Of a stretch of DNA of 64,000 nt, positions 1-64,000 are shown one piece after another. A program made the position numbers and the translations under genes. The stretch's first letter is position 1. Every line of letters begins with the position of its first letter. The notes beneath the pieces were generated by a model, which was given only the letters and a program-made list of their open reading frames with translations, was not told the DNA's origin and did no database searches. The DNA comes from Actinomyces oris (lineage in GTDB: Bacteria; Actinomycetota; Actinomycetes; Actinomycetales; Actinomycetaceae): assembly GCF_006546825.1 (NCBI RefSeq), contig NZ_VICC01000007.1, positions 1 through 64,000 of the forward strand, read 5' to 3'.

Positions 1-1238
1 GCCCCGGCGGATCCGGGGTGGACAACGTCGGCGCGATGGCGACGACGACCTTCGCCGGAGTGCAGAGCGCCTACGACATCATCGGCTTCGACCCCCGCGG
101 CATCGGCTCCTCCACCGCCATCACCTGCAGCACCGACGCGGAGGCGAAGGCGATGGAGGGGGTCTCTCCAGTCGATGGCGCAGGCGCCCCCGTAGCATTC
201 GAGAAGCGGGCCGCCGTCATGTCCGAACGCTTCAAGCAGCTGGAGGCCGACTGTGCCTCCCGCACCAAGCCGACCGAGCTGCTCGACCATGTGGACACTG
301 TCTCGGTGGCCCGGGATCTCGATATTCTGCGGGCGCTGTCCGGCGACCAGAAGCTCAACTACACGGGTTTCTCCTACGGCACCTACCTGGGGGCCACCTA
401 CGCCGAGCTCTTCCCCGCCAATACTGGGCGGCTGGTCCTCGACGGCGCCCTGGATCCCAGCCTGAGTTACAGTGAACGCAGGCAGGGGCAGGCCCGCGGC
501 TTCGAGCGGGCGCTGCGCAACTATGTCGTCTGGTGCCAGTCGGGACAGAGTTGCCCCCTGACCGGTGACACTGACGCGGGCGTCAAGCAGATCGGGGACG
601 TCTTCACCTCAGCCAACCAGTCGCCCGTGCCGTCCTCGGACCCGAACCGCCCAGTGACGGGCGAGGAGATGAAGCGGATCGTGGGGTTCATACTCTATTT
701 CCCGGAGAGCTCGTGGAGCGCCGTCAGTGAGGCCCTGGGGCAGGTCATCAACGAGCACGACGCCTCGGCCTTCAGGGCCATGGCGGACCAGATCGCCGCG
801 CAGCCCCAGGTCAACACCGGAGCGAACATCGGCATCAACTGCCTGGATTACCGGGTCGAGGGCAACATGGCCACCTGGACGGCGCAGAGCAAGGAGCTGG
901 AGAGGATCGCCCCCCGCTTCGCAACCGTCACGGAGGCCGGCGACCTCGGCTGCCAGGCCTGGGGGCACACCGGCACTCAGCCGTCCAAGGCGCTCCACGC
1001 CAAGGGGGCCGCGCCGATCCTCGTGATCGGGACGACCGGCGACCCGGCCACTCCGTACGAGTGGGCGGAGGCGCTGGCAGACCAGCTGGACTCCGGTCAG
1101 CTCCTCACCTGGGAGGGCAACGGGCACGCGGCCTACACCAACTCCGGGCACGGCCCCTGCGTCACCCAGGCGGTCGACACCTACCTGCTCACCGGCACCA
1201 TGCCTAAGAAGGGACTGACGTGCCACGGCAAGCAGTGA
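1..1238 (+). CDS. SlpD-like tripeptidyl aminopeptidase (alpha/beta hydrolase), 5' truncated by window
   Basis: The reading frame is open from the first bases, so the true start lies before the window; an in-frame GTG at 18 is internal. The first codons already encode the PGGSG end of the oxyanion loop seen in full in the next gene. The nucleophile elbow GFSYGTYLG, the acid in GTTGDPATP and the histidine in GNGHAAY are present, and the C-terminal part matches the TAP-like domain of Streptomyces SlpD/SlpE aminopeptidases. The family is normally secreted and removes N-terminal tripeptides. It is the first of three tandem paralogs and its first 141 bases are identical to bases 1823-1963 in the next gene. 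Exact substrate is unknown. Confidence 0.9.
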   Translation, partial: PGGSGVDNVGAMATTTFAGVQSAYDIIGFDPRGIGSSTAITCSTDAEAKAMEGVSPVDGAGAPVAFEKRAAVMSERFKQLEADCASRTKPTELLDHVDTVSVARDLDILRALSGDQKLNYTGFSYGTYLGATYAELFPANTGRLVLDGALDPSLSYSERRQGQARGFERALRNYVVWCQSGQSCPLTGDTDAGVKQIGDVFTSANQSPVPSSDPNRPVTGEEMKRIVGFILYFPESSWSAVSEALGQVINEHDASAFRAMADQIAAQPQVNTGANIGINCLDYRVEGNMATWTAQSKELERIAPRFATVTEAGDLGCQAWGHTGTQPSKALHAKGAAPILVIGTTGDPATPYEWAEALADQLDSGQLLTWEGNGHAAYTNSGHGPCVTQAVDTYLLTGTMPKKGLTCHGKQ

Positions 1239-1307
1239 GCTCTCGAGGAACCGCCGCCTTCCCGCCGGAGTCCCGCTGAGGGGCGTCAGGGGCTGCGGGT
1301 ACGCATC

Positions 1308-1355
1308 ACCGTGGTTGGGGAGCCGGAGGCAGGCGCCCCAACCACGGTTCTTTTC
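1308..1355 (+). terminator. Rho-independent terminator after first hydrolase
   Basis: A perfect 13-bp stem (1308-1320 with 1336-1348, ACCGTGGTTGGGG) with a 15-base loop is followed by a T-rich tail TCTTTTCTT. It lies 70 bases past the stop codon of the upstream hydrolase. It also covers the upstream ATG at 1315, which argues against that codon as the start of the next gene. Confidence 0.85.
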
Positions 1356-1380
1356 TTCTCTCAGATGCCTGCTCATGACG

Positions 1381-1409
1381 CGGACACGTCCGTTTACTGT
1401 TTGTAATAT
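1381..1409 (+). promoter_or_regulatory. Promoter of second hydrolase, leaderless type
   Basis: A -10-like TAATAT (1404-1409) ends 7 bases before the ATG at 1417, and a weak -35 (CGGACA, 1381-1386) lies 17 bases upstream. There is no Shine-Dalgarno sequence, so the transcript probably begins at or next to the start codon. Confidence 0.55.
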
Positions 1410-1416
1410 AACGGTT

Positions 1417-3159
1417 ATGAAAAATAGCGTGAATGAATTGTCTGGTCCGCGACGAGTCGGCCCGGGGCGCCGTCGGGTGTCTGCTGGGGTGCTGGCGGCG
1501 GTGGCGGGTGTGTGTCTGGGGGTGGGGGCCGGTGCGGTCCCCGCTGCTGCGCTGCCCGCCGCAGGGCCGGCTCCGGCAGCCTCTTCCAAGGCGGCGGTTC
1601 CCCAGGGGCTGGAGTCCTTCTATGGTCAGAAGGTCGAGTGGTACGACTGTGTGGGCACCGGCGGGATGGAGAAGTCGGCTGAGAAGACCGGTTTTCAGTG
1701 CGCCAAGGTCACCGTGCCACTGGACTACTCCCAGCCGGACGGGCAGACCATTGAGATCGCGATGAAGAAGCACCTGGCCACCGGCTCGGTGCGCCAGGGC
1801 ACCCTCTTCGTCAACCCCGGCGGCCCCGGCGGATCCGGGGTGGACAACGTCGGCGCGATGGCGACGACGACCTTCGCCGGAGTGCAGAGCGCCTACGACA
1901 TCATCGGCTTCGACCCCCGCGGCATCGGCTCCTCCACCGCCATCACCTGCAGCACCGACGCGGGCCAGCAGCCCGCCAAGGCCGCCCAGGGGGGCATGGG
2001 CGTCAACGACCTCCAGCCCGGCTCCCTCGTCGCCGACGTCGCCGGGGACGACCCCACCCCCTTCCGGGACGCTGAGAATCCTGCCGCCGACGGCGGAGTA
2101 GAGGCCAATGTCGCCTTCCCGACCCTGATCGAGGAGATCTCCAAGGACTTCAAGCAGGAGGAGGCCAACTGCGCCGCCCACACCAAGCCGGCCGGGCTGC
2201 TCGACCATGTGGATACCGTCTCGGTGGCCCGGGATCTCGATATTCTGCGGGCGCTGTCCGGGGACCAGAAGCTCAACTACCTGGGCTTCTCCTACGGCAC
2301 CTACCTGGGTGCTCACTACGCCGAGCTCTTCCCCGCCAACACCGGCCGCATGGTCCTCGACGGCGCCGTCGACCCCTCCCTGTCGCTGGGGGGCCGGGCC
2401 TCCGGGCAGGCCCAGGGCTTCGAGACCGCACTGCGCACCTACGTCCAGCAGTGCCAGTCCGGCCAGGCCGTTCAGGAGGGCCAGAGCTGCCCCCTGACCG
2501 GTGATGCCGACGCCGGAGTCCAGCAGGTTCGCACCCTCATCTCCTCGGCCGACCAGGCGCCGCTGAAGACCTCAGACCCGAACGTCACCGTGGACGGCAG
2601 CACGATCCGCAGCGTCGTTCGCCGATTCCTGTACACCTCCGAGTACTGGCCCCTCCTCACCTACGCCCTCGACCAGGCCATCACCCAGAAGGACGGCTCC
2701 TACATCCAGGTGCTCTACGGCAAGGTGGCGGCCGGAGGCAGCGCTCCGACCTTCTATGCCGTCAACTGCCTGGACATCCCCGTCCAGGGCGATATGACCA
2801 GCTGGGAGAAGGAGTACCAGCAGATCCTCCAGAGCTCGCCCACCTTCGGCGCCTCCTTGGGCAACCAGGATGCGCGCTGCCAGGCCTGGGGGCACAACGG
2901 GACCCGCAAGCCCGCACCCATCCACGCCAAGGGGGCGGCCCCCATCCTGGTGGTGGGCACCGCCGGCGACCCGGCCACGCCCTACGCCTGGTCCCAGGCC
3001 CTGGCCGATCAGCTCGAGTCCGGCCGACTCCTGACCTGGGAGGGCAACGGCCATACCGCCTACGGGCGCTCGGGGGCCTGCGTCCAGAAGGCCGTCGACA
3101 CCTACCTCATCAGCGGGACCATGCCCGAGGAGGGGCTGACCTGCAAGAACGGACAGTGA
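1417..3159 (+). CDS. Secreted SlpD-like tripeptidyl aminopeptidase (alpha/beta hydrolase)
   Basis: 580 residues with the start at ATG 1417, chosen because the longer frame from 1315 begins inside a terminator. An Arg-rich n-region, a hydrophobic Ala/Val/Gly segment (about residues 24-45) and an Ala-x-Ala stretch form a Sec or Tat-like signal peptide without a lipobox cysteine. The mature part has the oxyanion loop NPGGPGGSG, nucleophile Ser292 in GFSYGTYLG, acid Asp in GTAGDPATP and His in GNGHTAYG, followed by the TAP C-terminal domain. Compared with its neighbours it carries an extra insertion of about 30 residues after the AITCSTDA motif. Likely digests peptides outside the cell; specificity is inferred from family only. 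Confidence 0.9.
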   Translation: MKNSVNELSGPRRVGPGRRRVSAGVLAAVAGVCLGVGAGAVPAAALPAAGPAPAASSKAAVPQGLESFYGQKVEWYDCVGTGGMEKSAEKTGFQCAKVTVPLDYSQPDGQTIEIAMKKHLATGSVRQGTLFVNPGGPGGSGVDNVGAMATTTFAGVQSAYDIIGFDPRGIGSSTAITCSTDAGQQPAKAAQGGMGVNDLQPGSLVADVAGDDPTPFRDAENPAADGGVEANVAFPTLIEEISKDFKQEEANCAAHTKPAGLLDHVDTVSVARDLDILRALSGDQKLNYLGFSYGTYLGAHYAELFPANTGRMVLDGAVDPSLSLGGRASGQAQGFETALRTYVQQCQSGQAVQEGQSCPLTGDADAGVQQVRTLISSADQAPLKTSDPNVTVDGSTIRSVVRRFLYTSEYWPLLTYALDQAITQKDGSYIQVLYGKVAAGGSAPTFYAVNCLDIPVQGDMTSWEKEYQQILQSSPTFGASLGNQDARCQAWGHNGTRKPAPIHAKGAAPILVVGTAGDPATPYAWSQALADQLESGRLLTWEGNGHTAYGRSGACVQKAVDTYLISGTMPEEGLTCKNGQ

Positions 3160-3177
3160 AGCCGGACCGTCCCCGCC

Positions 3178-3232
3178 CCGGGGGCCTCGATGGGAACTTC
3201 TTCCCACTCCGTCTCCAGGAGGAGGCCCCCGG
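3178..3232 (+). promoter_or_regulatory. Nested hairpin overlapping the Shine-Dalgarno of the third hydrolase
   Basis: An 11-bp outer stem (3178-3188 with 3222-3232) encloses a 6-bp inner hairpin (3191-3196 with 3201-3206). The right outer arm includes GGAGG (3221-3225), the only strong ribosome-binding-like sequence before the next gene. The structure could end transcription from upstream or hide the ribosome site; there is no T-run after it. Confidence 0.5.
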
Positions 3233-3246
3233 CGGCACGGCAGCAT

Positions 3247-4854
3247 ATGGTTCACATCGTGACTACTGCGACCTCGCCTCGGCCTCGTATCAAGCCTCTG
3301 CTCGTGGCGCTCTCCGCGCTTCTGGTGTGCGGGGGCCTGACCGCCTGCCAGGACGACACCGATATCAAGGCAACGCCGGCAACGGCGTCGGCCACGGCAA
3401 CGATTCCGGCCGGGCTGGAGAGCTTCTACAAGCAGAAGGTCTCCTGGTACGCCTGTGACAAGAAGGGGATGGGCGAGGCGACGTCGGGGAAGGACACCGG
3501 CTTCACCTGCGCCAAGGTCAAGGTGCCGCTGGACTACGACAACCCCGGTGGCGAGACGATCGAGATCGCGGTGAAGAAGCGGGCCGCTAGCGAGGACTCC
3601 GTCGGCTCGCTGTTCGTCAACCCGGGTGGGCCGGGAGGGTCGGGCATCGAGCTGGTCGAGAGCGCCGGTTCCTACTTCTCCAAGAACCTCACCAGCTCCT
3701 ACGACGTCGTCGGCTTCGACCCGCGTGGCGTGGGCGCCTCCACGGCGGTCGACTGCCTGACCGACGCCGAGCTCGACGCCGAACGAGCCGGGGCGAACGA
3801 CCCGGCGACCCCCTCGGCCGCCGCCACCCAGGAGCGGGCTCAGAAGATGGGGGAGGCCTGCGCGTCGAAGACCAGTCCCGCGGGGCTCCTGGACCACATT
3901 GACACCATCAGTGCCGCCAAGGACCTCGACATCCTGCGGGCGGTTGACGGCCAGCAGGCGCTGACCTACCTGGGCTTCTCCTACGGCACCTACCTGGGGG
4001 CCACCTACGCCGAGCTGTTCCCCGCCAACACCGGGCGGCTGGTCCTCGACGGCGCCGTCGACCCCTCCCTGAGCGCCGCGGACCTGGCCCTGGGGCAGGC
4101 CAAGGGCTTCGAGGCGTCGCTGCGGGCCTACGTGCAGAACTGCCAGAGCTCCAAGCTGGGCTGCCCCCTGAGCGGGGACGTCGACTCCGGAGTCTCCCAG
4201 GTCCGCGAGTTCCTCGAGTCCACGAAGGCGGCGCCCCTGCCGACCTCCGACGACAAGCGGCCGCTGACCTACGACCTGGCCGTCTACGGGGTGCTGGGCT
4301 CGATGTACCAGACCCAGCTGTGGCCCTCCCTCACCCTGGCGCTGTCCCAGGCGATGGGCAAGGTGGGCAGTCCGGACGGAAGCGCGCTGCTGGCCATCGC
4401 CGACGCCGTCTCCTCCCGTCAGAGCGACGGCAGCTACTCCGGTAACGGCGCTGAGGCCCTCATGGCGGTCAACTGCCTGGACTACCCGGTCGAGGGGGAC
4501 AACACCTCCTGGGAGGAGGAGGCCAAGGCCGTCAACGAGGCCTCGCCCACCTTCGGCTCCCAGCTGCTCTACCCCGACGCCTACTGCCAGGGCTGGGGCC
4601 ACACGTCGAGCCGCAAGCGCGAGAAGATCACGGCCTCCGGTGCCGCGCCGATCCTCGTGGTGGGCACCACCGGCGACCCGGCCACGCCCTACGCCTGGTC
4701 CGAGGCGCTGGCCGATCAGCTCGAGTCCGGTCAGCTCATGACCTGGAAGGGCAACGGGCACACCGCCTACGGGCGCTCCAATGACTGCGTCAAGAAGGCT
4801 GTGGACACCTACCTGCTCAACGGGACGATGCCGGCCAAGGGACTCACCTGCTGA
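3247..4854 (+). CDS. Lipoprotein SlpD-like tripeptidyl aminopeptidase (alpha/beta hydrolase)
   Basis: 535 residues from ATG 3247; GTG 3259 is an alternative and ATG 3190 sits inside a hairpin loop. The N-terminus has a basic region, a hydrophobic core LLVALSALLVCGG and a lipobox LTAC, so the mature protein should be tethered to the membrane through its cysteine, unlike the second paralog. Catalytic features are NPGGPGGSG, Ser245 in GFSYGTYLG, Asp in GTTGDPATP and His in GNGHTAYG, with the TAP C-terminal domain. It is about 30 bases downstream of the second paralog and could be co-transcribed. Expected role is release of tripeptides at the cell surface. Confidence 0.9.
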   Translation: MVHIVTTATSPRPRIKPLLVALSALLVCGGLTACQDDTDIKATPATASATATIPAGLESFYKQKVSWYACDKKGMGEATSGKDTGFTCAKVKVPLDYDNPGGETIEIAVKKRAASEDSVGSLFVNPGGPGGSGIELVESAGSYFSKNLTSSYDVVGFDPRGVGASTAVDCLTDAELDAERAGANDPATPSAAATQERAQKMGEACASKTSPAGLLDHIDTISAAKDLDILRAVDGQQALTYLGFSYGTYLGATYAELFPANTGRLVLDGAVDPSLSAADLALGQAKGFEASLRAYVQNCQSSKLGCPLSGDVDSGVSQVREFLESTKAAPLPTSDDKRPLTYDLAVYGVLGSMYQTQLWPSLTLALSQAMGKVGSPDGSALLAIADAVSSRQSDGSYSGNGAEALMAVNCLDYPVEGDNTSWEEEAKAVNEASPTFGSQLLYPDAYCQGWGHTSSRKREKITASGAAPILVVGTTGDPATPYAWSEALADQLESGQLMTWKGNGHTAYGRSNDCVKKAVDTYLLNGTMPAKGLTC

Positions 4855-4899
4855 CCCTCGCCAGGCCAGCCGGCCCTCCAGGTTCCCGCAGGCCATGAG

Positions 4900-4937
4900 A
4901 TCGGCCCCGGACGACAGTCGCGTCGTCCGGGGCCGAT
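4900..4937. terminator. Bidirectional terminator hairpin
   Basis: A perfect 16-bp GC-rich stem (4900-4915 with 4922-4937) with a 6-base loop lies between the convergent hydrolase and asparaginase genes. The T-tail is weak on both strands, but position and stability suggest shared termination. Confidence 0.7.
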
Positions 4938-4999
4938 TCGTCAGTGGGCAGTGGAGGGAGTGGAGGGTCCGGCACCGCGAGGCTTACGGGCCGCTCGCC

Positions 5000-5998
5000 T
5001 TACTGGCTGAGCTCACCGGCGATGGAGCGTCCCATCCAGCCGGCCAGGTCGTCTCCCGTCAGTCCCTGCGAGAGCAGGAACTGGACCTTGGCGTAGGCGG
5101 CCTCCAGGGTCATGTCGCGGCTGCCGACGGCGCCACTGCGGGCCAGTGCGTCCCCGGCCTCGTAGTGCCCCAGGAGGACCTCGGACTCGTGGCACTGGGA
5201 GGTGACGATGACGGCCGTCCCGGCATCGATCACTCGCTCGACGACGTCGGTCAGCCCCGGCTCCTGGGACGGCACGTTGCCGACTCCGAAGGCCCGCAGG
5301 ATCACGGCCTCGGGCAGCGGTGTCAGTAGCGCCTCCAAGCGGGCCGCGGTGATGCCCGGCACCAGGTCGACCACGACGACGTCGTGACGGGCGTAGGGGG
5401 CGACGTTCTTCCAACCGGCTCCGCCCCGGGTGCTTGGGGCCCACTGCCACGGGGCGCCAGTGGTGGCTAGAGGAGCCGCATTGGGGGACTCGAAACCGGT
5501 GAAGGCCCACGAGGAGGACTTCGTGACCCGGTTCCCGGCCAGGAGCCGATGTCCGAAGAACAGCGCCACCCCGCTCAGGCGCCCGGAGGTGGCGGCCTTG
5601 AGCGCCCCGGTGACATTCGCTGCGGCGTCGGTTCCCAGTTCTCCGAGGGGGAGCTGGGAACCGGTGACGACGACCGGAACGCTCAGATCCGTCAGTGCAT
5701 AGGACAGGGCGGCACTGGTGTAGGCCATGGTGTCGGTCCCGTGCAGGATGACGAAGGCGGTCTGCGGGTCGGCCGCGGCGTGGGCGCGCAGGTCGTCCAC
5801 GATCGCCTGCCAGGACAGCGGGGTGGCGTTCGAGGAGTCGATGAGCGGGGTCAGCGAGGTCACGGACACCGAGCGTGCCAGGGGCGTGCCCGCCAGCAGC
5901 GAGTCGAGCCACCCCTCCAGATCCGCACCGGGAACGAGGCCGTGAGGGGAGCCCACCATCCCGATGGTGCCCCCGGTGTAGATGATGTGAACGTGCAT
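5000..5998 (-). CDS. ansA: L-asparaginase
   Basis: 332 residues. It hydrolyses L-asparagine to aspartate and ammonia. The N-terminal TGGTIGM motif carries the catalytic threonine (residue 11), and the second signature HGTDTMAYT carries the other catalytic Thr-Asp pair. No signal peptide is visible, so this is a cytoplasmic type I-like enzyme. A strong AGGAGG lies about 7 bases before the start. The gene begins 19 bases after the stop of the asparagine permease gene, which supports an uptake and degradation operon. Confidence 0.92.
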   Translation of the reverse strand: MHVHIIYTGGTIGMVGSPHGLVPGADLEGWLDSLLAGTPLARSVSVTSLTPLIDSSNATPLSWQAIVDDLRAHAAADPQTAFVILHGTDTMAYTSAALSYALTDLSVPVVVTGSQLPLGELGTDAAANVTGALKAATSGRLSGVALFFGHRLLAGNRVTKSSSWAFTGFESPNAAPLATTGAPWQWAPSTRGGAGWKNVAPYARHDVVVVDLVPGITAARLEALLTPLPEAVILRAFGVGNVPSQEPGLTDVVERVIDAGTAVIVTSQCHESEVLLGHYEAGDALARSGAVGSRDMTLEAAYAKVQFLLSQGLTGDDLAGWMGRSIAGELSQ

Positions 5999-6017
5999 GG
6001 GCTCAGCCTCCTGTCGC

Positions 6018-7565
6018 TCAGGCCTCGTGCGACGGGGCGGATGCGGCTTCGTCCACCTCGTCGGCGAGGACCTCGTCGAGCAGGTCGCCCCGAATGCGTC
6101 CCCGCACCGCGTACCAGCCTGCCACCATCATGACGGCGACGATGGCGAATAGGGCCAGAGTCCAACGTCCGGCCGGGTCGGCCACGTTCGAGACGACGAC
6201 GATGGTGAAGAAGGCCAGGGCCGCGTAGTTGGACCAGGGGGCCCAGGGCATCCGGTAGGCCGGGCGCACCTCCTTGCCCTCCTGCACCCGCCGCAGGAAG
6301 GCGAGGTGGGTGACGAGGATGGCTCCCCAGGTCCCGGCGATGCCGATGCCGGCCAGGTTCATGACGATGTCGAAGGCGTCACCGGGCAGGTAGGCGTTGA
6401 GGACGACGCCGAGCAGCCCCAGGGCGGAGGTGATGATGATGCCCCCGGCAGGAACATGGTGCTTGTTGAGTCCGGCCGCCACCCGAGGGGCCTCGCCGGC
6501 CACCGCCATGGAGCGCAGGGTGCGTCCGGTGGCGTACAGGCCGGCGTTGAGGGAGGACAGCGCGGCGGTGAGGACCACGACCTGGATGATGTCGCCGGCA
6601 TAGGGCACACCGATCCCGGAGAAGAAGGTGACGAAGGGCGACTCGGTCTTGGAGTAGGACGTGTAGGGCAGGACCAGCGCCAGCAGCATGACCGAGCCGA
6701 CGTAGAAGACGAAGATGCGCAGAATCATCGAGTTGATCGCCTTGGGCAGGATTTTCTCCGCGTCCTTCGCCTCTCCGGCCGCCACGCCCACCATCTCCGT
6801 GCCACCGAAGGCGAAGACGACGCCGAGGGTCAGGGCGAAGACGATTGGGAATCCCTCGGGGAAGAACCCACCGTTTCCGAGGATGTTGTGAGCCCCCGCG
6901 GTGATTGCGCCTCCGTCGGGATCCGTTCCGGTGTGAAGCCCGAGAACAATGGCGACGATGGCCACCACCATGAAGGACACGATGGCGGCGACCTTGATGA
7001 GCGCGAACCAGAACTCGGCCTCACCGAACATCTTGACGTTGAGCATGTTGAGGATGAAGACCAGGACGAGCGCGATGAGCGCGAAGACCCACTGCGGGAC
7101 AACCTTCAGAGCCGTCCAGTAGTGGAGGTAGAGGGCCACGGCCGTGATGTCGGCCATGACGGTGACCGACCAGTCCAGGAAGAAGAACCAGCCGGTGATG
7201 TAGGCGCCCTTCTCGCCGAGGAACTCACGGGCGTAGGAGACGAATGCTCCGGAGGAGGGTCTGCGGATGGCGAGCTCGCCCAGAGCGCGCACCATGAGGA
7301 AGGCGAAGATTCCGCAGACGGCATAGGCGAACATCAGTCCCGCCCCGCCGTCCTTGAGTCGCCCGCCGGCACCCATGAAAAGACCCGTGCCGATGGAGCC
7401 GCCAATGGCGATCATCTGCAGGTGACGGTTCTTCAACGACTTGTTGTAGCCGGCGTCGCCGCGGTCCCGGATCTGGTCGTGCTGGGAAGCTCGGGAGGGT
7501 GACGGTGAAGCACCCGTCTGTGGTGATGGAGAGGTGGGGGAGTGGGTGGACGGAGACTCGCTCAT
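6018..7565 (-). CDS. ansP: Amino acid permease, probable L-asparagine permease
   Basis: 515 residues of the amino acid/polyamine/organocation superfamily. A Ser/Pro-rich cytoplasmic N-terminus (about 40 residues) leads into the first helix with IAIGGSIGTGLFMGAG, the unwound substrate-binding helix of this family, followed by RALGELAIRRPSSGAFVSYAREFLG, which closely resembles mycobacterial AnsP. Twelve membrane segments can be traced. It should import asparagine with protons; the call is strengthened by the adjacent asparaginase. The C-terminus is acidic and cytoplasmic. Confidence 0.85.
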   Translation of the reverse strand: MSESPSTHSPTSPSPQTGASPSPSRASQHDQIRDRGDAGYNKSLKNRHLQMIAIGGSIGTGLFMGAGGRLKDGGAGLMFAYAVCGIFAFLMVRALGELAIRRPSSGAFVSYAREFLGEKGAYITGWFFFLDWSVTVMADITAVALYLHYWTALKVVPQWVFALIALVLVFILNMLNVKMFGEAEFWFALIKVAAIVSFMVVAIVAIVLGLHTGTDPDGGAITAGAHNILGNGGFFPEGFPIVFALTLGVVFAFGGTEMVGVAAGEAKDAEKILPKAINSMILRIFVFYVGSVMLLALVLPYTSYSKTESPFVTFFSGIGVPYAGDIIQVVVLTAALSSLNAGLYATGRTLRSMAVAGEAPRVAAGLNKHHVPAGGIIITSALGLLGVVLNAYLPGDAFDIVMNLAGIGIAGTWGAILVTHLAFLRRVQEGKEVRPAYRMPWAPWSNYAALAFFTIVVVSNVADPAGRWTLALFAIVAVMMVAGWYAVRGRIRGDLLDEVLADEVDEAASAPSHEA

Positions 7566-7607
7566 GGGGATCCTTACGGAGAGGGAGACCTGTTGAATGA
7601 CGTGCGG

Positions 7608-7613
7608 AGAATA
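7608..7613 (-). promoter_or_regulatory. Probable -10 box of ansP-ansA operon
   Basis: On the minus strand TATTCT lies about 43 bases before the ansP start, in an otherwise gene-free stretch (7566-7830) where I see no other clear feature. The -35 is weak. Confidence 0.4.
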
Positions 7614-7830
7614 CCGGGCTCGGGTGCTGCGGGTGATGCGGGGCGGCTGTCGAGCTCAGGCGCACTCCTGTCCGGGATGTGCCACGACGTCGTCATGATC
7701 CAGTGCTGAGTCGGGGGAATCCGGGGAGGTCTGGGGGTTTGGAGGGCTCTTTGTCCTCGGCGATGGTGCCGATGCGGCGAGGCGGACGGTTAACTGTGTC
7801 GAGGAACACGGTTCTCCCCACGGTGCTGGA

Positions 7831-7860
7831 TTGCGGTGGCGGCCGCGGGGCCGGTATGTT
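7831..7860 (+). promoter_or_regulatory. Promoter of tRNA-Thr
   Basis: TTGCGG (7831-7836) and TATGTT (7855-7860) are separated by 18 bases and lie just upstream of the tRNA gene. Confidence 0.6.
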
Positions 7861-7882
7861 CGGCTCTGCTGCTTGTGCCAGC

Positions 7883-7955
7883 GCCGCCTTAGCTCAGTCG
7901 GCAGAGCGATTCACTCGTAATGAATAGGTCGTGGGTTCGATTCCCACAGGCGGCT
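7883..7955 (+). tRNA. tRNA-Thr (anticodon CGT)
   Basis: 73 bases fold as a cloverleaf: acceptor stem GCCGCCT with AGGCGGC, D-loop AGCTCAGTCGGCAGAGC, anticodon stem ATTCA/TGAAT around loop CTCGTAA, and T-arm GTGGGTTCGATTCCCAC. The anticodon CGT reads ACG. The CCA end is not encoded. Confidence 0.95.
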
Positions 7956-7960
7956 CGATC

Positions 7961-7992
7961 AGCCCCGGGAGGTCATGCCTTCCGGGGCTTTT
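7961..7992 (+). terminator. Terminator after tRNA-Thr
   Basis: AGCCCCGG pairs with CCGGGGCT, extended inward by four more pairs including one G-T, and is followed by TTTTGGGTTT. It begins 6 bases past the tRNA. Confidence 0.85.
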
Positions 7993-8480
7993 GGGTTTCC
8001 AGCACCTCGCCTGCGGGCTCTTGGTGTGCTGTCCGGCACATTTGATGGCTGTGGTGGTCGTTCCTGGCCCGGGTTTTGGGGATGACCGCATGGCTGAAAT
8101 CCTTCGCTGCCGAGCGACAAGGGGGCGTCGCGGCTTGAATGGAAGGATTCTCCTGGGTTGACGTGATGTTCCTCAGGATGAGAGTGGTGGCGCTCCAGGC
8201 ATTGTCTTCCGGCTGAGAGAATCCCCCACCGCTATCTGAGAGTCATCTGGGAGATTGGCTGCCTCGGATTGACTGGTCGTTGGATACCTCTATGCGGCTG
8301 GAGGAGGTGTGGTGCCATGCCTGGATTGTTCCGTCGGGTCTCGTGGGGATCTCCAAACAGGACCTCAGTGCTTTCACAGTTTTCGTCTCAGTCATCAAGA
8401 CCTTCGGGGTGGTATGTCGTCGCGCATCACTGTGTGATTGGAGGGCGGGGCGGCTGGTAATGAGGGCGACGAATAGCCGT
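7993..8480. other. Gene-free, relatively AT-rich stretch downstream of tRNA-Thr
   Basis: About 490 bases without a convincing gene. Two overlapping frames (8269-8460 and 8280-8507) lack ribosome sites, recognizable motifs and the strong third-position GC of real genes here. The base composition is visibly less GC-rich than the surroundings. The position next to a tRNA gene would fit an eroded insertion, but no att repeat, integrase or transposase remnant was found. Confidence 0.4.
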
Positions 8481-8481
8481 G

Positions 8482-8510
8482 TTGCATTGGGAGCAACTAT
8501 TGTTTAATCT
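8482..8510 (+). promoter_or_regulatory. Promoter of lsr2 with inverted repeat in the spacer
   Basis: TTGCAT (8482-8487) and TAATCT (8505-8510) are 17 bases apart. The inverted repeat GTTGC/GCAAC (8481-8485 and 8493-8497) overlaps the -35 and spacer and could be an operator. The leader would be about 55 bases. Confidence 0.6.
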
Positions 8511-8571
8511 AACGTTGTCCGCAGCGGGATACATCCTTCGGGCCCGCTCCCTCCACTCAGAATGAGGAATC

Positions 8572-8901
8572 ATGGCACAGAAGACTCAGGTCATCCTCGT
8601 CGACGATGTCGACGGGTCCGAGGCCAATCAGACCGTCACCTTCGCCCTTGATGGCGTCTCCTACGAGATCGACCTGAACGACGAGCACGCAGCCGCTCTT
8701 CGTGAGTCCCTTGAGGAATGGATTGGAAAGGCTCGTCGCACCGGCGGCCGCCGTAGTTCCGGTCGTCGTCGTTCCAGCGGCCCCTCTGACACCCAGAAGA
8801 TTCGCGAGTGGGCCCGTGAGCAGGGCCTTGAGGTTTCTGACCGCGGCCGCGTCTCTGCTGACGTGCGCAAGGCCTACTACGAGGTCAACCCCGGCAACTG
8901 A
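8572..8901 (+). CDS. lsr2: Lsr2 nucleoid-associated protein
   Basis: 109 residues. Lsr2 is the actinobacterial H-NS analogue that coats and bridges AT-rich DNA and silences acquired genes. The N-terminal dimerization part begins AQKTQVILVDDVDGSEA and continues with the FALDGVSYEIDL segment; a basic Gly/Arg/Ser linker (about 57-72) follows. The C-terminal DNA-binding domain has the AT-hook-like RGR in SDRGRVSADVR. Length and order match the family. A GAGGA ribosome site sits just upstream. It is monocistronic. The AT-richer stretch upstream could itself be a binding target for autoregulation; this is inference. Confidence 0.95.
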   Translation: MAQKTQVILVDDVDGSEANQTVTFALDGVSYEIDLNDEHAAALRESLEEWIGKARRTGGRRSSGRRRSSGPSDTQKIREWAREQGLEVSDRGRVSADVRKAYYEVNPGN

Positions 8902-9151
8902 GGGAACGTGGGGCGCCTGGCTCAGATGCTGCCGGCACCCCGCATCGGGTCATTCTCGAGCTGACTGCCACCTCGCACCACGACTCTGGTTGTGCGCTCA
9001 GGCGCATTACCGGGGTCGTTGTGTTTTCAATACGTGAATTCGCCCCGTGAGCGGGCGGTATCGCTGCCAGTCGTGCCTTTGGGGGCGATGCGCCGGTACC
9101 CCACCATGGAGGCGCTCTCCTGGGCCTCTTGGGCCTCGCGCCATGCCCGCG

Positions 9152-9164
9152 ATCCTGGCAGGAT
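9152..9164 (+). promoter_or_regulatory. Palindrome overlapping the gpmA -10 region
   Basis: ATCCTG-G-CAGGAT is a perfect 13-base palindrome whose right half (CAGGAT, 9159-9164) is a -10-like CANNNT ending 6 bases before the gpmA start. It could be a leaderless promoter with an overlapping operator. Confidence 0.35.
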
Positions 9165-9170
9165 AGGGCC

Positions 9171-9908
9171 ATGGCTTACACCCTCGTACTGCTCCGCCAC
9201 GGCGAGAGCGAATGGAACGCGAAGAACCTCTTCACCGGCTGGGTCGATGTCCCACTGTCAGACAAGGGCCGCGCCGAGGCCGTCCACGGTGGCGAGCTGC
9301 TCAAGGAGGCCGGCGTCCTCCCCGAGAAGCTCTTCACCTCGATGCTGCGCCGCGCCATCATGACCGCCAACCTGTCCCTGGACGCCGCGGACCGCCACTG
9401 GATCCCGGTGGAGCGCAACTGGCGCCTCAACGAGCGCCACTACGGCGCCCTGCAGGGCAAGAACAAGAAGGAGATCCGGGACGAGTACGGGGAGGAGCAG
9501 TTCATGCAGTGGCGCCGCTCCTACGACGTGCCGCCGCCGCCCATCGAGGCCGGCTCGGAGTTCTCCCAGGACGCCGACCCCCGCTACGCCGGTGAGCCCA
9601 TCCCGGCCACCGAGTGCCTCAAGGACGTCCTCGAGCGCCTCCTGCCCTACTGGGAGGGCACCATCGTCCCCGAGATCAAGACCGGCAAGACCGTCATGAT
9701 CGCCGCCCACGGCAACTCGCTGCGCGCCATCGTCAAGCACCTCGACGACATCTCCGACGACGACATCGCCGGCGTCAACATCCCCACCGGGATCCCGTTG
9801 GTCTACGAGCTCGACGAGGAGACCCTCAAGCCCCTCAAGAAGGGCGGCCGTTACCTCGACCCCGAGGCCGAGGCCAAGATCGCGGCGGTGGCCAACCAGG
9901 GCAAGTGA
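9171..9908 (+). CDS. gpmA: 2,3-bisphosphoglycerate-dependent phosphoglycerate mutase
   Basis: 245 residues, the usual length. It interconverts 3- and 2-phosphoglycerate in glycolysis through a phosphohistidine. The catalytic histidine is in [10 protein letters not shown] near the N-terminus, with the partner histidine in [10 protein letters not shown]; the [13 protein letters not shown] stretch is diagnostic of the cofactor-dependent enzyme. The start ATG 9171 is chosen over ATG 9129 because homology begins at [11 protein letters not shown]. It ends before a strong terminator shared with phoU. Confidence 0.96.
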
Positions 9909-9935
9909 GCCCCGGCGGCCTGCCGCACCCTCCAT

Positions 9936-9983
9936 GATGCGGGCGGCGTCGGACCTCAAGGAAGGTCCGACGCCGCCCGCGTC
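9936..9983. terminator. Bidirectional terminator between gpmA and phoU
   Basis: An 18-bp perfect stem (9939-9956 with 9963-9980), extended by three further pairs, with loop CAAGGA, lies between the convergent genes. Confidence 0.85.
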
Positions 9984-9998
9984 ATTGGTTCCAGGCGC

Positions 9999-10679
9999 TC
10001 AGTGGAGCGCGTCGGCGTCCTCGGCGTCGTGCGTCTCGGGCATGGAGGCGCCCGAGACGAGGTAGGCCACGCGGCTGGCCACCGACGTGGAGTGGTCGCC
10101 GAAGCGCTCCAGGAAGCGGCCCATGAGGACAGCGTCGATGACCTGCTGGCGGCTCAGGTCGTGAGCCGGGTCCAGGATCATCTGGAAGGAGCGGCGGTGC
10201 AGGGCGTCGAGCTCGGCGTCGTTGGTCTGAATGACGGAGGCCAGCTCCAGGTCCCGCGTCGAGATGAGGCGGGCGACGTCCTTGCCGGCGCGCACCGCCA
10301 GGTCCGCCATCTCCAGGATGAGCCCCAGGACCGGCTCGGGCAGCGGCGGCTCGGGGTAGCGACCGCGGGCGATGGCCGCCACGTGGCGGGCCAGGTCGCC
10401 CTGGCGCTCCAGGGTCTGGGCCATGCGCAGCGCGGACAGGACGTTGCGCAGGTCCCCGGCCACCGGCTGCTGGCGGGCCAGCAGCATGACGCACAGGTCG
10501 TCGATGTCGCGCTGGAGGTCGTTGATGCGCTCGTCGGCGTCGATCACCTGCTCGGCGATGACGATGTCCCCCTGGCGCAGGGACTCCGCGGCCCGCTCGA
10601 TCGCGGTGGCGACCTGGTTGGCCATGGACTCGAGGTCGGAGCCAAGCTGCTTGAGCTCCTGGTTGAAGATGGCGCGCAT
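9999..10679 (-). CDS. phoU: Phosphate transport regulator PhoU
   Basis: 226 residues from the start MRAIFNQELKQLG, with AGGAG upstream; the longer frame is spurious. PhoU damps the phosphate-starvation response by acting on the Pst transporter and the SenX3-type kinase. Two repeated three-helix bundles are visible, each with the acidic metal-binding pattern (ERQGDLARH and ERFGDHSTS). It is transcribed away from senX3, a frequent actinobacterial order. No pst genes are in the window. Confidence 0.93.
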   Translation of the reverse strand: MRAIFNQELKQLGSDLESMANQVATAIERAAESLRQGDIVIAEQVIDADERINDLQRDIDDLCVMLLARQQPVAGDLRNVLSALRMAQTLERQGDLARHVAAIARGRYPEPPLPEPVLGLILEMADLAVRAGKDVARLISTRDLELASVIQTNDAELDALHRRSFQMILDPAHDLSRQQVIDAVLMGRFLERFGDHSTSVASRVAYLVSGASMPETHDAEDADALH

Positions 10680-10869
10680 GAGGCTGCTCCTGTTCGGGGC
10701 GAGGACCGATGGTTCGGGCCGGTCGGTGAGGTGGCTCGGTGGTGCGGCTCGACGATCCCGCCGAGGCCGCCGCCAAGGATGTTGTCCCCAAGCACAGCAG
10801 CCCCGCGACTCCGCCGCAAGCGGCACGCCCACAGGCGGGGCCGGCCGGTGGACGCTCTGAGGACTCAAC

Positions 10870-10875
10870 TACCCT
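10870..10875 (+). promoter_or_regulatory. -10 of senX3, leaderless type
   Basis: TACCCT ends 6 bases before the GTG start. The GGAGG between them is too close to the start to be a normal ribosome site. Confidence 0.5.
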
Positions 10876-10881
10876 GGAGGC

Positions 10882-12117
10882 GTGGGCCTGACCGTCACCG
10901 TTCTCCTCCTTGCCGCCGCCGCTCTCACGTGCCTGGGGGTGGCGATCGGTGTCGCGCTGTCCCGGCGCGAGCGCCGGGCGGCCACGAGCGCCGCCGACCT
11001 GGCCGGACTGGCCGGGACCGATACGGCCGTCCCGGTGCTGGCGGCGCTGCGCTCGACCGTCGTCGTCCTCGATGACGACGACGAGGTCCTGCGCGCCTCG
11101 GCATCGGCCTACACCTTCAACATCGTGCGCGACGACGCCGTCATCGAGCCGACCGTGGTGGCGATGGTGGGGCGCGTGCGGGCCTCGGGCCAGGCGCAGG
11201 ACGCGGCCGTCACCGTGGCCCGAGGGCGGGTGGCGGGAGCGGGCCAGTTCCACCTGCAGGTGCGCGTGGCCGGTATCGGTCAGGGGCGCGTCCTCATCCT
11301 CATTGAGGACCACACCGCCGCCCGCCGGGTGGAGGCCATGCGCCGTGACTTCGTCGCCAACGTCTCCCACGAGCTCAAGACCCCGGTCGGTGCGATCCAG
11401 CTGCTGGCCGAGACCGTCGAGGCCGGCGCCGACGACCCCGACTTCGTGCGCGACTACTCCGGGCGTATGCGCAAGGAGGCCCGCCGCCTGGGCGTCCTGG
11501 TCCAGGAGATCATCGAGCTCACCCGCCTCCAGGAGGGCGACGCCCTGGCCGAGCCCGAGGTCGTTGACGTCGACGACGTCGTCGCCGAGGCCGTGGACCG
11601 GGTGCGCGTCGAGGCCGACGGCCGCCAGATCACCCTCGTGGCCGGCGGCACCAAGGGACTGCGGGTGCGCGGCGACGCCGCCCTCATCACCACCGCCGTG
11701 CGCAACCTGCTGGACAACGCCATCCGCTACTCCGAGCCGCGCACCCGGGTCTCGGTGGGCGTCTCGCTGGACGCGGAGGACCCCGACATCGTGCGCATCG
11801 CCGTGGTCGACCAGGGCATCGGCATCCCCAAGGAGGAGCAGGAGCGCGTCTTCGAGCGCTTCTACCGCGTGGACAAGGCCCGCTCGCGCGCCACCGGGGG
11901 CACCGGCCTGGGTCTGAGCATCGTCAAGCACGTGGCCGCCGACCACGGCGGCACCGTCGAGCTGTGGTCCGCCCCCGGGCGCGGCTCCACCTTCACCCTC
12001 GTACTGCCGCGCCTGGGCGAGGGCGAACCGGTGGAGGGTGAGTCGGTCGGGGCTGGGTCGGCCCAGAACGAGCCCGCCCAAGCCGCCGCGGAGCACACCT
12101 CTGGGAGCGGGTCATGA
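10882..12117 (+). CDS. senX3: Sensor histidine kinase SenX3
   Basis: 411 residues. It senses phosphate limitation together with PhoU and Pst and phosphorylates RegX3. One N-terminal membrane segment (about 3-24) is followed by a PAS-like region (about 50-150), the HisKA domain with phosphoacceptor His163 in FVANVSHELKTP, and the ATPase domain with N box NLLDNAIRYS, G1 DQGIGIP, F box FERFYR and G2 GGTGLGLSIV. The C-terminal 35 residues are low-complexity. The GTG start is supported by a -10 box placed for a leaderless transcript. The stop overlaps the regX3 start by ATGA. Confidence 0.93.
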   Translation: MGLTVTVLLLAAAALTCLGVAIGVALSRRERRAATSAADLAGLAGTDTAVPVLAALRSTVVVLDDDDEVLRASASAYTFNIVRDDAVIEPTVVAMVGRVRASGQAQDAAVTVARGRVAGAGQFHLQVRVAGIGQGRVLILIEDHTAARRVEAMRRDFVANVSHELKTPVGAIQLLAETVEAGADDPDFVRDYSGRMRKEARRLGVLVQEIIELTRLQEGDALAEPEVVDVDDVVAEAVDRVRVEADGRQITLVAGGTKGLRVRGDAALITTAVRNLLDNAIRYSEPRTRVSVGVSLDAEDPDIVRIAVVDQGIGIPKEEQERVFERFYRVDKARSRATGGTGLGLSIVKHVAADHGGTVELWSAPGRGSTFTLVLPRLGEGEPVEGESVGAGSAQNEPAQAAAEHTSGSGS

Positions 12118-12944
12118 GCCCGGCAGAGCGTTCCGCAGGGACGGGTGCAGGACCCGTTGCGTCGTCGGGTTCGGGGGCGTCTGCGGCCTCCGGTGCACTG
12201 GCCGCGGCGTCGATGACGTCGGTGAGTGGCCCGACCCGGATCCTGCTGGTCGAGGACGAGGAGAACTTCCGCGACCCGCTCGCCTACGGGCTGCGGCGCG
12301 ACGGCTTCGAGGTGGTCGAGGTCGAGGACGGCCAGCGTGCCGTCGAGATCTTCGAGGCCTCCCGGCGCCCCGGCGGGGTTGGCCCCATTGATCTGGTCCT
12401 GCTGGACCTCATGCTGCCCCGGCTGGACGGGACGGAGGTGTGCACCCGGATCCGGCGCTCCTCCTCCGTGCCGGTCATCATGCTCACCGCCAAGGACACC
12501 GAGCTGGACAAGATCGTCGGCCTGGAGATCGGGGCCGACGACTACGTCACCAAGCCCTACTCCTACCGGGAGCTCCTGGCGCGCCTCAAGGCGGTTTTGC
12601 GTCGTAGCCGCGCGGCCGCCCCGGAGCCCGAGCCGGTGCTGGTCGCCGGCGGGGTGCGGATGGACGTCGAGCGCCACGAGGTCAGGGTCGACGGCGAGGT
12701 GGTCGCCATGCCGTTGCGGGAGTTCGAGCTCCTCGAGCTGTTTCTGCGTCACCCCGGCCGCGTGCTCACCCGCAGACAGATCCTTGAGCGCCTATGGGGG
12801 CCCGATTACGAGGGCGACACGAAAACTCTGGACGTCCATATCAAACGGCTCCGGGGCCGGATTGAGGCCGACGTCTCCAAACCGGTTCTCATCACCACGG
12901 TCAGGGGGCTCGGCTATCGCCTGGATGGAGAATCGGAGCACTGA
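12114..12944 (+). CDS. regX3: OmpR-family response regulator RegX3
   Basis: 276 residues. The receiver domain starts at TRILLVEDEE and has the phosphoacceptor Asp98 in LVLLDLMLP, the switch Thr in VIMLTAKD and Lys in VTKPYS. The C-terminal winged helix has the REFELLELFLRHPGRVLTRRQ and TLDVHIKRLRGRIE signatures. An unusual Ala/Ser/Gly-rich extension of about 38 residues precedes the receiver; ATG 12213 would remove most of it, but GGGAG and the ATGA overlap with senX3 favour 12114 with translational coupling. It activates phosphate-starvation genes. Confidence 0.92.
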   Translation: MSPAERSAGTGAGPVASSGSGASAASGALAAASMTSVSGPTRILLVEDEENFRDPLAYGLRRDGFEVVEVEDGQRAVEIFEASRRPGGVGPIDLVLLDLMLPRLDGTEVCTRIRRSSSVPVIMLTAKDTELDKIVGLEIGADDYVTKPYSYRELLARLKAVLRRSRAAAPEPEPVLVAGGVRMDVERHEVRVDGEVVAMPLREFELLELFLRHPGRVLTRRQILERLWGPDYEGDTKTLDVHIKRLRGRIEADVSKPVLITTVRGLGYRLDGESEH

Positions 12945-13086
12945 TTCTCCAGTGCGGGTGGCGCGCAGTTCTTGCCTGCCGTCCCGGGCCGTGCCCGCCG
13001 TGACCTCTGTGAGATACGTCCCCGATCTTTGCGCGGAATGACCTGATAAACTAGAGGTCCGCAAACCAGTCTGGAGAGTCATCCTT

Positions 13087-13569
13087 ATGACCTATGAAGT
13101 CGGTGAGACTGTCGTCTACCCGCACCACGGGGCCGCCCGGATCATTGACATCCGGCAGCGCAAGGTACGCGGTGAGGAGAAGACGTATCTGCAGCTCGAG
13201 GTGGCCCAGGGTGACCTGACCATCTTGGTTCCAGCCGAAAGCGTTGAGCTCATCGGCGTCCGTGATGTGGTTGATGAGACCGGTTTGGAAAAGGTCTTCG
13301 AGGTACTGCGAGCTCCGCTGACTGAGGAGCCCACGAACTGGTCTCGCCGTTTCAAGGCCAACCAGGAGAAGATCGCCTCCGGGGACGTCATCAAGGTCGC
13401 CGAGGTCGTGCGGGACCTCTCCCGTCGTGACACGGACCGTGGTCTGTCCGCCGGCGAGAAGCGCATGCTCGCCAAGGCCCGCCAGATTCTCGTCTCCGAG
13501 CTGGCCCTGGCCCAGAAGACCCCCGAGGAGGAGGCCGAGTCCCGCCTGGACGAGGTCCTCGCCTCCTAA
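13087..13569 (+). CDS. carD: CarD-family RNA polymerase-binding regulator
   Basis: 160 residues. CarD binds the RNA polymerase beta subunit and stabilizes open promoter complexes, mainly at rRNA promoters. The N-terminal Tudor-like domain reads [19 protein letters not shown]; the C-terminal helical DNA-binding domain contains the W in [16 protein letters not shown], the wedge tryptophan, and the [16 protein letters not shown] helix. Ribosome site GGAGAG is upstream, and a TAAACT (13047-13052) is a likely -10. The family is essential in mycobacteria. Confidence 0.96.
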
Positions 13570-13603
13570 CGCAGCGCTCGTGCTCAGGGCGTCGGGGACG
13601 CGG

Positions 13604-13609
13604 TAGCGT
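13604..13609 (+). promoter_or_regulatory. -10 of ispD, leaderless type
   Basis: TAGCGT ends 7 bases before the GTG start of ispD; no ribosome site is present. Confidence 0.5.
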
Positions 13610-13616
13610 CCTGCCC

Positions 13617-14462
13617 GTGAGCACCAACCCTTCATCCCAAGCATCCGCCCCGCCCGAGTCCGCTCCGGGTGGGGCGGTCGCCGTTCTCACCGCGGCGGGC
13701 TCCGGCTCCCGCCTGGGCGCCGGGGTCCCCAAGGCCCTCGTCCCGGTGGGCGGCGTCAGCCTCCTGCGACGGGCGGCGGCCGGACTCATCGCCTCGGGGG
13801 TTGTCAGCCACGTCGTCGTCACCGCCCCCGCTGAGGAGGTCGACCGGTTCCGCGCCGAGCTCGAGGGACTGCCGGACGGATCGGTCGGGGCCTCGGCGGG
13901 CCGGCGCCCTGGGATCGAGGTCGTTGCCGGATCGCCCCGCTCCCGACAGGCCTCTGTGGCCCTCGGGCTCGCAGCGGCCCTGGCCGCCGTACCGCAGGCC
14001 GACGTCGTCATCGTCCACGACGCCGCGCGGGCGCTGACGCCGCCGGAGGTGACGCAGCGGGTGGTCGCGGCCGTACGGGCCGGACACGAGGCCGTGGTCC
14101 CGGCGCTGCCCGTGACCGATACCGTCAAGGAGGTCGAGGCCCGCCCGGCGGGGGAGCCCGAGCCCGTCGTCGGCACCCCCCGACGCGACCGGCTCCGGGC
14201 GGTCCAGACCCCCCAGGGATTCTCGACCCCCGTGCTCGTCGCCGCCCACCGCGCCGGCGCCGAGCGGGCCGGGGACGAGGCGCTTGCCGCCTCCGACGAC
14301 GCCGGCCTCGTTGAGGCCTGCGGCGGCAGAGTCGTCGTCGTCGCCGGAGACGAGCGCGCCATGAAGGTGACCACGCCGATGGATCTGGCCCTGGCCGAGC
14401 TGCTCCTGGAGCGGCAGTCCGCGCAGGGGGAGCGCCCTGCCGAGACCGGTGGGGAGAACTGA
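13617..14462 (+). CDS. ispD: 2-C-methyl-D-erythritol 4-phosphate cytidylyltransferase
   Basis: 281 residues. It joins CTP and methylerythritol phosphate in the non-mevalonate isoprenoid pathway in the cytosol. The nucleotide-binding motif is LTAAGSGSRLGAGVPKALVP, and VHDAARALTPPE, VTDTVKEV and RAVQTPQGF are the expected family motifs. carD directly upstream of ispD is a common actinobacterial order. ispF does not follow here; a transporter does. Start GTG 13617 lies next to a leaderless-type -10. Confidence 0.95.
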   Translation: MSTNPSSQASAPPESAPGGAVAVLTAAGSGSRLGAGVPKALVPVGGVSLLRRAAAGLIASGVVSHVVVTAPAEEVDRFRAELEGLPDGSVGASAGRRPGIEVVAGSPRSRQASVALGLAAALAAVPQADVVIVHDAARALTPPEVTQRVVAAVRAGHEAVVPALPVTDTVKEVEARPAGEPEPVVGTPRRDRLRAVQTPQGFSTPVLVAAHRAGAERAGDEALAASDDAGLVEACGGRVVVVAGDERAMKVTTPMDLALAELLLERQSAQGERPAETGGEN

Positions 14463-14510
14463 CGATCAGGTCTGTTTCCCTTTCGGTACCGCCGCCGGCC
14501 CCGATGGCTC

Positions 14511-14516
14511 TATCGT
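14511..14516 (+). promoter_or_regulatory. -10 of MFS gene, leaderless type
   Basis: TATCGT ends 7 bases before ATG 14524; no ribosome site is visible. Confidence 0.5.
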
Positions 14517-14523
14517 CTCTTCC

Positions 14524-15969
14524 ATGAGCACGACAGTGACTGCTCCGACGCAGGCCAGCTCCCGCACCCGGCTCCTGTCCTGGCCCGTCATCGCCTGGGG
14601 CCTGTGGGACTGGGGGTCGGCGGCCTTCAACGCGGTCATCACCACCTTCGTCTTCACCGTCTACCTGGTCAGCGACTCCTTCGGGGCCAAGGCGGACAAC
14701 GAGTCGGCGCTGTCCCTCGGGCTGGCCATCGCCGGGCTGTTCATCGCCCTGCTGGCGCCGGTGACCGGGCAGCGCTCGGACCGGGGCGGGCGAACCGTCT
14801 TCTGGCTCGGCGGCTACACAGCGGTGGTGGTGGCGGTCTCGGCGGCCCTGTTCCTGGTGCGGCCCGAGCCCGGCTACCTGTGGCTCGGCATCGTCCTGCT
14901 GGGGGTCGGCAACATCTTCTTCGAGCTGGCCTCGGTCAACTACAACGCCATCCTCAACCACCTGGCCTCCAAGGACCGCATCGGTGCCGTCAGCGGCCTG
15001 GGGTGGGGGATGGGCTACCTCGGCGGCATCGTCCTGCTGCTCATCCTCTATGTCGCTCTCGTGGGGCCGAGTCCCTTGGTCTCCTTCGCGGCTGGAAGCG
15101 GCATGGGGGTGCGCGTCGCCATGCTGGTGTCCGCGGCCTGGTTCGGCCTGTCCGCCCTCCCCGTCCTCATCAACCGCTCCCGCAGGCTCGGGCGCTCCCG
15201 CGCCGAGCACGTCGCGGAGGTCGGTGAGGGGATGGCGACTGCCGAACCGGGACGGGACCGGGCCGCCATGGAGACCGAGCCGGTGGAGGCCGTCTCCCAC
15301 CAGGGCAAGCGCAAGGAGTCGATCCTGACCTCCTACAAGCTGCTGTGGCGCACCCTGCTCCAGCTGCACCACTTCCAGCCGCGCCTGCTGTGGTTCCTGC
15401 TGGCCGCCGCCGTCTTCAGGGACGGGCTGGCCGGGGTCTTCACCTATGGCGGCATCATCGCCCAGAACACCTTCGGCTTCTCATCGGGCGACGTCATCAT
15501 CTTCGCCATCGTGGCCAACATCGTGGCCGGCATCGCCACCATCTGGGCCGGGCGGCTCGATGACCGCTTCGGGCCGCGCAACGTCATCATGGCCAGCCTC
15601 ATCATCCTGGTGGTGGCCGGGCTGCTGGTGTTTTTCCTGCACTCCGCCGGGACCGTGGCCTTCTGGGTGCTGGGCCTGCTGCTGTCGGCCTGCGTGGGAC
15701 CGGCCCAGTCGGCCGCCCGATCCTTCCTGGCCCGGCTCATCCCCGAGGGACAGGAGGGCGAGATCTTCGGGCTCTACGCGACCACCGGGCGCGCGGTGTC
15801 CTTCATGGCGCCCGCGATGTACGGCATCTTCATCTACCTGGGGACGCGCATCGTCGGGCCGGGGGCGAACTACTGGGGGATCCTCGGGATCGTCGCCGTG
15901 CTGGCCACGGGTCTGCTCCTCATGCTGCGCGTGGGCAACCCCGTCGCCGAGCAGGAGTCGGCCGCGTAG
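14524..15969 (+). CDS. UMF1/Atg22-like MFS transporter
   Basis: 481 residues with about 12 membrane segments. The opening IAWGLWDWGSAAFNAVITTFVF is typical of the bacterial UMF1 (Atg22-like) branch of the major facilitator superfamily, whose fungal member exports vacuolar amino acids. The MFS loop motif appears as GRLDDRFGPRNV. A charged cytoplasmic loop of about 60 residues sits between the two halves. The start is fixed by a -10 box just upstream; ATG 14449 lies within ispD. Substrate is unknown. Confidence 0.85.
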   Translation: MSTTVTAPTQASSRTRLLSWPVIAWGLWDWGSAAFNAVITTFVFTVYLVSDSFGAKADNESALSLGLAIAGLFIALLAPVTGQRSDRGGRTVFWLGGYTAVVVAVSAALFLVRPEPGYLWLGIVLLGVGNIFFELASVNYNAILNHLASKDRIGAVSGLGWGMGYLGGIVLLLILYVALVGPSPLVSFAAGSGMGVRVAMLVSAAWFGLSALPVLINRSRRLGRSRAEHVAEVGEGMATAEPGRDRAAMETEPVEAVSHQGKRKESILTSYKLLWRTLLQLHHFQPRLLWFLLAAAVFRDGLAGVFTYGGIIAQNTFGFSSGDVIIFAIVANIVAGIATIWAGRLDDRFGPRNVIMASLIILVVAGLLVFFLHSAGTVAFWVLGLLLSACVGPAQSAARSFLARLIPEGQEGEIFGLYATTGRAVSFMAPAMYGIFIYLGTRIVGPGANYWGILGIVAVLATGLLLMLRVGNPVAEQESAA

Positions 15970-15993
15970 ACCACGTCGGCCGCGTAGACCGCC

Positions 15994-16066
15994 GTCGCGG
16001 TCGTGCCCTATGCCTCGAAGTCGAGGGGTAAGGGTACGACCTCGCGACCTAAGGTACGACCGAGCG
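15994..16066 (+). repeat. Intergenic palindromic repeat, copy 1
   Basis: Between convergent genes. Arms GGTCGTGCCCTATGCCTCGA (15999-16018) and its imperfect complement from 16021 form a hairpin, and a further arm GGTACGACC follows at 16053. The same sequence occurs inverted at 36.0 kb and in more diverged form at 59.6 kb. Confidence 0.6.
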
Positions 16067-16074
16067 GTGCTTCA

Positions 16075-16503
16075 TCACGACGAGGCCTGGCGGGCCTCGC
16101 GTTCGGCGCGCATGCGCTCGAGATCCTCCGGAGTCAGCGGCCCCTGGGTGGTCCCGGGGGCCCCGTCCTGACGGATCCAGCTCACGACGAGGCCCTCCTT
16201 GGCGCCGAAGCGGGCCAGGTGGATTCCAGTGACCTGCTCGAGGCGTTCGAGGTGCGCGTCGCCGGCGGCCAGGTCGAGCTGGAGGATGTCATCGTGACAG
16301 GAGAGCTCGACGGCGCCGGTGGCGGCCCCCTCACGGTCGAAAATCAGGGAGCCGGTCTGTGAGGCCTCATCCCACGTGGTGGTGATCTTGCGGCCCATGT
16401 GAGAAGCCAGCTGCTTGCCGTAGCGGGAGGGGCGGTCCGTGCTCACCCGAGCAGTGGAGCGACGGGAGAAGACGGGCTGTGCTGAGTCGGCGGAGTCAGT
16501 CAT
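16075..16503 (-). CDS. DUF2218 domain protein
   Basis: 142 residues from MTDSADSAQP; longer frames upstream run through a hairpin-rich region. The conserved part, from RPSRYGKQLASHMGRK through TWDEASQTGSLIF to HLERFGAKEGL-like AARFGAKEGLVVSWIR, matches the DUF2218 family, small proteins found near iron-uptake and other genes with no established reaction. The C-terminal tail is charged and helical. A CAGGAT hexamer ends 6 bases before the start, fitting a leaderless transcript, and AAGG could serve as a weak ribosome site. Confidence 0.75.
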   Translation of the reverse strand: MTDSADSAQPVFSRRSTARVSTDRPSRYGKQLASHMGRKITTTWDEASQTGSLIFDREGAATGAVELSCHDDILQLDLAAGDAHLERLEQVTGIHLARFGAKEGLVVSWIRQDGAPGTTQGPLTPEDLERMRAEREARQASS

Positions 16504-16940
16504 GCCCTTATCCTGACGCGCTTGGTCGGCCGCGGTCCCCACGAGTTCTCTGAGAGCGCGAGAGCGGGACGGGAAGCAGACGGGGCATACCCGACGGGGC
16601 CGAGAAAGGACTCGGCCCGCGGTTCGGAAGTCCGAACCGCGGGCCCAAGCCTCGCGAGGTCCCACCTGCGACCCGGGGTCCCATGCACCCGAGGAGGCGG
16701 TTCCTCCTTCGCCGGAACGATGATGCCAGGCTCCCTATGACCCGACTCCATCTCAGAGGAGCGATCTGTCATCGGGCTCCCCAACCCTCGAGACCGTCCC
16801 TGTCCGGCGGTGACTACTATGTAACGCCCTCACCCTGTGAGGACGAGGGACAGATCCCTGGGAAAAATCTGGGAAATTCGCGGGCGGGTTGTTTCGGTGA
16901 CTCAAGCCTTCCCCTGAATGGGGCTGGGGCTCAGTTTCGC
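16504..16940. other. Hairpin-rich intergenic region, possible non-coding RNA
   Basis: 437 bases between two minus-strand genes. The strongest element is a 15-bp stem (16614-16628 with 16631-16645); an 8-bp stem (16597-16604 with 16611-16618) uses some of the same bases, so the two exclude each other. Further small hairpins are CCTCA/TGAGG (16829-16843), CTGTCC/GGACAG (16800-16853) and CCCC/GGGG (16911-16923). On the minus strand the large stem is followed by GAGTCCTTTCTC, a possible termination tail. No known riboswitch or RNA consensus was recognized. Confidence 0.4.
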
Positions 16941-17270
16941 TCAGGAGACAGGGGAGAACCGCACTGCGGTGCCTGAGGCGGTCACCATGAGCATGCCGTT
17001 GTCCGTCCCCAGGGTCTCGTAGTCGAGGTCGACGCCGACGACGCCTTCAGCGCCGAGCTCCTGGGCGCGCTGCACCATTTCCGCCAGGGCCGTCTCCCGG
17101 GCCTGGATCAGCTCTTCCTCGTAGGACTGGGAACGGCCTCCCACGAAGTTTCGGAACCCCGCGGCCATGTCCTTGAGGAAGTTGACTCCTGCGACGGTCT
17201 CGCCGCACACGACTCGCAGGTACTGGGTGACGGGGTATCCCTCGACGGTGGGGGTGGTGGTGACGATCAT
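16941..17270 (-). CDS. UPF0145 (YbjQ-like) heavy-metal-binding domain protein
   Basis: 109 residues with start [14 protein letters not shown] and ribosome site GGAG just upstream. The sequence order ([51 protein letters not shown] split over the length) matches the YbjQ/DUF74 family, small pentameric proteins of unknown role. It lies 38 bases after the SprT-like gene on the same strand and may be co-transcribed with it. Confidence 0.85.
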
Positions 17271-17308
17271 GAGCTGCTCCTTCACGGGGTGGCGGGCGAT
17301 GGTGGTGG

Positions 17309-17863
17309 TCAGGACGATAGTGTCCTGGAGGAGCCTGCGGGATCGTCCGGTGGTTGGATATGAGCCAGCCTCAGGCGGCGGCTGTAGCGCTCGCTGATCC
17401 GATCGTGGGGGACGGACTCGCCGTCGAGGCTCCACGCCAGGAGGTGCTCCAGGCTGAATCGAGGGGCGCAGCGCGAGCACGAGACGGGTGAGGCCGGACG
17501 GCGCATGCGGTCCACCTCATGGCCCGCCGGGCACCTGCCCACCCAGCGTCCCCGGAGCCGCGGGGCCTGAGGGTCAATGAGTCGACGCCCTGTCGCCCCC
17601 AACCGGGTCGCCTCGGCGGCCCAGACGGCGTCGTGCCCGTGGCGGGGGCCGACGCGGGCGTGGGCGATCTCGTGCAGGATCGTCTCGCGGACCTGGGCCT
17701 CGTCGTACAGGCTCATGAGGTGGCGGCTGAGCGTGATCCGACGTCGAGCATGATCCGTCTGGCCGGCCCGCCGGCGCGCCCGGTCGAAGGCCAGGTCCCA
17801 GTCGCCGACGTCGGCCTCCTTCATGAGGGAGCGCGCCAGGCTCAGGACATCGGGCAGATTCAC
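17309..17863 (-). CDS. SprT-like zinc metallopeptidase domain protein
   Basis: 184 residues. The zinc site is [18 protein letters not shown], giving HExxH plus a downstream histidine as in the SprT/Spartan family; [20 protein letters not shown] is the usual lead-in helix. The C-terminal third has [22 protein letters not shown] split by two Cys-x-x-type pairs, resembling the zinc-ribbon end of SprT. Start GTG 17863 is chosen because TACCGT ends 6 bases upstream. Biological role in bacteria is unclear. Confidence 0.85.
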
Positions 17864-17869
17864 GGCCCC

Positions 17870-17875
17870 ACGGTA
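17870..17875 (-). promoter_or_regulatory. -10 of SprT-like gene, leaderless type
   Basis: On the minus strand TACCGT ends 6 bases before the GTG start. Confidence 0.5.
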
Positions 17876-18014
17876 TGCGACGGCGGACTCACCCGGCCGA
17901 CGGCGGCGCTGTGGGGCGCATCGCCTCCCGCCAGATCCTGATCGGATACTCGCCGCGGGAGGCCCGGGCCGCTTCGGGCCGTGCGTCGGCCCGTGATGTG
18001 ACACGATGGCGCCG

Positions 18015-19133
18015 ATGTCCCACCATCCCTCCGGCCGACGTTCGCGGCCCCAACGAAGCACCGCAGGAACCGGCTCGCCCCAGCCCGCACGAGCTCCGCG
18101 CAGCGCCCGCCCAGCCGCGCAGCGCGGCACTGACCGCGCCCGGCGGGAGGATGCGAGTCAGCGCCCCAGGAAGGTGAAGGGGAGTCGAGGCGGCCGTGGG
18201 CGCCTCGGGCTCCTGCGCGCCGGTGCCGGACGGGGGCGGGGGCGCAGGGGCGGCTCCGTTCAGTCCTTCCTGAAAAGCCCGATCGGCGTCGTCCTGGCCG
18301 CCTTCCTGGTCACGCTCCTAGTGGGACTCCTCGTGCTGCGTGCCGCCGGTTCCTCGCTCGGCGGCCTCGCGCTGGGGTGGAGCAAGGCCACTGATACCGG
18401 AACACCTTCTGCGCCCGCGCCCCTGGTGCCCGACGCCAGCGGCTTCAACGCTGCCCGCATCATCGATGACGAGGTCTTCTACGACTCCCAGGCCATGACA
18501 CGCGAGGAGATCGCCGCCTTTCTCACCCGCGTCAACGCCGGCTGCCAACCGGGCAGTGACGGCACCGAGTGCCTGGCCGGCGCCACCTTCTCCGTGCCGG
18601 CCCGCCAGGCCAGCACCTTCTGCCCCGGAGGCATCGAGGCCGCCTCCGGCGCCAGCGCGGCCGATGTCATCTGGGAGGTCTCCCAGGCCTGCGACATCAA
18701 CCCCCAGGTGCTCCTGGTCCTCATTCACAAGGAGCAGGGGCTGCTCACCGCCTCCGGTGCGAGCCTGAGCGCACGCGACTACGAGGCCGCTGCCGGCTAC
18801 GCCTGTCCCGACCACGGGGCCTGCGACCCCCAGTGGGCCGGCTTCCCCTCCCAGCTTTACGGGGCGGCCTCCCAGTTCCATCGCTATCGTCTCGACCCGA
18901 GCAGCTACGACGTCGTGGCCCAGCGGCCCACACGGATCGCCTACTCGCCCGACGGGCAGTGCGGCAGCGGTGAGGTGACGGTGGCCAACCAGGCGACAGC
19001 GGGCCTGTACAACTACACGCCCTTCCAGCCCAATGAGGCTGCCGCCCACGGTGGGGACCAGTGCACCTCATGGGGCAACTGGAACTTCTACGGCTACTTC
19101 AAGACCCTCTTCGGCGCTCCGACGTCGGCCTAA
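18015..19133 (+). CDS. Membrane-anchored hemagglutinin-like / lytic-fold extracellular protein
   Basis: 372 residues from ATG 18015 (ATG 18006 is also possible); CACGAT ends 7 bases before 18015. A very basic N-terminal region of about 75 residues is followed by one membrane helix (VVLAAFLVTLLVGLLVL), leaving about 280 residues outside. The outer domain has NPQVLLVLIHKEQGLLTA, a cysteine-bearing YACPDHGACDPQWAGFPSQ stretch and GLYNYTPFQPN, the pattern of actinobacterial proteins labelled hemagglutinin, with a lysozyme-like Glu in HKEQ. Six or more cysteines suggest disulfides. Function unproven. Confidence 0.7.
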   Translation: MSHHPSGRRSRPQRSTAGTGSPQPARAPRSARPAAQRGTDRARREDASQRPRKVKGSRGGRGRLGLLRAGAGRGRGRRGGSVQSFLKSPIGVVLAAFLVTLLVGLLVLRAAGSSLGGLALGWSKATDTGTPSAPAPLVPDASGFNAARIIDDEVFYDSQAMTREEIAAFLTRVNAGCQPGSDGTECLAGATFSVPARQASTFCPGGIEAASGASAADVIWEVSQACDINPQVLLVLIHKEQGLLTASGASLSARDYEAAAGYACPDHGACDPQWAGFPSQLYGAASQFHRYRLDPSSYDVVAQRPTRIAYSPDGQCGSGEVTVANQATAGLYNYTPFQPNEAAAHGGDQCTSWGNWNFYGYFKTLFGAPTSA

Positions 19134-19204
19134 GGACGCCCACGCGCAGGGGTGGATTCCGCAGTATTTCAAGGGATTCAAGGGAGGCTGCCAGCCCGCC
19201 CGGA
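19134..19204. other. Spacer, no feature seen
   Basis: Short spacer after the hemagglutinin-like gene, before the structured region that follows. Nothing recognizable. Confidence 0.5.
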
Positions 19205-19213
19205 AGGCCGTGA

Positions 19214-19522
19214 CCATATCGTCATCAAGCGTCATCATTTAGATGCGCGATTTCCAGGCTTCTCTCAGACAGCATCGGCAGAGTCATAGTCACCGCTGAA
19301 CGGTGGCGACCGTGAGGTACTGGGGAGTACCACTGACCGGCCACCACTGAGTCTGGGCCACAGCCAAGGGAATGTGCTCGGGCGTTTCGGTGAAGGAGGA
19401 CCCGCTGCCGAATGGGAACCGGTAAGCGACCTCGTTGCGAAGGGCCCGACCCGGTGGTGAACCGGGGCGGGCCTTCGCAGTGCCTGGGCGTAGGACCATC
19501 CGGTCCGCGCCCAGGCGTTTTT
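19214..19522 (+). ncRNA. Candidate non-coding RNA ending in an intrinsic terminator
   Basis: About 300 bases lack a gene but are densely structured: CACCG/CGGTG (19291-19305), GGTGGC/GCCACC (19302-19307 with 19340-19345) enclosing GGTACT/AGTACC (19316-19331), a long hairpin GCGAAGG...CTTCGC (19437-19478) and the terminator at the end. A TATCGT around 19215 could be the -10. The upstream coding gene ends 350 bases earlier, too far for this to be simply its terminator, and the downstream cls gene has its own start signal. No known RNA family was recognized. Confidence 0.45.
19482..19522 (+). terminator. Canonical Rho-independent terminator
   Basis: GCCTGGGCG (19482-19490) pairs with CGCCCAGGC (19508-19516), with an inner GGACC/GGTCC stem, followed by GTTTTT. 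This is the clearest intrinsic terminator in the window. Confidence 0.9.
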
Positions 19523-19558
19523 GCGGGGACCAGTCGGCGGGCATGACATGATGCGAGC

Positions 19559-21085
19559 ATGACGCTGCCGCCGGTACTGGCGACCACCTGGGTCGTCATC
19601 GAGTACCTCATTAAGATCGCTGCGCTGGGCACGGTTCCGGAGAACCGCCGCCCGTCGTCGTCGACCGCCTGGCTGCTGCTCATCTTCCTGCTGCCCCTCG
19701 TGGGGCTCCCGCTCTACCTGCTCATCGGCAGCCCGTGGGTCCACGGCACGCGTCGCCGCCAGCAGCACACCGTCAACGAGATCACCCTCGACTACACCCG
19801 CTCCATGCCCGACCTGCCCAAGGGCGCCCGGCCCTCGACCTACCTGGCCGGGGCACTGCGCATGAACCGCCGGCTCACCGGCCTGCCCTGCGTCAGCGGC
19901 GAAGTGGTGGCCGTCCACGCCGATCCCCGCAGCACCTACGAGGCCATGGCCCGAGCCATTGACTCCGCCACCGATCACATCCACGTCGAGTTCTACATCA
20001 TGAGCTGGGACGAGGTCACCGACGTCTTCTTCGCCGCCCTGGAGCGCGCGGTGGCCCGCGGCGTCACGGTGCGCCTCCTCCTGGACCACCTGGGCAGCCG
20101 CAAGTACCCCGGCTGGAAGCAGTTCTGCCAGCGCATGACCGACGCCGGCATCCGCTGGCGCCTCATGATGCCGCTGCTGCCGCTCAAGCGCCGCTGGCGC
20201 CGCCCGGACCTGCGCAACCACCGCAAGATCCTGGTCATCGACGGCGAGAAGGGCTTCATCGGCAGCCACAACGTCATCGACCCCTCCTACCGGACCCGGC
20301 GCAATGTGCGGGCCGGGCGCCGCTGGGAGGACCTGTCGGTGGAGGTCACCGGCGAGATCGTCCTGGAGGCCCAGGCCGTCTTCGCCATGGACTGGTTCTT
20401 CGAGGCCGGCGAGCAGCTCGAGGCCTTCGACCTGGCGCTGGGGACGCCGGCCGAGACCCTGCCGGAGATGGCGGGGCTGCCGGGAATCCCGGTGGGCACG
20501 CCGGCCCCCAGGCCCGGGCGTCCGGGCGCCGTCGTCAACGCCATGCAGCTCATTCCCTCCGGGCCGGGCTACCCCACTGAGCCGAACCTGCGGATGTTCC
20601 TGGCCCTCATCCATGGGGCCAAGCGGCGCGTGTCCATCACCAGCCCTTACTTCATTCCCGACGAGGCGCTGCTGGCGGCGATGACGTCGGCTGCTTACCG
20701 GGGGGTGGAGGTCGAGCTGTTCGTGGGCAAGGAGTCCGACCAGTTCATCGTCAGTCACGCCCAGCGCTCCTACTACTCGGCGCTGCTGGCAGCGGGGGTG
20801 CGGATCTACCTCTACCCCTCTCCGATCGTCCTGCATTCGAAGTACATGACGGTTGACGACGAGGTGGGGGTCATCGGCTCGTCCAACATGGACTTCCGCT
20901 CCTTCGCCCTCAACTACGAGGTCATGCTGCTGGCCTTCGGAGGGGACCTCGACGACCTGCTCCGCAACAACGACGCCGCCTACCGGGCCGCCTGCACCGA
21001 GCTGACTCCCGAGCTGTGGGCCACCGAGCCCTGGTACAACCGCTACGTGGACAACGTCTGCCGCCTCATGTCCGCCGTGCTGTAG
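19559..21085 (+). CDS. cls: Cardiolipin synthase, phospholipase D family
   Basis: 508 residues. It condenses two phosphatidylglycerols to cardiolipin at the membrane. Two N-terminal membrane helices (about 5-60, including the AWLLLIFLLPLVGLPLYLLIG segment) precede two catalytic HKD motifs: His221 in HRKILVIDGEKGFIGSHN and His426 in HSKYMTVDDEVGVIGSSN. Length matches the bacterial ClsA family. A CATGAT hexamer ends 6 bases before the ATG. The two micropeptide genes lie directly downstream on the same strand. Confidence 0.94.
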   Translation: MTLPPVLATTWVVIEYLIKIAALGTVPENRRPSSSTAWLLLIFLLPLVGLPLYLLIGSPWVHGTRRRQQHTVNEITLDYTRSMPDLPKGARPSTYLAGALRMNRRLTGLPCVSGEVVAVHADPRSTYEAMARAIDSATDHIHVEFYIMSWDEVTDVFFAALERAVARGVTVRLLLDHLGSRKYPGWKQFCQRMTDAGIRWRLMMPLLPLKRRWRRPDLRNHRKILVIDGEKGFIGSHNVIDPSYRTRRNVRAGRRWEDLSVEVTGEIVLEAQAVFAMDWFFEAGEQLEAFDLALGTPAETLPEMAGLPGIPVGTPAPRPGRPGAVVNAMQLIPSGPGYPTEPNLRMFLALIHGAKRRVSITSPYFIPDEALLAAMTSAAYRGVEVELFVGKESDQFIVSHAQRSYYSALLAAGVRIYLYPSPIVLHSKYMTVDDEVGVIGSSNMDFRSFALNYEVMLLAFGGDLDDLLRNNDAAYRAACTELTPELWATEPWYNRYVDNVCRLMSAVL

Positions 21086-21122
21086 CGGGGGCGAGGCTGG
21101 GCGCCTCGACGAGCAAAGCGCC

Positions 21123-21151
21123 GGGACAAAATGTGCAGGCGGTCATATCAT
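21123..21151 (+). promoter_or_regulatory. Promoter of first micropeptide gene
   Basis: GGGACA (21123-21128) and TATCAT (21146-21151) are 17 bases apart; the expected start of transcription is near 21158, giving a leader of about 45 bases. Confidence 0.5.
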
Positions 21152-21204
21152 GGTGCCTGAGAAGCCTTGGCATGGCGACCGGCTGTCGGGAAGGGAGGTG
21201 CGCC

Positions 21205-21336
21205 GTGGATATCCCGCAGTGGATGTGGGGCATGTTGCTCATGTGGGTCAGCATCACGCTTGGAACGGGGATCCGTCTGTACCGGACCAGACGCTCCTGG
21301 ATGCGCAAGTACCGGGAGGACCAGCCCCAGCGCTGA
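21205..21336 (+). CDS. 43-residue single-helix membrane micropeptide, copy 1
   Basis: A GTG start is preceded at 5-6 bases by AGGGAGGTG, close to a perfect ribosome site. The product begins VDIPQWMWGMLLMWVSI, a Trp/Met-rich hydrophobic helix of about 18 residues, then TLGTGIRLYRTRRSWMRKY, and ends REDQPQR, a strongly basic cytoplasmic tail. No family was recognized. A second copy follows 222 bases later with 20 of the last 21 residues identical. Possible roles are a small membrane-protein regulator or a toxin-like peptide; neither is supported directly. Coding is supported by the ribosome site and the conserved tail. Confidence 0.7.
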   Translation: MDIPQWMWGMLLMWVSITLGTGIRLYRTRRSWMRKYREDQPQR

Positions 21337-21391
21337 ACGATCCGGGCTGTCAGTGCGTTGTCTCATGGCTTCTGGGAGTTTCGGATGTCAT

Positions 21392-21407
21392 GACGTCTCA
21401 AGACGTC
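21392..21407. promoter_or_regulatory. Inverted repeat between the micropeptide genes
   Basis: GACGTC-TCAA-GACGTC is a 16-base repeat in which each half is itself a palindrome. It lies 150 bases upstream of copy 2 and may be an operator. No matching regulator is known here. Confidence 0.35.
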
Positions 21408-21558
21408 GGTTGGGTGGGTTTTCCAGAGGGAGAGGCGCTGTCTGTACTGCCGGTAGGGGCTGTTTCGGGCCTAAGCGAATTTGCGTTTGAGGTCGATGTA
21501 CCCCGGGGGTGTTTCGGTTACTGCAATAAGCGGTCCTTTCATCAGAGGAGGTGATTTT

Positions 21559-21690
21559 GTGGGCATTCCTCCGTGGGTGTGGGCGCTAGCAGTTGGCTGG
21601 AGTGGAGTTCTGGTGGGAACGGGGGTCCGTCTGTACCGGACCAGACGCTCCTGGATGCGCAAGTACCGGGATGACCAGCCCCAGCGCTGA
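21559..21690 (+). CDS. 43-residue single-helix membrane micropeptide, copy 2
   Basis: The GTG start is preceded by AGAGGAGGTGA, essentially the full complement of the 16S rRNA 3' end, at ideal spacing. The product begins VGIPPWVWALAVGWSGVL, a Trp-rich helix, continues VGTGVRLYRTRRSWMRKY and ends RDDQPQR. Over the last 75 bases only 2 differ from copy 1, while the helix halves differ much more, which indicates duplication followed by selection or conversion on the tail. It ends 28 bases before a strong terminator. Function unknown. Confidence 0.75.
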   Translation: MGIPPWVWALAVGWSGVLVGTGVRLYRTRRSWMRKYRDDQPQR

Positions 21691-21718
21691 CCCGAGCAGA
21701 TCAACACGTATCGACGTC

Positions 21719-21755
21719 GTCGGCCCCCGCACCGGGAGAGGGTGCGGGGGCCGAC
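21719..21755. terminator. Terminator between micropeptide and ABC permease genes
   Basis: A perfect 15-bp stem GTCGGCCCCCGCACC (21719-21733) with its complement (21741-21755) and a 7-base loop, between convergent genes. Confidence 0.8.
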
Positions 21756-21802
21756 TGTGTGGAACCGGAGAAAGGGTCTGATGGGACGCGTGAGACGGTG
21801 GC

Positions 21803-22741
21803 TCAGGCGTCGCGGCGGGTGAAGACGACTGCGGCGATCACCATCGGGATGATGGCCCAGGCGGCGAAGACGGCGATGGCCTGCCAGTGCTGGAGGAAGG
21901 TGGCGGTACCGGCCTGTCCCCACTGGGTGGCCAGACTGAAGGGGTCGGAGACGGCGGTGGACAGGGTGTCCGGCAGGAGTCCCAGGACCTTGTTCGCCCA
22001 CTTCCAGTGGCCGGCCATCATCTGGAACGGAAGGGGGACGACGAACAGCACCGAGACCACCACGGTAATGGCGCCCGCCGTCGAGCGAGTGAGGTGACCG
22101 ACCCCCTGGGCCATGAGTGAGATGACTGCGAAGGACAAGCCGGTGCCCCAGAACAGCCCCAGGTAGTGGGCGTCGGTGAGAGAACCGGCGTGGCCCTTCA
22201 TGAACGGGGAGGAGGCGGCGTAGGCCAGCGCTACGCTGAGGACCCCGAGGACGAAGGAGAAGGCCGATCCGACGAGCGCCTTCGCCGCGAACAGACGCCC
22301 GCGGCGGGGAACGGCCATCATTGAGGAGCGGATCTGCCCCGAGGCGTACTCGCCGGTCATCACCAGGGCACCCAGGACGGCGACGACGATCATGCCCAGC
22401 ACCGAGCCCGCGGCGATCATGGTCTTGGCCTGGTCGGCCCGATCGGGGGAGCCGGCGTAGCCGATGGCCAGGCCCGCGCCGAACAGGACCGTGATGGCGA
22501 TCGTGATGACCGATGTGACCCAGGTGGAGGTCAGGGTGCGCAGCTTGATCCACTCGGCGCGCACCGCGCCGGCGAAGGACTGCCGTCCGGCTACGTGGGG
22601 CCGACTGGGGCGGTCGGCGGTCTCCAGGGTCCGATGCCGTCCGGTGCGGGATGCCCGGGAGACGGGGGTGGTTTTCTGGAGGGCCTCGAAACGGTTGACG
22701 CCTGTGGTCGGGCCGGCTGCGGCGTCGATAGTGGTGGTCAT
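21803..22741 (-). CDS. ABC-2 type transporter permease (orphan)
   Basis: 312 residues. After a polar N-terminus of about 50 residues, AGAVRAEWIKLRTLTSTWVTS marks the start typical of ABC-2 permeases, followed by six membrane helices, with GEYASGQIRSSMMAVPRRGRLFAAKA between the second and third as in this family. No ATP-binding partner gene is adjacent on either side, so it is an orphan or pairs with an ATPase elsewhere. Substrate unknown; relatives are lantibiotic-immunity or drug exporters. Confidence 0.82.
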   Translation of the reverse strand: MTTTIDAAAGPTTGVNRFEALQKTTPVSRASRTGRHRTLETADRPSRPHVAGRQSFAGAVRAEWIKLRTLTSTWVTSVITIAITVLFGAGLAIGYAGSPDRADQAKTMIAAGSVLGMIVVAVLGALVMTGEYASGQIRSSMMAVPRRGRLFAAKALVGSAFSFVLGVLSVALAYAASSPFMKGHAGSLTDAHYLGLFWGTGLSFAVISLMAQGVGHLTRSTAGAITVVVSVLFVVPLPFQMMAGHWKWANKVLGLLPDTLSTAVSDPFSLATQWGQAGTATFLQHWQAIAVFAAWAIIPMVIAAVVFTRRDA

Positions 22742-23068
22742 GGTGCGTCAGTCCTCGAGATGCTCGTGGCCTTTGTTCTTCCTGAACGATTCCAGGTTAG
22801 GAGGGCTGGGCTCCGGTGTGATCGTCCCGGTGGCTGAACGCAGTAGGGGCGGTCTCCTCCCTCTGAGGGAGGAGGGGTCCTCTGCGGGGACGATGAGTCG
22901 TTGCTTGGCCCGCGGGGTGCCCGATGCCTGTGGGAAGAAGACCGGGCGCTTGGGCGCGCTGGATGCCGAGCCGACGACGGAGCCTGAGCCGGCTAGAAAT
23001 ATGAGGTCATGACACTGATGCCGTGCGATGAGAGGCGACAGCCGAGGGGCAGGGCGCCGGAAGCGGGG
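22742..23068. other. Intergenic region with one hairpin
   Basis: 327 bases without a supported gene. The only clear structure is a 9-bp stem CTCCTCCCT (22854-22862) with AGGGAGGAG (22866-22874), suited to ending hrpA transcription on the minus strand. The rest shows no motif. Confidence 0.45.
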
Positions 23069-27871
<4,803 letters not shown>

Positions 27872-27956
27872 GCGCGCCCCTCGCCCGATCACCCCGCGAC
27901 AGGACCGCCGGCCAAAGGCCGAGCCGGTGGGGGCCCCGCGTGAAATACTCACCGAC

Positions 27957-29528
27957 ATGACGGATACTCCCCAGTGGCCGGGCCACTCCTCGGGGCCCTT
28001 CCCGCACGGTGCTGGCGGGTCTCAGCCTCCCTACGGGCCTCAGCCTCCCTACGGTCCGCAGGCCTCTCAGGCCGTCCCGGCTCCCTACGGTCCTCAGGAT
28101 GCGGTGGGTTGGCAGAATCCGCCTGCGGCGGGCGGCCTTCCCGGTCAGCCGGTCATGCAGCAGCCGGCCCAGGCTCCCTACCTCCCGACAGGGGCGCCGG
28201 CGTCGTACCAGGCAGGTCCGGCCTATCCGGGTGCCCCCGACGGCGGGGCGCACAAGCGCAGACGGCGCACCGCCGTCATCGTGGCGGTCGTGGTCGTGCT
28301 GGTCCTCGCGGTTGCCGGAGGGGGAGCAGCCTACTGGTGGCTGCATGTCCGAGGCGGGGCTCGGGCTGACCTGACGAAGCCGACATCGGGCTGGACCAAG
28401 GCCTGGGCCAAGGGCTACGAGGAGGTCTGGGCTCTCGATGCCCCCAAGAACGAGCCCGGCCGTGAGGGGCATGTCTCGGTCGAGCACGTCGGCGACTATG
28501 TCATCCGGGCGGTCTCCGAAGACAGTCAGGTGCATGTCGAGGTGTTCTCACTGACGAGCAAGACCCCCAAGCTCCTGTGGGAGGAGGACTTCGAGTCAGA
28601 GGCCGAGTCGTACTCCCTCGACGTATGGAACGGAAAGCTGGTCGAGGCAGGCAAGCTCGTCGACCTCGGTTCCCAGAAGCACGAGGATGCTCCCTGGGAG
28701 GCGGGGGCCTCGGTCGCCATCAACGGAGACAAGGCGATCTCCTGCGAAGGCGCAACCTGCACCATGTGGTCCGCCTCCAAGCAGCGCCTCTGGCAGAAGA
28801 AGCTCCCCTTCGACGACCCCGGCTCTGCGAACGCCACCATCTCGCCCCGCTTCGACCACTATGCGGTAGCGAGCATCTTCTGGGGGAGGCAGACGCAGTA
28901 CCTGCATGTCGACCTCAACACCGGCCAGGCCTCCCCGATTGAGGGCGCCTCGATGTCCACCTCGCCCACTGCCTTGCAGAACGGCTGGATGCTCTTCGAC
29001 CTCCAGCCCCCGTCCTCGGGGCGGCCCGATACCGTGACCCTCATCAACCCCGATGGCTCGGTCAAGGAGACCTTTGATGTAGGCGTTCCTGAGGACTTCA
29101 CCGACTACCCGTGGTCGCCCCAGGACTTCACCCTCGACCAGGCGCGCGCCTGGCTCAAGAACGGCGACACCTCCTGGGCGCCGTCGACCTACTCGATCAA
29201 CAAGGATGACAAGGAGTGCACGTCCATCACGGTGGCAGGCCAGAGAATCAACCTCGGTGAGGACAACTCGCTGTCCGTGAAGTTCCCCGGCGTCGGCGGC
29301 TGCCAGGGCGTGCCCATCCAGGGCGTCCACCACTCCGGAGACGGGGAAATCGGCGTCTTCTTCGAGCACAAGAGCGAAGCTGAGACAGATCTGCACCTCG
29401 TCGACATGTCCACCGGTGAGAGCCCCATACCGCTCCCGCTAGGGAACTGGGCCGGCTACAGACCCGAAGGCGACTTCCTCATCACCTTCGAGGAGAACGG
29501 TGCCGTCAAGGCCTACCGCCCGTCCTGA
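27957..29528 (+). CDS. Membrane-anchored protein with Pro/Tyr-rich N-terminus, unknown function
   Basis: 523 residues from ATG 27957; the longer frame overlaps hrpA. A Pro/Gly/Tyr/Gln-rich cytoplasmic region (about 1-100) with repeated PPYGPQ motifs is followed by KRRRR, one membrane helix (TAVIVAVVVVLVLAVAGGGAAYWW) and about 390 outer residues. The outer part alternates short beta-strand-like blocks (for example DYVIRAVSEDSQVHVEVFSL) that resemble a beta-propeller of PQQ type, but no clear repeat signature is present. An AATACT lies 7 bases before the start. It is transcribed away from hrpA. Confidence 0.7.
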   Translation: MTDTPQWPGHSSGPFPHGAGGSQPPYGPQPPYGPQASQAVPAPYGPQDAVGWQNPPAAGGLPGQPVMQQPAQAPYLPTGAPASYQAGPAYPGAPDGGAHKRRRRTAVIVAVVVVLVLAVAGGGAAYWWLHVRGGARADLTKPTSGWTKAWAKGYEEVWALDAPKNEPGREGHVSVEHVGDYVIRAVSEDSQVHVEVFSLTSKTPKLLWEEDFESEAESYSLDVWNGKLVEAGKLVDLGSQKHEDAPWEAGASVAINGDKAISCEGATCTMWSASKQRLWQKKLPFDDPGSANATISPRFDHYAVASIFWGRQTQYLHVDLNTGQASPIEGASMSTSPTALQNGWMLFDLQPPSSGRPDTVTLINPDGSVKETFDVGVPEDFTDYPWSPQDFTLDQARAWLKNGDTSWAPSTYSINKDDKECTSITVAGQRINLGEDNSLSVKFPGVGGCQGVPIQGVHHSGDGEIGVFFEHKSEAETDLHLVDMSTGESPIPLPLGNWAGYRPEGDFLITFEENGAVKAYRPS

Positions 29529-29597
29529 TCCGCCCCAGCCCTCCTCGCGCACGCCGACGGCGATGCCGCCGCCTGGCACAAGGAGCCGGGCGGCCGC

Positions 29598-30419
29598 TCA
29601 GCGCAGGCGGCGCTGCGCCCACTCCACGCTCAGGCGGGCGACCTCCTCCTGGGCCTGCTCCAGGGACTCGGCGTGGACATGGACCATCTGGCTGGAGTCG
29701 GGCAGCAGCGGGAAGCCCTCGGCGGTGGCCTCAGCGGTGTCGGGCAGCTCGTTGGACAGCACCCCGTGCACCATGAGCACCGGCCAGGGCAGGTCCGCCA
29801 GGGTGCGCTGCGGATCCTGCATGGAGAAGTCCGCCAGCGTCTCCTTGGACAGGACGTTCCACTCGCGGGAGTTGGGATTGTCATCCACCAGGCGCGTCAG
29901 CCCGTGCTGGGCGAGCTCATCGAGCTGCTCGGGGGAGAAGATCTCCTCCCACAGGATCGACTGCGGCCCCACGATGGCCCCCACGAGAACCGCCGTGCGC
30001 ACATGCTCGGGCCTCGCCAGAAGCGCCGCCGTCGCCCCGAAACCGTTGGCGTGGATCATCTGCCGGGTGAAGCCCAGGCCGGCCAGCCAGCTGGAGGCCG
30101 CGCGCAGGTCCTCGGCCTCGCCCGCCAGCGTGATGACGTCGTCGTCGGACTCACCCAGACCCGAGAAGTCCAGGTTGAGCGTGGCCAGACCCGCCTCGCG
30201 GTAACGGGCACCGATCCAGTCCAGGCGCCCGCTCTGGCCGTGACGGTCGGTGAGGAAGTCGTGCGCCAGCAGGACCACGCCCTCAGGTCGCGCCTGTGGG
30301 GGCTGGGTGTCCTCCGACGTCGTAGAAACCTCCAGATCGATGGGGGCGGCTCCGGTAGGCAGCTGGAGGGTGCCGGCCAGGGTGATCCCGCGTGGGGTAT
30401 CGATGCGGACGTCGTTCAT
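29598..30419 (-). CDS. Alpha/beta-hydrolase fold protein lacking the nucleophile serine
   Basis: 273 residues of the alpha/beta hydrolase fold. The oxyanion-side strand LLAHDFLTDRHGQSG and the LDFSGLGESDDD segment are intact, and a late VHVHAES offers a histidine. The nucleophile elbow, expected as G-x-S-x-G, reads A-N-G-F-G in MIHANGFGATAALL, so glycine replaces serine. Known serine-less members act as regulators or binding proteins. A TAGGTT ends 6 bases before the start codon. Neighbours give no clue to a ligand. Confidence 0.75.
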   Translation of the reverse strand: MNDVRIDTPRGITLAGTLQLPTGAAPIDLEVSTTSEDTQPPQARPEGVVLLAHDFLTDRHGQSGRLDWIGARYREAGLATLNLDFSGLGESDDDVITLAGEAEDLRAASSWLAGLGFTRQMIHANGFGATAALLARPEHVRTAVLVGAIVGPQSILWEEIFSPEQLDELAQHGLTRLVDDNPNSREWNVLSKETLADFSMQDPQRTLADLPWPVLMVHGVLSNELPDTAEATAEGFPLLPDSSQMVHVHAESLEQAQEEVARLSVEWAQRRLR

Positions 30420-30425
30420 GGGGTC

Positions 30426-30431
30426 AACCTA
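30426..30431 (-). promoter_or_regulatory. -10 of pseudo-hydrolase gene, leaderless type
   Basis: On the minus strand TAGGTT ends 6 bases before the ATG at 30419. Confidence 0.45.
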
Positions 30432-30618
30432 AGACAGAAAATAGGGGTGAGCATGGGGGATGCATCGGTAGTTCTTCCGATTGCGCTTCGAGCGTGACTG
30501 AGGCGTCGAGACCTCCGGACGCTCGCCGGGCTGTAGATATCTACGAACCGTGAGGATTCTCCGCGAACGGAGGATGCCGAACCGGGGACCAAGGGCCGAG
30601 GAGAGTGACAAGGGTGCC

Positions 30619-30663
30619 AGGCCGGGTGCGCACCCCGAGTCGCCAGGGGTGCGCACCCGGCCT
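30619..30663 (-). terminator. Terminator after cutC
   Basis: A perfect 18-bp stem (30619-30636 with 30646-30663) with a 9-base loop, 50 bases past the cutC stop. Confidence 0.75.
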
Positions 30664-30713
30664 CGGCTCCGCCGTCGGGAGGGAGGAGGGCAGGGACGGG
30701 CGGGGCTGCCGAG

Positions 30714-31634
30714 CTACGCGGGAAGCGGCACCGCGCGGACCGTCTCGACGGCGCGGCGCACCAGGGCCTCATCGGTGCGCTGGGGCTCGTCGGGGGTCAG
30801 TCCCTCGCGGGGGCAGCGCATGTGGACCTCGCGCACGCCGGTGGACTCCACCAGGTCGACCAGGCCGTCGGGGCGCACGGCCCCGGCCGCGACCACGGTC
30901 GGCCCGCCACTGGCCACCAGCCCGGCGATCACCGAGGCGCCGTCGGCCGCGGTCTGGGCCGCCCCACTGGTCAGGACGTAGCGCACGCCCAGTCCCTCCA
31001 GGTCCCCGTAGGCCTCGACGGTGTCGCGGCACTGATCGAAGGCCCGGTGGAAAGTGACGGGGGCGCCATTGGCCATGTCGACCAGCAGGCGCACGAGGCC
31101 GCGGTCAATGGTGCCGTCCTCGGTCAGGGCGCCGACGACGAAGCCCAGGTCCACCGCCGGCGGCAGCGTCGTGCGCCCCCCGCCCGTGGCCTGGGGGCGG
31201 GTGAACTCGGCCATCTCCAGGGCCAGGGTGGCGATGCGCCGCACGTCGGCGATCATCGCCCGGCCCTCATCGGCGTTGTAGACGAAGGACCCGCCCCGGG
31301 GACGGATGAGGATCCGCAGGCCGAAGGGGGCGGCGGCCTCGGGCTTCTCCGCCCAGTGGGCGCCGGCCTGGGCACGGCGCTGCTCGACCTGCTCGGCGGC
31401 GGCGAAGATGGCGGCCTCGATGGTGCCGATCGAGGGGGTGGTGCCGGCGGCGGTGAGGTTCGCGCCCAGCTCGGCCCGGTCAGCTCCGGCCCGGGCGGAG
31501 ATCCTCACGCCCTCGACGTCCTCGACGCAGGTCTCCAGGACGACGTGGCTGGGGTGACGCCAGGCGGGGACGGGAGCGGTGATCGTGTGCTGGCGCAGCG
31601 ACGGTGCTGAGCCGGTGAGCCTCATTGCATTCAT
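30714..31634 (-). CDS. cutC: CutC-family protein
   Basis: 306 residues. CutC folds as a TIM barrel and was first linked to copper tolerance; its reaction is unresolved. Family motifs are LETCVEDVEGVRISARAGADRAEL-like start of the barrel, LRILIRPRGGSFVY, DLGFVVGALTEDG, VTFHRAFDQ and VLTSGAAQTAADG. An extension of about 30 residues precedes the barrel. CAGACT ends 7 bases before the ATG 31634. It lies 56 bases downstream of the divergent-metal transporter end, on the same strand as the CDF gene but with no shared signal seen. Confidence 0.93.
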   Translation of the reverse strand: MNAMRLTGSAPSLRQHTITAPVPAWRHPSHVVLETCVEDVEGVRISARAGADRAELGANLTAAGTTPSIGTIEAAIFAAAEQVEQRRAQAGAHWAEKPEAAAPFGLRILIRPRGGSFVYNADEGRAMIADVRRIATLALEMAEFTRPQATGGGRTTLPPAVDLGFVVGALTEDGTIDRGLVRLLVDMANGAPVTFHRAFDQCRDTVEAYGDLEGLGVRYVLTSGAAQTAADGASVIAGLVASGGPTVVAAGAVRPDGLVDLVESTGVREVHMRCPREGLTPDEPQRTDEALVRRAVETVRAVPLPA

Positions 31635-31690
31635 GGGGCTGAGTCTGACATGTCCGCACGATGATGGAAACCGACTTGACCTGGGAGTTC

Positions 31691-32605
31691 TTAAATGTCC
31701 TCCAGATCCTCGTAGGACTTGGGGTCCTCGATGGGCTCCAGGTGCGCCGAGATGCGCAGGCTGGTGTCGGCCTCGATGAGCTCGTCGATGACCTGCTCAG
31801 TGAAGTCGTGCCCCTTCTTGACGCTCCAGGCTGCCGGAACCAGCACGTGCAGCTCCATGAAGCGCCGATTGCCGGCCTCGCGCACCCGCACCGCGTGGAA
31901 GTCGATCATGCCCACCTGGCGGTGGCGCGCCAGAACCTCCTCCACGCGCTGGAGCACCTCAGCGGACGGGGCGATGTCCATGAGACCGCCCACCGAGTCG
32001 CGAATGAGCGTGAAGCCGGTCCACATGATGTTGAGCCCGGCCCCCAGGGCGACGACGGCGTCGAGCACGGCCGAGCCGAAGACGGCCACTAGTGCCACCC
32101 CGACCAGGACCGCGGCGGAGGTGACGACGTCGGTGGCCAGGTGTTTGGCGTCGGCCACCAGGGTCATGGAGCGCTCGCGGCGCCCGGCCCGGTAGAGCAC
32201 CCACGCCACCGCAGCGTTGAGGAGCGAGGCGATGACCGAGACCGCCAGACCCACCCCCAGCTGCTCGGGCATCTGCGGGTGGATGAGGCGCTCGATGGCG
32301 GAGATGATGATGACGGCGGCGGCCACGAAGATCATGACGCCCTCGACGACGGCCGAGAAGTACTCGGCCTTGGAGTGCCCGAACTGGTGGTCGGCGTCGG
32401 CCGGCTTGGCCGCGATCTTCAGCACGATGAGGGCGACGACGGCGGCGATGAGGTTGACCACGGACTCGGCGGCGTCGGAGAGCAGACCCACGGAGCCGGT
32501 CAGCCAGGCCGCGGCCCCCTTGAGCGCGATCGTGGCCAGTGCGGCACCGATGGACAGCCACGCGTAGCGGCTCAGGTCCTTGGGGGGTGAGTAGCGGGAG
32601 GACAC
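31691..32605 (-). CDS. Cation diffusion facilitator (CDF) metal transporter
   Basis: 304 residues from GTG 32605; the longer frame upstream is non-coding. Six membrane segments. The metal site in helices 2 and 5 is visible as LLSDAAESVVN (Asp/Glu) and DAKHLATDVVTS (His/Asp), with HQFGHSKAEYFS between. A cytoplasmic C-terminal domain with DFHAVRVREAG and FMELHVLVP carries the histidines of the regulatory zinc-binding fold. Exports zinc or a related divalent cation; specificity not decidable. CATGAT ends 6 bases before the start codon. Confidence 0.9.
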   Translation of the reverse strand: MSSRYSPPKDLSRYAWLSIGAALATIALKGAAAWLTGSVGLLSDAAESVVNLIAAVVALIVLKIAAKPADADHQFGHSKAEYFSAVVEGVMIFVAAAVIIISAIERLIHPQMPEQLGVGLAVSVIASLLNAAVAWVLYRAGRRERSMTLVADAKHLATDVVTSAAVLVGVALVAVFGSAVLDAVVALGAGLNIMWTGFTLIRDSVGGLMDIAPSAEVLQRVEEVLARHRQVGMIDFHAVRVREAGNRRFMELHVLVPAAWSVKKGHDFTEQVIDELIEADTSLRISAHLEPIEDPKSYEDLEDI

Positions 32606-32803
32606 GCCCCGATCATGGCGCGGGCCTCGGCGCCCTGACCACCCGAGGTTTCGTGTCGCCGCAACGCGCGGTCCGCGGCGGTCGGGTGTCCGCCCCGCGC
32701 TGTGCCGTGCACTAAGGTGCCCGGTAGCGGCGGGCTGCCGGTCCGACACCGGGATCGACGGCGGGACAGCCGCCATGACAGGAGCGAAAGGCGGGCAACC
32801 GGG

Positions 32804-33613
32804 GTGCTGGACCTCTCTTCCCTCACGCTTCACATGCCGGCGTCCCTGACCGACACCTTCCGGCTGCTGGACCTGTGCGGGGTCCTGCTCAACGGGATCC
32901 TGGGCGGGCTCATCGCCCGGCGCAAGAACTTCGACCTGGTGGGCTTCGTCGTCCTGGCCATGCTCACGGCCACCGCCGGCGGCATCCTGCGCGACGTCAT
33001 GATCCAGGCCGGCCCGCCCTTCGCCCTGACCGACCCCTACTACCTCTACACGGCCTGCCTGGGTGCGACGGTGGCCTGGTTCGTGCCGCTGACCTCGCGG
33101 CCCACCCGGCGCCTGCTCGTGGTGGCCGACGCCGTCATCCTGGGCTGCTGGGCCGCCACCGGGGCCTCGAAGGCCCTCACCTACGGGCTCGGCGTCATGC
33201 CGGCGCTCCTGCTGGGCTGCCTCACCGCCATCGGCGGCTCCATGATCCGCGATGTCGCGGTGGGGGAGACCCCGGCCGTCTTCGGGGGCAACAAGCTCTA
33301 CGCGATCCCGGCGCTCATCGCCGCCGGCACCCAGGTCGTGGCCGTCAAGGCGGGGGTGGCCGACGCGCACGCCATGCTCGTGTCCACCGTGGTCGGCGCG
33401 GGCCTGTGCGTGCTCGCCTACTGGCGCTCCTGGCAGCTGCCGGTCATCTCCGACCGGGAACGGCGCCGGGCCGGGCGGCGCGCGGCGAACGGCGCGCTCG
33501 TGGGCTGGCGCCGGGGGCTCATGATGGGGCCGCTCAAGGCCCCCTCCTGGCGCGGCCGCGGCGGGCAGACGGCGCAGGAGGGCACCTCCTCCCAGCAGCC
33601 CGAGCAGGGCTAG
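32804..33613 (+). CDS. TRIC-like cation channel (UPF0126)
   Basis: 269 residues from GTG 32804 (ATG 32834 is an alternative). Seven membrane segments with an internal duplication: GGILRDVMIQ in the first half and GGSMIRDVAVG in the second, the Gly-Gly kinks of the trimeric intracellular cation channel family. The C-terminal tail (from about 210) is rich in Arg, Gly and Ser. Bacterial relatives conduct K+ and similar cations. It is divergent from the CDF gene. The start is moderately sure because no strong ribosome site is present. Confidence 0.87.
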   Translation: MLDLSSLTLHMPASLTDTFRLLDLCGVLLNGILGGLIARRKNFDLVGFVVLAMLTATAGGILRDVMIQAGPPFALTDPYYLYTACLGATVAWFVPLTSRPTRRLLVVADAVILGCWAATGASKALTYGLGVMPALLLGCLTAIGGSMIRDVAVGETPAVFGGNKLYAIPALIAAGTQVVAVKAGVADAHAMLVSTVVGAGLCVLAYWRSWQLPVISDRERRRAGRRAANGALVGWRRGLMMGPLKAPSWRGRGGQTAQEGTSSQQPEQG

Positions 33614-33659
33614 GGGCGGACTACGGGGTTAGCCGGGCTCAGCCGGCCTTGAGGCGGCC

Positions 33660-33977
33660 TCAGGAACTCTCGCCGACCGGGCGCACGCTGGCCTGCCCGG
33701 CGTCGACGGGCTGGGACTGGGCGCTGCCCTTGTTCGAGGGCGCCCCGAAGAGCCGCTCCTTGACGGCGTCGGCGACCTTCTCGGTGACGGCCTCGCCCTG
33801 GGTACGCACGGCCTGCTTGACGTGGCTGGAGGCAGCGTCGACCCGGGTGCGCACGAAGGGCTGCTCGGCGACCTTGGAGGCTGCGGTCTTGATGCGCTCG
33901 TACTGGGCGCGTCCCGCGCGGGTCCCGAGCACGTATCCCGCGCCGAGTCCGAGGATGAAGGGGATCTTGCCGGCCAT
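33660..33977 (-). CDS. YtxH-like small membrane protein
   Basis: 105 residues from MAGKIPFILGLGAGYVLG, with AGGAGA upstream. A short glycine-zipper helix (about 4-17) is followed by TRAGRAQYERIK, and then an amphipathic helical stretch, the layout of YtxH-domain envelope-stress proteins. The C-terminal 20 residues are Gln/Ser-rich. It is the downstream partner of the GPT-repeat membrane protein on the same strand, 159 bases away. Confidence 0.7.
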   Translation of the reverse strand: MAGKIPFILGLGAGYVLGTRAGRAQYERIKTAASKVAEQPFVRTRVDAASSHVKQAVRTQGEAVTEKVADAVKERLFGAPSNKGSAQSQPVDAGQASVRPVGESS

Positions 33978-34136
33978 ATCGTCTCCTGAGCTTGAAGGAA
34001 GCACTGCTGGGTGCGCCATCACCATACCGGCCGGGGGCCGGGGCGACTGACGTGAAGGGGGCGCGGGGACCGCGTGATCGCCCACAGCGTCACGCGCGGG
34101 GCCGCCGCGGGGCTGAGGTGGTCCTCGCCCCTGGAA

Positions 34137-34475
34137 TCACACGGTTTCCTCCGAGGAGTCGCCGGTGGAGGGAGTCGAGCTCGCCGCGGGGTCCTGGACG
34201 GTGGTGCCGTGGGCGCTCGGCTGGGAGGCGATCAGGCCGTCCGGCGTGACGGTGGTGATGTAGGAGCGGCCGCCCAGGATGACGCCGAGGGTCACCAGGA
34301 GTCCGGTGCCCATGAGGGTGGCGACCTGCAGCACGTTGAGGTCGGCCAGGATCGCGTGGCGGCGAAGTGAGGCGGTCGTTGAGGTGGCCGAGCTGGTGGG
34401 GCTGGTGGGGCCGGTCGGGCCGGTCGGGCCGGTGGGCTCTGCCGGGCCGGTGGAGTCTGTGGAGAAGGGGGACAT
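34137..34475 (-). CDS. Small membrane protein with GPT repeats
   Basis: 112 residues from MSPFSTDSTG, with a strong AGGAGG about 9 bases upstream. The first 25 residues contain GPAEPTGPTGPTGPT, a short collagen-like Gly-x-x array, followed by Ser/Thr-rich sequence, a helix (ILADLNVLQVATLMGTGLLV) and a second part with LGGRSYITTVTPDG and a Ser/Thr/Glu-rich tail. One membrane segment is likely (about 52-72). The family was not recognized. Confidence 0.6.
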   Translation of the reverse strand: MSPFSTDSTGPAEPTGPTGPTGPTSPTSSATSTTASLRRHAILADLNVLQVATLMGTGLLVTLGVILGGRSYITTVTPDGLIASQPSAHGTTVQDPAASSTPSTGDSSEETV

Positions 34476-34716
34476 GTGATTCCTCCTGTTCGCTGGGGAT
34501 GGGAACGGGGGCGTTCGCCCCGATGAACCCAGGTAACCGCCGGGGCCTGTCGTCCTTGTAGGGCGGGCCTGTGCTGTCCCTGTGAACCGGGCGGGCTGCG
34601 GGTCGATCCGCATGCTGGCGGGGATCCACGCCGGTGGAGGGGCCTGCGTGAGACATGCCGCATGGAGGGGCCGGCCGGGAATCGGCCCGCTCTCAGCGGT
34701 GGCCGCCGTGAGGTCG

Positions 34717-35979
34717 TCAGCGGCGCGGCGCCGCCTCCAGCAGCTCGCGGGGCAGGCGCCGGGCCAGCTCATAGCCGTCGGCGCCCACGACGACGGGCAC
34801 GTCGGCCTCGGCCAGGGTCCGGGCCTCGGGCCCGATTCCCATGGGGTGGGCGGTCAGTCCTCCGGCGAGCATCTGCTGGGTGGCGGTCAGGCGGCGGATG
34901 GCGACGGCGGCGATCCGGTCGGCGTGGTGGCGGGCGGCCTCGCCGTAGATGTGCGGGTCGTGCTGGCCGTCGTCGCCGAAGAGGATCCAGGTGATCTGGG
35001 GCAGGTCGATCATGAGCCGGCGCAGCTCGGTGCGCTTGTGCTCGATGCCCGAGCGGAACCAGCCGGTGTTGGTCGGCCCCCAGTCGGTCATGAGCGCGGG
35101 CCCCGAGGGGAAGCCGTGGCGGGAGAAGAAAGAGCGCAGGGTGGGGACCACGTTCCAGGCCCCGGTCGATAGGTACATCATCGGGGTGCCCGGGTGGGCT
35201 GCCTGGATGCGCGAGTAGAGCTCGGCCATCCCGGGGACGGGCTCGCGCGCCGAGGAGTACTTGACGAGCTGGTTCCAGGCGGCCACGAGGACGCGGGGGA
35301 CGTGCGTGACCATGGCGGTGTCGTCGATGTCGGAGATGATGCCCAGGCGCGGGCCCTCGGGGATGATGAGGACCTTGGCGGCGACTGCGTGCGCCCCCAT
35401 CGCCTCGATCCTGGCCTCGTGCCAGCCGGGCTCCAGACCGTGATCGCGCACGACGACGTCGATGTAGCCGCTGCGGTCGGCCCGGGTGCGCACACTGGCC
35501 CGGCCCACGTGGACCGTCACCGGCAGGAAGGCCACCGGCACCTCGATGAACAGACGCCAGCCGCGTTGGGCGTCGCTCAGCCCGGTCATGGCGAAGCTGC
35601 GGGCCTGGGCGGCGCTGAGAGGAAGAGAGACGGGCAGGGAGCGGAACAGCGGCCCCTCGGCCGGGGCGTCCTGGGGGCGCATCACCATGCGGGCCAGGAC
35701 CCGGGCCATAGGGGCGGGCCGGGAGGGCTGAGTGGGCTGGGAGGAGCTGGAGGAGGCCCCGCGGGAGGCTGAGGCGGGGCGCCGGCGGGCTCCGGCCGCG
35801 CTGCGCTGGGCCGCCGTGTCCTGGTGCCGCGGCGCCGTCGGGCCGGGCTGAGCCGGGGCGCTGGTGCCGTAGCCGTCGTAGGGAATGACGCGAGGGCGCC
35901 AGCCCTGACGCTTGAGGACCGGGACGGTGTCGCGATGGAACCGGTCCTCGACGGCGCGGGCGATGTCGGAGAGGGGCAC
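34717..35979 (-). CDS. App1-like phosphatidate phosphatase (DUF2183)
   Basis: 420 residues from a GTG start. The catalytic domain has the HAD-like DxDxT motif in IISDIDDTAMVTHVP, and the App1 signature stretch with MMYLSTGAWNVVPTLRSFF and ILFGDDGQHDPHIYGE, the yeast App1 fold that dephosphorylates phosphatidate. A Ser/Gln/Pro-rich linker (about 45-90) precedes a beta-sandwich-like region. No membrane helix. TAGGAT ends 6 bases before the start. Likely acts on lipid phosphates; bacterial substrate unproven. Confidence 0.87.
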   Translation of the reverse strand: MPLSDIARAVEDRFHRDTVPVLKRQGWRPRVIPYDGYGTSAPAQPGPTAPRHQDTAAQRSAAGARRRPASASRGASSSSSQPTQPSRPAPMARVLARMVMRPQDAPAEGPLFRSLPVSLPLSAAQARSFAMTGLSDAQRGWRLFIEVPVAFLPVTVHVGRASVRTRADRSGYIDVVVRDHGLEPGWHEARIEAMGAHAVAAKVLIIPEGPRLGIISDIDDTAMVTHVPRVLVAAWNQLVKYSSAREPVPGMAELYSRIQAAHPGTPMMYLSTGAWNVVPTLRSFFSRHGFPSGPALMTDWGPTNTGWFRSGIEHKRTELRRLMIDLPQITWILFGDDGQHDPHIYGEAARHHADRIAAVAIRRLTATQQMLAGGLTAHPMGIGPEARTLAEADVPVVVGADGYELARRLPRELLEAAPRR

Positions 35980-35985
35980 CTCTGG

Positions 35986-35991
35986 ATCCTA
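35986..35991 (-). promoter_or_regulatory. -10 of App1-like gene, leaderless type
   Basis: On the minus strand TAGGAT ends 6 bases before the GTG start. Confidence 0.5.
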
Positions 35992-36030
35992 GACGACTCA
36001 GGGGTTCCAATCGTTGCGTTCGTCGGGTGG

Positions 36031-36105
36031 ATCGCGCGGTCGTAGGGTAGGTCGCGGGGTCGTGCCTTGAACCCTCGACGGCGCGGCATAAGGCACGATC
36101 GCGAG
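36031..36105 (-). repeat. Intergenic palindromic repeat, copy 2
   Basis: Read on the minus strand it aligns over about 75 bases with copy 1 at 15994-16066, sharing the blocks CGTGCC, GTCGAGGG and GACC-CGCGACCTA. Arms GGTCGTGCCTT (36058-36068) and AAGGCACGATC (36090-36100) form a hairpin. It lies between two minus-strand genes. Confidence 0.6.
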
Positions 36106-36121
36106 CGACTGTCAGCGGCTC

Positions 36122-37480
36122 TCAGTGGTGCAGGGCCTTGAGCCGCCGGCCGCTCGCCCACCATAGGACGGCCCCGCAGCCCAGGGCCCACCAGGTGTAG
36201 CTTGAGCCGACGGCCTTGGCCCAGGCGGGCCAGTTCTGCTCCACGTGGTTCTGCTCGGGGAACCACCACTGCATCGCCAGGACGAAGACGAGGAACCCGG
36301 CGGCGGCGGCCACGCCGAGCGCGGTCGAGCGCCAGCGCCAGGCCGCCGCCGCGACCGACATGAGCACGGGCAGGCACCACACCCAGTGGTGCGACCAGGA
36401 GATGGGGGAGATGAGCAGGCCGAGCACCATGACCACGCTGATCTGGAGGGACAGGATCAGGCCGTCGTCCTGGCCGGGACCCCCGGCCGCGCCGCGGGCT
36501 CCCCGCAGCCGGTCCAGCCGGCGGCACAGGAACCAGGCCGCCACCACGGCGAGCAGGGAGCACACCGCCCAGGTGAGGTTCCAGGCGGCCTCCGGCAACC
36601 CCCGGGCGATCGCGCCCTTGAGGTTCTGATTGCCCGAGTAGTCGGCGAAACCGGCGCGCCCCGGATCCCACATGGCCGAGGTGAAGAACTCCCAGGACTC
36701 GGTGGGGGCCGCCAGGGCGGCCAGGAGCGTCAGTCCGACGGCGCTGCCCGCCATGGTGGCTGCCGCCCGCCACTCCCGGCGTGCCAGGAGCACCAGGATC
36801 GCGACCGCCGGCGTCAGCTTGATCGCGGCGGCCAGGCCGCTGAGGGCCCCGCGCCAGCGCGAGCACTCAGGAACCAGGAACAGGTCCACGGCCACCAGCT
36901 CCATGAGAATGGCGTTGACCTGCGCGTACTCCATGGTCTTGGGGAAGGGCTCCAGGGCGATGACCCCGATGAGCGCCAGCCACGGTGCCAGGCTGCGTGC
37001 CATCCGGGGCGCGACGGCCAGCCGCCTGAGAACCGCGTAGGCGGTCACGGCGGCGCACAGCGGCGTGGCCACGATCAGCAGCACGGTGGTCGACTGGTAC
37101 GACATCCAGGTCAGGGGCGCGATCACCCAGGCCGCCAGAGGCGTGTAGGTGAAGGGCCACAGGTGCTGACCCGGGTTGGCGTACCAGCTGTAGAGGTCTC
37201 CGCCGTCGAGCCACTGACGGACGGCCTCGTAGTAGACGAAGGAATCCAGCTTGAACAGCCACTGGCCGTGCTCATCCACCAGGGACCAGTAGGCGGGCAC
37301 CAGCAGGGCCAGCCATCCCAAAGCGGCGACGACGAGCGATGAGGCGACGGCGTGCGCGGCCGCCGCCAGCCGCGGAGGTCGGGCGGCAGGCATCCCGCTC
37401 CCACGGCCGGGGTGCCCCGTGGGGCCGGTGCCCGACTGGGAGGGAAGGTGGGCGTGTTGTGGATTTCCTGCGATCGGCAT
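36122..37480 (-). CDS. GT87/DUF2029 polyprenyl-linked mannosyltransferase-like membrane protein
   Basis: 452 residues with 10-11 membrane segments, GT-C fold. The first outer loop contains the acidic site DSFVYYEAVRQWLDGGDLYSWY and further on FTYTPLAAWVIAPL; FPKTMEYAQVNAILMELVAVDL and GLAAAIKLTPAVAILVLLAR are family stretches shared with PimE-like mannosyltransferases. It probably adds a sugar from a polyprenyl donor to an envelope lipid outside the membrane. TACACT ends 7 bases before the ATG. Acceptor not decidable. Confidence 0.82.
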   Translation of the reverse strand: MPIAGNPQHAHLPSQSGTGPTGHPGRGSGMPAARPPRLAAAAHAVASSLVVAALGWLALLVPAYWSLVDEHGQWLFKLDSFVYYEAVRQWLDGGDLYSWYANPGQHLWPFTYTPLAAWVIAPLTWMSYQSTTVLLIVATPLCAAVTAYAVLRRLAVAPRMARSLAPWLALIGVIALEPFPKTMEYAQVNAILMELVAVDLFLVPECSRWRGALSGLAAAIKLTPAVAILVLLARREWRAAATMAGSAVGLTLLAALAAPTESWEFFTSAMWDPGRAGFADYSGNQNLKGAIARGLPEAAWNLTWAVCSLLAVVAAWFLCRRLDRLRGARGAAGGPGQDDGLILSLQISVVMVLGLLISPISWSHHWVWCLPVLMSVAAAAWRWRSTALGVAAAAGFLVFVLAMQWWFPEQNHVEQNWPAWAKAVGSSYTWWALGCGAVLWWASGRRLKALHH

Positions 37481-37487
37481 CGTGCTG

Positions 37488-37493
37488 AGTGTA
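37488..37493 (-). promoter_or_regulatory. -10 of GT87-like gene, leaderless type
   Basis: On the minus strand TACACT ends 7 bases before the ATG. Confidence 0.5.
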
Positions 37494-37540
37494 GAAGAGT
37501 CACCAAGAACGCTGGGAACTGAGTCGCCCGCCGAGGTTGT

Positions 37541-38794
37541 TCAGTGACCACCCAGCGAGCCGCTGGTCCGCGCTCGCCTGAGCGCCGGCAGCCCCAGGAC
37601 ACCAACCACGACGGCGCCCCAGGCGAAGGCGGCCACCGCCAGGTACCCGGCGCGCGAGCCACCGGCGTCGGTGGCCTGCCCCGCCAGCAGGGACCCGATC
37701 GAGACCCCGATGTTGAGGGCCGTGCTCACCCAGGCCAGACCCTCGGTCAGCTGCGAGGGGGCCACCGTCACCTGCACGATGTTGTTGCCGCTGGTCAGGG
37801 TGGGGGCGATGGCCAGCCCCGTCAGGAGCGCCAGGACAGACAGCACCACCAGGTTCGGCGCGAAACCGAAGGTCGAGGCCCCCACGGCGAGCCCCACCAG
37901 CCCGGCCATAAGCTGCTTCCACAGCGGCCACCCCCACGTGCGCGAGCCGTAGAGGAGGGCCGCGCCGAAGGAGCCCACGCCCCACACCGCCAGGACCAGA
38001 CCCGAGGCCGACTTGTGCCCGGCCTCGGTGGCGAAGGCCACTGCGGCGACGTCGTTGGCCCCGAACATGGCCCCCAGGATGAGGAAGACGATGGCGATGG
38101 ACACCATCGCGCCGTAGCGCATCACCGGTGGGTGCGCCGTGGTCTGATCCGACTGCTCGGCAGCCTCAGCGGTGCGCCGCGGCCGAGTCGGGTGCGGCGC
38201 GGGCTCAGTGGCGCGCTGGCCGAGGAACCACAGCCCCCCGACCAGCTGCATCACCACACAGCACACCCAGCCCGAGATCACCGGCAGGAACGGCGTCGTG
38301 CACAGGGCCGTGGCCAGCACCGGCCCGAGAATGAAGGCCACCTCGTCCAGGGCCGCCTCCAGGGAGAAGGCCGCGTGAACCTCCTCAGGGCGGGTGAGCA
38401 TCGCCGTCCAGCGCGCCCGCACCAGTGAGCCCATGGAACCGGCCAGGCTGCCGGCCAGGGCTGACAGGGCGGCCAGGATCCCCAGGTGCGCGTGCACGGC
38501 GGCGGCGCCGGCCAGCCCCACCAGGCTCAAGGACGACACGAGCACCGCGGGCAGCATGACCCGCGACTGGCCGTAGCGGTCGACGCAGCGGGCCAGGATC
38601 GGCGCCCCGATGGCCATGGCCACGAAGTTCGCGGCGCTGACCAGGCCCGCGGCCGTGTAGGAGCCGTAGAGCTCCTCGACCGCCAGGATCGTGGAGATCC
38701 CCACCATGGACATGGGGAAACGGGCGATGAGCCCGGCGCTCGTGAAGGAGCGGGCACCGGGGTGAACGAGGATCGTTCGGTAGGAGGTGGCCAT
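37541..38794 (-). CDS. MFS transporter
   Basis: 417 residues with 12 membrane segments. The loop 2-3 motif reads GAPILARCVDRYGQSRVM (A-type GxxxDRxGxR/K variant), and a charged loop of about 35 residues (PRRTAEAAEQSDQ) separates the halves. The second half repeats the fold. It resembles drug or sugar efflux members of the superfamily, but no substrate can be assigned. It lies 60 bases upstream of the GT87-like gene on the same strand, which has its own -10. Confidence 0.82.
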   Translation of the reverse strand: MATSYRTILVHPGARSFTSAGLIARFPMSMVGISTILAVEELYGSYTAAGLVSAANFVAMAIGAPILARCVDRYGQSRVMLPAVLVSSLSLVGLAGAAAVHAHLGILAALSALAGSLAGSMGSLVRARWTAMLTRPEEVHAAFSLEAALDEVAFILGPVLATALCTTPFLPVISGWVCCVVMQLVGGLWFLGQRATEPAPHPTRPRRTAEAAEQSDQTTAHPPVMRYGAMVSIAIVFLILGAMFGANDVAAVAFATEAGHKSASGLVLAVWGVGSFGAALLYGSRTWGWPLWKQLMAGLVGLAVGASTFGFAPNLVVLSVLALLTGLAIAPTLTSGNNIVQVTVAPSQLTEGLAWVSTALNIGVSIGSLLAGQATDAGGSRAGYLAVAAFAWGAVVVGVLGLPALRRARTSGSLGGH

Positions 38795-38852
38795 ATCGGA
38801 CGTCGTGCGCTGCTGGAAGGTGCGGTTCAGAGGAAGTTCAGAGTAATAGGAC

Positions 38853-38885
38853 GGGTCGGAGCCCCGGCGGGCGGGGCTCCGACCC
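38853..38885 (-). terminator. Terminator after LRV-domain gene
   Basis: A perfect 13-bp stem GGGTCGGAGCCCC (38853-38865) with its complement (38873-38885) sits 14 bases past the stop codon of the next minus-strand gene. Confidence 0.8.
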
Positions 38886-38898
38886 GGGGTGAAACGGA

Positions 38899-40200
38899 TC
38901 AGTTACCGCCGTGGGTGGTGGGGGTCACGCTCTCGCGGCTGAGGATGAAGCCCTGACCGGTGACCTGGCTCCAGCACTGCATGCCGGAGCTGGTCGACTT
39001 GCAGGCGAAGGTGGAGTTCTTGGCAGAGGAGTCGTAGCTGAGGCTGACGCCCTTGGTGGAGAAGGTGGACCCGCAGCTCTGGCTGGACTTCCCGTCCGTG
39101 CCGATCGTGACCGTCAGCGGCTTCGAGGACGGGCAGGAAGCGGTCGAGGCGTGCTCGTTGATGACGCAGGTGAGGTTGTTGTCATTCAGGGTGCAGCTGA
39201 TGTTGCCGCTGGGGGCGTCGAAGGCGGACAGCTCCTGAGCGTTGGCGGGTGCCGGCGCCTTGAGCGTGGGGGTTGCCGAGGCACTCGGGGTGGCCGAGGC
39301 CGAGGGGGAGGCGGACTGGGCGGCCGGGGAGGAGCCGTCTTGAGCCGCGGCCTGGCCGGAGTCCGCCGGGGCCTCGGTGCCCGAGTCGGCGGCCGAGCCC
39401 TTGTCACTGCCCCCGGAGAGGTACCAGGTCGCCAGGAAGACCAGGACGGTGGCCACCAGGAGCGCCAGGATGAGCAGGATGCGGTTGGAGGTCAGGAAGG
39501 AGGACGGGGCCTCGGAGTCGTCGTCCTCAGTGCCGACGCCGAAGACGCCGTCGTTGCCGGCCACTGCGGGGGCCTGCTGCACGGGGGCCGGAATGACCGG
39601 GCTCTGCGCCTGAGAGACGTTCGCGGACTGCTGGAAGGTCTGCTGCAGGGCGGGCTGAACCGGCCGGGCCGGTGACTGGGAGGCCATTGCCTGGGCGGGG
39701 TGGGACGTGGGCACCGAGACGGTTGGGTCACCCGCGGCCTGGAAGCCGTCAACCTGCGTGTTCGCGCCGGCCGCGTTGAAGGCGCTCGGTGCGCTTGCGG
39801 CGCTCCTCGAGCTGGTGGCGGAGATCGCAGAGGCGCCGGAGACCGCGCTGCCGGGCTGGAGCGAACGGGGCAGGGTCACCTGCGTGGGGGCCTCGGAGGA
39901 CCTGGCCGACGGCGCGCTGTGCTGGGCGCCGGGGGGCGAGACCACCGCCAGCTGCGGCGATGACTGCGCCGACTGCGCCGACGGCGCTGACTGGGGCTGG
40001 CTGTTGCGAGAGGCCAGGGCTGCGTCGACCGCGGGGTCACCCAGGGTTCCCAACCACTCCAGGAGGGCGGGATAGGTGCGTGGGTTGGCGGCGATGTAGG
40101 GGCGCAGGCCGGGGTAGTTCTGCGCCAGCTGGTGGAGGGTCTCCAACTCTGCATTGGGATCCTGCGCTCGCGCGACAAGCTCGTCCTTGGCCTGAGACAT
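38899..40200 (-). CDS. Variant leucine-rich repeat (LRV) domain membrane protein
   Basis: 433 residues from MSQAKDELVARAQDP, with GAAGGA upstream. The N-terminal 60 residues match the actinobacterial LRV domain (ETLHQLAQNYPGLRPYIAANP, PALLEWLGTLGDPAVDAALA). A long Ser/Ala/Gln-rich linker (about 65-230) follows, then one membrane helix (ILLILALLVATVLVFLATWYL) and an outer domain with a Ser/Ala spacer and four or more cysteines (ISCTLNDNNLTCVIN, ASCPSSKPLT, CGSTFS). Domain order suggests a cytoplasmic reader tethered to an extracellular disulfide-rich sensor. Role unknown. Confidence 0.75.
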   Translation of the reverse strand: MSQAKDELVARAQDPNAELETLHQLAQNYPGLRPYIAANPRTYPALLEWLGTLGDPAVDAALASRNSQPQSAPSAQSAQSSPQLAVVSPPGAQHSAPSARSSEAPTQVTLPRSLQPGSAVSGASAISATSSRSAASAPSAFNAAGANTQVDGFQAAGDPTVSVPTSHPAQAMASQSPARPVQPALQQTFQQSANVSQAQSPVIPAPVQQAPAVAGNDGVFGVGTEDDDSEAPSSFLTSNRILLILALLVATVLVFLATWYLSGGSDKGSAADSGTEAPADSGQAAAQDGSSPAAQSASPSASATPSASATPTLKAPAPANAQELSAFDAPSGNISCTLNDNNLTCVINEHASTASCPSSKPLTVTIGTDGKSSQSCGSTFSTKGVSLSYDSSAKNSTFACKSTSSGMQCWSQVTGQGFILSRESVTPTTHGGN

Positions 40201-40612
40201 GCTGGGTCCTTCGAGGGTCGGGAAAACGACGTCGGTCCAGGTTGTGACCGGCACCTGGGGCCGTCGCGGGTCGGGTGTCGGGCCGCCCGTGATACCGAGT
40301 CAGGGAACGCAGTACCACCTCGGCGGCATAAGGGTCGGTCAGCCGGCCACGTGGGAAGACTACCTGAGGACACCGTGAATCCGACTGCCTGACGGGTCAC
40401 GGCCGCAGCTCGTCAGTGTCCGACGACGGCGGATCGTCGCCGATGGCGGCGGTGAGGCAGGCCCGTTCGGCGGGTGCAGCGGGGCCGGCGCCGCCGGCCT
40501 CCGATCGGGTGTGGGCTCCCACATGGTGGAATCAGGGCGGTGGCGCGGTGGTTCCGGACGGGGTGCTGGGGTTTACTAGGGGAGTGCACGCGACGCAAGT
40601 GAAAGGGAGCCG
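40201..40612. promoter_or_regulatory. Divergent intergenic region, LRV gene / PP2C cluster
   Basis: 412 bases between divergent genes. An inverted repeat GGCCGGC-GCC-GCCGGCC lies around 40494-40510. GTTTACTAG near 40571 may be part of the -10 for the PP2C gene, whose ribosome site is GGGAG. No gene is supported here. Confidence 0.35.
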
Positions 40613-41479
40613 ATGACCGAGCACGTTCGTGCTGATGCCGATGCCATCGTGATCCGCGGTGAGGACGGCATCAGGGCCTCGGAGGTCGTTGTCGGTGCGG
40701 CCACTGACGTGGGGCGCCTGCGGACGATCAACGAGGACGGCTACCTCGCCATCGCTCCGGCCTTCGTCGTCGTCGACGGCATGGGCGGGCACGCCGCCGG
40801 CCGCATGGCCACGCAGGTGGCCCTCGACTCCCTGTACTCCCTGGCCGGGGCGACCATCACCGACATCGACACGGTGGTTCGCGCGGTGGTGGCCGCGCAG
40901 GAGGCGATCATCGCCATCCCGTCCCACGCCGCCTACCTGCCCGGTGCGACGATCGCCGGCGTCATCTTGACCTGGATCGCGGACGAGCAGGGGGTGACGC
41001 GTCCCACCTGGGTCATCTTCAACATCGGGGACGCCCGGGTCTACCTGCTGCGCGGTGACATGCTCTCCCAGGTCACCCGCGACCACTCCCGGGTCCAGAT
41101 TCTCATCGAGACCGGCGAGCTCACCCCCGAGCAGGCGCGCCGCGACTCCCGCCGCAACATCGTCACCCGGGCGCTGGGCGGTGGCATCGCCGACTCCGGC
41201 GTCCCGGACCTCTACAGCGTTCCGGTGGCCGCCGGGGACCGACTCCTCATCTGCTCCGACGGACTCAGTGACGAGCTCGACGACGAGGCCATCGCCACCG
41301 TGCTGGCGGCCGGGTGCACGGCGCAGCGCACGGCCGAGCTCCTCGTGGCCGCCTCCCTGGAGGGCGGGGGGCATGACAACACCACCGCCGTCGTCGTCGA
41401 CGCCCTCCAGGTGCCGGATCTTCCGCCGACGGCGCACACGTCCCGCCCCTGTGGCGCGAGCAGTCAGGGGGCGCAGTGA
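40613..41479 (+). CDS. PP2C-type serine/threonine phosphatase
   Basis: 288 residues. PP2C phosphatases remove phosphate from Ser/Thr of kinase substrates using two metal ions. The metal and catalytic motifs are RTINEDGYL, VVDGMGGHAAG, FNIGDARVYLLR, ICSDGLSDEL and GGGHDNTTAVVV, all intact. No transmembrane helix, unlike mycobacterial PstP, so it is soluble. It opens a co-directional cluster of FHA, MoxR and VWA genes; its stop overlaps the next start. No Ser/Thr kinase gene is in the window, so its partner kinase is elsewhere. Confidence 0.93.
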   Translation: MTEHVRADADAIVIRGEDGIRASEVVVGAATDVGRLRTINEDGYLAIAPAFVVVDGMGGHAAGRMATQVALDSLYSLAGATITDIDTVVRAVVAAQEAIIAIPSHAAYLPGATIAGVILTWIADEQGVTRPTWVIFNIGDARVYLLRGDMLSQVTRDHSRVQILIETGELTPEQARRDSRRNIVTRALGGGIADSGVPDLYSVPVAAGDRLLICSDGLSDELDDEAIATVLAAGCTAQRTAELLVAASLEGGGHDNTTAVVVDALQVPDLPPTAHTSRPCGASSQGAQ

Positions 41480-42912
41480 CGATCTCCCCGGTTCCCTCCC
41501 CATCCCTGCCACGCGAGCGGATTCCGCTGCCCGAGGGGCTGACGCGCCTGTCGGACGGTGCTCTGCGGGTCGACGGCGTTGACGGGACCGCCGTCATCAA
41601 CCCGGCTGCCGGCTCGCAGGCCGGTGGCGTCTCCGTGGAGACGGGCCTGCGGGTCCTGCAGGCCCTGGGCGGCACCTACCTGCCGACGGTGGGGCCGGCG
41701 GCCCCCGCGGCCCTGAGCGCGCCCTCCCCCCAGGACGCCGCGCCCTCGCGGGCCGCAGCGCTGCGGCGCTCGGACCTGCGGTCCATGGCGCTGCAGCCCA
41801 GCGGGATCGTCCCGGCCGAGCCCAGTGACGAGACCACGCTGCTCAGACCGATCACCCCGATCTCCCCGATCTCCGGCTCGCCCCAGGAGGCTGCCCCGGA
41901 GCCGGAGCCGGAGCAGGAGCAGGAGCCGCAGCCGGCGCCGGTGCCCCTGGAGGTGCCTTCTCCCGCCGCGGCCGATTCTCCTACCGAGGTCGCTTCCCCC
42001 GCCCAGGCCCCTCCCTCTGACGAGGCCCCTTCCTCCGCCGAGGCTGCGACTCCTGCCGAATCCGACAGCTCCACGGACTCGGCTCCCGAGCTGCTGGAGA
42101 CGGGCGTCTGGGAGGACCCCGACGACACCATCGAGCCGCAGCAGCAGCTCTCGCAGACCACTGAGGGCGCTGCAGAGGGCCTGGAGACCGGTGATGTGAG
42201 CCCGTTCCCGGACTACCCCGAGCCGGAGCCCGGCTCGGGGCGTCGGCGCCGCGGCGCCCACCGGGCCCCCACCGCCCCCTCGGCGAGCTCGGGCGGCAGC
42301 CCGACGGCCAACACCCCCACGGCGCCGGACAACTCCAAGAGCAAGCAGCCCCAGCCCGTCCGGGAGCCCCAGCCCTTGGAGGCCCTGCCCAACACGGAAG
42401 TCGTCTCCGCCTCCGAGGCGGCGCTGATCGCGGCGCCCCCCGTGCGGGCCTCGATCTGCCCCCAGGGGCACCCCAATCCTCCCGAGCTCCGGGAGTGCCT
42501 GATCTGCGCCCAGCCCCTGACGGGAGTGTTCTCCTACGTGCGCCGGCCGGCTCTGGCCACGCTGACCCTGTCGACCGGCGCCGCCGTCGAGGTCGCCGGC
42601 GACGTCGTCATCGGGCGCGCCCCCCAGGTGCAGGCCGGGGGTGATCCGCACATCGTGGCCCTGGTCCCGGTGGCCAGCCCGCAGCACATGGTCTCGCGCT
42701 CCCACCTCATGCTCACGACCTCGGGGTGGAGCGTCCTGGCTCAGGACCTGGGCTCGTCCAACGGCACCGTCCTGGCTCGCCCCGGTGCGACGCCGGTCCT
42801 GCTGGGATCGGGAATGCCGACGCCGGTCTTCATGGGGGATCTCATGGATGTCGGTGACGGAGTGACGCTCCGTATCGATCCGCCGTCGTGGCTGAGGCTC
42901 CGTAGTGGCTGA
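41476..42912 (+). CDS. FHA-domain protein with zinc-ribbon-like motif
   Basis: 478 residues from a GTG start overlapping the PP2C stop. The N-terminal 300 residues are low-complexity (Pro/Glu/Ser-rich). A C-x-x-H...C-x-x-C knuckle (SICPQGHPNPPELRECLICAQPL) precedes a C-terminal FHA domain with the IGRAPQ start, SRSHLML and SSNGTVL signatures that bind phosphothreonine. It probably relays a kinase/phosphatase signal to the MoxR system downstream. Regions are clearly disordered up to residue about 330. Confidence 0.85.
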   Translation: MTISPVPSPSLPRERIPLPEGLTRLSDGALRVDGVDGTAVINPAAGSQAGGVSVETGLRVLQALGGTYLPTVGPAAPAALSAPSPQDAAPSRAAALRRSDLRSMALQPSGIVPAEPSDETTLLRPITPISPISGSPQEAAPEPEPEQEQEPQPAPVPLEVPSPAAADSPTEVASPAQAPPSDEAPSSAEAATPAESDSSTDSAPELLETGVWEDPDDTIEPQQQLSQTTEGAAEGLETGDVSPFPDYPEPEPGSGRRRRGAHRAPTAPSASSGGSPTANTPTAPDNSKSKQPQPVREPQPLEALPNTEVVSASEAALIAAPPVRASICPQGHPNPPELRECLICAQPLTGVFSYVRRPALATLTLSTGAAVEVAGDVVIGRAPQVQAGGDPHIVALVPVASPQHMVSRSHLMLTTSGWSVLAQDLGSSNGTVLARPGATPVLLGSGMPTPVFMGDLMDVGDGVTLRIDPPSWLRLRSG

Positions 42913-43011
42913 GGTCACTGTCCGAGTGGTTGTGCTTGGCCGGTGCGGTTCCGGCATCTCAGCGAGACTGGACCCGGCCGATCATGAGCCGGGACCGTGG
43001 AAGGAGAATTC

Positions 43012-43845
43012 ATGAGCGACCTGACGTGGACGGAGATGCCGGAGGTCGATCCTGAGCAGCCCGACGAGCTCGTCCTGGACTTCTCCGGAGAGATTCACCG
43101 GGTCGCTCCGGCCGACACCTTCGTCATCGGCCGAGGCGGAGACCTCGATATCGACGACAACCCCTACCTCCACCGCCGTTTCCTGGTCTTCGCCCACTCC
43201 GAGAACCTCTGGTGGATCGCCAACGAGGGTTCGCGGTTGTCGGCGACCCTGACCGACGGCGAGGGGCTGGTCCAGTCCCGGCTGGCCCCGGGGGCCCGTA
43301 TGCCGCTGGTCTTCCCGCGGGTCATCCTCACCTTCTCCGCAGGCCCCACCACCTACGAGATCAACCTCATCACCTCCGGGGAGGACCGTTTCTCCGGGAT
43401 CGACGGCGTGCGCCAGTCCTCCGGCCAGACCACCATCGGTGTGACTCCGATGACCCGCTCCCAGCTGCTGCTCGTCCTGGCGCTGTCCGAGCCGGTGCTC
43501 AAACGGGCCGGGACCGGGGCCGCCGAGATCCCCTCCTCCGCGGCGGCTGCGGCGCGCCTGGGCTGGCCGCTGACCAAGTTCAACCGCAAGCTCGACAACG
43601 TCTGCGAGAAGCTCGACCGGGTGGGGGTGCGCGGGCTGCGCGGCGGCCGGGTGGCCGGAGCCGCCTCCAACCGGCGTACCGCCCTGGTGGAGCACGCCGT
43701 GTCCACCCTCATGGTCACCGCCGAGGACCTCTACATGCTTGACGAGGAGTGGGCCGCCAACCAGGCCCCCGCCGACCAGACGGCCGAGCGCTCAGTGAGC
43801 ACTGCCCCGGTGGCCCAGAGCTCGCCGTCGGCGCCGAGGCGATGA
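43012..43845 (+). CDS. FHA-like domain and winged-helix protein
   Basis: 277 residues from MSDLTWTEMP, with AAGGAGA upstream. The first half has a FHA-like fold with FVIGRGGDLDID and NPYLHRRFLVF, in which the usual S-x-x-H is replaced by L-H-R-R, so phosphothreonine binding may be altered. The second half (about 160-230) reads SQLLLVLALSEPVLKRAG and TKFNRKLDNVCEKLDRVGV, a winged-helix-type DNA-binding pattern also seen in actinobacterial FHA regulators. It may act as a transcription regulator within the cluster. Confidence 0.78.
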   Translation: MSDLTWTEMPEVDPEQPDELVLDFSGEIHRVAPADTFVIGRGGDLDIDDNPYLHRRFLVFAHSENLWWIANEGSRLSATLTDGEGLVQSRLAPGARMPLVFPRVILTFSAGPTTYEINLITSGEDRFSGIDGVRQSSGQTTIGVTPMTRSQLLLVLALSEPVLKRAGTGAAEIPSSAAAAARLGWPLTKFNRKLDNVCEKLDRVGVRGLRGGRVAGAASNRRTALVEHAVSTLMVTAEDLYMLDEEWAANQAPADQTAERSVSTAPVAQSSPSAPRR

Positions 43846-43861
43846 CGTGACGCGAGGAGCG

Positions 43862-44779
43862 ATGAGTCACCACAGTGACACGGACTCGCCTCGGGCGCAG
43901 GATGAGGTGACCGAGGAGGAGTTCTCTGATCGGGCCCTCCTCGATGAGGTCCTGGCGGACGATCCCGAGGAGGATGACCTCTCGCAGGAGGAGTTCTTCG
44001 AGGATGACCTCTCCCGCCATGCCGGCCGACGTCGCGCTCGACGGTGGGTGGCGGTCCTGGTGGTGCTCGTCGTCATCCTGAGTGCCGGGGCTGTCGGGGC
44101 GGAGTACCTCGTGCGCGGGCAGGTAGACTCCGCCGTGCGCTCGGCCCTGCCGGGGCTCAGTCCGGACGCCCGGATCGCCACCAGGGGAATCGTTCTGAGT
44201 CAGGTTGTCGGCGGCTCACTGGACAGTCTGAGCGTGGACTCCCCGAGCCTGACGATCACCTCCAAGGAGCAGAGCAACGCCTCGGTCACGCTCAGCGACG
44301 TCGACGTCGATCTGAGCCACATCAGCCTGCACAAGCCCTATCAGACCGACACGGTGGCGGCGTCGGGCACCGTCAGCTGGCAGCAGGTGGCCACGCTCGC
44401 CGCCGCATCGCACCCCAAGCTCAAGGGCATCACCCTTCAGGCCAAGCGCACCGGGACGAGCGCCCAGGATCCGGGAGTCATCCAGGCCTCGATGTCCGTG
44501 CTCGGTCTGAGTGGTGAGGCCGAGATCGCCCCGTCGCTGGGTGCCGACGGCAGCCTGATCCTGACCATCACCTCCACCCGGATGAGCGGGAACACCCTCG
44601 GCGTCGACGTCGGCACGGGGCAGGACAGCATGCTCAGCTATGTCGGGCTGGACTCCCCGCAGATCACGATCCCCGCGAAGTCCCTGCCGTCGGGGCTGCG
44701 TCCGACCAGCGCCATCGTCACCAGTGACGGGCTCCGGCTGAGCCTGGCCGGAAGCCGGGTGAACCTCGGCCAGCTCTGA
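43862..44779 (+). CDS. DUF2993 (LmeA-like) membrane-anchored protein
   Basis: 305 residues from ATG 43862 with GAGGAG upstream. A strongly acidic N-terminus (about 60 residues) is followed by a basic patch and one membrane helix (VLVVLVVILSAGAVGAEYLV), then an outer domain of about 220 residues that matches DUF2993, including SVSVDSPSLT-like GGSLDSLSVDSPSLTITS, DVDVDLSHISL and the beta-strand run up to the C-terminus. LmeA-type proteins carry lipids or stabilise mannan-related enzymes in mycobacteria. Role in this cluster is unknown. Confidence 0.75.
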   Translation: MSHHSDTDSPRAQDEVTEEEFSDRALLDEVLADDPEEDDLSQEEFFEDDLSRHAGRRRARRWVAVLVVLVVILSAGAVGAEYLVRGQVDSAVRSALPGLSPDARIATRGIVLSQVVGGSLDSLSVDSPSLTITSKEQSNASVTLSDVDVDLSHISLHKPYQTDTVAASGTVSWQQVATLAAASHPKLKGITLQAKRTGTSAQDPGVIQASMSVLGLSGEAEIAPSLGADGSLILTITSTRMSGNTLGVDVGTGQDSMLSYVGLDSPQITIPAKSLPSGLRPTSAIVTSDGLRLSLAGSRVNLGQL

Positions 44780-44992
44780 TCGCGGGGCGGGCACCCCATG
44801 ACGACTCGTCTCACATTTCCTTCAAAGTGGCGCGAATCCGGTGAAAAGTGGAGGCCTGCCGGTGCTGTGGGGAGGACTTCCCCGTCGCTCGCGCCACAGG
44901 TGGCCCCGGCTCGTATAGCCTGCCAATGCGTCGCCTATCCAGGCGCGAGCACGTGGCGCGAGGAATCAAGCCAGAACTGAGCGAGGAGAACC

Positions 44993-46339
44993 ATGAGCAT
45001 GCAGCCCGAGCACCGCGCCCAACCCGGCAGTCAGCCGGGTGGCTGGGGCAGTGGCCAGCAGTACGGTCAGCCCAGCGGCCAGCCGGCGGGGCAGCCGGCG
45101 GCCCGACAGGCCGGTCAGCCCGTCGGCTCCTCCGCCGGGCAGGGGACTGCGGCCTCGGCGCAGCAGCCGCCCTCGGTCCCTCCTCAGATCGACCCGCAGA
45201 CCGCCGGGGCCGGCTCCGTGCCGACCGCGTCATCCAGAATGACGGTTCCCGGCTACCCCTCCGGACCGGCGGCGCCGGCTGAGGAGAAGGTCGACACCGG
45301 CCCCCTGCCCTCCCGTGAGACGCTGCGCCGCGAGGCCCGGGCCGCCTCCAGCCGTCGAGGCGCCGGGGATGCCGACGTGGAGCGCGCCGGCGAGCTGCTC
45401 AAGTCCGTGGCCAACATCTTCTCCCAGCGCGTCGTCGGTCAGGAGCAGCTGCGCAGGGCCCTGGTGACCGCCCTCATGTCCAGTGGGCACATCCTGCTGG
45501 AGTCGGTGCCGGGCCTGGCCAAGACCACCGCCGCCCAGACGCTGGCCTCGGCGGTCTCCGGCTCCTTCCGGCGCATCCAGTGCACGCCCGACCTCATGCC
45601 CAACGACATCGTGGGCACCCAGATCCTCAACTCCTCCACCGGCGAGATGACCACCCAGCTGGGGCCGGTCCACGCCAACATCGTCCTGCTCGACGAGATC
45701 AACCGCTCCAGCGCCAAGACCCAGTCGGCCATGCTCGAGGCCATGCAGGAGCGCCAGACCTCCATCGGCGGCGTCGTCTACCCCCTGCCCCACCCCTTCA
45801 TGGTCCTGGCCACCCAGAACCCCATCGAGGAGGAGGGCACCTACGTCCTGCCCGAGGCGCAGATGGACCGCTTCCTCATGAAGGAGGTACTCACCTACCC
45901 GCGGCCCTCCGAGGAGGCCGACGTCCTGGACCGCATCTCCAACGGAACCTTCGACCAGCCCGTGACTGGTCGGCCCATCTCCACCGACGACGTCGAGTGG
46001 CTGCAGCGGGCCGCCGAGCGGGTCTACGTCGATCCCGTCATCAAGCAGTACATCGTCGCCCTCATCAACACCTCCCGCGGCGGAGGACCGCGGCCCGTGC
46101 CCGGCCTGGACCGGCAGGTGCGCGTGGGGGCCTCCCCCCGTGGAGGCATCGCGCTCATGAAGGTGGCCCAGGCCGTCGCCCTCCAGGAGGGGCGCACCTA
46201 CGTCATCCCCGACGACGTCCGCCTGCTGCGCCACGGGGTGCTGCGCCACCGGCTGGTGCTCACCTATGACGCCCTGGCCGACGGAGTCGCGCCCGAGGCG
46301 ATCATTGACGCCATCTTCGCGGCCGTCCCCACGCCCTGA
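44993..46339 (+). CDS. MoxR-family AAA+ ATPase
   Basis: 448 residues. The N-terminal 120 residues are Gln/Pro/Gly-rich and unusual for the family. The AAA+ core begins at about 125 and has Walker A SVPGLAKTTAAQ, Walker B IVLLDEINRSSA, sensor 1 in VLATQNPIEEEGTY, arginine-finger-like and EAQMDRFLMK, and sensor 2 in SPRGGIALMKVAQA. MoxR ATPases chaperone metal-site maturation of VWA proteins; the two VWA genes downstream fit. A GAGGAG ribosome site and a TATAGC/TAGCCT box (44913-44920) precede it. Confidence 0.94.
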   Translation: MSMQPEHRAQPGSQPGGWGSGQQYGQPSGQPAGQPAARQAGQPVGSSAGQGTAASAQQPPSVPPQIDPQTAGAGSVPTASSRMTVPGYPSGPAAPAEEKVDTGPLPSRETLRREARAASSRRGAGDADVERAGELLKSVANIFSQRVVGQEQLRRALVTALMSSGHILLESVPGLAKTTAAQTLASAVSGSFRRIQCTPDLMPNDIVGTQILNSSTGEMTTQLGPVHANIVLLDEINRSSAKTQSAMLEAMQERQTSIGGVVYPLPHPFMVLATQNPIEEEGTYVLPEAQMDRFLMKEVLTYPRPSEEADVLDRISNGTFDQPVTGRPISTDDVEWLQRAAERVYVDPVIKQYIVALINTSRGGGPRPVPGLDRQVRVGASPRGGIALMKVAQAVALQEGRTYVIPDDVRLLRHGVLRHRLVLTYDALADGVAPEAIIDAIFAAVPTP

Positions 46340-46362
46340 GCCCGGTGGGGACCAGCACAGCG

Positions 46363-47364
46363 ATGAGCACGGAGGTACACGGCGCTCCCGGGGCGCCCGA
46401 GTCCGATTCCGGCGAGGGCCGGCGCGGTTCGCGGATCGAGCGTCTGCGCGCGGCTCTGAGCCTGCCGACCCTGCGCCGCGCCACGGGGCTGCTCGACGGG
46501 CGCCACAAGTCGGTGTTCGTCGGACGCGGGCAGGACTTCGACGACATGTCCTTCTACCGGCCCGGCGACGACATCTCCGACATCGACTGGAAGTCCTCGG
46601 CCCGCCTGGGGCAGCCGGTCATCAAGCGCTACCAGCGCGAGTCCATGATGCCCATGGTGCTGGCCGTGGACACGGGCCGGACCATGGCGGCGATGACCCC
46701 CTCGGGTGAGGACAAGCGCGACCTGGCCCTGGGAGTGGCGGAGGTCTTCGCCTACCTGGCCCGGATGCGGGGGGACTCGGTGGCGCTCGTGGCCGGTGAC
46801 GCCGGCCGGATGATCTCGCGCCCGGCCCGTTCCGGGGCCAAGCACGTGGAGACCCTGCTGGCGCTGCTGGCCCGCACCTACGAGGACCTCGACGCTCCCG
46901 TTGAGGGGGCGCCCGGCGTCTTCGAGCTGGCCCCCGGGGCCCCTCCCTCCAGCCTGCCGCGCCTCATGGAGCGGGTGAGCACCTGGCACCGCCGCCGCAG
47001 CCTGGTCATCCTCATCACCGACACCGCCCACCCCGGCCCCGACGCCGCGACCTGGCTGCGGCGCCTGTCGATCCAGCACGAGATGATCGTCGTCCAGATC
47101 GAGGACGACGACCCACTGCGCCCGGACGGCGGCCGCGGGCGGGACATCGACCTGCCCTTCGAGATCCCCGCCTTCCTGCGCGCAGACTCCTACCTGGCCG
47201 CTCAGGCGGCCGTGGTGCGCGAGCAGTGGCGCACCAGCGTCGAGCAGGTGCTCGACGCCCGGCACCTGGAGTACGGCGTCATCTCCTCCGAGGAGACGCT
47301 CATCGACTCCATCGCCGAGCTCCTCCAGCGTGAGCGCGCCGCCGTGGCCAGAGGGAGGCGGTGA
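46363..47364 (+). CDS. DUF58 protein
   Basis: 333 residues from MSTEVHGAPG (GTG 46345 is an alternative). DUF58 proteins carry the signature SVFVGRGQDFDDMSFYRPGDDISDIDWK with YRPGD-x-x-R/D-x-I-DW, seen intact here, and a vWA-like second half with VLAVDTGRTM. They accompany MoxR and VWA proteins in conserved clusters but their action is unknown. The start codon lies 20 bases after the MoxR stop. Confidence 0.88.
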   Translation: MSTEVHGAPGAPESDSGEGRRGSRIERLRAALSLPTLRRATGLLDGRHKSVFVGRGQDFDDMSFYRPGDDISDIDWKSSARLGQPVIKRYQRESMMPMVLAVDTGRTMAAMTPSGEDKRDLALGVAEVFAYLARMRGDSVALVAGDAGRMISRPARSGAKHVETLLALLARTYEDLDAPVEGAPGVFELAPGAPPSSLPRLMERVSTWHRRRSLVILITDTAHPGPDAATWLRRLSIQHEMIVVQIEDDDPLRPDGGRGRDIDLPFEIPAFLRADSYLAAQAAVVREQWRTSVEQVLDARHLEYGVISSEETLIDSIAELLQRERAAVARGRR

Positions 47365-47367
47365 CCC

Positions 47368-47889
47368 ATGCAGATCATGCCCCCGGTCCTCATGCCGATT
47401 TGGATGGTCATCGTCATGGTCGTCGGCCTCCTGCTGGTGACCGCCTGGCTGCTGCGGACCTTCCTGGTGACCCGCCGCGACATCTCCCAGGAGGTCGGAG
47501 ACATCCCCATGGCGCCCCGTGAGCGCCGCCAGTGGGGTGAGCGTCTCGATGAGATCTCCCAGCGCTGGGACGCCGGTGATCTGGACCTGCGCGAGCTGCA
47601 CCTGGAGCTGGCCGCGCTGCTGCGCGGCTTCGCCGAGGCCCGCAGCGGGGAGGAGATCACCACCGCCACGGTCTCGGAGATCCTCGACATGGCCGCGACC
47701 GCCGGGCCGAGCTCGGTGGAGGAGCGCCGGCGCAGTGTGCGCGCGGCGGGCCGTCCCCTGGACATCAACCCGCTGGGGCACGTCGGAGAGCTGCTGGCCG
47801 TGTGGGAGCAGCCCTCCTTCGACCGTGAGCCGCAGGCCGCCGCGCAGGAGGCCCTTACCCACGCCAGGGAGGTGGTCACCCGATGGTGA
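47368..47889 (+). CDS. Small membrane protein of the MoxR cluster
   Basis: 173 residues. One membrane helix (IWMVIVMVVGLLLVTAWLL) near the N-terminus; the rest is charged and helical and contains DLDLRELHLELAALLRGFAEARSG, an alpha-helical stretch. It matches the position of the small hypothetical gene between DUF58 and VWA genes in actinobacterial MoxR clusters. Overlaps the next gene by 7 bases. No recognised domain. Confidence 0.8.
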   Translation: MQIMPPVLMPIWMVIVMVVGLLLVTAWLLRTFLVTRRDISQEVGDIPMAPRERRQWGERLDEISQRWDAGDLDLRELHLELAALLRGFAEARSGEEITTATVSEILDMAATAGPSSVEERRRSVRAAGRPLDINPLGHVGELLAVWEQPSFDREPQAAAQEALTHAREVVTRW

Positions 47890-48995
47890 TGCTCTGGTTG
47901 TTCATTGTTCTTGTCGTCATCGCCGCCGCGGCGATCATCGCGGTGTTCATCATCGACCGCCGCTCCGGCCTGGGCCCCTCCACCGGGGCGCCCAAGCGCT
48001 CCGGGCTGTCCTGGAGCCGGCGGGGGAGCGAGCAGGTCGTCGAGCTGCCCCGCCGTCTGGCCAACTCGGCGAGCCTGTTCCAGCTGCCGGCGGTGCGCAA
48101 GCGCATCCGGGCTCAGCGCTGGCTGCACGCGCTCCTGGCGGTCCTGCTGGTCTCGGGCCTGGTGAGCGCCGCCGCCATCGCCGGTCGGCCCGTGCGCGTC
48201 ACCGAGCGCTCCGACGCCCTGGCCAACCGAGACATCGTCCTATGCCTGGACGTGTCGACGTCAATGGTCAGGATCGACTCCTCGGTCCTGACGACCTTCT
48301 CCGAGATCCTGGAGGATTTCGACGGCGAGCGGGTGGGGATCGTGGCCTGGAACTCGGCCGCGCAGACCATCGTGCCGCTCACGGACGACTACGAGTTGCT
48401 GCGTGACCAGCTCAGCGAGCTGGGCGACGTGCTGGACATCGACCCGGAGAACGTCACCTACAAGCAGCAGCTCGCCTACCAGGAGGCCTTTGGCGGCACG
48501 GTGAACTCCAGCATCAACGGCTCCTCCCTGGCCGGCGACGGGCTCGCCTCGTGCGCCCAGGCCTTCGACAACCAGGGCCTGGAGCGCTCCCGCTCCATCA
48601 TCCTGGCCACCGACAACCAGGTCATCGACCCCGACAACGAGCAGATCTATCCCCTGCCCGACGCCGCCAAGCTCCTGGCCGAGCGCAAGATCCGCCTGTT
48701 CTCCATCTACGGCGCCGACGAGGACCAGCCCTACCAGGACCTGCTCGACAAGACTCCCGAGGAGTCCCGCGAGGAGCTCAAGACCGTCACCGAGGAGCAG
48801 GGCAAGGGGCGCTTCTACGACGTCGAGGACTCCGGCACCGGGGGCCAGATCGTCAAGGAGCTGGAGAAGACCGAGGTCTCCGCGCTCGGGGGGCGCAAGC
48901 AGACCCGTCGCACCGACGTCCCCCAGCGGCTCGTCATCACGCTCTCACTGGTGCTTCTGGGCTACCTGGGACTGACTACCTGGAGGCGAGCATGA
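47883..48995 (+). CDS. VWA domain membrane protein
   Basis: 370 residues. One N-terminal helix (MLWLFIVLVVIAAAAIIAVFI), a second near residues 80-98, a von Willebrand factor A domain with the metal-ion site DVSTSMVR, and a C-terminal helix (LVITLSLVLLGYLGLTTW). Only part of the MIDAS second motif (SLAGDGLASCAQ) is seen. It belongs to the BatA-like family that MoxR acts on, anchored with the VWA domain outside or inside depending on topology. Overlaps its neighbours on both sides. Confidence 0.88.
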   Translation: MVMLWLFIVLVVIAAAAIIAVFIIDRRSGLGPSTGAPKRSGLSWSRRGSEQVVELPRRLANSASLFQLPAVRKRIRAQRWLHALLAVLLVSGLVSAAAIAGRPVRVTERSDALANRDIVLCLDVSTSMVRIDSSVLTTFSEILEDFDGERVGIVAWNSAAQTIVPLTDDYELLRDQLSELGDVLDIDPENVTYKQQLAYQEAFGGTVNSSINGSSLAGDGLASCAQAFDNQGLERSRSIILATDNQVIDPDNEQIYPLPDAAKLLAERKIRLFSIYGADEDQPYQDLLDKTPEESREELKTVTEEQGKGRFYDVEDSGTGGQIVKELEKTEVSALGGRKQTRRTDVPQRLVITLSLVLLGYLGLTTWRRA

Positions 48996-50095
48996 AGCCG
49001 GTTCCGATCATCGGGGACTTCGCGTTCATCCCAGTCACCTGGTGGATCCTCGTCCTCCTCGTTGCGGCCGCCCTGACGGGGCTGCTCATCGTGGCCCGAC
49101 GCCGCCTGGTCCGTGACGATGCCGAGCCGGCCGCCCGCCGGGCCTGGTGGAGGCGCCTGGCCATCGTCGTCGTCATCGTGCTGGCGCTGGCGGGGCCGGC
49201 GATCCGCGGCAGCGAGGCCATCAGCGTCTCCAACGTGGAGATCTACATGGTGGTGGACCGCACCGGATCCATGGCCGCGGAGGACTACCAGGGCAAGGGG
49301 CCCGACGGCGTCGACCAGTCGGCCTCCACCAGGCTCGACGGCGTGCGCGCCGACATGCGGGCCATCCGCGAGGCCTTCCCGGACTCGCGCTTCTCCATCA
49401 TCGCCCTGGACAACACGGCGGCCAGGGAGCTGCCGCTGACTCACGACACCAACGCCGTCGACGCCTGGATCGGCTCCTTCAAGCAGGAGGTCTCAAGCCA
49501 CGCCACCGGCTCCTCGCTGGAGGTGGCGCTTCCGGTACTGGGGCAGACGCTGGCGCAGGCCCGCCAGTCCGAGCCCAAGGACATCCGCCTCGTCTACATC
49601 TTCTCCGACGGCGAGGCCACCGACAACGGCCGCGGCGCTCAGACGGCCGACAACGCCGGCATCTCCTGGCAGTCCCTGGCCGGTCTCGTCGACGGGGGAG
49701 CAGTGCTGGGCTACGGCTCGACCGAGGGTGGCAAGATGCGCAGCTACGACGGCTCGCCGTCCACCGGCGAGCACACCCAGTCCGACTACATCACCGACGG
49801 CCAGGGCGGGCAGCCCGGGGTGTCGAAGATCGACGCCGACGAGCTCCAGAAGGTGGCCAAGGACCTGGGGCTGCCCTACTTCCACCGCACCGGCGGCTCG
49901 GGGGATGACCCGACGAGCAAGTTCACCAACCTCGACATCGAGGCCGTCACCTCCGACGGGCGGGCCAAGACCAACGCCCGGGTGTACCTGACCTGGCCGC
50001 TGGGACTCATCGCCTTCGGTCTGCTGCTGTGGGAGATCCTCGACCTCATGCGAGCCGACCGTCGCCTGCGTCTTCTCATGGGAAGGGGACGATGA
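48992..50095 (+). CDS. VWA domain membrane protein (second copy)
   Basis: 367 residues starting ATGA over the stop of the previous gene. Two N-terminal helices (ILVLLVAAALTGLLIVA and IVVVIVLALAGPAI), a VWA domain with metal site DRTGSMAAED (T replaces S at the second position), the third MIDAS acid in FSDGEATDNG, and a C-terminal helix (LGLIAFGLLLWEILDLM). Paired divergent VWA genes are typical of MoxR clusters. Overlaps the next start by 4 bases. Confidence 0.88.
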   Translation: MKPVPIIGDFAFIPVTWWILVLLVAAALTGLLIVARRRLVRDDAEPAARRAWWRRLAIVVVIVLALAGPAIRGSEAISVSNVEIYMVVDRTGSMAAEDYQGKGPDGVDQSASTRLDGVRADMRAIREAFPDSRFSIIALDNTAARELPLTHDTNAVDAWIGSFKQEVSSHATGSSLEVALPVLGQTLAQARQSEPKDIRLVYIFSDGEATDNGRGAQTADNAGISWQSLAGLVDGGAVLGYGSTEGGKMRSYDGSPSTGEHTQSDYITDGQGGQPGVSKIDADELQKVAKDLGLPYFHRTGGSGDDPTSKFTNLDIEAVTSDGRAKTNARVYLTWPLGLIAFGLLLWEILDLMRADRRLRLLMGRGR

Positions 50096-51120
50096 TGACG
50101 ACAGGACACATTCCCGGCGAGGTCCCCGGGCAGGGTGGCGGCGAGACACAGCCCGGTGCTGCCGACGGTGCACAGAATGCCCCGGGTGCGCCAGAGGCAG
50201 CCGGTGCCCCCTCGGAGCAGGAGGTCGACTACCTGCAGAATGCGGACCCGAAGGACGATGCCTCCTCCCCGGCCCCCGAGGACCCCAGGCGGCGCGAGGC
50301 CCGCCTCAAGCGTCGTCGTCGGCTCCTGACGATCGGTGGGGTGCCCGCGGCTCTGGTCACCATCATCTCCCTGTGGCTCGGCTCGATCTTCCTCATCTCT
50401 CTGGCCGGAAACCGTGCCGCGGCAGCCGGCCACTACGACACGGCCCTGTCGCGCTACCGCACGGTCGCCAGGATCAATCCGTGGCTGGAGCAGTGGCGCG
50501 TCCACTTCAACCTGGGTACCGGTCAGCTCGCCGCGAAGGACCCGACCTCCGCGGTGACGACCCTCAAACAGGCTCTCAGGGAGGCGCCCAAGGCCAAGGT
50601 CGACCCGGAGACCAAGGTGAAGGAGGCCGGCTCCCCGGAGTGCATGGTGCGCACCAACCTGTACGTCGCCCACCTCACCCTGGCGACCCAGGCCCAGGAG
50701 AGCGGAAGCCTCGCGGCGGTGATTGAGCACACTGAGGCGGCTATGAAGGCGGCCGATACCTGCGAGGTGCCGCCCCCGCCCGAGCAGAATCCCCCCCCGA
50801 GCCCGAATCCCTCGACCACGCCCAGCAGTGCCCCGAGCTCGACCCCCTCCTCGCAGCCCAGCAGCGACCCGAGCTCGACCCCCTCGGCCACGCCCAGCAG
50901 TGACCCGAGCTCGAGCGCCTCCTCCCAGCCGAGCAGCGATCCGAGCTCGAGCCCGTCGTCGTCGAGCTCGCCGGGCGAGACCTCCTCCAGCACCCCGAGC
51001 GCCAAGCCGACCCCGACCCCGGTCGATGACCGGGCCAAGCGACTGCGGGACCGCAACAACGGCAGCCCGGGAACCTCCGAGGAGTCCGGTGGCAGCGAAG
51101 GAGGGGGAAAGCCCTGGTGA
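50092..51120 (+). CDS. TPR-like membrane protein with Ser/Pro repeat tail
   Basis: 342 residues from ATG 50092, overlapping the previous stop; the longer frame is spurious. A polar N-terminal 80 residues are followed by one helix (VPAALVTIISLWLGSIFLISL), a TPR-like helical region (GHYDTALSRYRTVARINPWLEQW and LGTGQLAAKDPTSAVTTLKQAL) and a tail of about 110 residues made of Ser/Pro/Asp/Thr. The tail includes four 12-residue repeats such as PSSDPSSTPSAT. The domain order fits a BatB/D-like companion of MoxR clusters. Confidence 0.78.
   Translation: MMTTGHIPGEVPGQGGGETQPGAADGAQNAPGAPEAAGAPSEQEVDYLQNADPKDDASSPAPEDPRRREARLKRRRRLLTIGGVPAALVTIISLWLGSIFLISLAGNRAAAAGHYDTALSRYRTVARINPWLEQWRVHFNLGTGQLAAKDPTSAVTTLKQALREAPKAKVDPETKVKEAGSPECMVRTNLYVAHLTLATQAQESGSLAAVIEHTEAAMKAADTCEVPPPPEQNPPPSPNPSTTPSSAPSSTPSSQPSSDPSSTPSATPSSDPSSSASSQPSSDPSSSPSSSSSPGETSSSTPSAKPTPTPVDDRAKRLRDRNNGSPGTSEESGGSEGGGKPW
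50821..50964 (+). repeat. Four 36-bp tandem repeats inside the TPR-like gene
   Basis: Units begin at 50821, 50857, 50893 and 50929 with consensus CCCAGCAGTGACCCGAGCTC followed by GAGCSCCTC-like bases. Each encodes 12 residues of the type PSSDPSS. The repeat number is a likely site of strain variation. Confidence 0.8.
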
Positions 51121-51614
51121 GTGACTCGGATACGGGGCGGGCCTCCCGCCTCGTCGTGGCGGCCGCGGTCCTGGACGACCTGGAGCATCCGACCACCCTG
51201 CTGTGCGCGGCCCGCTCCTACCCGCCTGAGCACGCCGGTCAGTTCGAGCTGCCCGGGGGCAAGGTCGAACCCGCCGAGAGGCCCGAGCAGGCCCTGGCCC
51301 GCGAGCTGGACGAGGAGATCGGTCTGGGTGTCCGCCTGGGGCCCGAGCTCGTCGTCCCCCGACAGCTGGCGGTTGCGGCGCCACCGAACAGCAGTCCCGG
51401 CGACGACGCCCCGGCCTGGCCGGCCATGCACGGCTTCAGGATGCGGGTGTGGCTGGCCGAGCCCGCCCGCCCCGAGGAGCGGGGCAGGGCCGGAGACGAC
51501 CACCAACGCCTGGAGTGGGTGCGCCTGGATCCGCCCGACCAGCTGCGCCGGCTGCCGTGGCTGGAGGCGGACCTGCCGATCATCGACGCGCTCGTGGACG
51601 CCCTGGGGCGCTGA
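51117..51614 (+). CDS. NUDIX hydrolase, MutT-like
   Basis: 165 residues from a GTG that overlaps the previous stop. The NUDIX box G-x5-E-x7-R-E-x2-E-E-x-G is intact in GGKVEPAERPEQALARELDEEIG, and the segment RSYPPEHAGQFELPGGKVE has the start usual for MutT/8-oxo-dGTP or CTP pyrophosphohydrolases. It may clean the nucleotide pool. It is the last gene of the MoxR run; linkage to that function is only positional. Confidence 0.88.
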   Translation: MSDSDTGRASRLVVAAAVLDDLEHPTTLLCAARSYPPEHAGQFELPGGKVEPAERPEQALARELDEEIGLGVRLGPELVVPRQLAVAAPPNSSPGDDAPAWPAMHGFRMRVWLAEPARPEERGRAGDDHQRLEWVRLDPPDQLRRLPWLEADLPIIDALVDALGR

Positions 51615-51730
51615 TGGACACCGGGGCGCAGGCGGGCGGCCCTCCCCGGGGCCGCGGGCCCGAGGACACCGGCCGCCCCACGGCGCCGGCCCGTCCCAGT
51701 TTCTGACACTTCTATCGTCCGCGTCATCTC

Positions 51731-51749
51731 GTAAGTTAGGGTTACCTCA
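51731..51749. promoter_or_regulatory. DtxR/IdeR-like iron box overlapping the tetR -10
   Basis: By hand 14 of 19 positions match the consensus TTAGGTTAGGCTAACCTAA. TAGGGT (51737-51742) within it is a -10 that ends 6 bases before the ATG at 51749, so iron-loaded repressor bound here would block the promoter. Inference only. Confidence 0.45.
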
Positions 51750-52441
51750 TGCCGAAGATTCTGGGTTCCTCACTGGCCGAGCATCGAGAGCGCACGCGCA
51801 CCGCCCTGTTCCAGGCGCTGTCCGAGCTCATGAGCCAGCGCAGCTTCGACAAGATCACCCTGTCCGACGTCGCCAACCACGCGGGCGTGGGGCGCACGGC
51901 CGTCTACAACCACTTCGCGGACAAGGAGGACCTCCTCCTGGCCTTCATGGAGCACGAGGCCGGCCGCTACGCCGAGGAGCTCTCCCGGGCGCTGGCCGGC
52001 ACCCAGGACCCGATCGACCGCCTGCGCATCTACGTGCGCCAGCAGGCCCTCATCGCCCGACACTTCCACTTCCCGACCTCGGGGCCCCTGTCCGGGGCGG
52101 TCTCGCGCGGGACCGCCGGCCGCCTCAAGGCCCACGGGGCGCTCGTGGCCCAGATGCTCTCCTCGATCCTCACCGACGCCATGGACCAGGGGCTCATCCC
52201 TGCCCAGGAGCCAGAGCAGGTCATCCCCCTCATCCACGCCACCGTCATGGGTGGGCGCCCGACCCCCACGGATCCGGAGCAACGGCGGGCCTACCTGGAG
52301 AGCCTGGACGCCTTCGTGCTGCGGGCGGTGGGGGCCCGCCAGCCCGCCCACGCGGTGCCGACCATTGCCCAGCCCCGCGCCACCGAGCCCCTGGAGGGTG
52401 CCCAGGCCCCCGGTTCGCTTCGTCACAGCGCGGTCGGCTGA
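51749..52441 (+). CDS. TetR-family transcriptional regulator
   Basis: 230 residues. The N-terminal helix-turn-helix is typical: ALFQALSELMSQRSFDKITLSDVANHAGVGRTAVYNHFADKEDLL split at known positions. The C-terminal ligand domain is helical with no recognised ligand. The last 35 residues are disordered. Leaderless-type -10 TAGGGT; a DtxR-like box overlaps it. The regulated target is not obvious; the neighbouring M50 peptidase is 55 bases downstream. Confidence 0.9.
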   Translation: MPKILGSSLAEHRERTRTALFQALSELMSQRSFDKITLSDVANHAGVGRTAVYNHFADKEDLLLAFMEHEAGRYAEELSRALAGTQDPIDRLRIYVRQQALIARHFHFPTSGPLSGAVSRGTAGRLKAHGALVAQMLSSILTDAMDQGLIPAQEPEQVIPLIHATVMGGRPTPTDPEQRRAYLESLDAFVLRAVGARQPAHAVPTIAQPRATEPLEGAQAPGSLRHSAVG

Positions 52442-52495
52442 CAGCGTGAGCCACGGCCTGCCGTGCACGCGGGCGGGCCTGGCAGACTTCCGCTC

Positions 52496-53203
52496 GTGAA
52501 CTTGAGCTGGACTGACACCTGGAACGACCTGCTGACCCGAGCCTCGAGCGTCGTCGGCCTGGATCCCGGCGTGCTGTGGCCGGCGCTGGCGATCCTCCTC
52601 ATCGTCCTGGTCTGGGCCCCGGCCCGCCGCTGGGGACGCACCCTGGTGACGATCGTCCACGAGGCCGGGCACGCCGCCGTCGGCCTCATGGTGGGACGGC
52701 GCTTCCTCGGATTCGTGGTGAGCCGGGACCTGTCCGGGCACGCCGTCACCGCCGGTAAGCCCACCGGCCCCGGCCGGGTGGCCACCTCCTGGGCCGGCTA
52801 CCCCGCCCCCGCCGTTCTGGGTGCCGTCGTCGTGCTCCTAGCCCTCAAGGGCTGGGCGAGCGCGGTCCTGCTACTGGGACTGGTCCTCCTGGCGGTCCTG
52901 CTGGTCATGTCCCGCTCCGTGCGCACCGTCCTGCTGGTCCTGCTCGTGGCCGCTTTGACCGGGGCCCTGTGGTGGTGGGGCGGGCAGTGGCGCGACGGCG
53001 TCGTCGCCGGGACCGGGCTGGCCCTGCTGGTGGGGGCCTGGGACTCCCTGCGCGACGTCGCCGCCTCGCGCGATCCGAGTCAGGACCACCGCACCCTGGC
53101 CCACCTGACCCGGGTGCCCGCCGGGGTGTGGCTGACCAGCTGGTTCCTCGTGGACGCGGTGGCCACCGGCGTCGTCGTGCTGGCCCTGCGCGATCTCCTG
53201 TGA
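52496..53203 (+). CDS. M50-like membrane zinc metallopeptidase
   Basis: 235 residues from GTG 52496. The motif VTIVHEAGHAAVGLMVGRR is an HExxH site followed by a helix, as in peptidase M50 (site-2 protease-like) proteins; ATSWAGYPAPAVLGA is the next conserved region. Six to seven membrane segments. A second metal-binding motif is not clearly found, so activity is not certain. CAGACT ends 7 bases before the GTG. It may cleave a membrane-embedded regulator; no partner is seen. Confidence 0.78.
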   Translation: MNLSWTDTWNDLLTRASSVVGLDPGVLWPALAILLIVLVWAPARRWGRTLVTIVHEAGHAAVGLMVGRRFLGFVVSRDLSGHAVTAGKPTGPGRVATSWAGYPAPAVLGAVVVLLALKGWASAVLLLGLVLLAVLLVMSRSVRTVLLVLLVAALTGALWWWGGQWRDGVVAGTGLALLVGAWDSLRDVAASRDPSQDHRTLAHLTRVPAGVWLTSWFLVDAVATGVVVLALRDLL

Positions 53204-53390
53204 GGTGAGGGCGGAGGCTCGAGTCCGAGCTCGCCGCGCACATGGCCTACGCTTCCTCCTGGCGACGCGGGGCCCGCAGTGCCCTCCCGCCGTCCCCGCC
53301 CGACGTCGCACATCGCGAGCCCACAGGCGCCGTCGCGGCCCCAGGCTCATCCCGCTCCCGGGTACTCCGGGATTCCCTCAAGGAGATCAC

Positions 53391-54608
53391 ATGATGCTCA
53401 CCCGCAGGACGTTCGCCCTGACCTCTCTGGGGCTGGCCGCCGCGGCCACCCTCGCCGCCTGCTCGTCGAAGTCGAAGGACGAGGCCACCGAGGAGGGCAA
53501 GATGGCGCTCATCGTCCCCGACGCGGGCGAGGCCGCCGCGGAGGCGCTGTCCAAGGCGGTGGAGGCATTCACCAAGGAGACCAAGGTGGAGGTGGACATC
53601 AAGCCCGTGTCCGACGTCTCCCAGGAGCTGGCCCGCGGGATCACGGCCGAGCCGAGCATCGACGTCGTCGTCCTCGACCCGGCCCAGCTGTCCAGCTACG
53701 CCGGTGCCCTGCACTCCTGGGACAAGGGGGCGGCCGCCGTCAAGGACGCGCACCCCGCGCTGCTGACCAGTGCCACCCGGCAGGAGAAGATCGCCGCGGC
53801 GCCCCGGGACGTCTCCACGCTCGCCCTGTACGTCAACACCTCGCTGTGGTCGGCCGCGGGCTTGAGCGAGTCGGACTACCCGACCACCTGGGAGCAGCTC
53901 GACCAGGTGGCCGCCAAACTCACCTCCGGCGGGGTCGTCGGCCTGACCCTCGATGCCTCCTACGCGCGCGTGGGCGCCTTCCTCGTCCAGGGCGGTGGGG
54001 GACTAACCAGCGCCGACGGTACGAAGGCCATAGCCTCCTCGGAGGGCTCGGTGGCGGGCCTGACCCAGGTCAAGACGCTCCTGTCCTCCGGGTCGGCCGG
54101 CTGGGGCGCCGACCTGCCCGCCGGATCCGCCGCCGACGCCTTCGGCCAGGGGCAGGCCGCCATGGTGATCGAGACCGAGGCCCTGACCAAGACCCTGGCG
54201 GACACCTACTCGGGCATCTCCTACAAGGTGGTCGAGCTGCCGGCCGGCAGCGGCGGCAAGGGGACCCTGCAGTTCCCCACCTTCTACGGAGTCGTGGAGG
54301 CCTCCAAGCACAAGGCCGACGCCATCAAGCTCGTGGAGTACCTCACCGCCGCAGAGCGGCAGGTGGCCCTGGCCGGTGCGGCGGGCACGGTCCCCGCCGG
54401 CAAGTCCGCCGGCGAGACCTGGAAGGGCAAGCACGCCGACCAGGCGGCCTTCCTGGCCGGCGTCGAGTACTCCCAGCCCATGCCCTCCGCCTCCGGCACC
54501 TCGGACGTCATCGCCACCTTCGACAACGAGCTGCCCGGGCTGGCCGGAGGCGACCCGGCGAGCATCCTGGGCAGCGCCCAGGTGAACCTGCAGGCCGTCC
54601 TGTCCTGA
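53391..54608 (+). CDS. Extracellular solute-binding lipoprotein (family 1), orphan
   Basis: 405 residues from ATG 53391 with AAGGAG 7 bases upstream. A signal peptide MMLTRRTFALTSLGLAAAATLAAC ends in the lipobox LAAC. The mature part matches family-1 (carbohydrate) binding proteins: LYVNTSLWSAAGL, PTTWEQLDQVAAKL, AFGQGQAAMVIETEAL and a C-terminal helical hinge. No permease or ATPase gene is adjacent, so the transporter partner must be elsewhere, or it is a stand-alone receptor. The TAT-type RR may indicate the Tat route. Confidence 0.87.
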   Translation: MMLTRRTFALTSLGLAAAATLAACSSKSKDEATEEGKMALIVPDAGEAAAEALSKAVEAFTKETKVEVDIKPVSDVSQELARGITAEPSIDVVVLDPAQLSSYAGALHSWDKGAAAVKDAHPALLTSATRQEKIAAAPRDVSTLALYVNTSLWSAAGLSESDYPTTWEQLDQVAAKLTSGGVVGLTLDASYARVGAFLVQGGGGLTSADGTKAIASSEGSVAGLTQVKTLLSSGSAGWGADLPAGSAADAFGQGQAAMVIETEALTKTLADTYSGISYKVVELPAGSGGKGTLQFPTFYGVVEASKHKADAIKLVEYLTAAERQVALAGAAGTVPAGKSAGETWKGKHADQAAFLAGVEYSQPMPSASGTSDVIATFDNELPGLAGGDPASILGSAQVNLQAVLS

Positions 54609-54638
54609 CCCTGGCCGGCAGGGCTGGCTGGCGCCGCA

Positions 54639-54803
54639 GGGGCCACTCCACGCGGCCGGGGACTTTCTCTTCCGGTCGGGGACGTTCCACGCGTGCGGGG
54701 ACAGGAATCCTGTCCCCGACGGCGTCGACTGTCCCCGTTCGGAAGGACACGCACCCTGCCGTACAGAAATGTCCCCGGCCGTGCAGCCCTGTCCCGACGG
54801 CGC
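54639..54803 (+). repeat. 165-bp GGGGAC-rich repeat, copy A
   Basis: About 92% identical by hand (13 mismatches, no gaps) to copy B at 55442-55606. It begins with the GGGGAC series and ends with the GTCCCC series, so it is partly palindromic; the centre is the perfect palindrome GGGGACAGGA-A-TCCTGTCCCC (54697-54717). Confidence 0.85.
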
Positions 54804-54875
54804 CGCCCGCCGGCCTCGGCCGACGCTGCCCCGAAAGGTTCAGTTGAAGAACAGGGAGGCGAAAGGCCTCGTCTC

Positions 54876-55352
54876 CTAGTGCTCGGTCGTGATGATGACT
54901 TCGTGGTGAACCGGGAAGCTCACCGATCGAGCAATGAAGCAGTACTCGGCGGCGCGGTCGTGGAGCGTGGCGGCACTCTCAGGATCATTGCCGGGAGCGA
55001 TGGTCACTGCGGGACGAAGGGTGACTGACGTGAACTCCCCGGTACCGCCCGGGTGCTCGGCCATGATGCCGGTAGGGGTATCCGAGTAGCCGGTGACGGT
55101 GACGCCCGCGTCTGCCGCGAAGTGGAGGTACCACAGCATGTGGCACTGTGAGAGCGAGGCGAGCAGGAGCTGTTCCGGGTTCCACTTGCGAGCGTCCCCT
55201 CGGAATGCTGGATCCGCCGATCCACGGATCACCGGCAGGTCGGCGGTGGTTCCCCGGACATCGTGATCGCGCGAGTAGTCGCGGTATCCGGATGTGCCCG
55301 TACCCAGGTTGCCCGTCCACTCCACGCGCACCGAATACTCATGATCTGGCAT
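54876..55352 (-). CDS. OsmC-family protein
   Basis: 158 residues. OsmC proteins are peroxiredoxin-like thiol peroxidases that reduce organic hydroperoxides. The two active cysteines are visible in LASLSQCHMLWYL and AAEYCFIARSVSFP, and the NPEQLLLASL helix is typical; length is normal. TAGAAT ends 6 bases before the ATG. It sits between two 165-bp direct repeats, with its 5' end facing copy B. Confidence 0.92.
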   Translation of the reverse strand: MPDHEYSVRVEWTGNLGTGTSGYRDYSRDHDVRGTTADLPVIRGSADPAFRGDARKWNPEQLLLASLSQCHMLWYLHFAADAGVTVTGYSDTPTGIMAEHPGGTGEFTSVTLRPAVTIAPGNDPESAATLHDRAAEYCFIARSVSFPVHHEVIITTEH

Positions 55353-55358
55353 GCAGAA

Positions 55359-55364
55359 ATTCTA
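55359..55364 (-). promoter_or_regulatory. -10 of OsmC gene, leaderless type
   Basis: On the minus strand TAGAAT ends 6 bases before the ATG. Confidence 0.55.
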
Positions 55365-55441
55365 AGGATGAGCCGGTTTGACGTCTACGGAGTGGCGAGC
55401 TCGGTGGGGGAGGACGGTGTCAAGGGGTGGTGTCCTCCGGT

Positions 55442-55606
55442 GGGGCCACTCCACGCGGCCGGGGACTTTCTCTACCGGGCGGGGACATGTTGCGCGTGCG
55501 GGGACGGGAATCCTGTCCCCGACGGCGTCGACTGTCCCCGGCCGGAAGGACACGCACCCGGCCGCACAGAAATGTCCCCGGCCGTGTAGCCCTGTCCCGA
55601 CGGCGT
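55442..55606 (+). repeat. 165-bp GGGGAC-rich repeat, copy B
   Basis: Second copy, in the same orientation as copy A and 803 bases downstream. The centre is GGGGACGGGA-A-TCCTGTCCCC with one mismatch. No coding frame is supported in it. Confidence 0.85.
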
Positions 55607-55678
55607 CGAATGCCCCCGGCCCCACAGGCTGCCACCCCGAGGCCGCCTCCGCGCGCGCCAACCAGGGCCGCGCAACAA

Positions 55679-55711
55679 CGAGGGCCCGAACCGTGATGGT
55701 CCGGGCCCTCG
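55679..55711 (-). terminator. Terminator after tRNA-Gly
   Basis: CGAGGGCCCGAACC (55679-55692) pairs with GGTCCGGGCCCTCG (55698-55711), one G-T wobble, directly behind the tRNA on the minus strand, followed there by CGTTGTTGCG. Confidence 0.75.
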
Positions 55712-55717
55712 GGCTGG

Positions 55718-55788
55718 AGCGGGTGACGGGAATCGAACCCGCGCTGTCAGCTTGGGAAGCTGAAGTTCTACCATTGAACTACACCCGC
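55718..55788 (-). tRNA. tRNA-Gly (anticodon CCC)
   Basis: 71 bases. Acceptor GCGGGTG/CACCCGC, anticodon stem TCAGC/GCTGA with loop TTCCCAA, T-arm GCGGGTTCGATTCCCGT. The anticodon CCC reads GGG. A -10 TAGACT (55826-55831) and -35 TTGCGT (55851-55856) lie upstream on the minus strand. Confidence 0.94.
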
Positions 55789-55955
55789 GTGGCACCAGTG
55801 GACGTGCGTCCCAGGTGCGTGCGGAAGTCTAACCCAGACTCCGGCCGTCTACGCAAATCGGCCTGCGCAGGGGCCTCGCGAACCGCGTCGGCGACGCCTT
55901 CACCCACTACACTCGCCAGCGGATTCCCTGACGTCTTCATAGGTGTGATGAGCGC

Positions 55956-56474
55956 ATGACCGATCCCTCCAACCCTCACGAGCCCACTGATCCGACTGGG
56001 CTCACTGCGAGTCCTTGGCCGGACGTGCCGGCGCTGCCCGCGGGGCCCGCCCCCACGGACTACCCGTCAGGTGGGTACCCGCCCTACGGCGGTCCCTACG
56101 CTCCCGGAGCCCAGCCGGGGTATGACCCGCAAGGCGCTTACGGGCCCCAGCCCGGATACAACGCGCCCCCTGGCTACAGTGCTCCTCCCGGCTACGGCCC
56201 CGTTCCCGCTTACGGTCCTCCCGGCTATCCGAGCAAGTCCAAGGTGGCCGCAGGCATCCTGGCGCTGTTCCTCGGCACTCTCGGGATCCACAACTTCTAC
56301 CTGGGCTACACGGGCAAGGCGCTCTTCCAGCTCCTGGGCACGCTCTTGAGCTGCGGGTTCTTGGTTCCTCTGATCGCTATCTGGGCCTTCATCGAGGGCA
56401 TCCTCATCCTGGTGGCCCGCCCCGGCGAGGCGCCGTGGGGCGTTGACGCCTCCGGTATGCCGCTGAGCGGCTGA
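55956..56474 (+). CDS. TM2-domain protein with Pro/Gly/Tyr-rich N-terminus
   Basis: 172 residues. The first 95 residues are Pro/Gly/Tyr-rich ([12 protein letters not shown] and similar). The C-terminal part is a TM2 domain: two membrane helices with [21 protein letters not shown] between them, the typical short family signature. Such proteins are widespread in actinobacteria with no clear role. A weak match to -10 is seen but the start is set by gene content only. Confidence 0.82.
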
Positions 56475-56544
56475 GGGGCAGGGCAGTCCGGGCCTCCGGA
56501 TTCCCCAGGGCCGGAATCCGTGTGACGCCTCCGGGAGGACCTGG

Positions 56545-56550
56545 CACAAT
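56545..56550 (+). promoter_or_regulatory. -10-like box of dcd, leaderless type
   Basis: CACAAT ends 7 bases before the GTG start of dcd. Confidence 0.4.
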
Positions 56551-56557
56551 CGGGCCC

Positions 56558-57193
56558 GTGCTGCTCTCAGACCGCGATATCCGCACCGAGCTCGACGCCG
56601 GGCGGGTCGTCCTCGACCCCTACGACCCCGAGATGATTCAGCCGGCCTCCATCGACGTGCGCCTGGACCGCTGGTTCCGTCTCTTCGACAACCACCGCTA
56701 CCCGGTCATCGACCCGGCCGCCGACCAGGAGGGGCTGACCCACCTGGTCGATGTCGGGGCCGACGAGCCCTTCGTCCTGCACCCCGGGGAGTTCGTCCTG
56801 GGCGCCACCTACGAGCGCATCACCCTGCCCGACGACGTCGCCGCCCGTCTGGAGGGCAAGTCGAGCCTGGGGCGCCTGGGGCTGTTGACCCACTCCACTG
56901 CCGGATTCATCGACCCCGGCTTCACCGGTCACGTCACCCTGGAGCTGTCCAACACGGCCACGATGCCCATCAAGCTCTGGCCGGGGATGAAGGTGGGGCA
57001 GCTGTGCTTCTTCCGCCTGTCCAGCCCGGCCCAGGCCCCCTACGGCTCGGGCGCCACCGGTTCGCGCTACCAGGGGCAGCGCGGACCGACGGCCTCCCGT
57101 TCCCACCAGTCCTTCCACCGCACCCGCATCCCCGACACCCCGGCGGCCCCCGCCGACGGCGCCGCTCCCATCTCCCAGGAGAAGCACCTATGA
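56558..57193 (+). CDS. dcd: dCTP deaminase (actinobacterial type)
   Basis: 211 residues from GTG 56558. The catalytic stretch [25 protein letters not shown] contains the arginine and glutamate of the active site and [14 protein letters not shown] is the family N-terminal block. Mycobacterial relatives are bifunctional deaminase-dUTPases that give dUMP directly. The last 25 residues are an actinobacterial extension. Overlaps the next gene by ATGA. Confidence 0.94.
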
Positions 57194-58317
57194 GCGACTC
57201 GACCGACTTCGCCGTCTCCCTGCCCACCGACACCGGCACCTTCACCGCCGCCTCCATGCTGCCGGTCGGGCTGCTGGACACCAACCACGTCCTGCTCCTG
57301 GCCGACGACGTCGCCCCCGACGAGGTGGAGGCCCTGGCCCTGTCACAGGACATCCAGTCCGGCTGGGTGGGGGTCTCCAGCCTCCAGCTCTTTCCCGGGG
57401 TCTCCCTGCTGGGGCCCTGGAAGGTCGACGCCGAGATGCGCAGCCTCCTGGGTGCGCCGGAGTGGACCACCCAGCTGATGATTCTGGACTGCCCCCGCAT
57501 CCGTGCCGGCGCCCTGCCGGCCGAGCTCGCCGGCCTGGACCCGCTCTCCGACGCCTTCCCCAATGCCCAGCCCACGGGGGCCGAGCTGGTGGCCCTCACC
57601 CGCCTGCGCGCCATCGCACGACGCCTGGCCGGGGCCCTGAGGCTCATTCCGGGAGGGGACAACGAGAACCCGGTGCTGGTCGAGCCCAGCCCGGAGGTCT
57701 CGGCCTCCCTGACCGTCTACGCCCCGGTGTGGCTCGGCCCGGAGGACCTGGTGGCCGTCCTGCAGCCGGTGGCCCCCGAGGTGAGCGCCGCGCTGGAGGC
57801 TGTTCAGCCGCGGGGCGCCGTCGGGCTGGACGCCATCGATCCCGAGCAGCTGGAGAGCCTCGTCGAGCGCATCGGCCCGGATGTTTTCGAGAAGGCCTGG
57901 CGCGGCTCGGAGAAGGTCCGCCAGGACACGATGCGCCAGGAGATCGTCGCCGCCGCCACCGGCAATGTCATTGAGGAGGTGCGTGACGGCTACGCGGTCG
58001 TCACCCCGGTCGACCCCGAGCACGAGGGCTGGGGGCGCATCGAGGTGCGTGCCGGCGCCACCGACGGGCTGCCCCTGGCCGTGCGCGGCGAGCCGTGGGC
58101 GCGCGGGGCGGTTCTGTCCTACGACCTGCGCTGGATCCCGCAGGACCAGGCCGACGCCTACGCCGAAGTGGTCTCCCGCTCCCGGCGCCGCGAGCGCCAG
58201 ACCGCCCGGGACCTGGTCGAGGAGCTCGCCACCGTCCTGGTGGCCGCCGTCTCCGGGGTGGCCGTGGACGACGACGGATTCCTCGTCTCCCTGGGTGAGG
58301 ACGCCGAGGAGGCCTGA
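57190..58317 (+). CDS. Conserved protein of unknown function coupled to dcd
   Basis: 375 residues from an ATGA overlap with the dcd stop, so translation is probably coupled. No signal peptide or membrane helix. The sequence alternates helices and strands without a recognizable catalytic motif; the last 70 residues contain [19 protein letters not shown] and an Arg-rich helix. Similarity to a known family could not be recalled. Its tie to dCTP deaminase suggests nucleotide or DNA metabolism, but this is inference. Confidence 0.7.
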
Positions 58318-58619
58318 GGGGCCTCGCCGGGAGGCGTGGCGCCGTGCGGTCCCTTGAAGGCACCGTCGTCGTGACCCACTGAGCGAGGGCCGGGTGCTGG
58401 TCGATGAGGCGCGGGGCGCCCCGAGCCGTGGGGCTGCGCCCGTGCGGACAGCCCCGGGGCGGGACGTCCTGTGGGATGTGGAGTAGCCGGCCGGGGCGCG
58501 GTCGGCTGAACCGAGGACTGCGTTTCCCGCCCGGAACGTACTTCTCCTCCAGATGACTGAGGCCGTACCCCAGTCGTCTGGAGGAGAACACAGTCCTCGT
58601 GGGAGAAGTAAGTCCCCGA
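58318..58619. other. Convergent intergenic region with large cruciform
   Basis: 302 bases. Outer arms CGAGGACTG/CAGTCCTCG (58512-58520 with 58591-58599) enclose an 18-bp stem TTCTCCTCCAGATGACTG (58542-58559) with its near-perfect complement (58571-58588). This is probably a shared terminator; no gene is present. Confidence 0.6.
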
Positions 58620-59462
58620 TCAGGAACGGAGCGGCGACACCCGGCCCGGTGGCCCTGATCCCGAGCGGGCCGGCCCCGAGGACTCGGGCTCGGGACGGGC
58701 TCGCTCAGCACCGGGCGTGGTGCGCACCGTGAGACGTTCGATGCCGTTCCTCGCCTTTGCCTCGTCCCAGTGCCAGCCGGTGAAGCGGCGAGCCTCAACG
58801 AGCGAGCGGGCCCAGGCCACCGGCTCCTCGCCCCGCTGAGCCCCCACCGCCAGGTAGTGGCGCAGTAGGCCAGCAGCGGCCAGGGCGTCGTCGAGCGCAT
58901 TGTGGTGGCGGCCGATCTCCACCCCGGCCACCTCGCAGCAGGTGGTCAGTCGGCGTGATGGCGTCGTCATGAAATGGCGCGCCCACTCCATCGTGCACAC
59001 CCGCGGCACCCGCGCGCCCCGGTCGAGCAGCCCCCGTGTCCCCAGCGCCTGGGTGAGGAATCCGACGTCGAAGCGGGCATTGTGGGCCACCACCGCCCGC
59101 CCGGCCAGGTCGGCCACCAGCAGGTCGGCGACCTCATCGAAGCCGGGCGCCCCGATGAGCTCCTCGGCGACAAGACCGTGGATATGGGTGGGGCCCACGT
59201 CCACACCCGCGCCGGGGGCGATGAGCGTGGACCAGCTGCGCTCGACGCGCCCGGCGGCGTCGGTCAGTACGAGCGCGACCTCCAGGATCGAGTCCGTTGT
59301 GGGGGACAGGCCGGTGGTCTCCAGGTCGACGACGGCGTAGCCGACCCCGGTTGCCTCGGCCAGCTCTGCGGGTGTGGGAGTGGCGTCCGCCTGGCCGGGG
59401 GCCATGGGGGAACGGGGGCGCAGTGGGCGGCGGTCGGCGGGTGGGCGGTGGTAGAAGGGCAT
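58620..59462 (-). CDS. DnaQ-like 3'-5' exonuclease
   Basis: 280 residues from MPFYHRPPAD; the longer frame upstream runs through a repeat. The DEDDh exonuclease motifs are VVDLETTGLSPTTDSILEVALVLTD (Exo I), HNARFDVGFL (Exo II) and HHNALDDALAAAGLL (Exo III with His). It resembles the epsilon-like exonucleases that occur as stand-alone proteins in actinobacteria. The C-terminal 60 residues are basic and disordered. It degrades DNA or RNA ends; substrate unknown. Confidence 0.87.
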   Translation of the reverse strand: MPFYHRPPADRRPLRPRSPMAPGQADATPTPAELAEATGVGYAVVDLETTGLSPTTDSILEVALVLTDAAGRVERSWSTLIAPGAGVDVGPTHIHGLVAEELIGAPGFDEVADLLVADLAGRAVVAHNARFDVGFLTQALGTRGLLDRGARVPRVCTMEWARHFMTTPSRRLTTCCEVAGVEIGRHHNALDDALAAAGLLRHYLAVGAQRGEEPVAWARSLVEARRFTGWHWDEAKARNGIERLTVRTTPGAERARPEPESSGPARSGSGPPGRVSPLRS

Positions 59463-59606
59463 CGCCCCGATCCTCTCGCGAGCCGGCAGATTTCGCCCAG
59501 TCACGGCGCGTCGGGTCGTGGCCGGGGTGCTCCGGGCCGGCTGTGGGCTGGCCTGGGTGGTCCGGGCCGGCTGTGGGCTGGCCCGGGTGGCTCCGGGCGG
59601 CCGGCT

Positions 59607-59676
59607 CTCGCGGCCGTGCCCTACGGTTCGCAGACGGAGGTGGGGGCAGCCCCCGGGCGTAAGGTACGGTCGCGAG
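59607..59676. repeat. Intergenic palindromic repeat, copy 3 (diverged)
   Basis: Arms CTCGCGGCCGTGCCCTACG (59607-59625) and CGTAAGGTACGGTCGCGAG (59658-59676) pair at nearly every position when G-T pairs are allowed. Ends match copies 1 and 2 while the loop is unrelated. It lies between divergent genes. Confidence 0.5.
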
Positions 59677-59724
59677 GGCGCTCGGCCGGCCGCGTCGAGT
59701 GCCGATCCCAGGTGAGGAGGAGCG

Positions 59725-60576
59725 ATGACCACCCCGGATACCCCTCAGGTGCCGGCCCCTGCCCTGCCGGCGCTGGCCGCCTTCCCCTTCCCCACCGCCC
59801 TCGTCGTGACCGGTAGGTCCGCCGCCGGTGAGGGCGTGCTCCTCGAGGCCGGGGACGTCGATGAGGTCTTCCCCTTCGCCTCGGTGACCAAGCCGATCGT
59901 TGCCTGGGCTGCCCTGGTCGCCGTCGACCGGGGACTGCTGGACCTGGAGGCCCCCGCCGGTTCGCCCGCGCCCGACGGCGCGACCATCGAGAACCTGCTG
60001 TCCCACTCCTCGGGGATCGCGGCCGACTCCGACGAGCGCCTGGCGGCCCCAGGCACGCGCCGCATCTACTCCAACCGCGGCATCGAGATCCTGGGGGAGC
60101 GGCTCGAGGAGGCCACCGGCACTCCCCTGGAGACCTGGGTGGAGACCACCGTGCTCGAGCCCCTGGGGATGGCCAGCGTCCTCATCCCCGGATCCCCCGC
60201 CCACTCCGGGGAGGGCAGCGCCCGCGACCTGTCCCTGTTCGCCCGCGAGCTGGCCGCGCCGAGGCTCGTCTCGCCCGCGCTCGCGCAGCGCGCCCGCACG
60301 CCGGTCCTGCCCGGCCTCGACGGCGTTCTACCCGGCTACGGGCGACAGACCCCCAACCCCTTCGGGCTGGGGGTGGAGGTGCGCGGAGCCAAGTCCCCGC
60401 ACTGGACCGGGGCCGGCAACAGCGAGCAGACCTTCGGGCACTTCGGCCAGTCGGGCTCCTTCATCTGGGTGGATCCGGTCGCCGAGCGCCAGGCCGTCTT
60501 CCTGGGGGCCAAGCCCTTCGGGGCGGTTCACCGGCGGACCTGGTCCGAGCTCGGCGACCAGATCCTGGCCTTGTAG
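59725..60576 (+). CDS. Beta-lactamase-fold serine hydrolase
   Basis: 283 residues with AGGAGGAG upstream. The S-x-x-K motif is in FASVTKPIV, the Y-x-N motif in IYSNRGIE and the third motif as HFGQSGSF, all expected of class C-type penicillin-binding hydrolases and esterases. No signal peptide, so it is probably cytoplasmic, an esterase-like rather than a cell-wall enzyme. Shorter than EstB-type members. Confidence 0.85.
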   Translation: MTTPDTPQVPAPALPALAAFPFPTALVVTGRSAAGEGVLLEAGDVDEVFPFASVTKPIVAWAALVAVDRGLLDLEAPAGSPAPDGATIENLLSHSSGIAADSDERLAAPGTRRIYSNRGIEILGERLEEATGTPLETWVETTVLEPLGMASVLIPGSPAHSGEGSARDLSLFARELAAPRLVSPALAQRARTPVLPGLDGVLPGYGRQTPNPFGLGVEVRGAKSPHWTGAGNSEQTFGHFGQSGSFIWVDPVAERQAVFLGAKPFGAVHRRTWSELGDQILAL

Positions 60577-60635
60577 GGGACTGTGGGCGAAGGGTGTCTG
60601 ATGTCCGCCCACTCGCGGGGCCGTCGCCCTCGGCC

Positions 60636-61445
60636 TCAGTTGACCTCGACAATGACGGGGACGTGGTCGGAGGCGCCCTTGCCCTTGCGCTCGTCGCGGT
60701 CGATGGCGGCGCCGGTGACGCGGCCCGCCAGGGCCGGCGAGGCATAGACGAAGTCAATGCGCATGCCCTCGTTCCTCGGGAAGCGCAGCTTCTGATAGTC
60801 CCAGTACGTGTAGTTGGTGACCCGCTCGCGCGTGACCTCACGCATGCCCGCCTCGGCGAAGGCGGCGAAGGCCTCCCGCTCCGGCTCCGAGACGTGGGTG
60901 GCGCCCTCGAAGACGCTCATGTCCCACACGTCCTCGTCGCGCGGCGCCACGTTCCAGTCGCCCACCAGCGCCAGCGGCAGGTCGGGCTCGGCCTCGAGCC
61001 AGGCGGTGACGTCGTCGCGCAGCACCCGCAGCCAGTCGAGCTTGTACGTGTAGTGCGGGTGGGTGAGCTCGCGGCCGTTGGGCACGTACAGGCTCCACAG
61101 ACGCACCGGCGCCGCATCCGAGGCCGCACCCACCGTCGCCCCCAGCGCCCGGGCCTCCACGACCGGCTCAGCCTCGGGCTTGGCCGCCCAGGCGGGCTGG
61201 CCCGGGAAGGAGGTGGTGACGTCGTCGAGGCCCACGCGTGAGGCGATCGCCACCCCGTTCCACTGGTTGAGCCCGTGGATGGCCAGCTCGTAGCCGGCGG
61301 CCTCGAAGGGCTCGACTGGGAACTGGTCGGGGCGGCACTTGATCTCCTGCATCGCCAGGGCGTCGATGTCCTCACGCTCCAGGAAGGCCAGGACGCGGTC
61401 GACGCGGGTGCGGATGGAGTTGACGTTCCAGGTGGCCAGGCGCAT
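60636..61445 (-). CDS. xth: Exodeoxyribonuclease III
   Basis: 269 residues from MRLATWNVNSIRTRV (the longer frame is spurious). Motifs MQEIKCRPDQFP, LYVPNGRELTHPHYTYKLDWL, GDWNVAPRDEDVWD, and SDHVPVI with the catalytic Asp-His pair identify an AP endonuclease/exonuclease III family member that repairs abasic sites. TACTCT ends 6 bases before the ATG. It is divergent from the SDR gene. Confidence 0.94.
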   Translation of the reverse strand: MRLATWNVNSIRTRVDRVLAFLEREDIDALAMQEIKCRPDQFPVEPFEAAGYELAIHGLNQWNGVAIASRVGLDDVTTSFPGQPAWAAKPEAEPVVEARALGATVGAASDAAPVRLWSLYVPNGRELTHPHYTYKLDWLRVLRDDVTAWLEAEPDLPLALVGDWNVAPRDEDVWDMSVFEGATHVSEPEREAFAAFAEAGMREVTRERVTNYTYWDYQKLRFPRNEGMRIDFVYASPALAGRVTGAAIDRDERKGKGASDHVPVIVEVN

Positions 61446-61451
61446 GGCAGC

Positions 61452-61503
61452 AGAGTAGCCGGTGTCTGATTCCCATTGAGCACTCACCAATCGCTCCTAG
61501 TCT
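61452..61503. promoter_or_regulatory. Divergent leaderless-type promoters of xth and SDR gene
   Basis: TACTCT on the minus strand (61452-61457) serves xth, and TAGTCT on the plus strand (61498-61503) serves the SDR gene. Each ends 6 bases before its start codon. Confidence 0.5.
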
Positions 61504-61509
61504 GCGGCC

Positions 61510-62283
61510 ATGGGAACAGCACTTGTCACCGGGGCCACGAGCGGTCTCGGCCTGGAGATCGCCTGGCAGCTCGCCCAGGCCCGTCATGACCTCGTCCTCG
61601 TGGCGCGCACCCCCGAGCGGCTGCGGGTGGTGGCCGAGGAGATGCGCCAGTTCGCAGGCGTCCAGGTGGAGACTCTGCAGGCCGACCTGTCCAAGCGCGA
61701 TGAGCTTGAGCGCGTCGCCGAGCGCCTGCAGGAGACGAGCAAGCCCGTGGGACTCCTGGTCAATAACGCCGGCTTCGGGCTGGGGCAGCGCTTCGTCGGG
61801 GGAGACCTGGCCCGCGAGGAGGATGCCCTCAACGTCATGGTCCGAGCGGTCATGGTGGCCTCCCACGCGGCGGCCGGCGCCATGGTGGAGCGCGGCCGCG
61901 GCGCCATTCTCAACGTCTCCTCCATGACCGCGCACACCGCCATGGGCACCTACGCCGCCCACAAGGCCTGGGTGCTGCGGTTCACCGAGGGGCTGGCCGC
62001 CGAGCTCGCCGGCACCGGGGTGAGCGCCACGGCGCTGTGCCCGGGGCTGGTGCACACCGGGTTCCACGCCGCGGCCGGCATCGACGAGACCCAGTGGAAG
62101 GCGCCGCTGTGGCTGGACGCCGAGCGAGTGGCCATCGACGGCCTGGCGGCGGTGCGGCGCGGCCAGGTCATCTGCACCCCGAGCTTGCGCTACCGCAGTG
62201 CCAACGCCGTGCTGCGGCTGGTGCCCCGCTGGTTCGTGCGCCGGGTGGTCGGGCCGGAACGCTCCGGCCAGGGGCGCGACTGA
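61510..62283 (+). CDS. Short-chain dehydrogenase/reductase
   Basis: 257 residues of the SDR superfamily. The dinucleotide-binding TGATSGLG and structural LVNNAG are intact, and the catalytic tetrad is visible as S in NVSSM and Y-x-x-x-K in TYAAHKAWV. The C-terminal region around FHAAAGIDETQWKAPLWLD is typical of the classical type. It reduces or oxidises a carbonyl/alcohol with NAD(P); substrate not assigned. A -10 box is directly before the start codon. Confidence 0.92.
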   Translation: MGTALVTGATSGLGLEIAWQLAQARHDLVLVARTPERLRVVAEEMRQFAGVQVETLQADLSKRDELERVAERLQETSKPVGLLVNNAGFGLGQRFVGGDLAREEDALNVMVRAVMVASHAAAGAMVERGRGAILNVSSMTAHTAMGTYAAHKAWVLRFTEGLAAELAGTGVSATALCPGLVHTGFHAAAGIDETQWKAPLWLDAERVAIDGLAAVRRGQVICTPSLRYRSANAVLRLVPRWFVRRVVGPERSGQGRD

Positions 62284-62547
62284 GGCCGTCGGGGCTCGCC
62301 GGTGGCGCAAAGTGTCACAGATGGCGACTATTCGGGGGCGATCACCATTGCTGCCGACCTTCCCAAGGCGCTGACCAGCGCAGATGCGGCGAGGTTGGCG
62401 GATGCTGGCGGATACTGCCTCCTAAAAGTCGCCAATCGCGACAGATCCGGGCGCGTGCACCGGCTCGCGGTCCGATCCCGTCGCGGAATCGCCCAGGGCT
62501 GAGCGCCCCCGCTGGTCAGGAGCGCCGTGACCTGCAACGATCGCACC
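62284..62547. other. Intergenic region before tpx
   Basis: 264 bases. A 66-residue frame (GTG 62302 to 62502) has no ribosome site and no motif. A small hairpin GTCGC-CAATC-GCGAC is visible near 62430. AACGAT ends 6 bases before the tpx start, a weak -10-like match. Confidence 0.4.
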
Positions 62548-63045
62548 ATGGCTTCCATTACCTTCCACGGAGACCCCGTCAGCACCGTCGGCGAGCTTCC
62601 CGCTGTGGGCTCGGCCGCGCCCGCCTTCGACCTCGTGGGCGCCGACCTCGCCCCGGTCACCAGCCAGTCCCTGGCCGGCCGCCGCGTGGTCCTCAACATC
62701 TTCCCCTCGGTGGACACAGGGGTGTGCGCCGCCTCCGTGCGCCAGTTCAACAAGCTGGCCTCCGAGCTGGACAACACGACCGTGGTCTGCGTCTCCGCCG
62801 ACCTGCCCTTCGCCGGAGCCCGCTTCTGCGGCGCCGAGGGCCTCACCAACGTGGTCACCGGCTCGACCTTCCGCTCCACCTTCGGCGCCGACTACGGCGT
62901 CACCCTGGCCGACGGCCCGCTGGCCGGCCTGCTGTCGCGCGCTGTCGTGGTCCTCGACGAGTCCGGCAAGGTCGTCTACACCGAGCAGGTCCCCGAGGTC
63001 GGCCAGGAGCCCGACTACGACGCCGCCGTGGCCGCCCTGTCCTGA
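62548..63045 (+). CDS. tpx: Thiol peroxidase (Tpx)
   Basis: 165 residues from ATG 62548. Peroxidatic Cys60 is in [15 protein letters not shown] and resolving Cys94 in [14 protein letters not shown], the exact spacing of the atypical 2-Cys Tpx family. It reduces peroxides through thioredoxin. The start in ATG 62548 removes a short upstream extension. Followed by a terminator. Confidence 0.95.
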
Positions 63046-63067
63046 CTCCTTCTTCCGCTGAGCCGCC

Positions 63068-63111
63068 AGGAGCCCGCCCCGTCCGCACCGCGCGGGCGAG
63101 GGCGGGCTCCT
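63068..63111 (+). terminator. Terminator after tpx
   Basis: AGGAGCCCGCCC (63068-63079) pairs with GGGCGGGCTCCT (63100-63111), loop of 20 bases, 22 bases past the tpx stop. Confidence 0.75.
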
Positions 63112-63155
63112 GTCCGTAGTGGGTGTCTACCCGGCGCGCAGCCCCCGAGTCCCAC

Positions 63156-63161
63156 TACCAT
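63156..63161 (+). promoter_or_regulatory. -10 of pyrE, leaderless type
   Basis: TACCAT ends 7 bases before the GTG start. Confidence 0.5.
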
Positions 63162-63168
63162 CGGAGCC

Positions 63169-63738
63169 GTGAGCACCAACGACTCCCACATCACCCGCCT
63201 GGCCGAGCTCGTCAACGAGCTGTCCGTCGTCCGTGGCAAGGTCACCCTCGCCTCCGGCCTCGAGTCCGACTTCTACGTGGACATGCGCCGCGCCACCCTC
63301 CATCACGAGGCCGCCCCCCTCATCGGCCACGTCATGCTCGACATGCTCGAGGAGGCGGGCCTGGGCACCGACGAGATCGACGCCGTCGGCGGCCTGACCA
63401 TGGGGGCCGACCCCGTGGCCGCCGCCATGCTGCACGCCGCGGCCTCGCGTGGCCTGGACCTGGACGCCTTCGTCGTGCGCAAGGCCGCCAAGGACCACGG
63501 CATGCGCCGGCGCATCGAGGGCCCCGACGTCGCCGGGCGCCGCGTGGTGGTCCTGGAGGACACCTCCACCACCGGCGGCTCGCCCCTGGAGGCCGTCGAG
63601 GCCCTGCGCGAGGCAGGTGCCGACGTGCGGGCCGTGGCCGTCATCGTGGACCGGGCCACCGGCGCGCGCGAGCGCATTGAGGCCGCCGGCTTGCCCTACT
63701 ACGCAGCGCTCGGTCTGGCCGACCTCGGCCTGGAGTGA
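63169..63738 (+). CDS. pyrE: Orotate phosphoribosyltransferase
   Basis: 189 residues from GTG 63169. It makes OMP from orotate and PRPP in pyrimidine synthesis. The PRPP-binding motif is VVVLEDTSTTGGS (D-T-S-T-T-G-G), with FYVDMRRATLH and the GGLTMGADPVA motif also typical. No attenuator-like structure is visible upstream. The stop overlaps the next start by GTGA. Confidence 0.95.
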   Translation: MSTNDSHITRLAELVNELSVVRGKVTLASGLESDFYVDMRRATLHHEAAPLIGHVMLDMLEEAGLGTDEIDAVGGLTMGADPVAAAMLHAAASRGLDLDAFVVRKAAKDHGMRRRIEGPDVAGRRVVVLEDTSTTGGSPLEAVEALREAGADVRAVAVIVDRATGARERIEAAGLPYYAALGLADLGLE

Positions 63739-64000
63739 GCACCCGACGACGCCCGCAGACGGTTGGGGCGGCCCCCGAGGCTCCCGCCGACCTGCCTGAG
63801 GGGGAGTACCTGTCCGCGGCGCCCTCAGCAGATTCTGTGGCGGGTCCGGAGGAGGACCGGCCTGCCGACGTCCGTCAGGTGGGGGTCGGCCCCTGGCCCG
63901 GCGGCCCCGAGGCCTGGCCCACCGACCCCTGCTATGACCGCGAGCTGCTCGCCGACGGTGACCGGCGCAATGTCGTCGACCGCTACCGCTACTGGACCAT
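63735..64000 (+). CDS. TrmH-family RNA methyltransferase, 3' truncated by window
   Basis: Starts at GTG 63735 overlapping the pyrE stop and runs past the window end. The N-terminal 50 residues are Pro/Glu/Ala-rich; then PCYDRELLADGDRRNVVDRYRYWT reads like the start of an actinobacterial SpoU/TrmH-type 2'-O-methyltransferase that commonly follows pyrE. The catalytic part is outside the window, so the assignment rests on this short stretch and gene order. Confidence 0.6.
   Translation, partial: MSTRRRPQTVGAAPEAPADLPEGEYLSAAPSADSVAGPEEDRPADVRQVGVGPWPGGPEAWPTDPCYDRELLADGDRRNVVDRYRYWT

What the first reader, a model, noticed from the sequence alone, without database searches (positions are those of the whole stretch)
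21205..21690. Tandem 43-residue membrane micropeptide genes with near-perfect ribosome sites
Two very short genes each have a GTG start behind a near-ideal Shine-Dalgarno (AGGGAGGTG and AGAGGAGGTGA), the same 43-codon length, a Trp-rich hydrophobic helix that has diverged, and a basic tail RLYRTRRSWMRKYR-DQPQR that is nearly identical over 75 bases (2 differences). Divergent helix with a frozen tail suggests selection on the cytoplasmic part. I know of no family with this sequence. Small size, tandem copies and strong translation signals are reminiscent of toxin-like or transport-regulating peptides.
Basis: partly seen in the sequence, partly recalled or inferred. Interest (0 to 1): 0.85.

Follow-up and report, generated by a model that had tools for sequence, protein, structure and literature searches.

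The report
Orphan immunity micropeptides for lost bacteriocin
Two 43-residue membrane peptides in an Actinomyces genome are probably leftover shields against an antibacterial peptide whose gene has been deleted here but still sits next to the same kind of shield gene in related bacteria.

Summary
In detail: two 43-codon genes (21205-21336, 21559-21690) with strong ribosome sites share a 75-base 3' block with 2 differences. Intact copies are in 7 of 49 same-genus genomes; no curated family covers them.
New: in relatives the peptide lies just downstream of a gene for a secreted precursor (signal-like start, propeptide, hydrophobic core of about 72 residues bounded by two invariant cysteines). 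Of 8 such precursor loci 7 have a peptide of this build next to them (broken in G014), in 3 genera of 2 families and unrelated contexts; G387 does not. The window lacks the precursor, but a decayed piece of its 3' end (CFGPKRICV-stop, 21461-21490) lies between the two genes; no shuffle of the gap matches the gene as well (0 of 300).
Best explanation (0.68): immunity micropeptides of an undescribed bacteriocin-like system, kept as orphans after toxin loss. The helix probably sets specificity. The near-identical tails look like recombination: gene1 is nearer its ortholog in the helix, nearer its neighbour in the tail. Killing and immunity are untested.

The parts
21205..21336 (+). Micropeptide gene 1: GTG start, 43 aa, hydrophobic helix plus basic tail
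   Evidence: intact relatives in 7 of 49 same-genus genomes
21559..21690 (+). Micropeptide gene 2: GTG start, 43 aa, different helix, same tail
21193..21200 (+). Ribosome-binding site of gene 1 (GGGAGGTG)
21546..21555 (+). Ribosome-binding site of gene 2 (AGGAGGTGAT)
21461..21490 (+). Decayed 3' end of the lost precursor gene (reads CFGPKRICV-stop; G021 and G045 end SWPKRVCV-stop)
   Evidence: against the whole G021 and G045 genes the best 27-base match of the gene1-gene2 gap is 22 and 21, at the gene's 3' end; 0 of 300 shuffles reach it for either; the fixed 27-base gene ends match 20, 20 (G021, G045; 0 of 1000 shuffles) and 19 (G014; 1 of 1000) at 21470-21496. Position:
21262..21336 (+). Shared 75-base 3' block, copy 1
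21616..21690 (+). Shared 75-base 3' block, copy 2 (2 differences)
21123..21151 (+). Promoter-like site before gene 1 (GGGACA, 17, TATCAT)
   Evidence: 1 found, 0.2 expected; consensus match only; none found before gene 2
19559..21085 (+). Neighbour upstream: cardiolipin synthase-like gene (PLDc domains); landmark of the variable site, not part of the system
21719..21755 (.). G+C-rich hairpin, kept at this site also where no micropeptide is present; probably the shared end of the convergent genes
   Evidence: read by eye; no T-run, so not called

Best explanation
The two genes encode immunity micropeptides of an undescribed bacteriocin-like system. In complete loci a precursor is exported through a signal peptide and then probably cut, so that a hydrophobic core of about 72 residues is released, closed by its two end cysteines. 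The core attacks the membrane of close relatives. The micropeptide sits in the producer's membrane, helix across and basic tail inside, and blocks its cognate core there; the helix sets which core it blocks. In the window the toxin gene has been lost except for its last codons; two shields of different specificity remain as orphans and exchange their tail by recombination. Shown: genes, homologs, gene order, the precursor scrap, the mosaic pattern. Inferred: export, cleavage, disulfide, killing, immunity, specificity, topology.
For: Pairing: of 8 loci with a type-1 precursor, 7 (G013, G014, G021, G045, G150, G959, G428) have a 38-45 aa one-helix, basic-tailed reading frame next on the same strand, starting at most 150 nt after the precursor stop; in G014 that next copy is itself broken and two open copies follow; in G150 start and stop overlap, in G959 and G428 the gaps are 13 and 4 nt. 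The loci lie in 3 genera of 2 families; cls, hrpA and the ABC2 gene have no match near the G150, G959, G428 and G387 precursors. In control stretches such ORFs start in 0-2.3% of 250-nt windows on strands without the genes (the G959 peptide has tail charge +2 and would fail the +3 filter). Precursor: 11 invariant columns over 7 sequences, both core cysteines among them; G150 against G021 is 66% identical in the core, 47% over the whole. Toxin decay with shield retention: the G014 precursor has in-frame stops while two micropeptides stay open; G000, G001 and G018 have micropeptides and no precursor match; the window keeps a precursor scrap. Recombination: gene1-gene2 30 helix and 1 tail differences, gene1-ortholog 3 and 4 (Fisher p 0.002). 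Published parallels, passages read: CbnZ, 42 aa, one helix, is an immunity protein; esaG tandem immunity genes recombine through shared blocks; orphan immunity arrays by effector displacement.
Against: No activity data of any kind. No match to a known bacteriocin or immunity family. In G387 the type-1 precursor is followed by a second precursor and a convergent two-helix small frame, not by the micropeptide. The G150, G959 and G428 peptides are too short and diverged to prove homology to the Actinomyces ones; the profile search examined G150's family and did not list G150, and all three were found only by reading beside the precursor. The four Actinomyces loci are probably one inherited site and count once. 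In G428 only the 3' part of a precursor matched. The precursor model is weak (mean pLDDT 65.5) and gives no fold match. Processing or export genes were not searched for; none stood out among the reading frames listed.
Confidence: 0.68

Rival explanations
1. The micropeptide is a working partner of the precursor, not a shield: a second peptide of a two-part bacteriocin, or a helper for export or cutting.
For: The same gene order would be seen; hydrophobic plus basic is also a bacteriocin-like composition; no other processing gene stood out.
Against: It shows no leader before the helix. It is present without an intact precursor in G000, G001, G018 and G014 and is doubled in three of them, which a helper of an absent peptide would not be.
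Confidence: 0.12
2. The precursor is a secreted signal or surface peptide and the micropeptide its membrane sensor or regulator.
For: Signal peptide and propeptide also fit a pheromone; a response-regulator-like frame lies upstream in G150 (judged by eye from the first residues).
Against: A 72-residue hydrophobic core with two end cysteines is unlike known short pheromones (recalled); patchy presence and decay fit a weapon.
Confidence: 0.08
3. The micropeptides are themselves membrane toxins of a type I toxin-antitoxin kind.
For: Size, single helix, basic tail, tandem copies, strong translation signals.
Against: Adjacency to a secreted precursor in 7 of 8 loci. No antisense RNA was looked for, so this is not excluded.
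Confidence: 0.06
4. They regulate the neighbouring cardiolipin synthase or the ABC-2 permease.
For: Both flank the pair in the window.
Against: cls is in 49 of 49 same-genus genomes, intact micropeptides in 7; neither gene has a match near the G150, G959 and G428 pairs; G018 and G045 show no ABC2 match in the 1500 nt searched.
Confidence: 0.03
5. Non-coding repeated DNA.
For: 75-base repeat with 2 differences.
Against: Frame, length and start signals kept across species; gene1 and gene2 helix changes to G001 mostly synonymous; pairing with the precursor.
Confidence: 0.01

Closest known systems
CbnZ, immunity protein of carnobacteriocin XY (PMC6957408, passages read)
   Same: 42 aa, one transmembrane helix, immunity shown by expression in sensitive strains
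   Different: CbnZ has N inside and C outside by reporter fusion; here the basic tail suggests C inside. It serves a two-peptide bacteriocin of a lactic acid bacterium. Sequences were not compared here.
SdpC/SdpI and YitM/YitQ of Bacillus subtilis (PMC6818787, passages read)
   Same: Secreted precursor with signal sequence and C-terminal hydrophobic toxin part; membrane immunity proteins that differ between toxin variants; some strains keep only the immunity and regulator genes at one locus
   Different: The SdpC family model finds none of the precursors here; cysteines at both ends of a longer core; SdpI is a larger membrane protein (recalled); SdpA/SdpB-like genes were not searched for
esaG, tipC and tsaI tandem immunity genes of type VII secretion toxins (PMC9484751, passages read)
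   Same: Tandem, non-identical immunity copies with shared sequence blocks; recombination through them in esaG and tipC; toxin fragments inside the tsaI cluster
   Different: Larger proteins against type VII effectors; for the membrane ones (tsaI) little recombination was found
Actifensins, known Actinomyces bacteriocins (PMC6989792, passages read)
   Same: Actinomyces antibacterial peptides, several per strain, A. oris S64C included
   Different: 37-residue six-cysteine defensin-like peptides with a 32-residue leader and a multi-gene operon
Circular bacteriocins such as enterocin AS-48 (PMC4284732, abstract in listing; PMC8538875, passages)
   Same: AS-48 has a 70-residue helical chain closed end to end; small transmembrane immunity proteins are named for the class
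   Different: Closed by a peptide bond; here two end cysteines would close the chain (inferred). No curated family linked the precursors to them

Membership tests
SdpC family (NCBIfam TIGR04032) | Score over the family cut-off | tested here: not met
   0 of 8 genomes over the cut-off and no listed match lies at a precursor; of 14 controls 4 ring, B. subtilis among them, 1 over the cut-off
SdpC family (NCBIfam TIGR04032) | Secreted precursor with hydrophobic C-terminal part | tested here: met
   By eye on translations; no signal-peptide program was run
Bacteriocin-immunity pair (general) | Immunity gene beside the bacteriocin gene, kept together across contexts | tested here: met
   7 of 8 type-1 loci (broken copy in G014); G387 is the exception
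Bacteriocin-immunity pair (general) | Peptide kills; partner protects | not testable with these tools
   Needs bench work
Named families in Pfam and NCBIfam | Match over a curated cut-off | tested here: not met
   7 precursors. Gene1, gene2 and one G013 peptide. Only weak matches below cut-offs; the other micropeptides were scanned in PHROGs alone (12 members, best E 0.063)
Recombining tandem immunity arrays (esaG type) | Mosaic similarity between tandem copies | tested here: met
   one clear case (G000 gene1); one genome per species only
Actifensins | Six cysteines in the mature peptide | tested here: not met
   two conserved cysteines in the core
Type I toxin-antitoxin peptide | Antisense RNA antitoxin | not tested
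   No search for an antisense RNA and no Rfam search was made

The most novel reading that the evidence does not exclude
A modular immunity micropeptide: a swappable membrane helix that recognises one toxin core, joined to a constant basic tail that anchors it or recruits a common partner. The tail's DNA serves as the crossover point by which a 43-codon gene gains a new specificity, so that bacteria gather orphan shields against several variants of a disulfide-closed toxin family that has not been described.
Probability: 0.3. Interest if true: 0.75.

Novelty: new variant of a known kind. Interest (0 to 1): 0.58.

Why it matters
If true, it adds an unrecorded family of bacteriocin-like peptides in Actinomyces and related actinobacteria, with immunity genes so short (38-45 codons) that gene finders can easily skip them. 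Because the shields look like two exchangeable modules, they offer a simple way to test how toxin specificity is read inside a membrane.

Tried and rejected
cls-linked regulator: rejected, since cls is in 49 of 49 genomes and the peptide intact in 7, and pairs elsewhere have no cls near. Phage or plasmid origin: tblastn of the precursor in plasmids gave no match; viral contigs gave nothing for the core and one 19-residue match for the peptide (L087), which lies in DNA coding for acidic repeats and looks like chance. The phages collection was not searched. SdpC membership: not met. Fold search of the precursor model: 3 matches, none with E at or below 0.001. PDB sequence search with the precursor profile: best E 0.011, to BamD over the N-terminal and propeptide part, taken as chance. 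Unusual silent conservation of the tail between genomes: not seen. A precursor scrap in other gaps: BLAST gave for the G001 gap a 19-base match on the opposite strand at the same E (0.024) as the window scrap; the G001 and G018 gaps reach only 17-18 of 27 against the window's 21-22, so I count only the window's.

Not pursued: 13 weak matches (E 5.4e-4 to 0.0098), 4 (G024, G114, G118, G210, E 0.003-0.007; L073 was fetched for G210 but not examined), and G1104 (E 4e-4). sample larger groups; one search held no known positive, so its empty answer shows little. Scraps behind cls were looked for in 30 of 49 genomes (loci capped). No Rfam search, no signal-peptide program, no search for processing genes.

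Literature: 8 searches. None of the listings showed this precursor or peptide by title or abstract start; one search found 0 papers. This covers only the held open-access library. SdpI size, pheromone lengths and the idea that family f11 is Brevibacteriaceae are recalled.

Full report
What is there. They follow a cardiolipin synthase-like gene (19559-21085) and face an ABC-2 permease gene (21803-22741, minus) and a DEAD/DUF3418 helicase gene, called hrpA here. The own genome holds no further copy at E up to 10.

Who has it. In 49 same-genus genomes, intact micropeptides are in 7: G000, G001, G013, G014, G018, G021, G045. Two more keep a decayed tail right behind cls, G022 and G040; G020 shows a shorter 3' scrap, seen by eye. 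Two genomes could be named because contig lengths and ranges agree: G021 is Actinomyces oris S64C and G013 A. israelii DSM 43320. Tandem copies occur in G000, G001, G013 and G014; G014 has a third, broken copy. So the site behind cls gains and loses this material often: of the 12 genomes with the closest cls ends (91% or more), 6 have intact copies, 3 scraps, 3 nothing. In G013 the pair lies about 7 kb from cls, still beside hrpA.

The partner. Reading the longer gaps of G021, G045 and G013 gave a second gene before the micropeptide: a 159-171 aa precursor with a signal-peptide-like start, a charged propeptide, and a hydrophobic core from one cysteine to another 70 residues on. G014 has the same gene broken by in-frame stops. 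As a query in the genus it rings in 4 of 49 genomes, all four with micropeptides right behind. In the family 9 of 213 genomes match; 5 strongly, the only one outside the genus being G150. There the context is different (no cls, hrpA or ABC2 match), yet a 38-residue peptide, MGSTWVYGAAIVLSSQVFSLCVRLYRRRRRKKKEDRAA, begins in the precursor's stop codon, and what looks by eye like a second, decayed pair follows. With the core alone 1 of 396 sampled genomes of the order rings (G387) and 0 of 396 of the phylum. With a profile that includes G387's own two precursors, 4 of 47 of its family ring, G387 by construction and G959, G965 and G428 as new ones, and 1 weak one of 394 of the class. In G959 a 45-residue and in G428 a 38-residue helix-plus-basic-tail peptide follow the precursor by 13 and 4 nt; in G428 only the 3' part of a precursor matched. 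G387 is the exception: two precursors in a row and a convergent two-helix frame, a frame like that seen again facing the second precursor type in G965. The count of 8 type-1 loci leaves out this second type (G387, G965), the decayed pair in G150 and the weak matches. Over 7 precursors two cysteines, three tryptophans, two prolines and a glycine of the core are among 11 invariant columns.

Chance. Frames of 36-46 codons with a hydrophobic stretch and a tail charge of +3 or more start in 0-2.3% of 250-nt windows on strands without the genes, in the window and eight loci. Two fresh contexts (G150, G428) meet this filter; G959 misses it by one charge; G387 does not meet it. The four Actinomyces loci count as one context.

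The lost toxin. Between gene1 and gene2 the window reads CFGPKRICV-stop (21461-21490), against SWPKRVCV-stop at the end of the G021 and G045 precursors. BLAST alone gave E 0.024, no better than a stray match in the G001 gap. Two shuffle tests are clearer. Against the last 27 bases of the gene region 20 match for G021 and G045 (0 of 1000 shuffles) and 19 for G014 (1 of 1000). Against every 27-base window of the whole gene the best match is 22 (G021) and 21 (G045), both at the gene's 3' end, with 0 of 300 shuffles reaching either; the G001 and G018 gaps reach only 17-18. The scrap ends 68 nt before gene2.

How the copies evolve. Gene1 and gene2 differ at 30 of 69 helix bases and 1 of 63 tail bases; gene1 and its G001 ortholog differ at 3 and 4 (Fisher p 0.002). 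Among codons for the same residue in the three paralog pairs, 9 of 24 helix codons and 4 of 55 tail codons differ (counts, test, p 0.002; the pairs are not independent, and the G014 pair includes two codons before the likely start of one copy). That is a mosaic: the tail has been copied between neighbours, the helix not. Between genomes the tail's third positions diverge on the scale of cls, some pairs less, some more, so no special silent constraint is needed. The gene2 helix type recurs in G001, G014 and A. israelii, as expected if helix types are specificities kept by selection; the G014 one has 4 replaced helix codons.

Structure. Gene2 is predicted as one helix, residues 5-39 (mean pLDDT 82). 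The precursor model, from two sequences, is weak (mean 65.5), but puts short strand segments at residues 88-91 and 155-158, which hold the two cysteines. The disulfide is a prediction only.

Mechanism. Shown: homologous genes, order, overlap in G150, toxin decay with shield retention, mosaic tails. Inferred: secretion, cleavage to the core, killing of kin, protection by the micropeptide in the membrane, specificity in the helix, C-inside topology. The closest published working parallel for the shield is CbnZ, 42 residues and one helix (passages), with the opposite orientation; for the precursor, SdpC and YitM, whose strains also sometimes keep only the immunity side (passages); for the array, esaG and the Vibrio cholerae orphan immunity genes (passages). 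Membership in SdpC was tested and not met; no curated family covers the proteins scanned.

Verdict. Observation confirmed. Interpretation shifted from toxin-like peptides to orphan immunity peptides of an undescribed bacteriocin-like family, at 0.68.

Noticed in passing
window 21803-22741 (-); L084 2887-4592 (-): An ABC-2 permease gene faces the micropeptides; no room for an ATPase gene between it and hrpA. It matches behind cls in G000, G001, G021, G022, G040 and G014, not in the 1500 nt searched of G018, G045, G020, G035, G030, G039. In G959 a permease-like and an ATPase-like frame face the precursor pair (by eye), without sequence match to the window's permease. Possibly a second immunity layer.
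   Followed up: partly
L077 5983-6507 (+) and 6631-6849 (-); L080 1399-1719 (+) and 1831-2169 (-): A second precursor type with a shorter core, each time faced by a frame for a small two-helix protein with a basic end: perhaps another toxin-immunity pair of the same family.
   Followed up: partly
L072 about 6333-6592 (+): A second, decayed precursor end and micropeptide-like stretch behind the G150 pair (by eye).
   Followed up: no
window 21719-21755: A strong G+C hairpin without T-run lies at the cls end in the 12 closest genomes read, also without micropeptides; probably a shared bidirectional terminator.
   Followed up: no
L035 2112-7311 (+): Three frames of 353-360 aa with similar starts behind a 554 aa frame near the G045 locus; not identified.
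   Followed up: no
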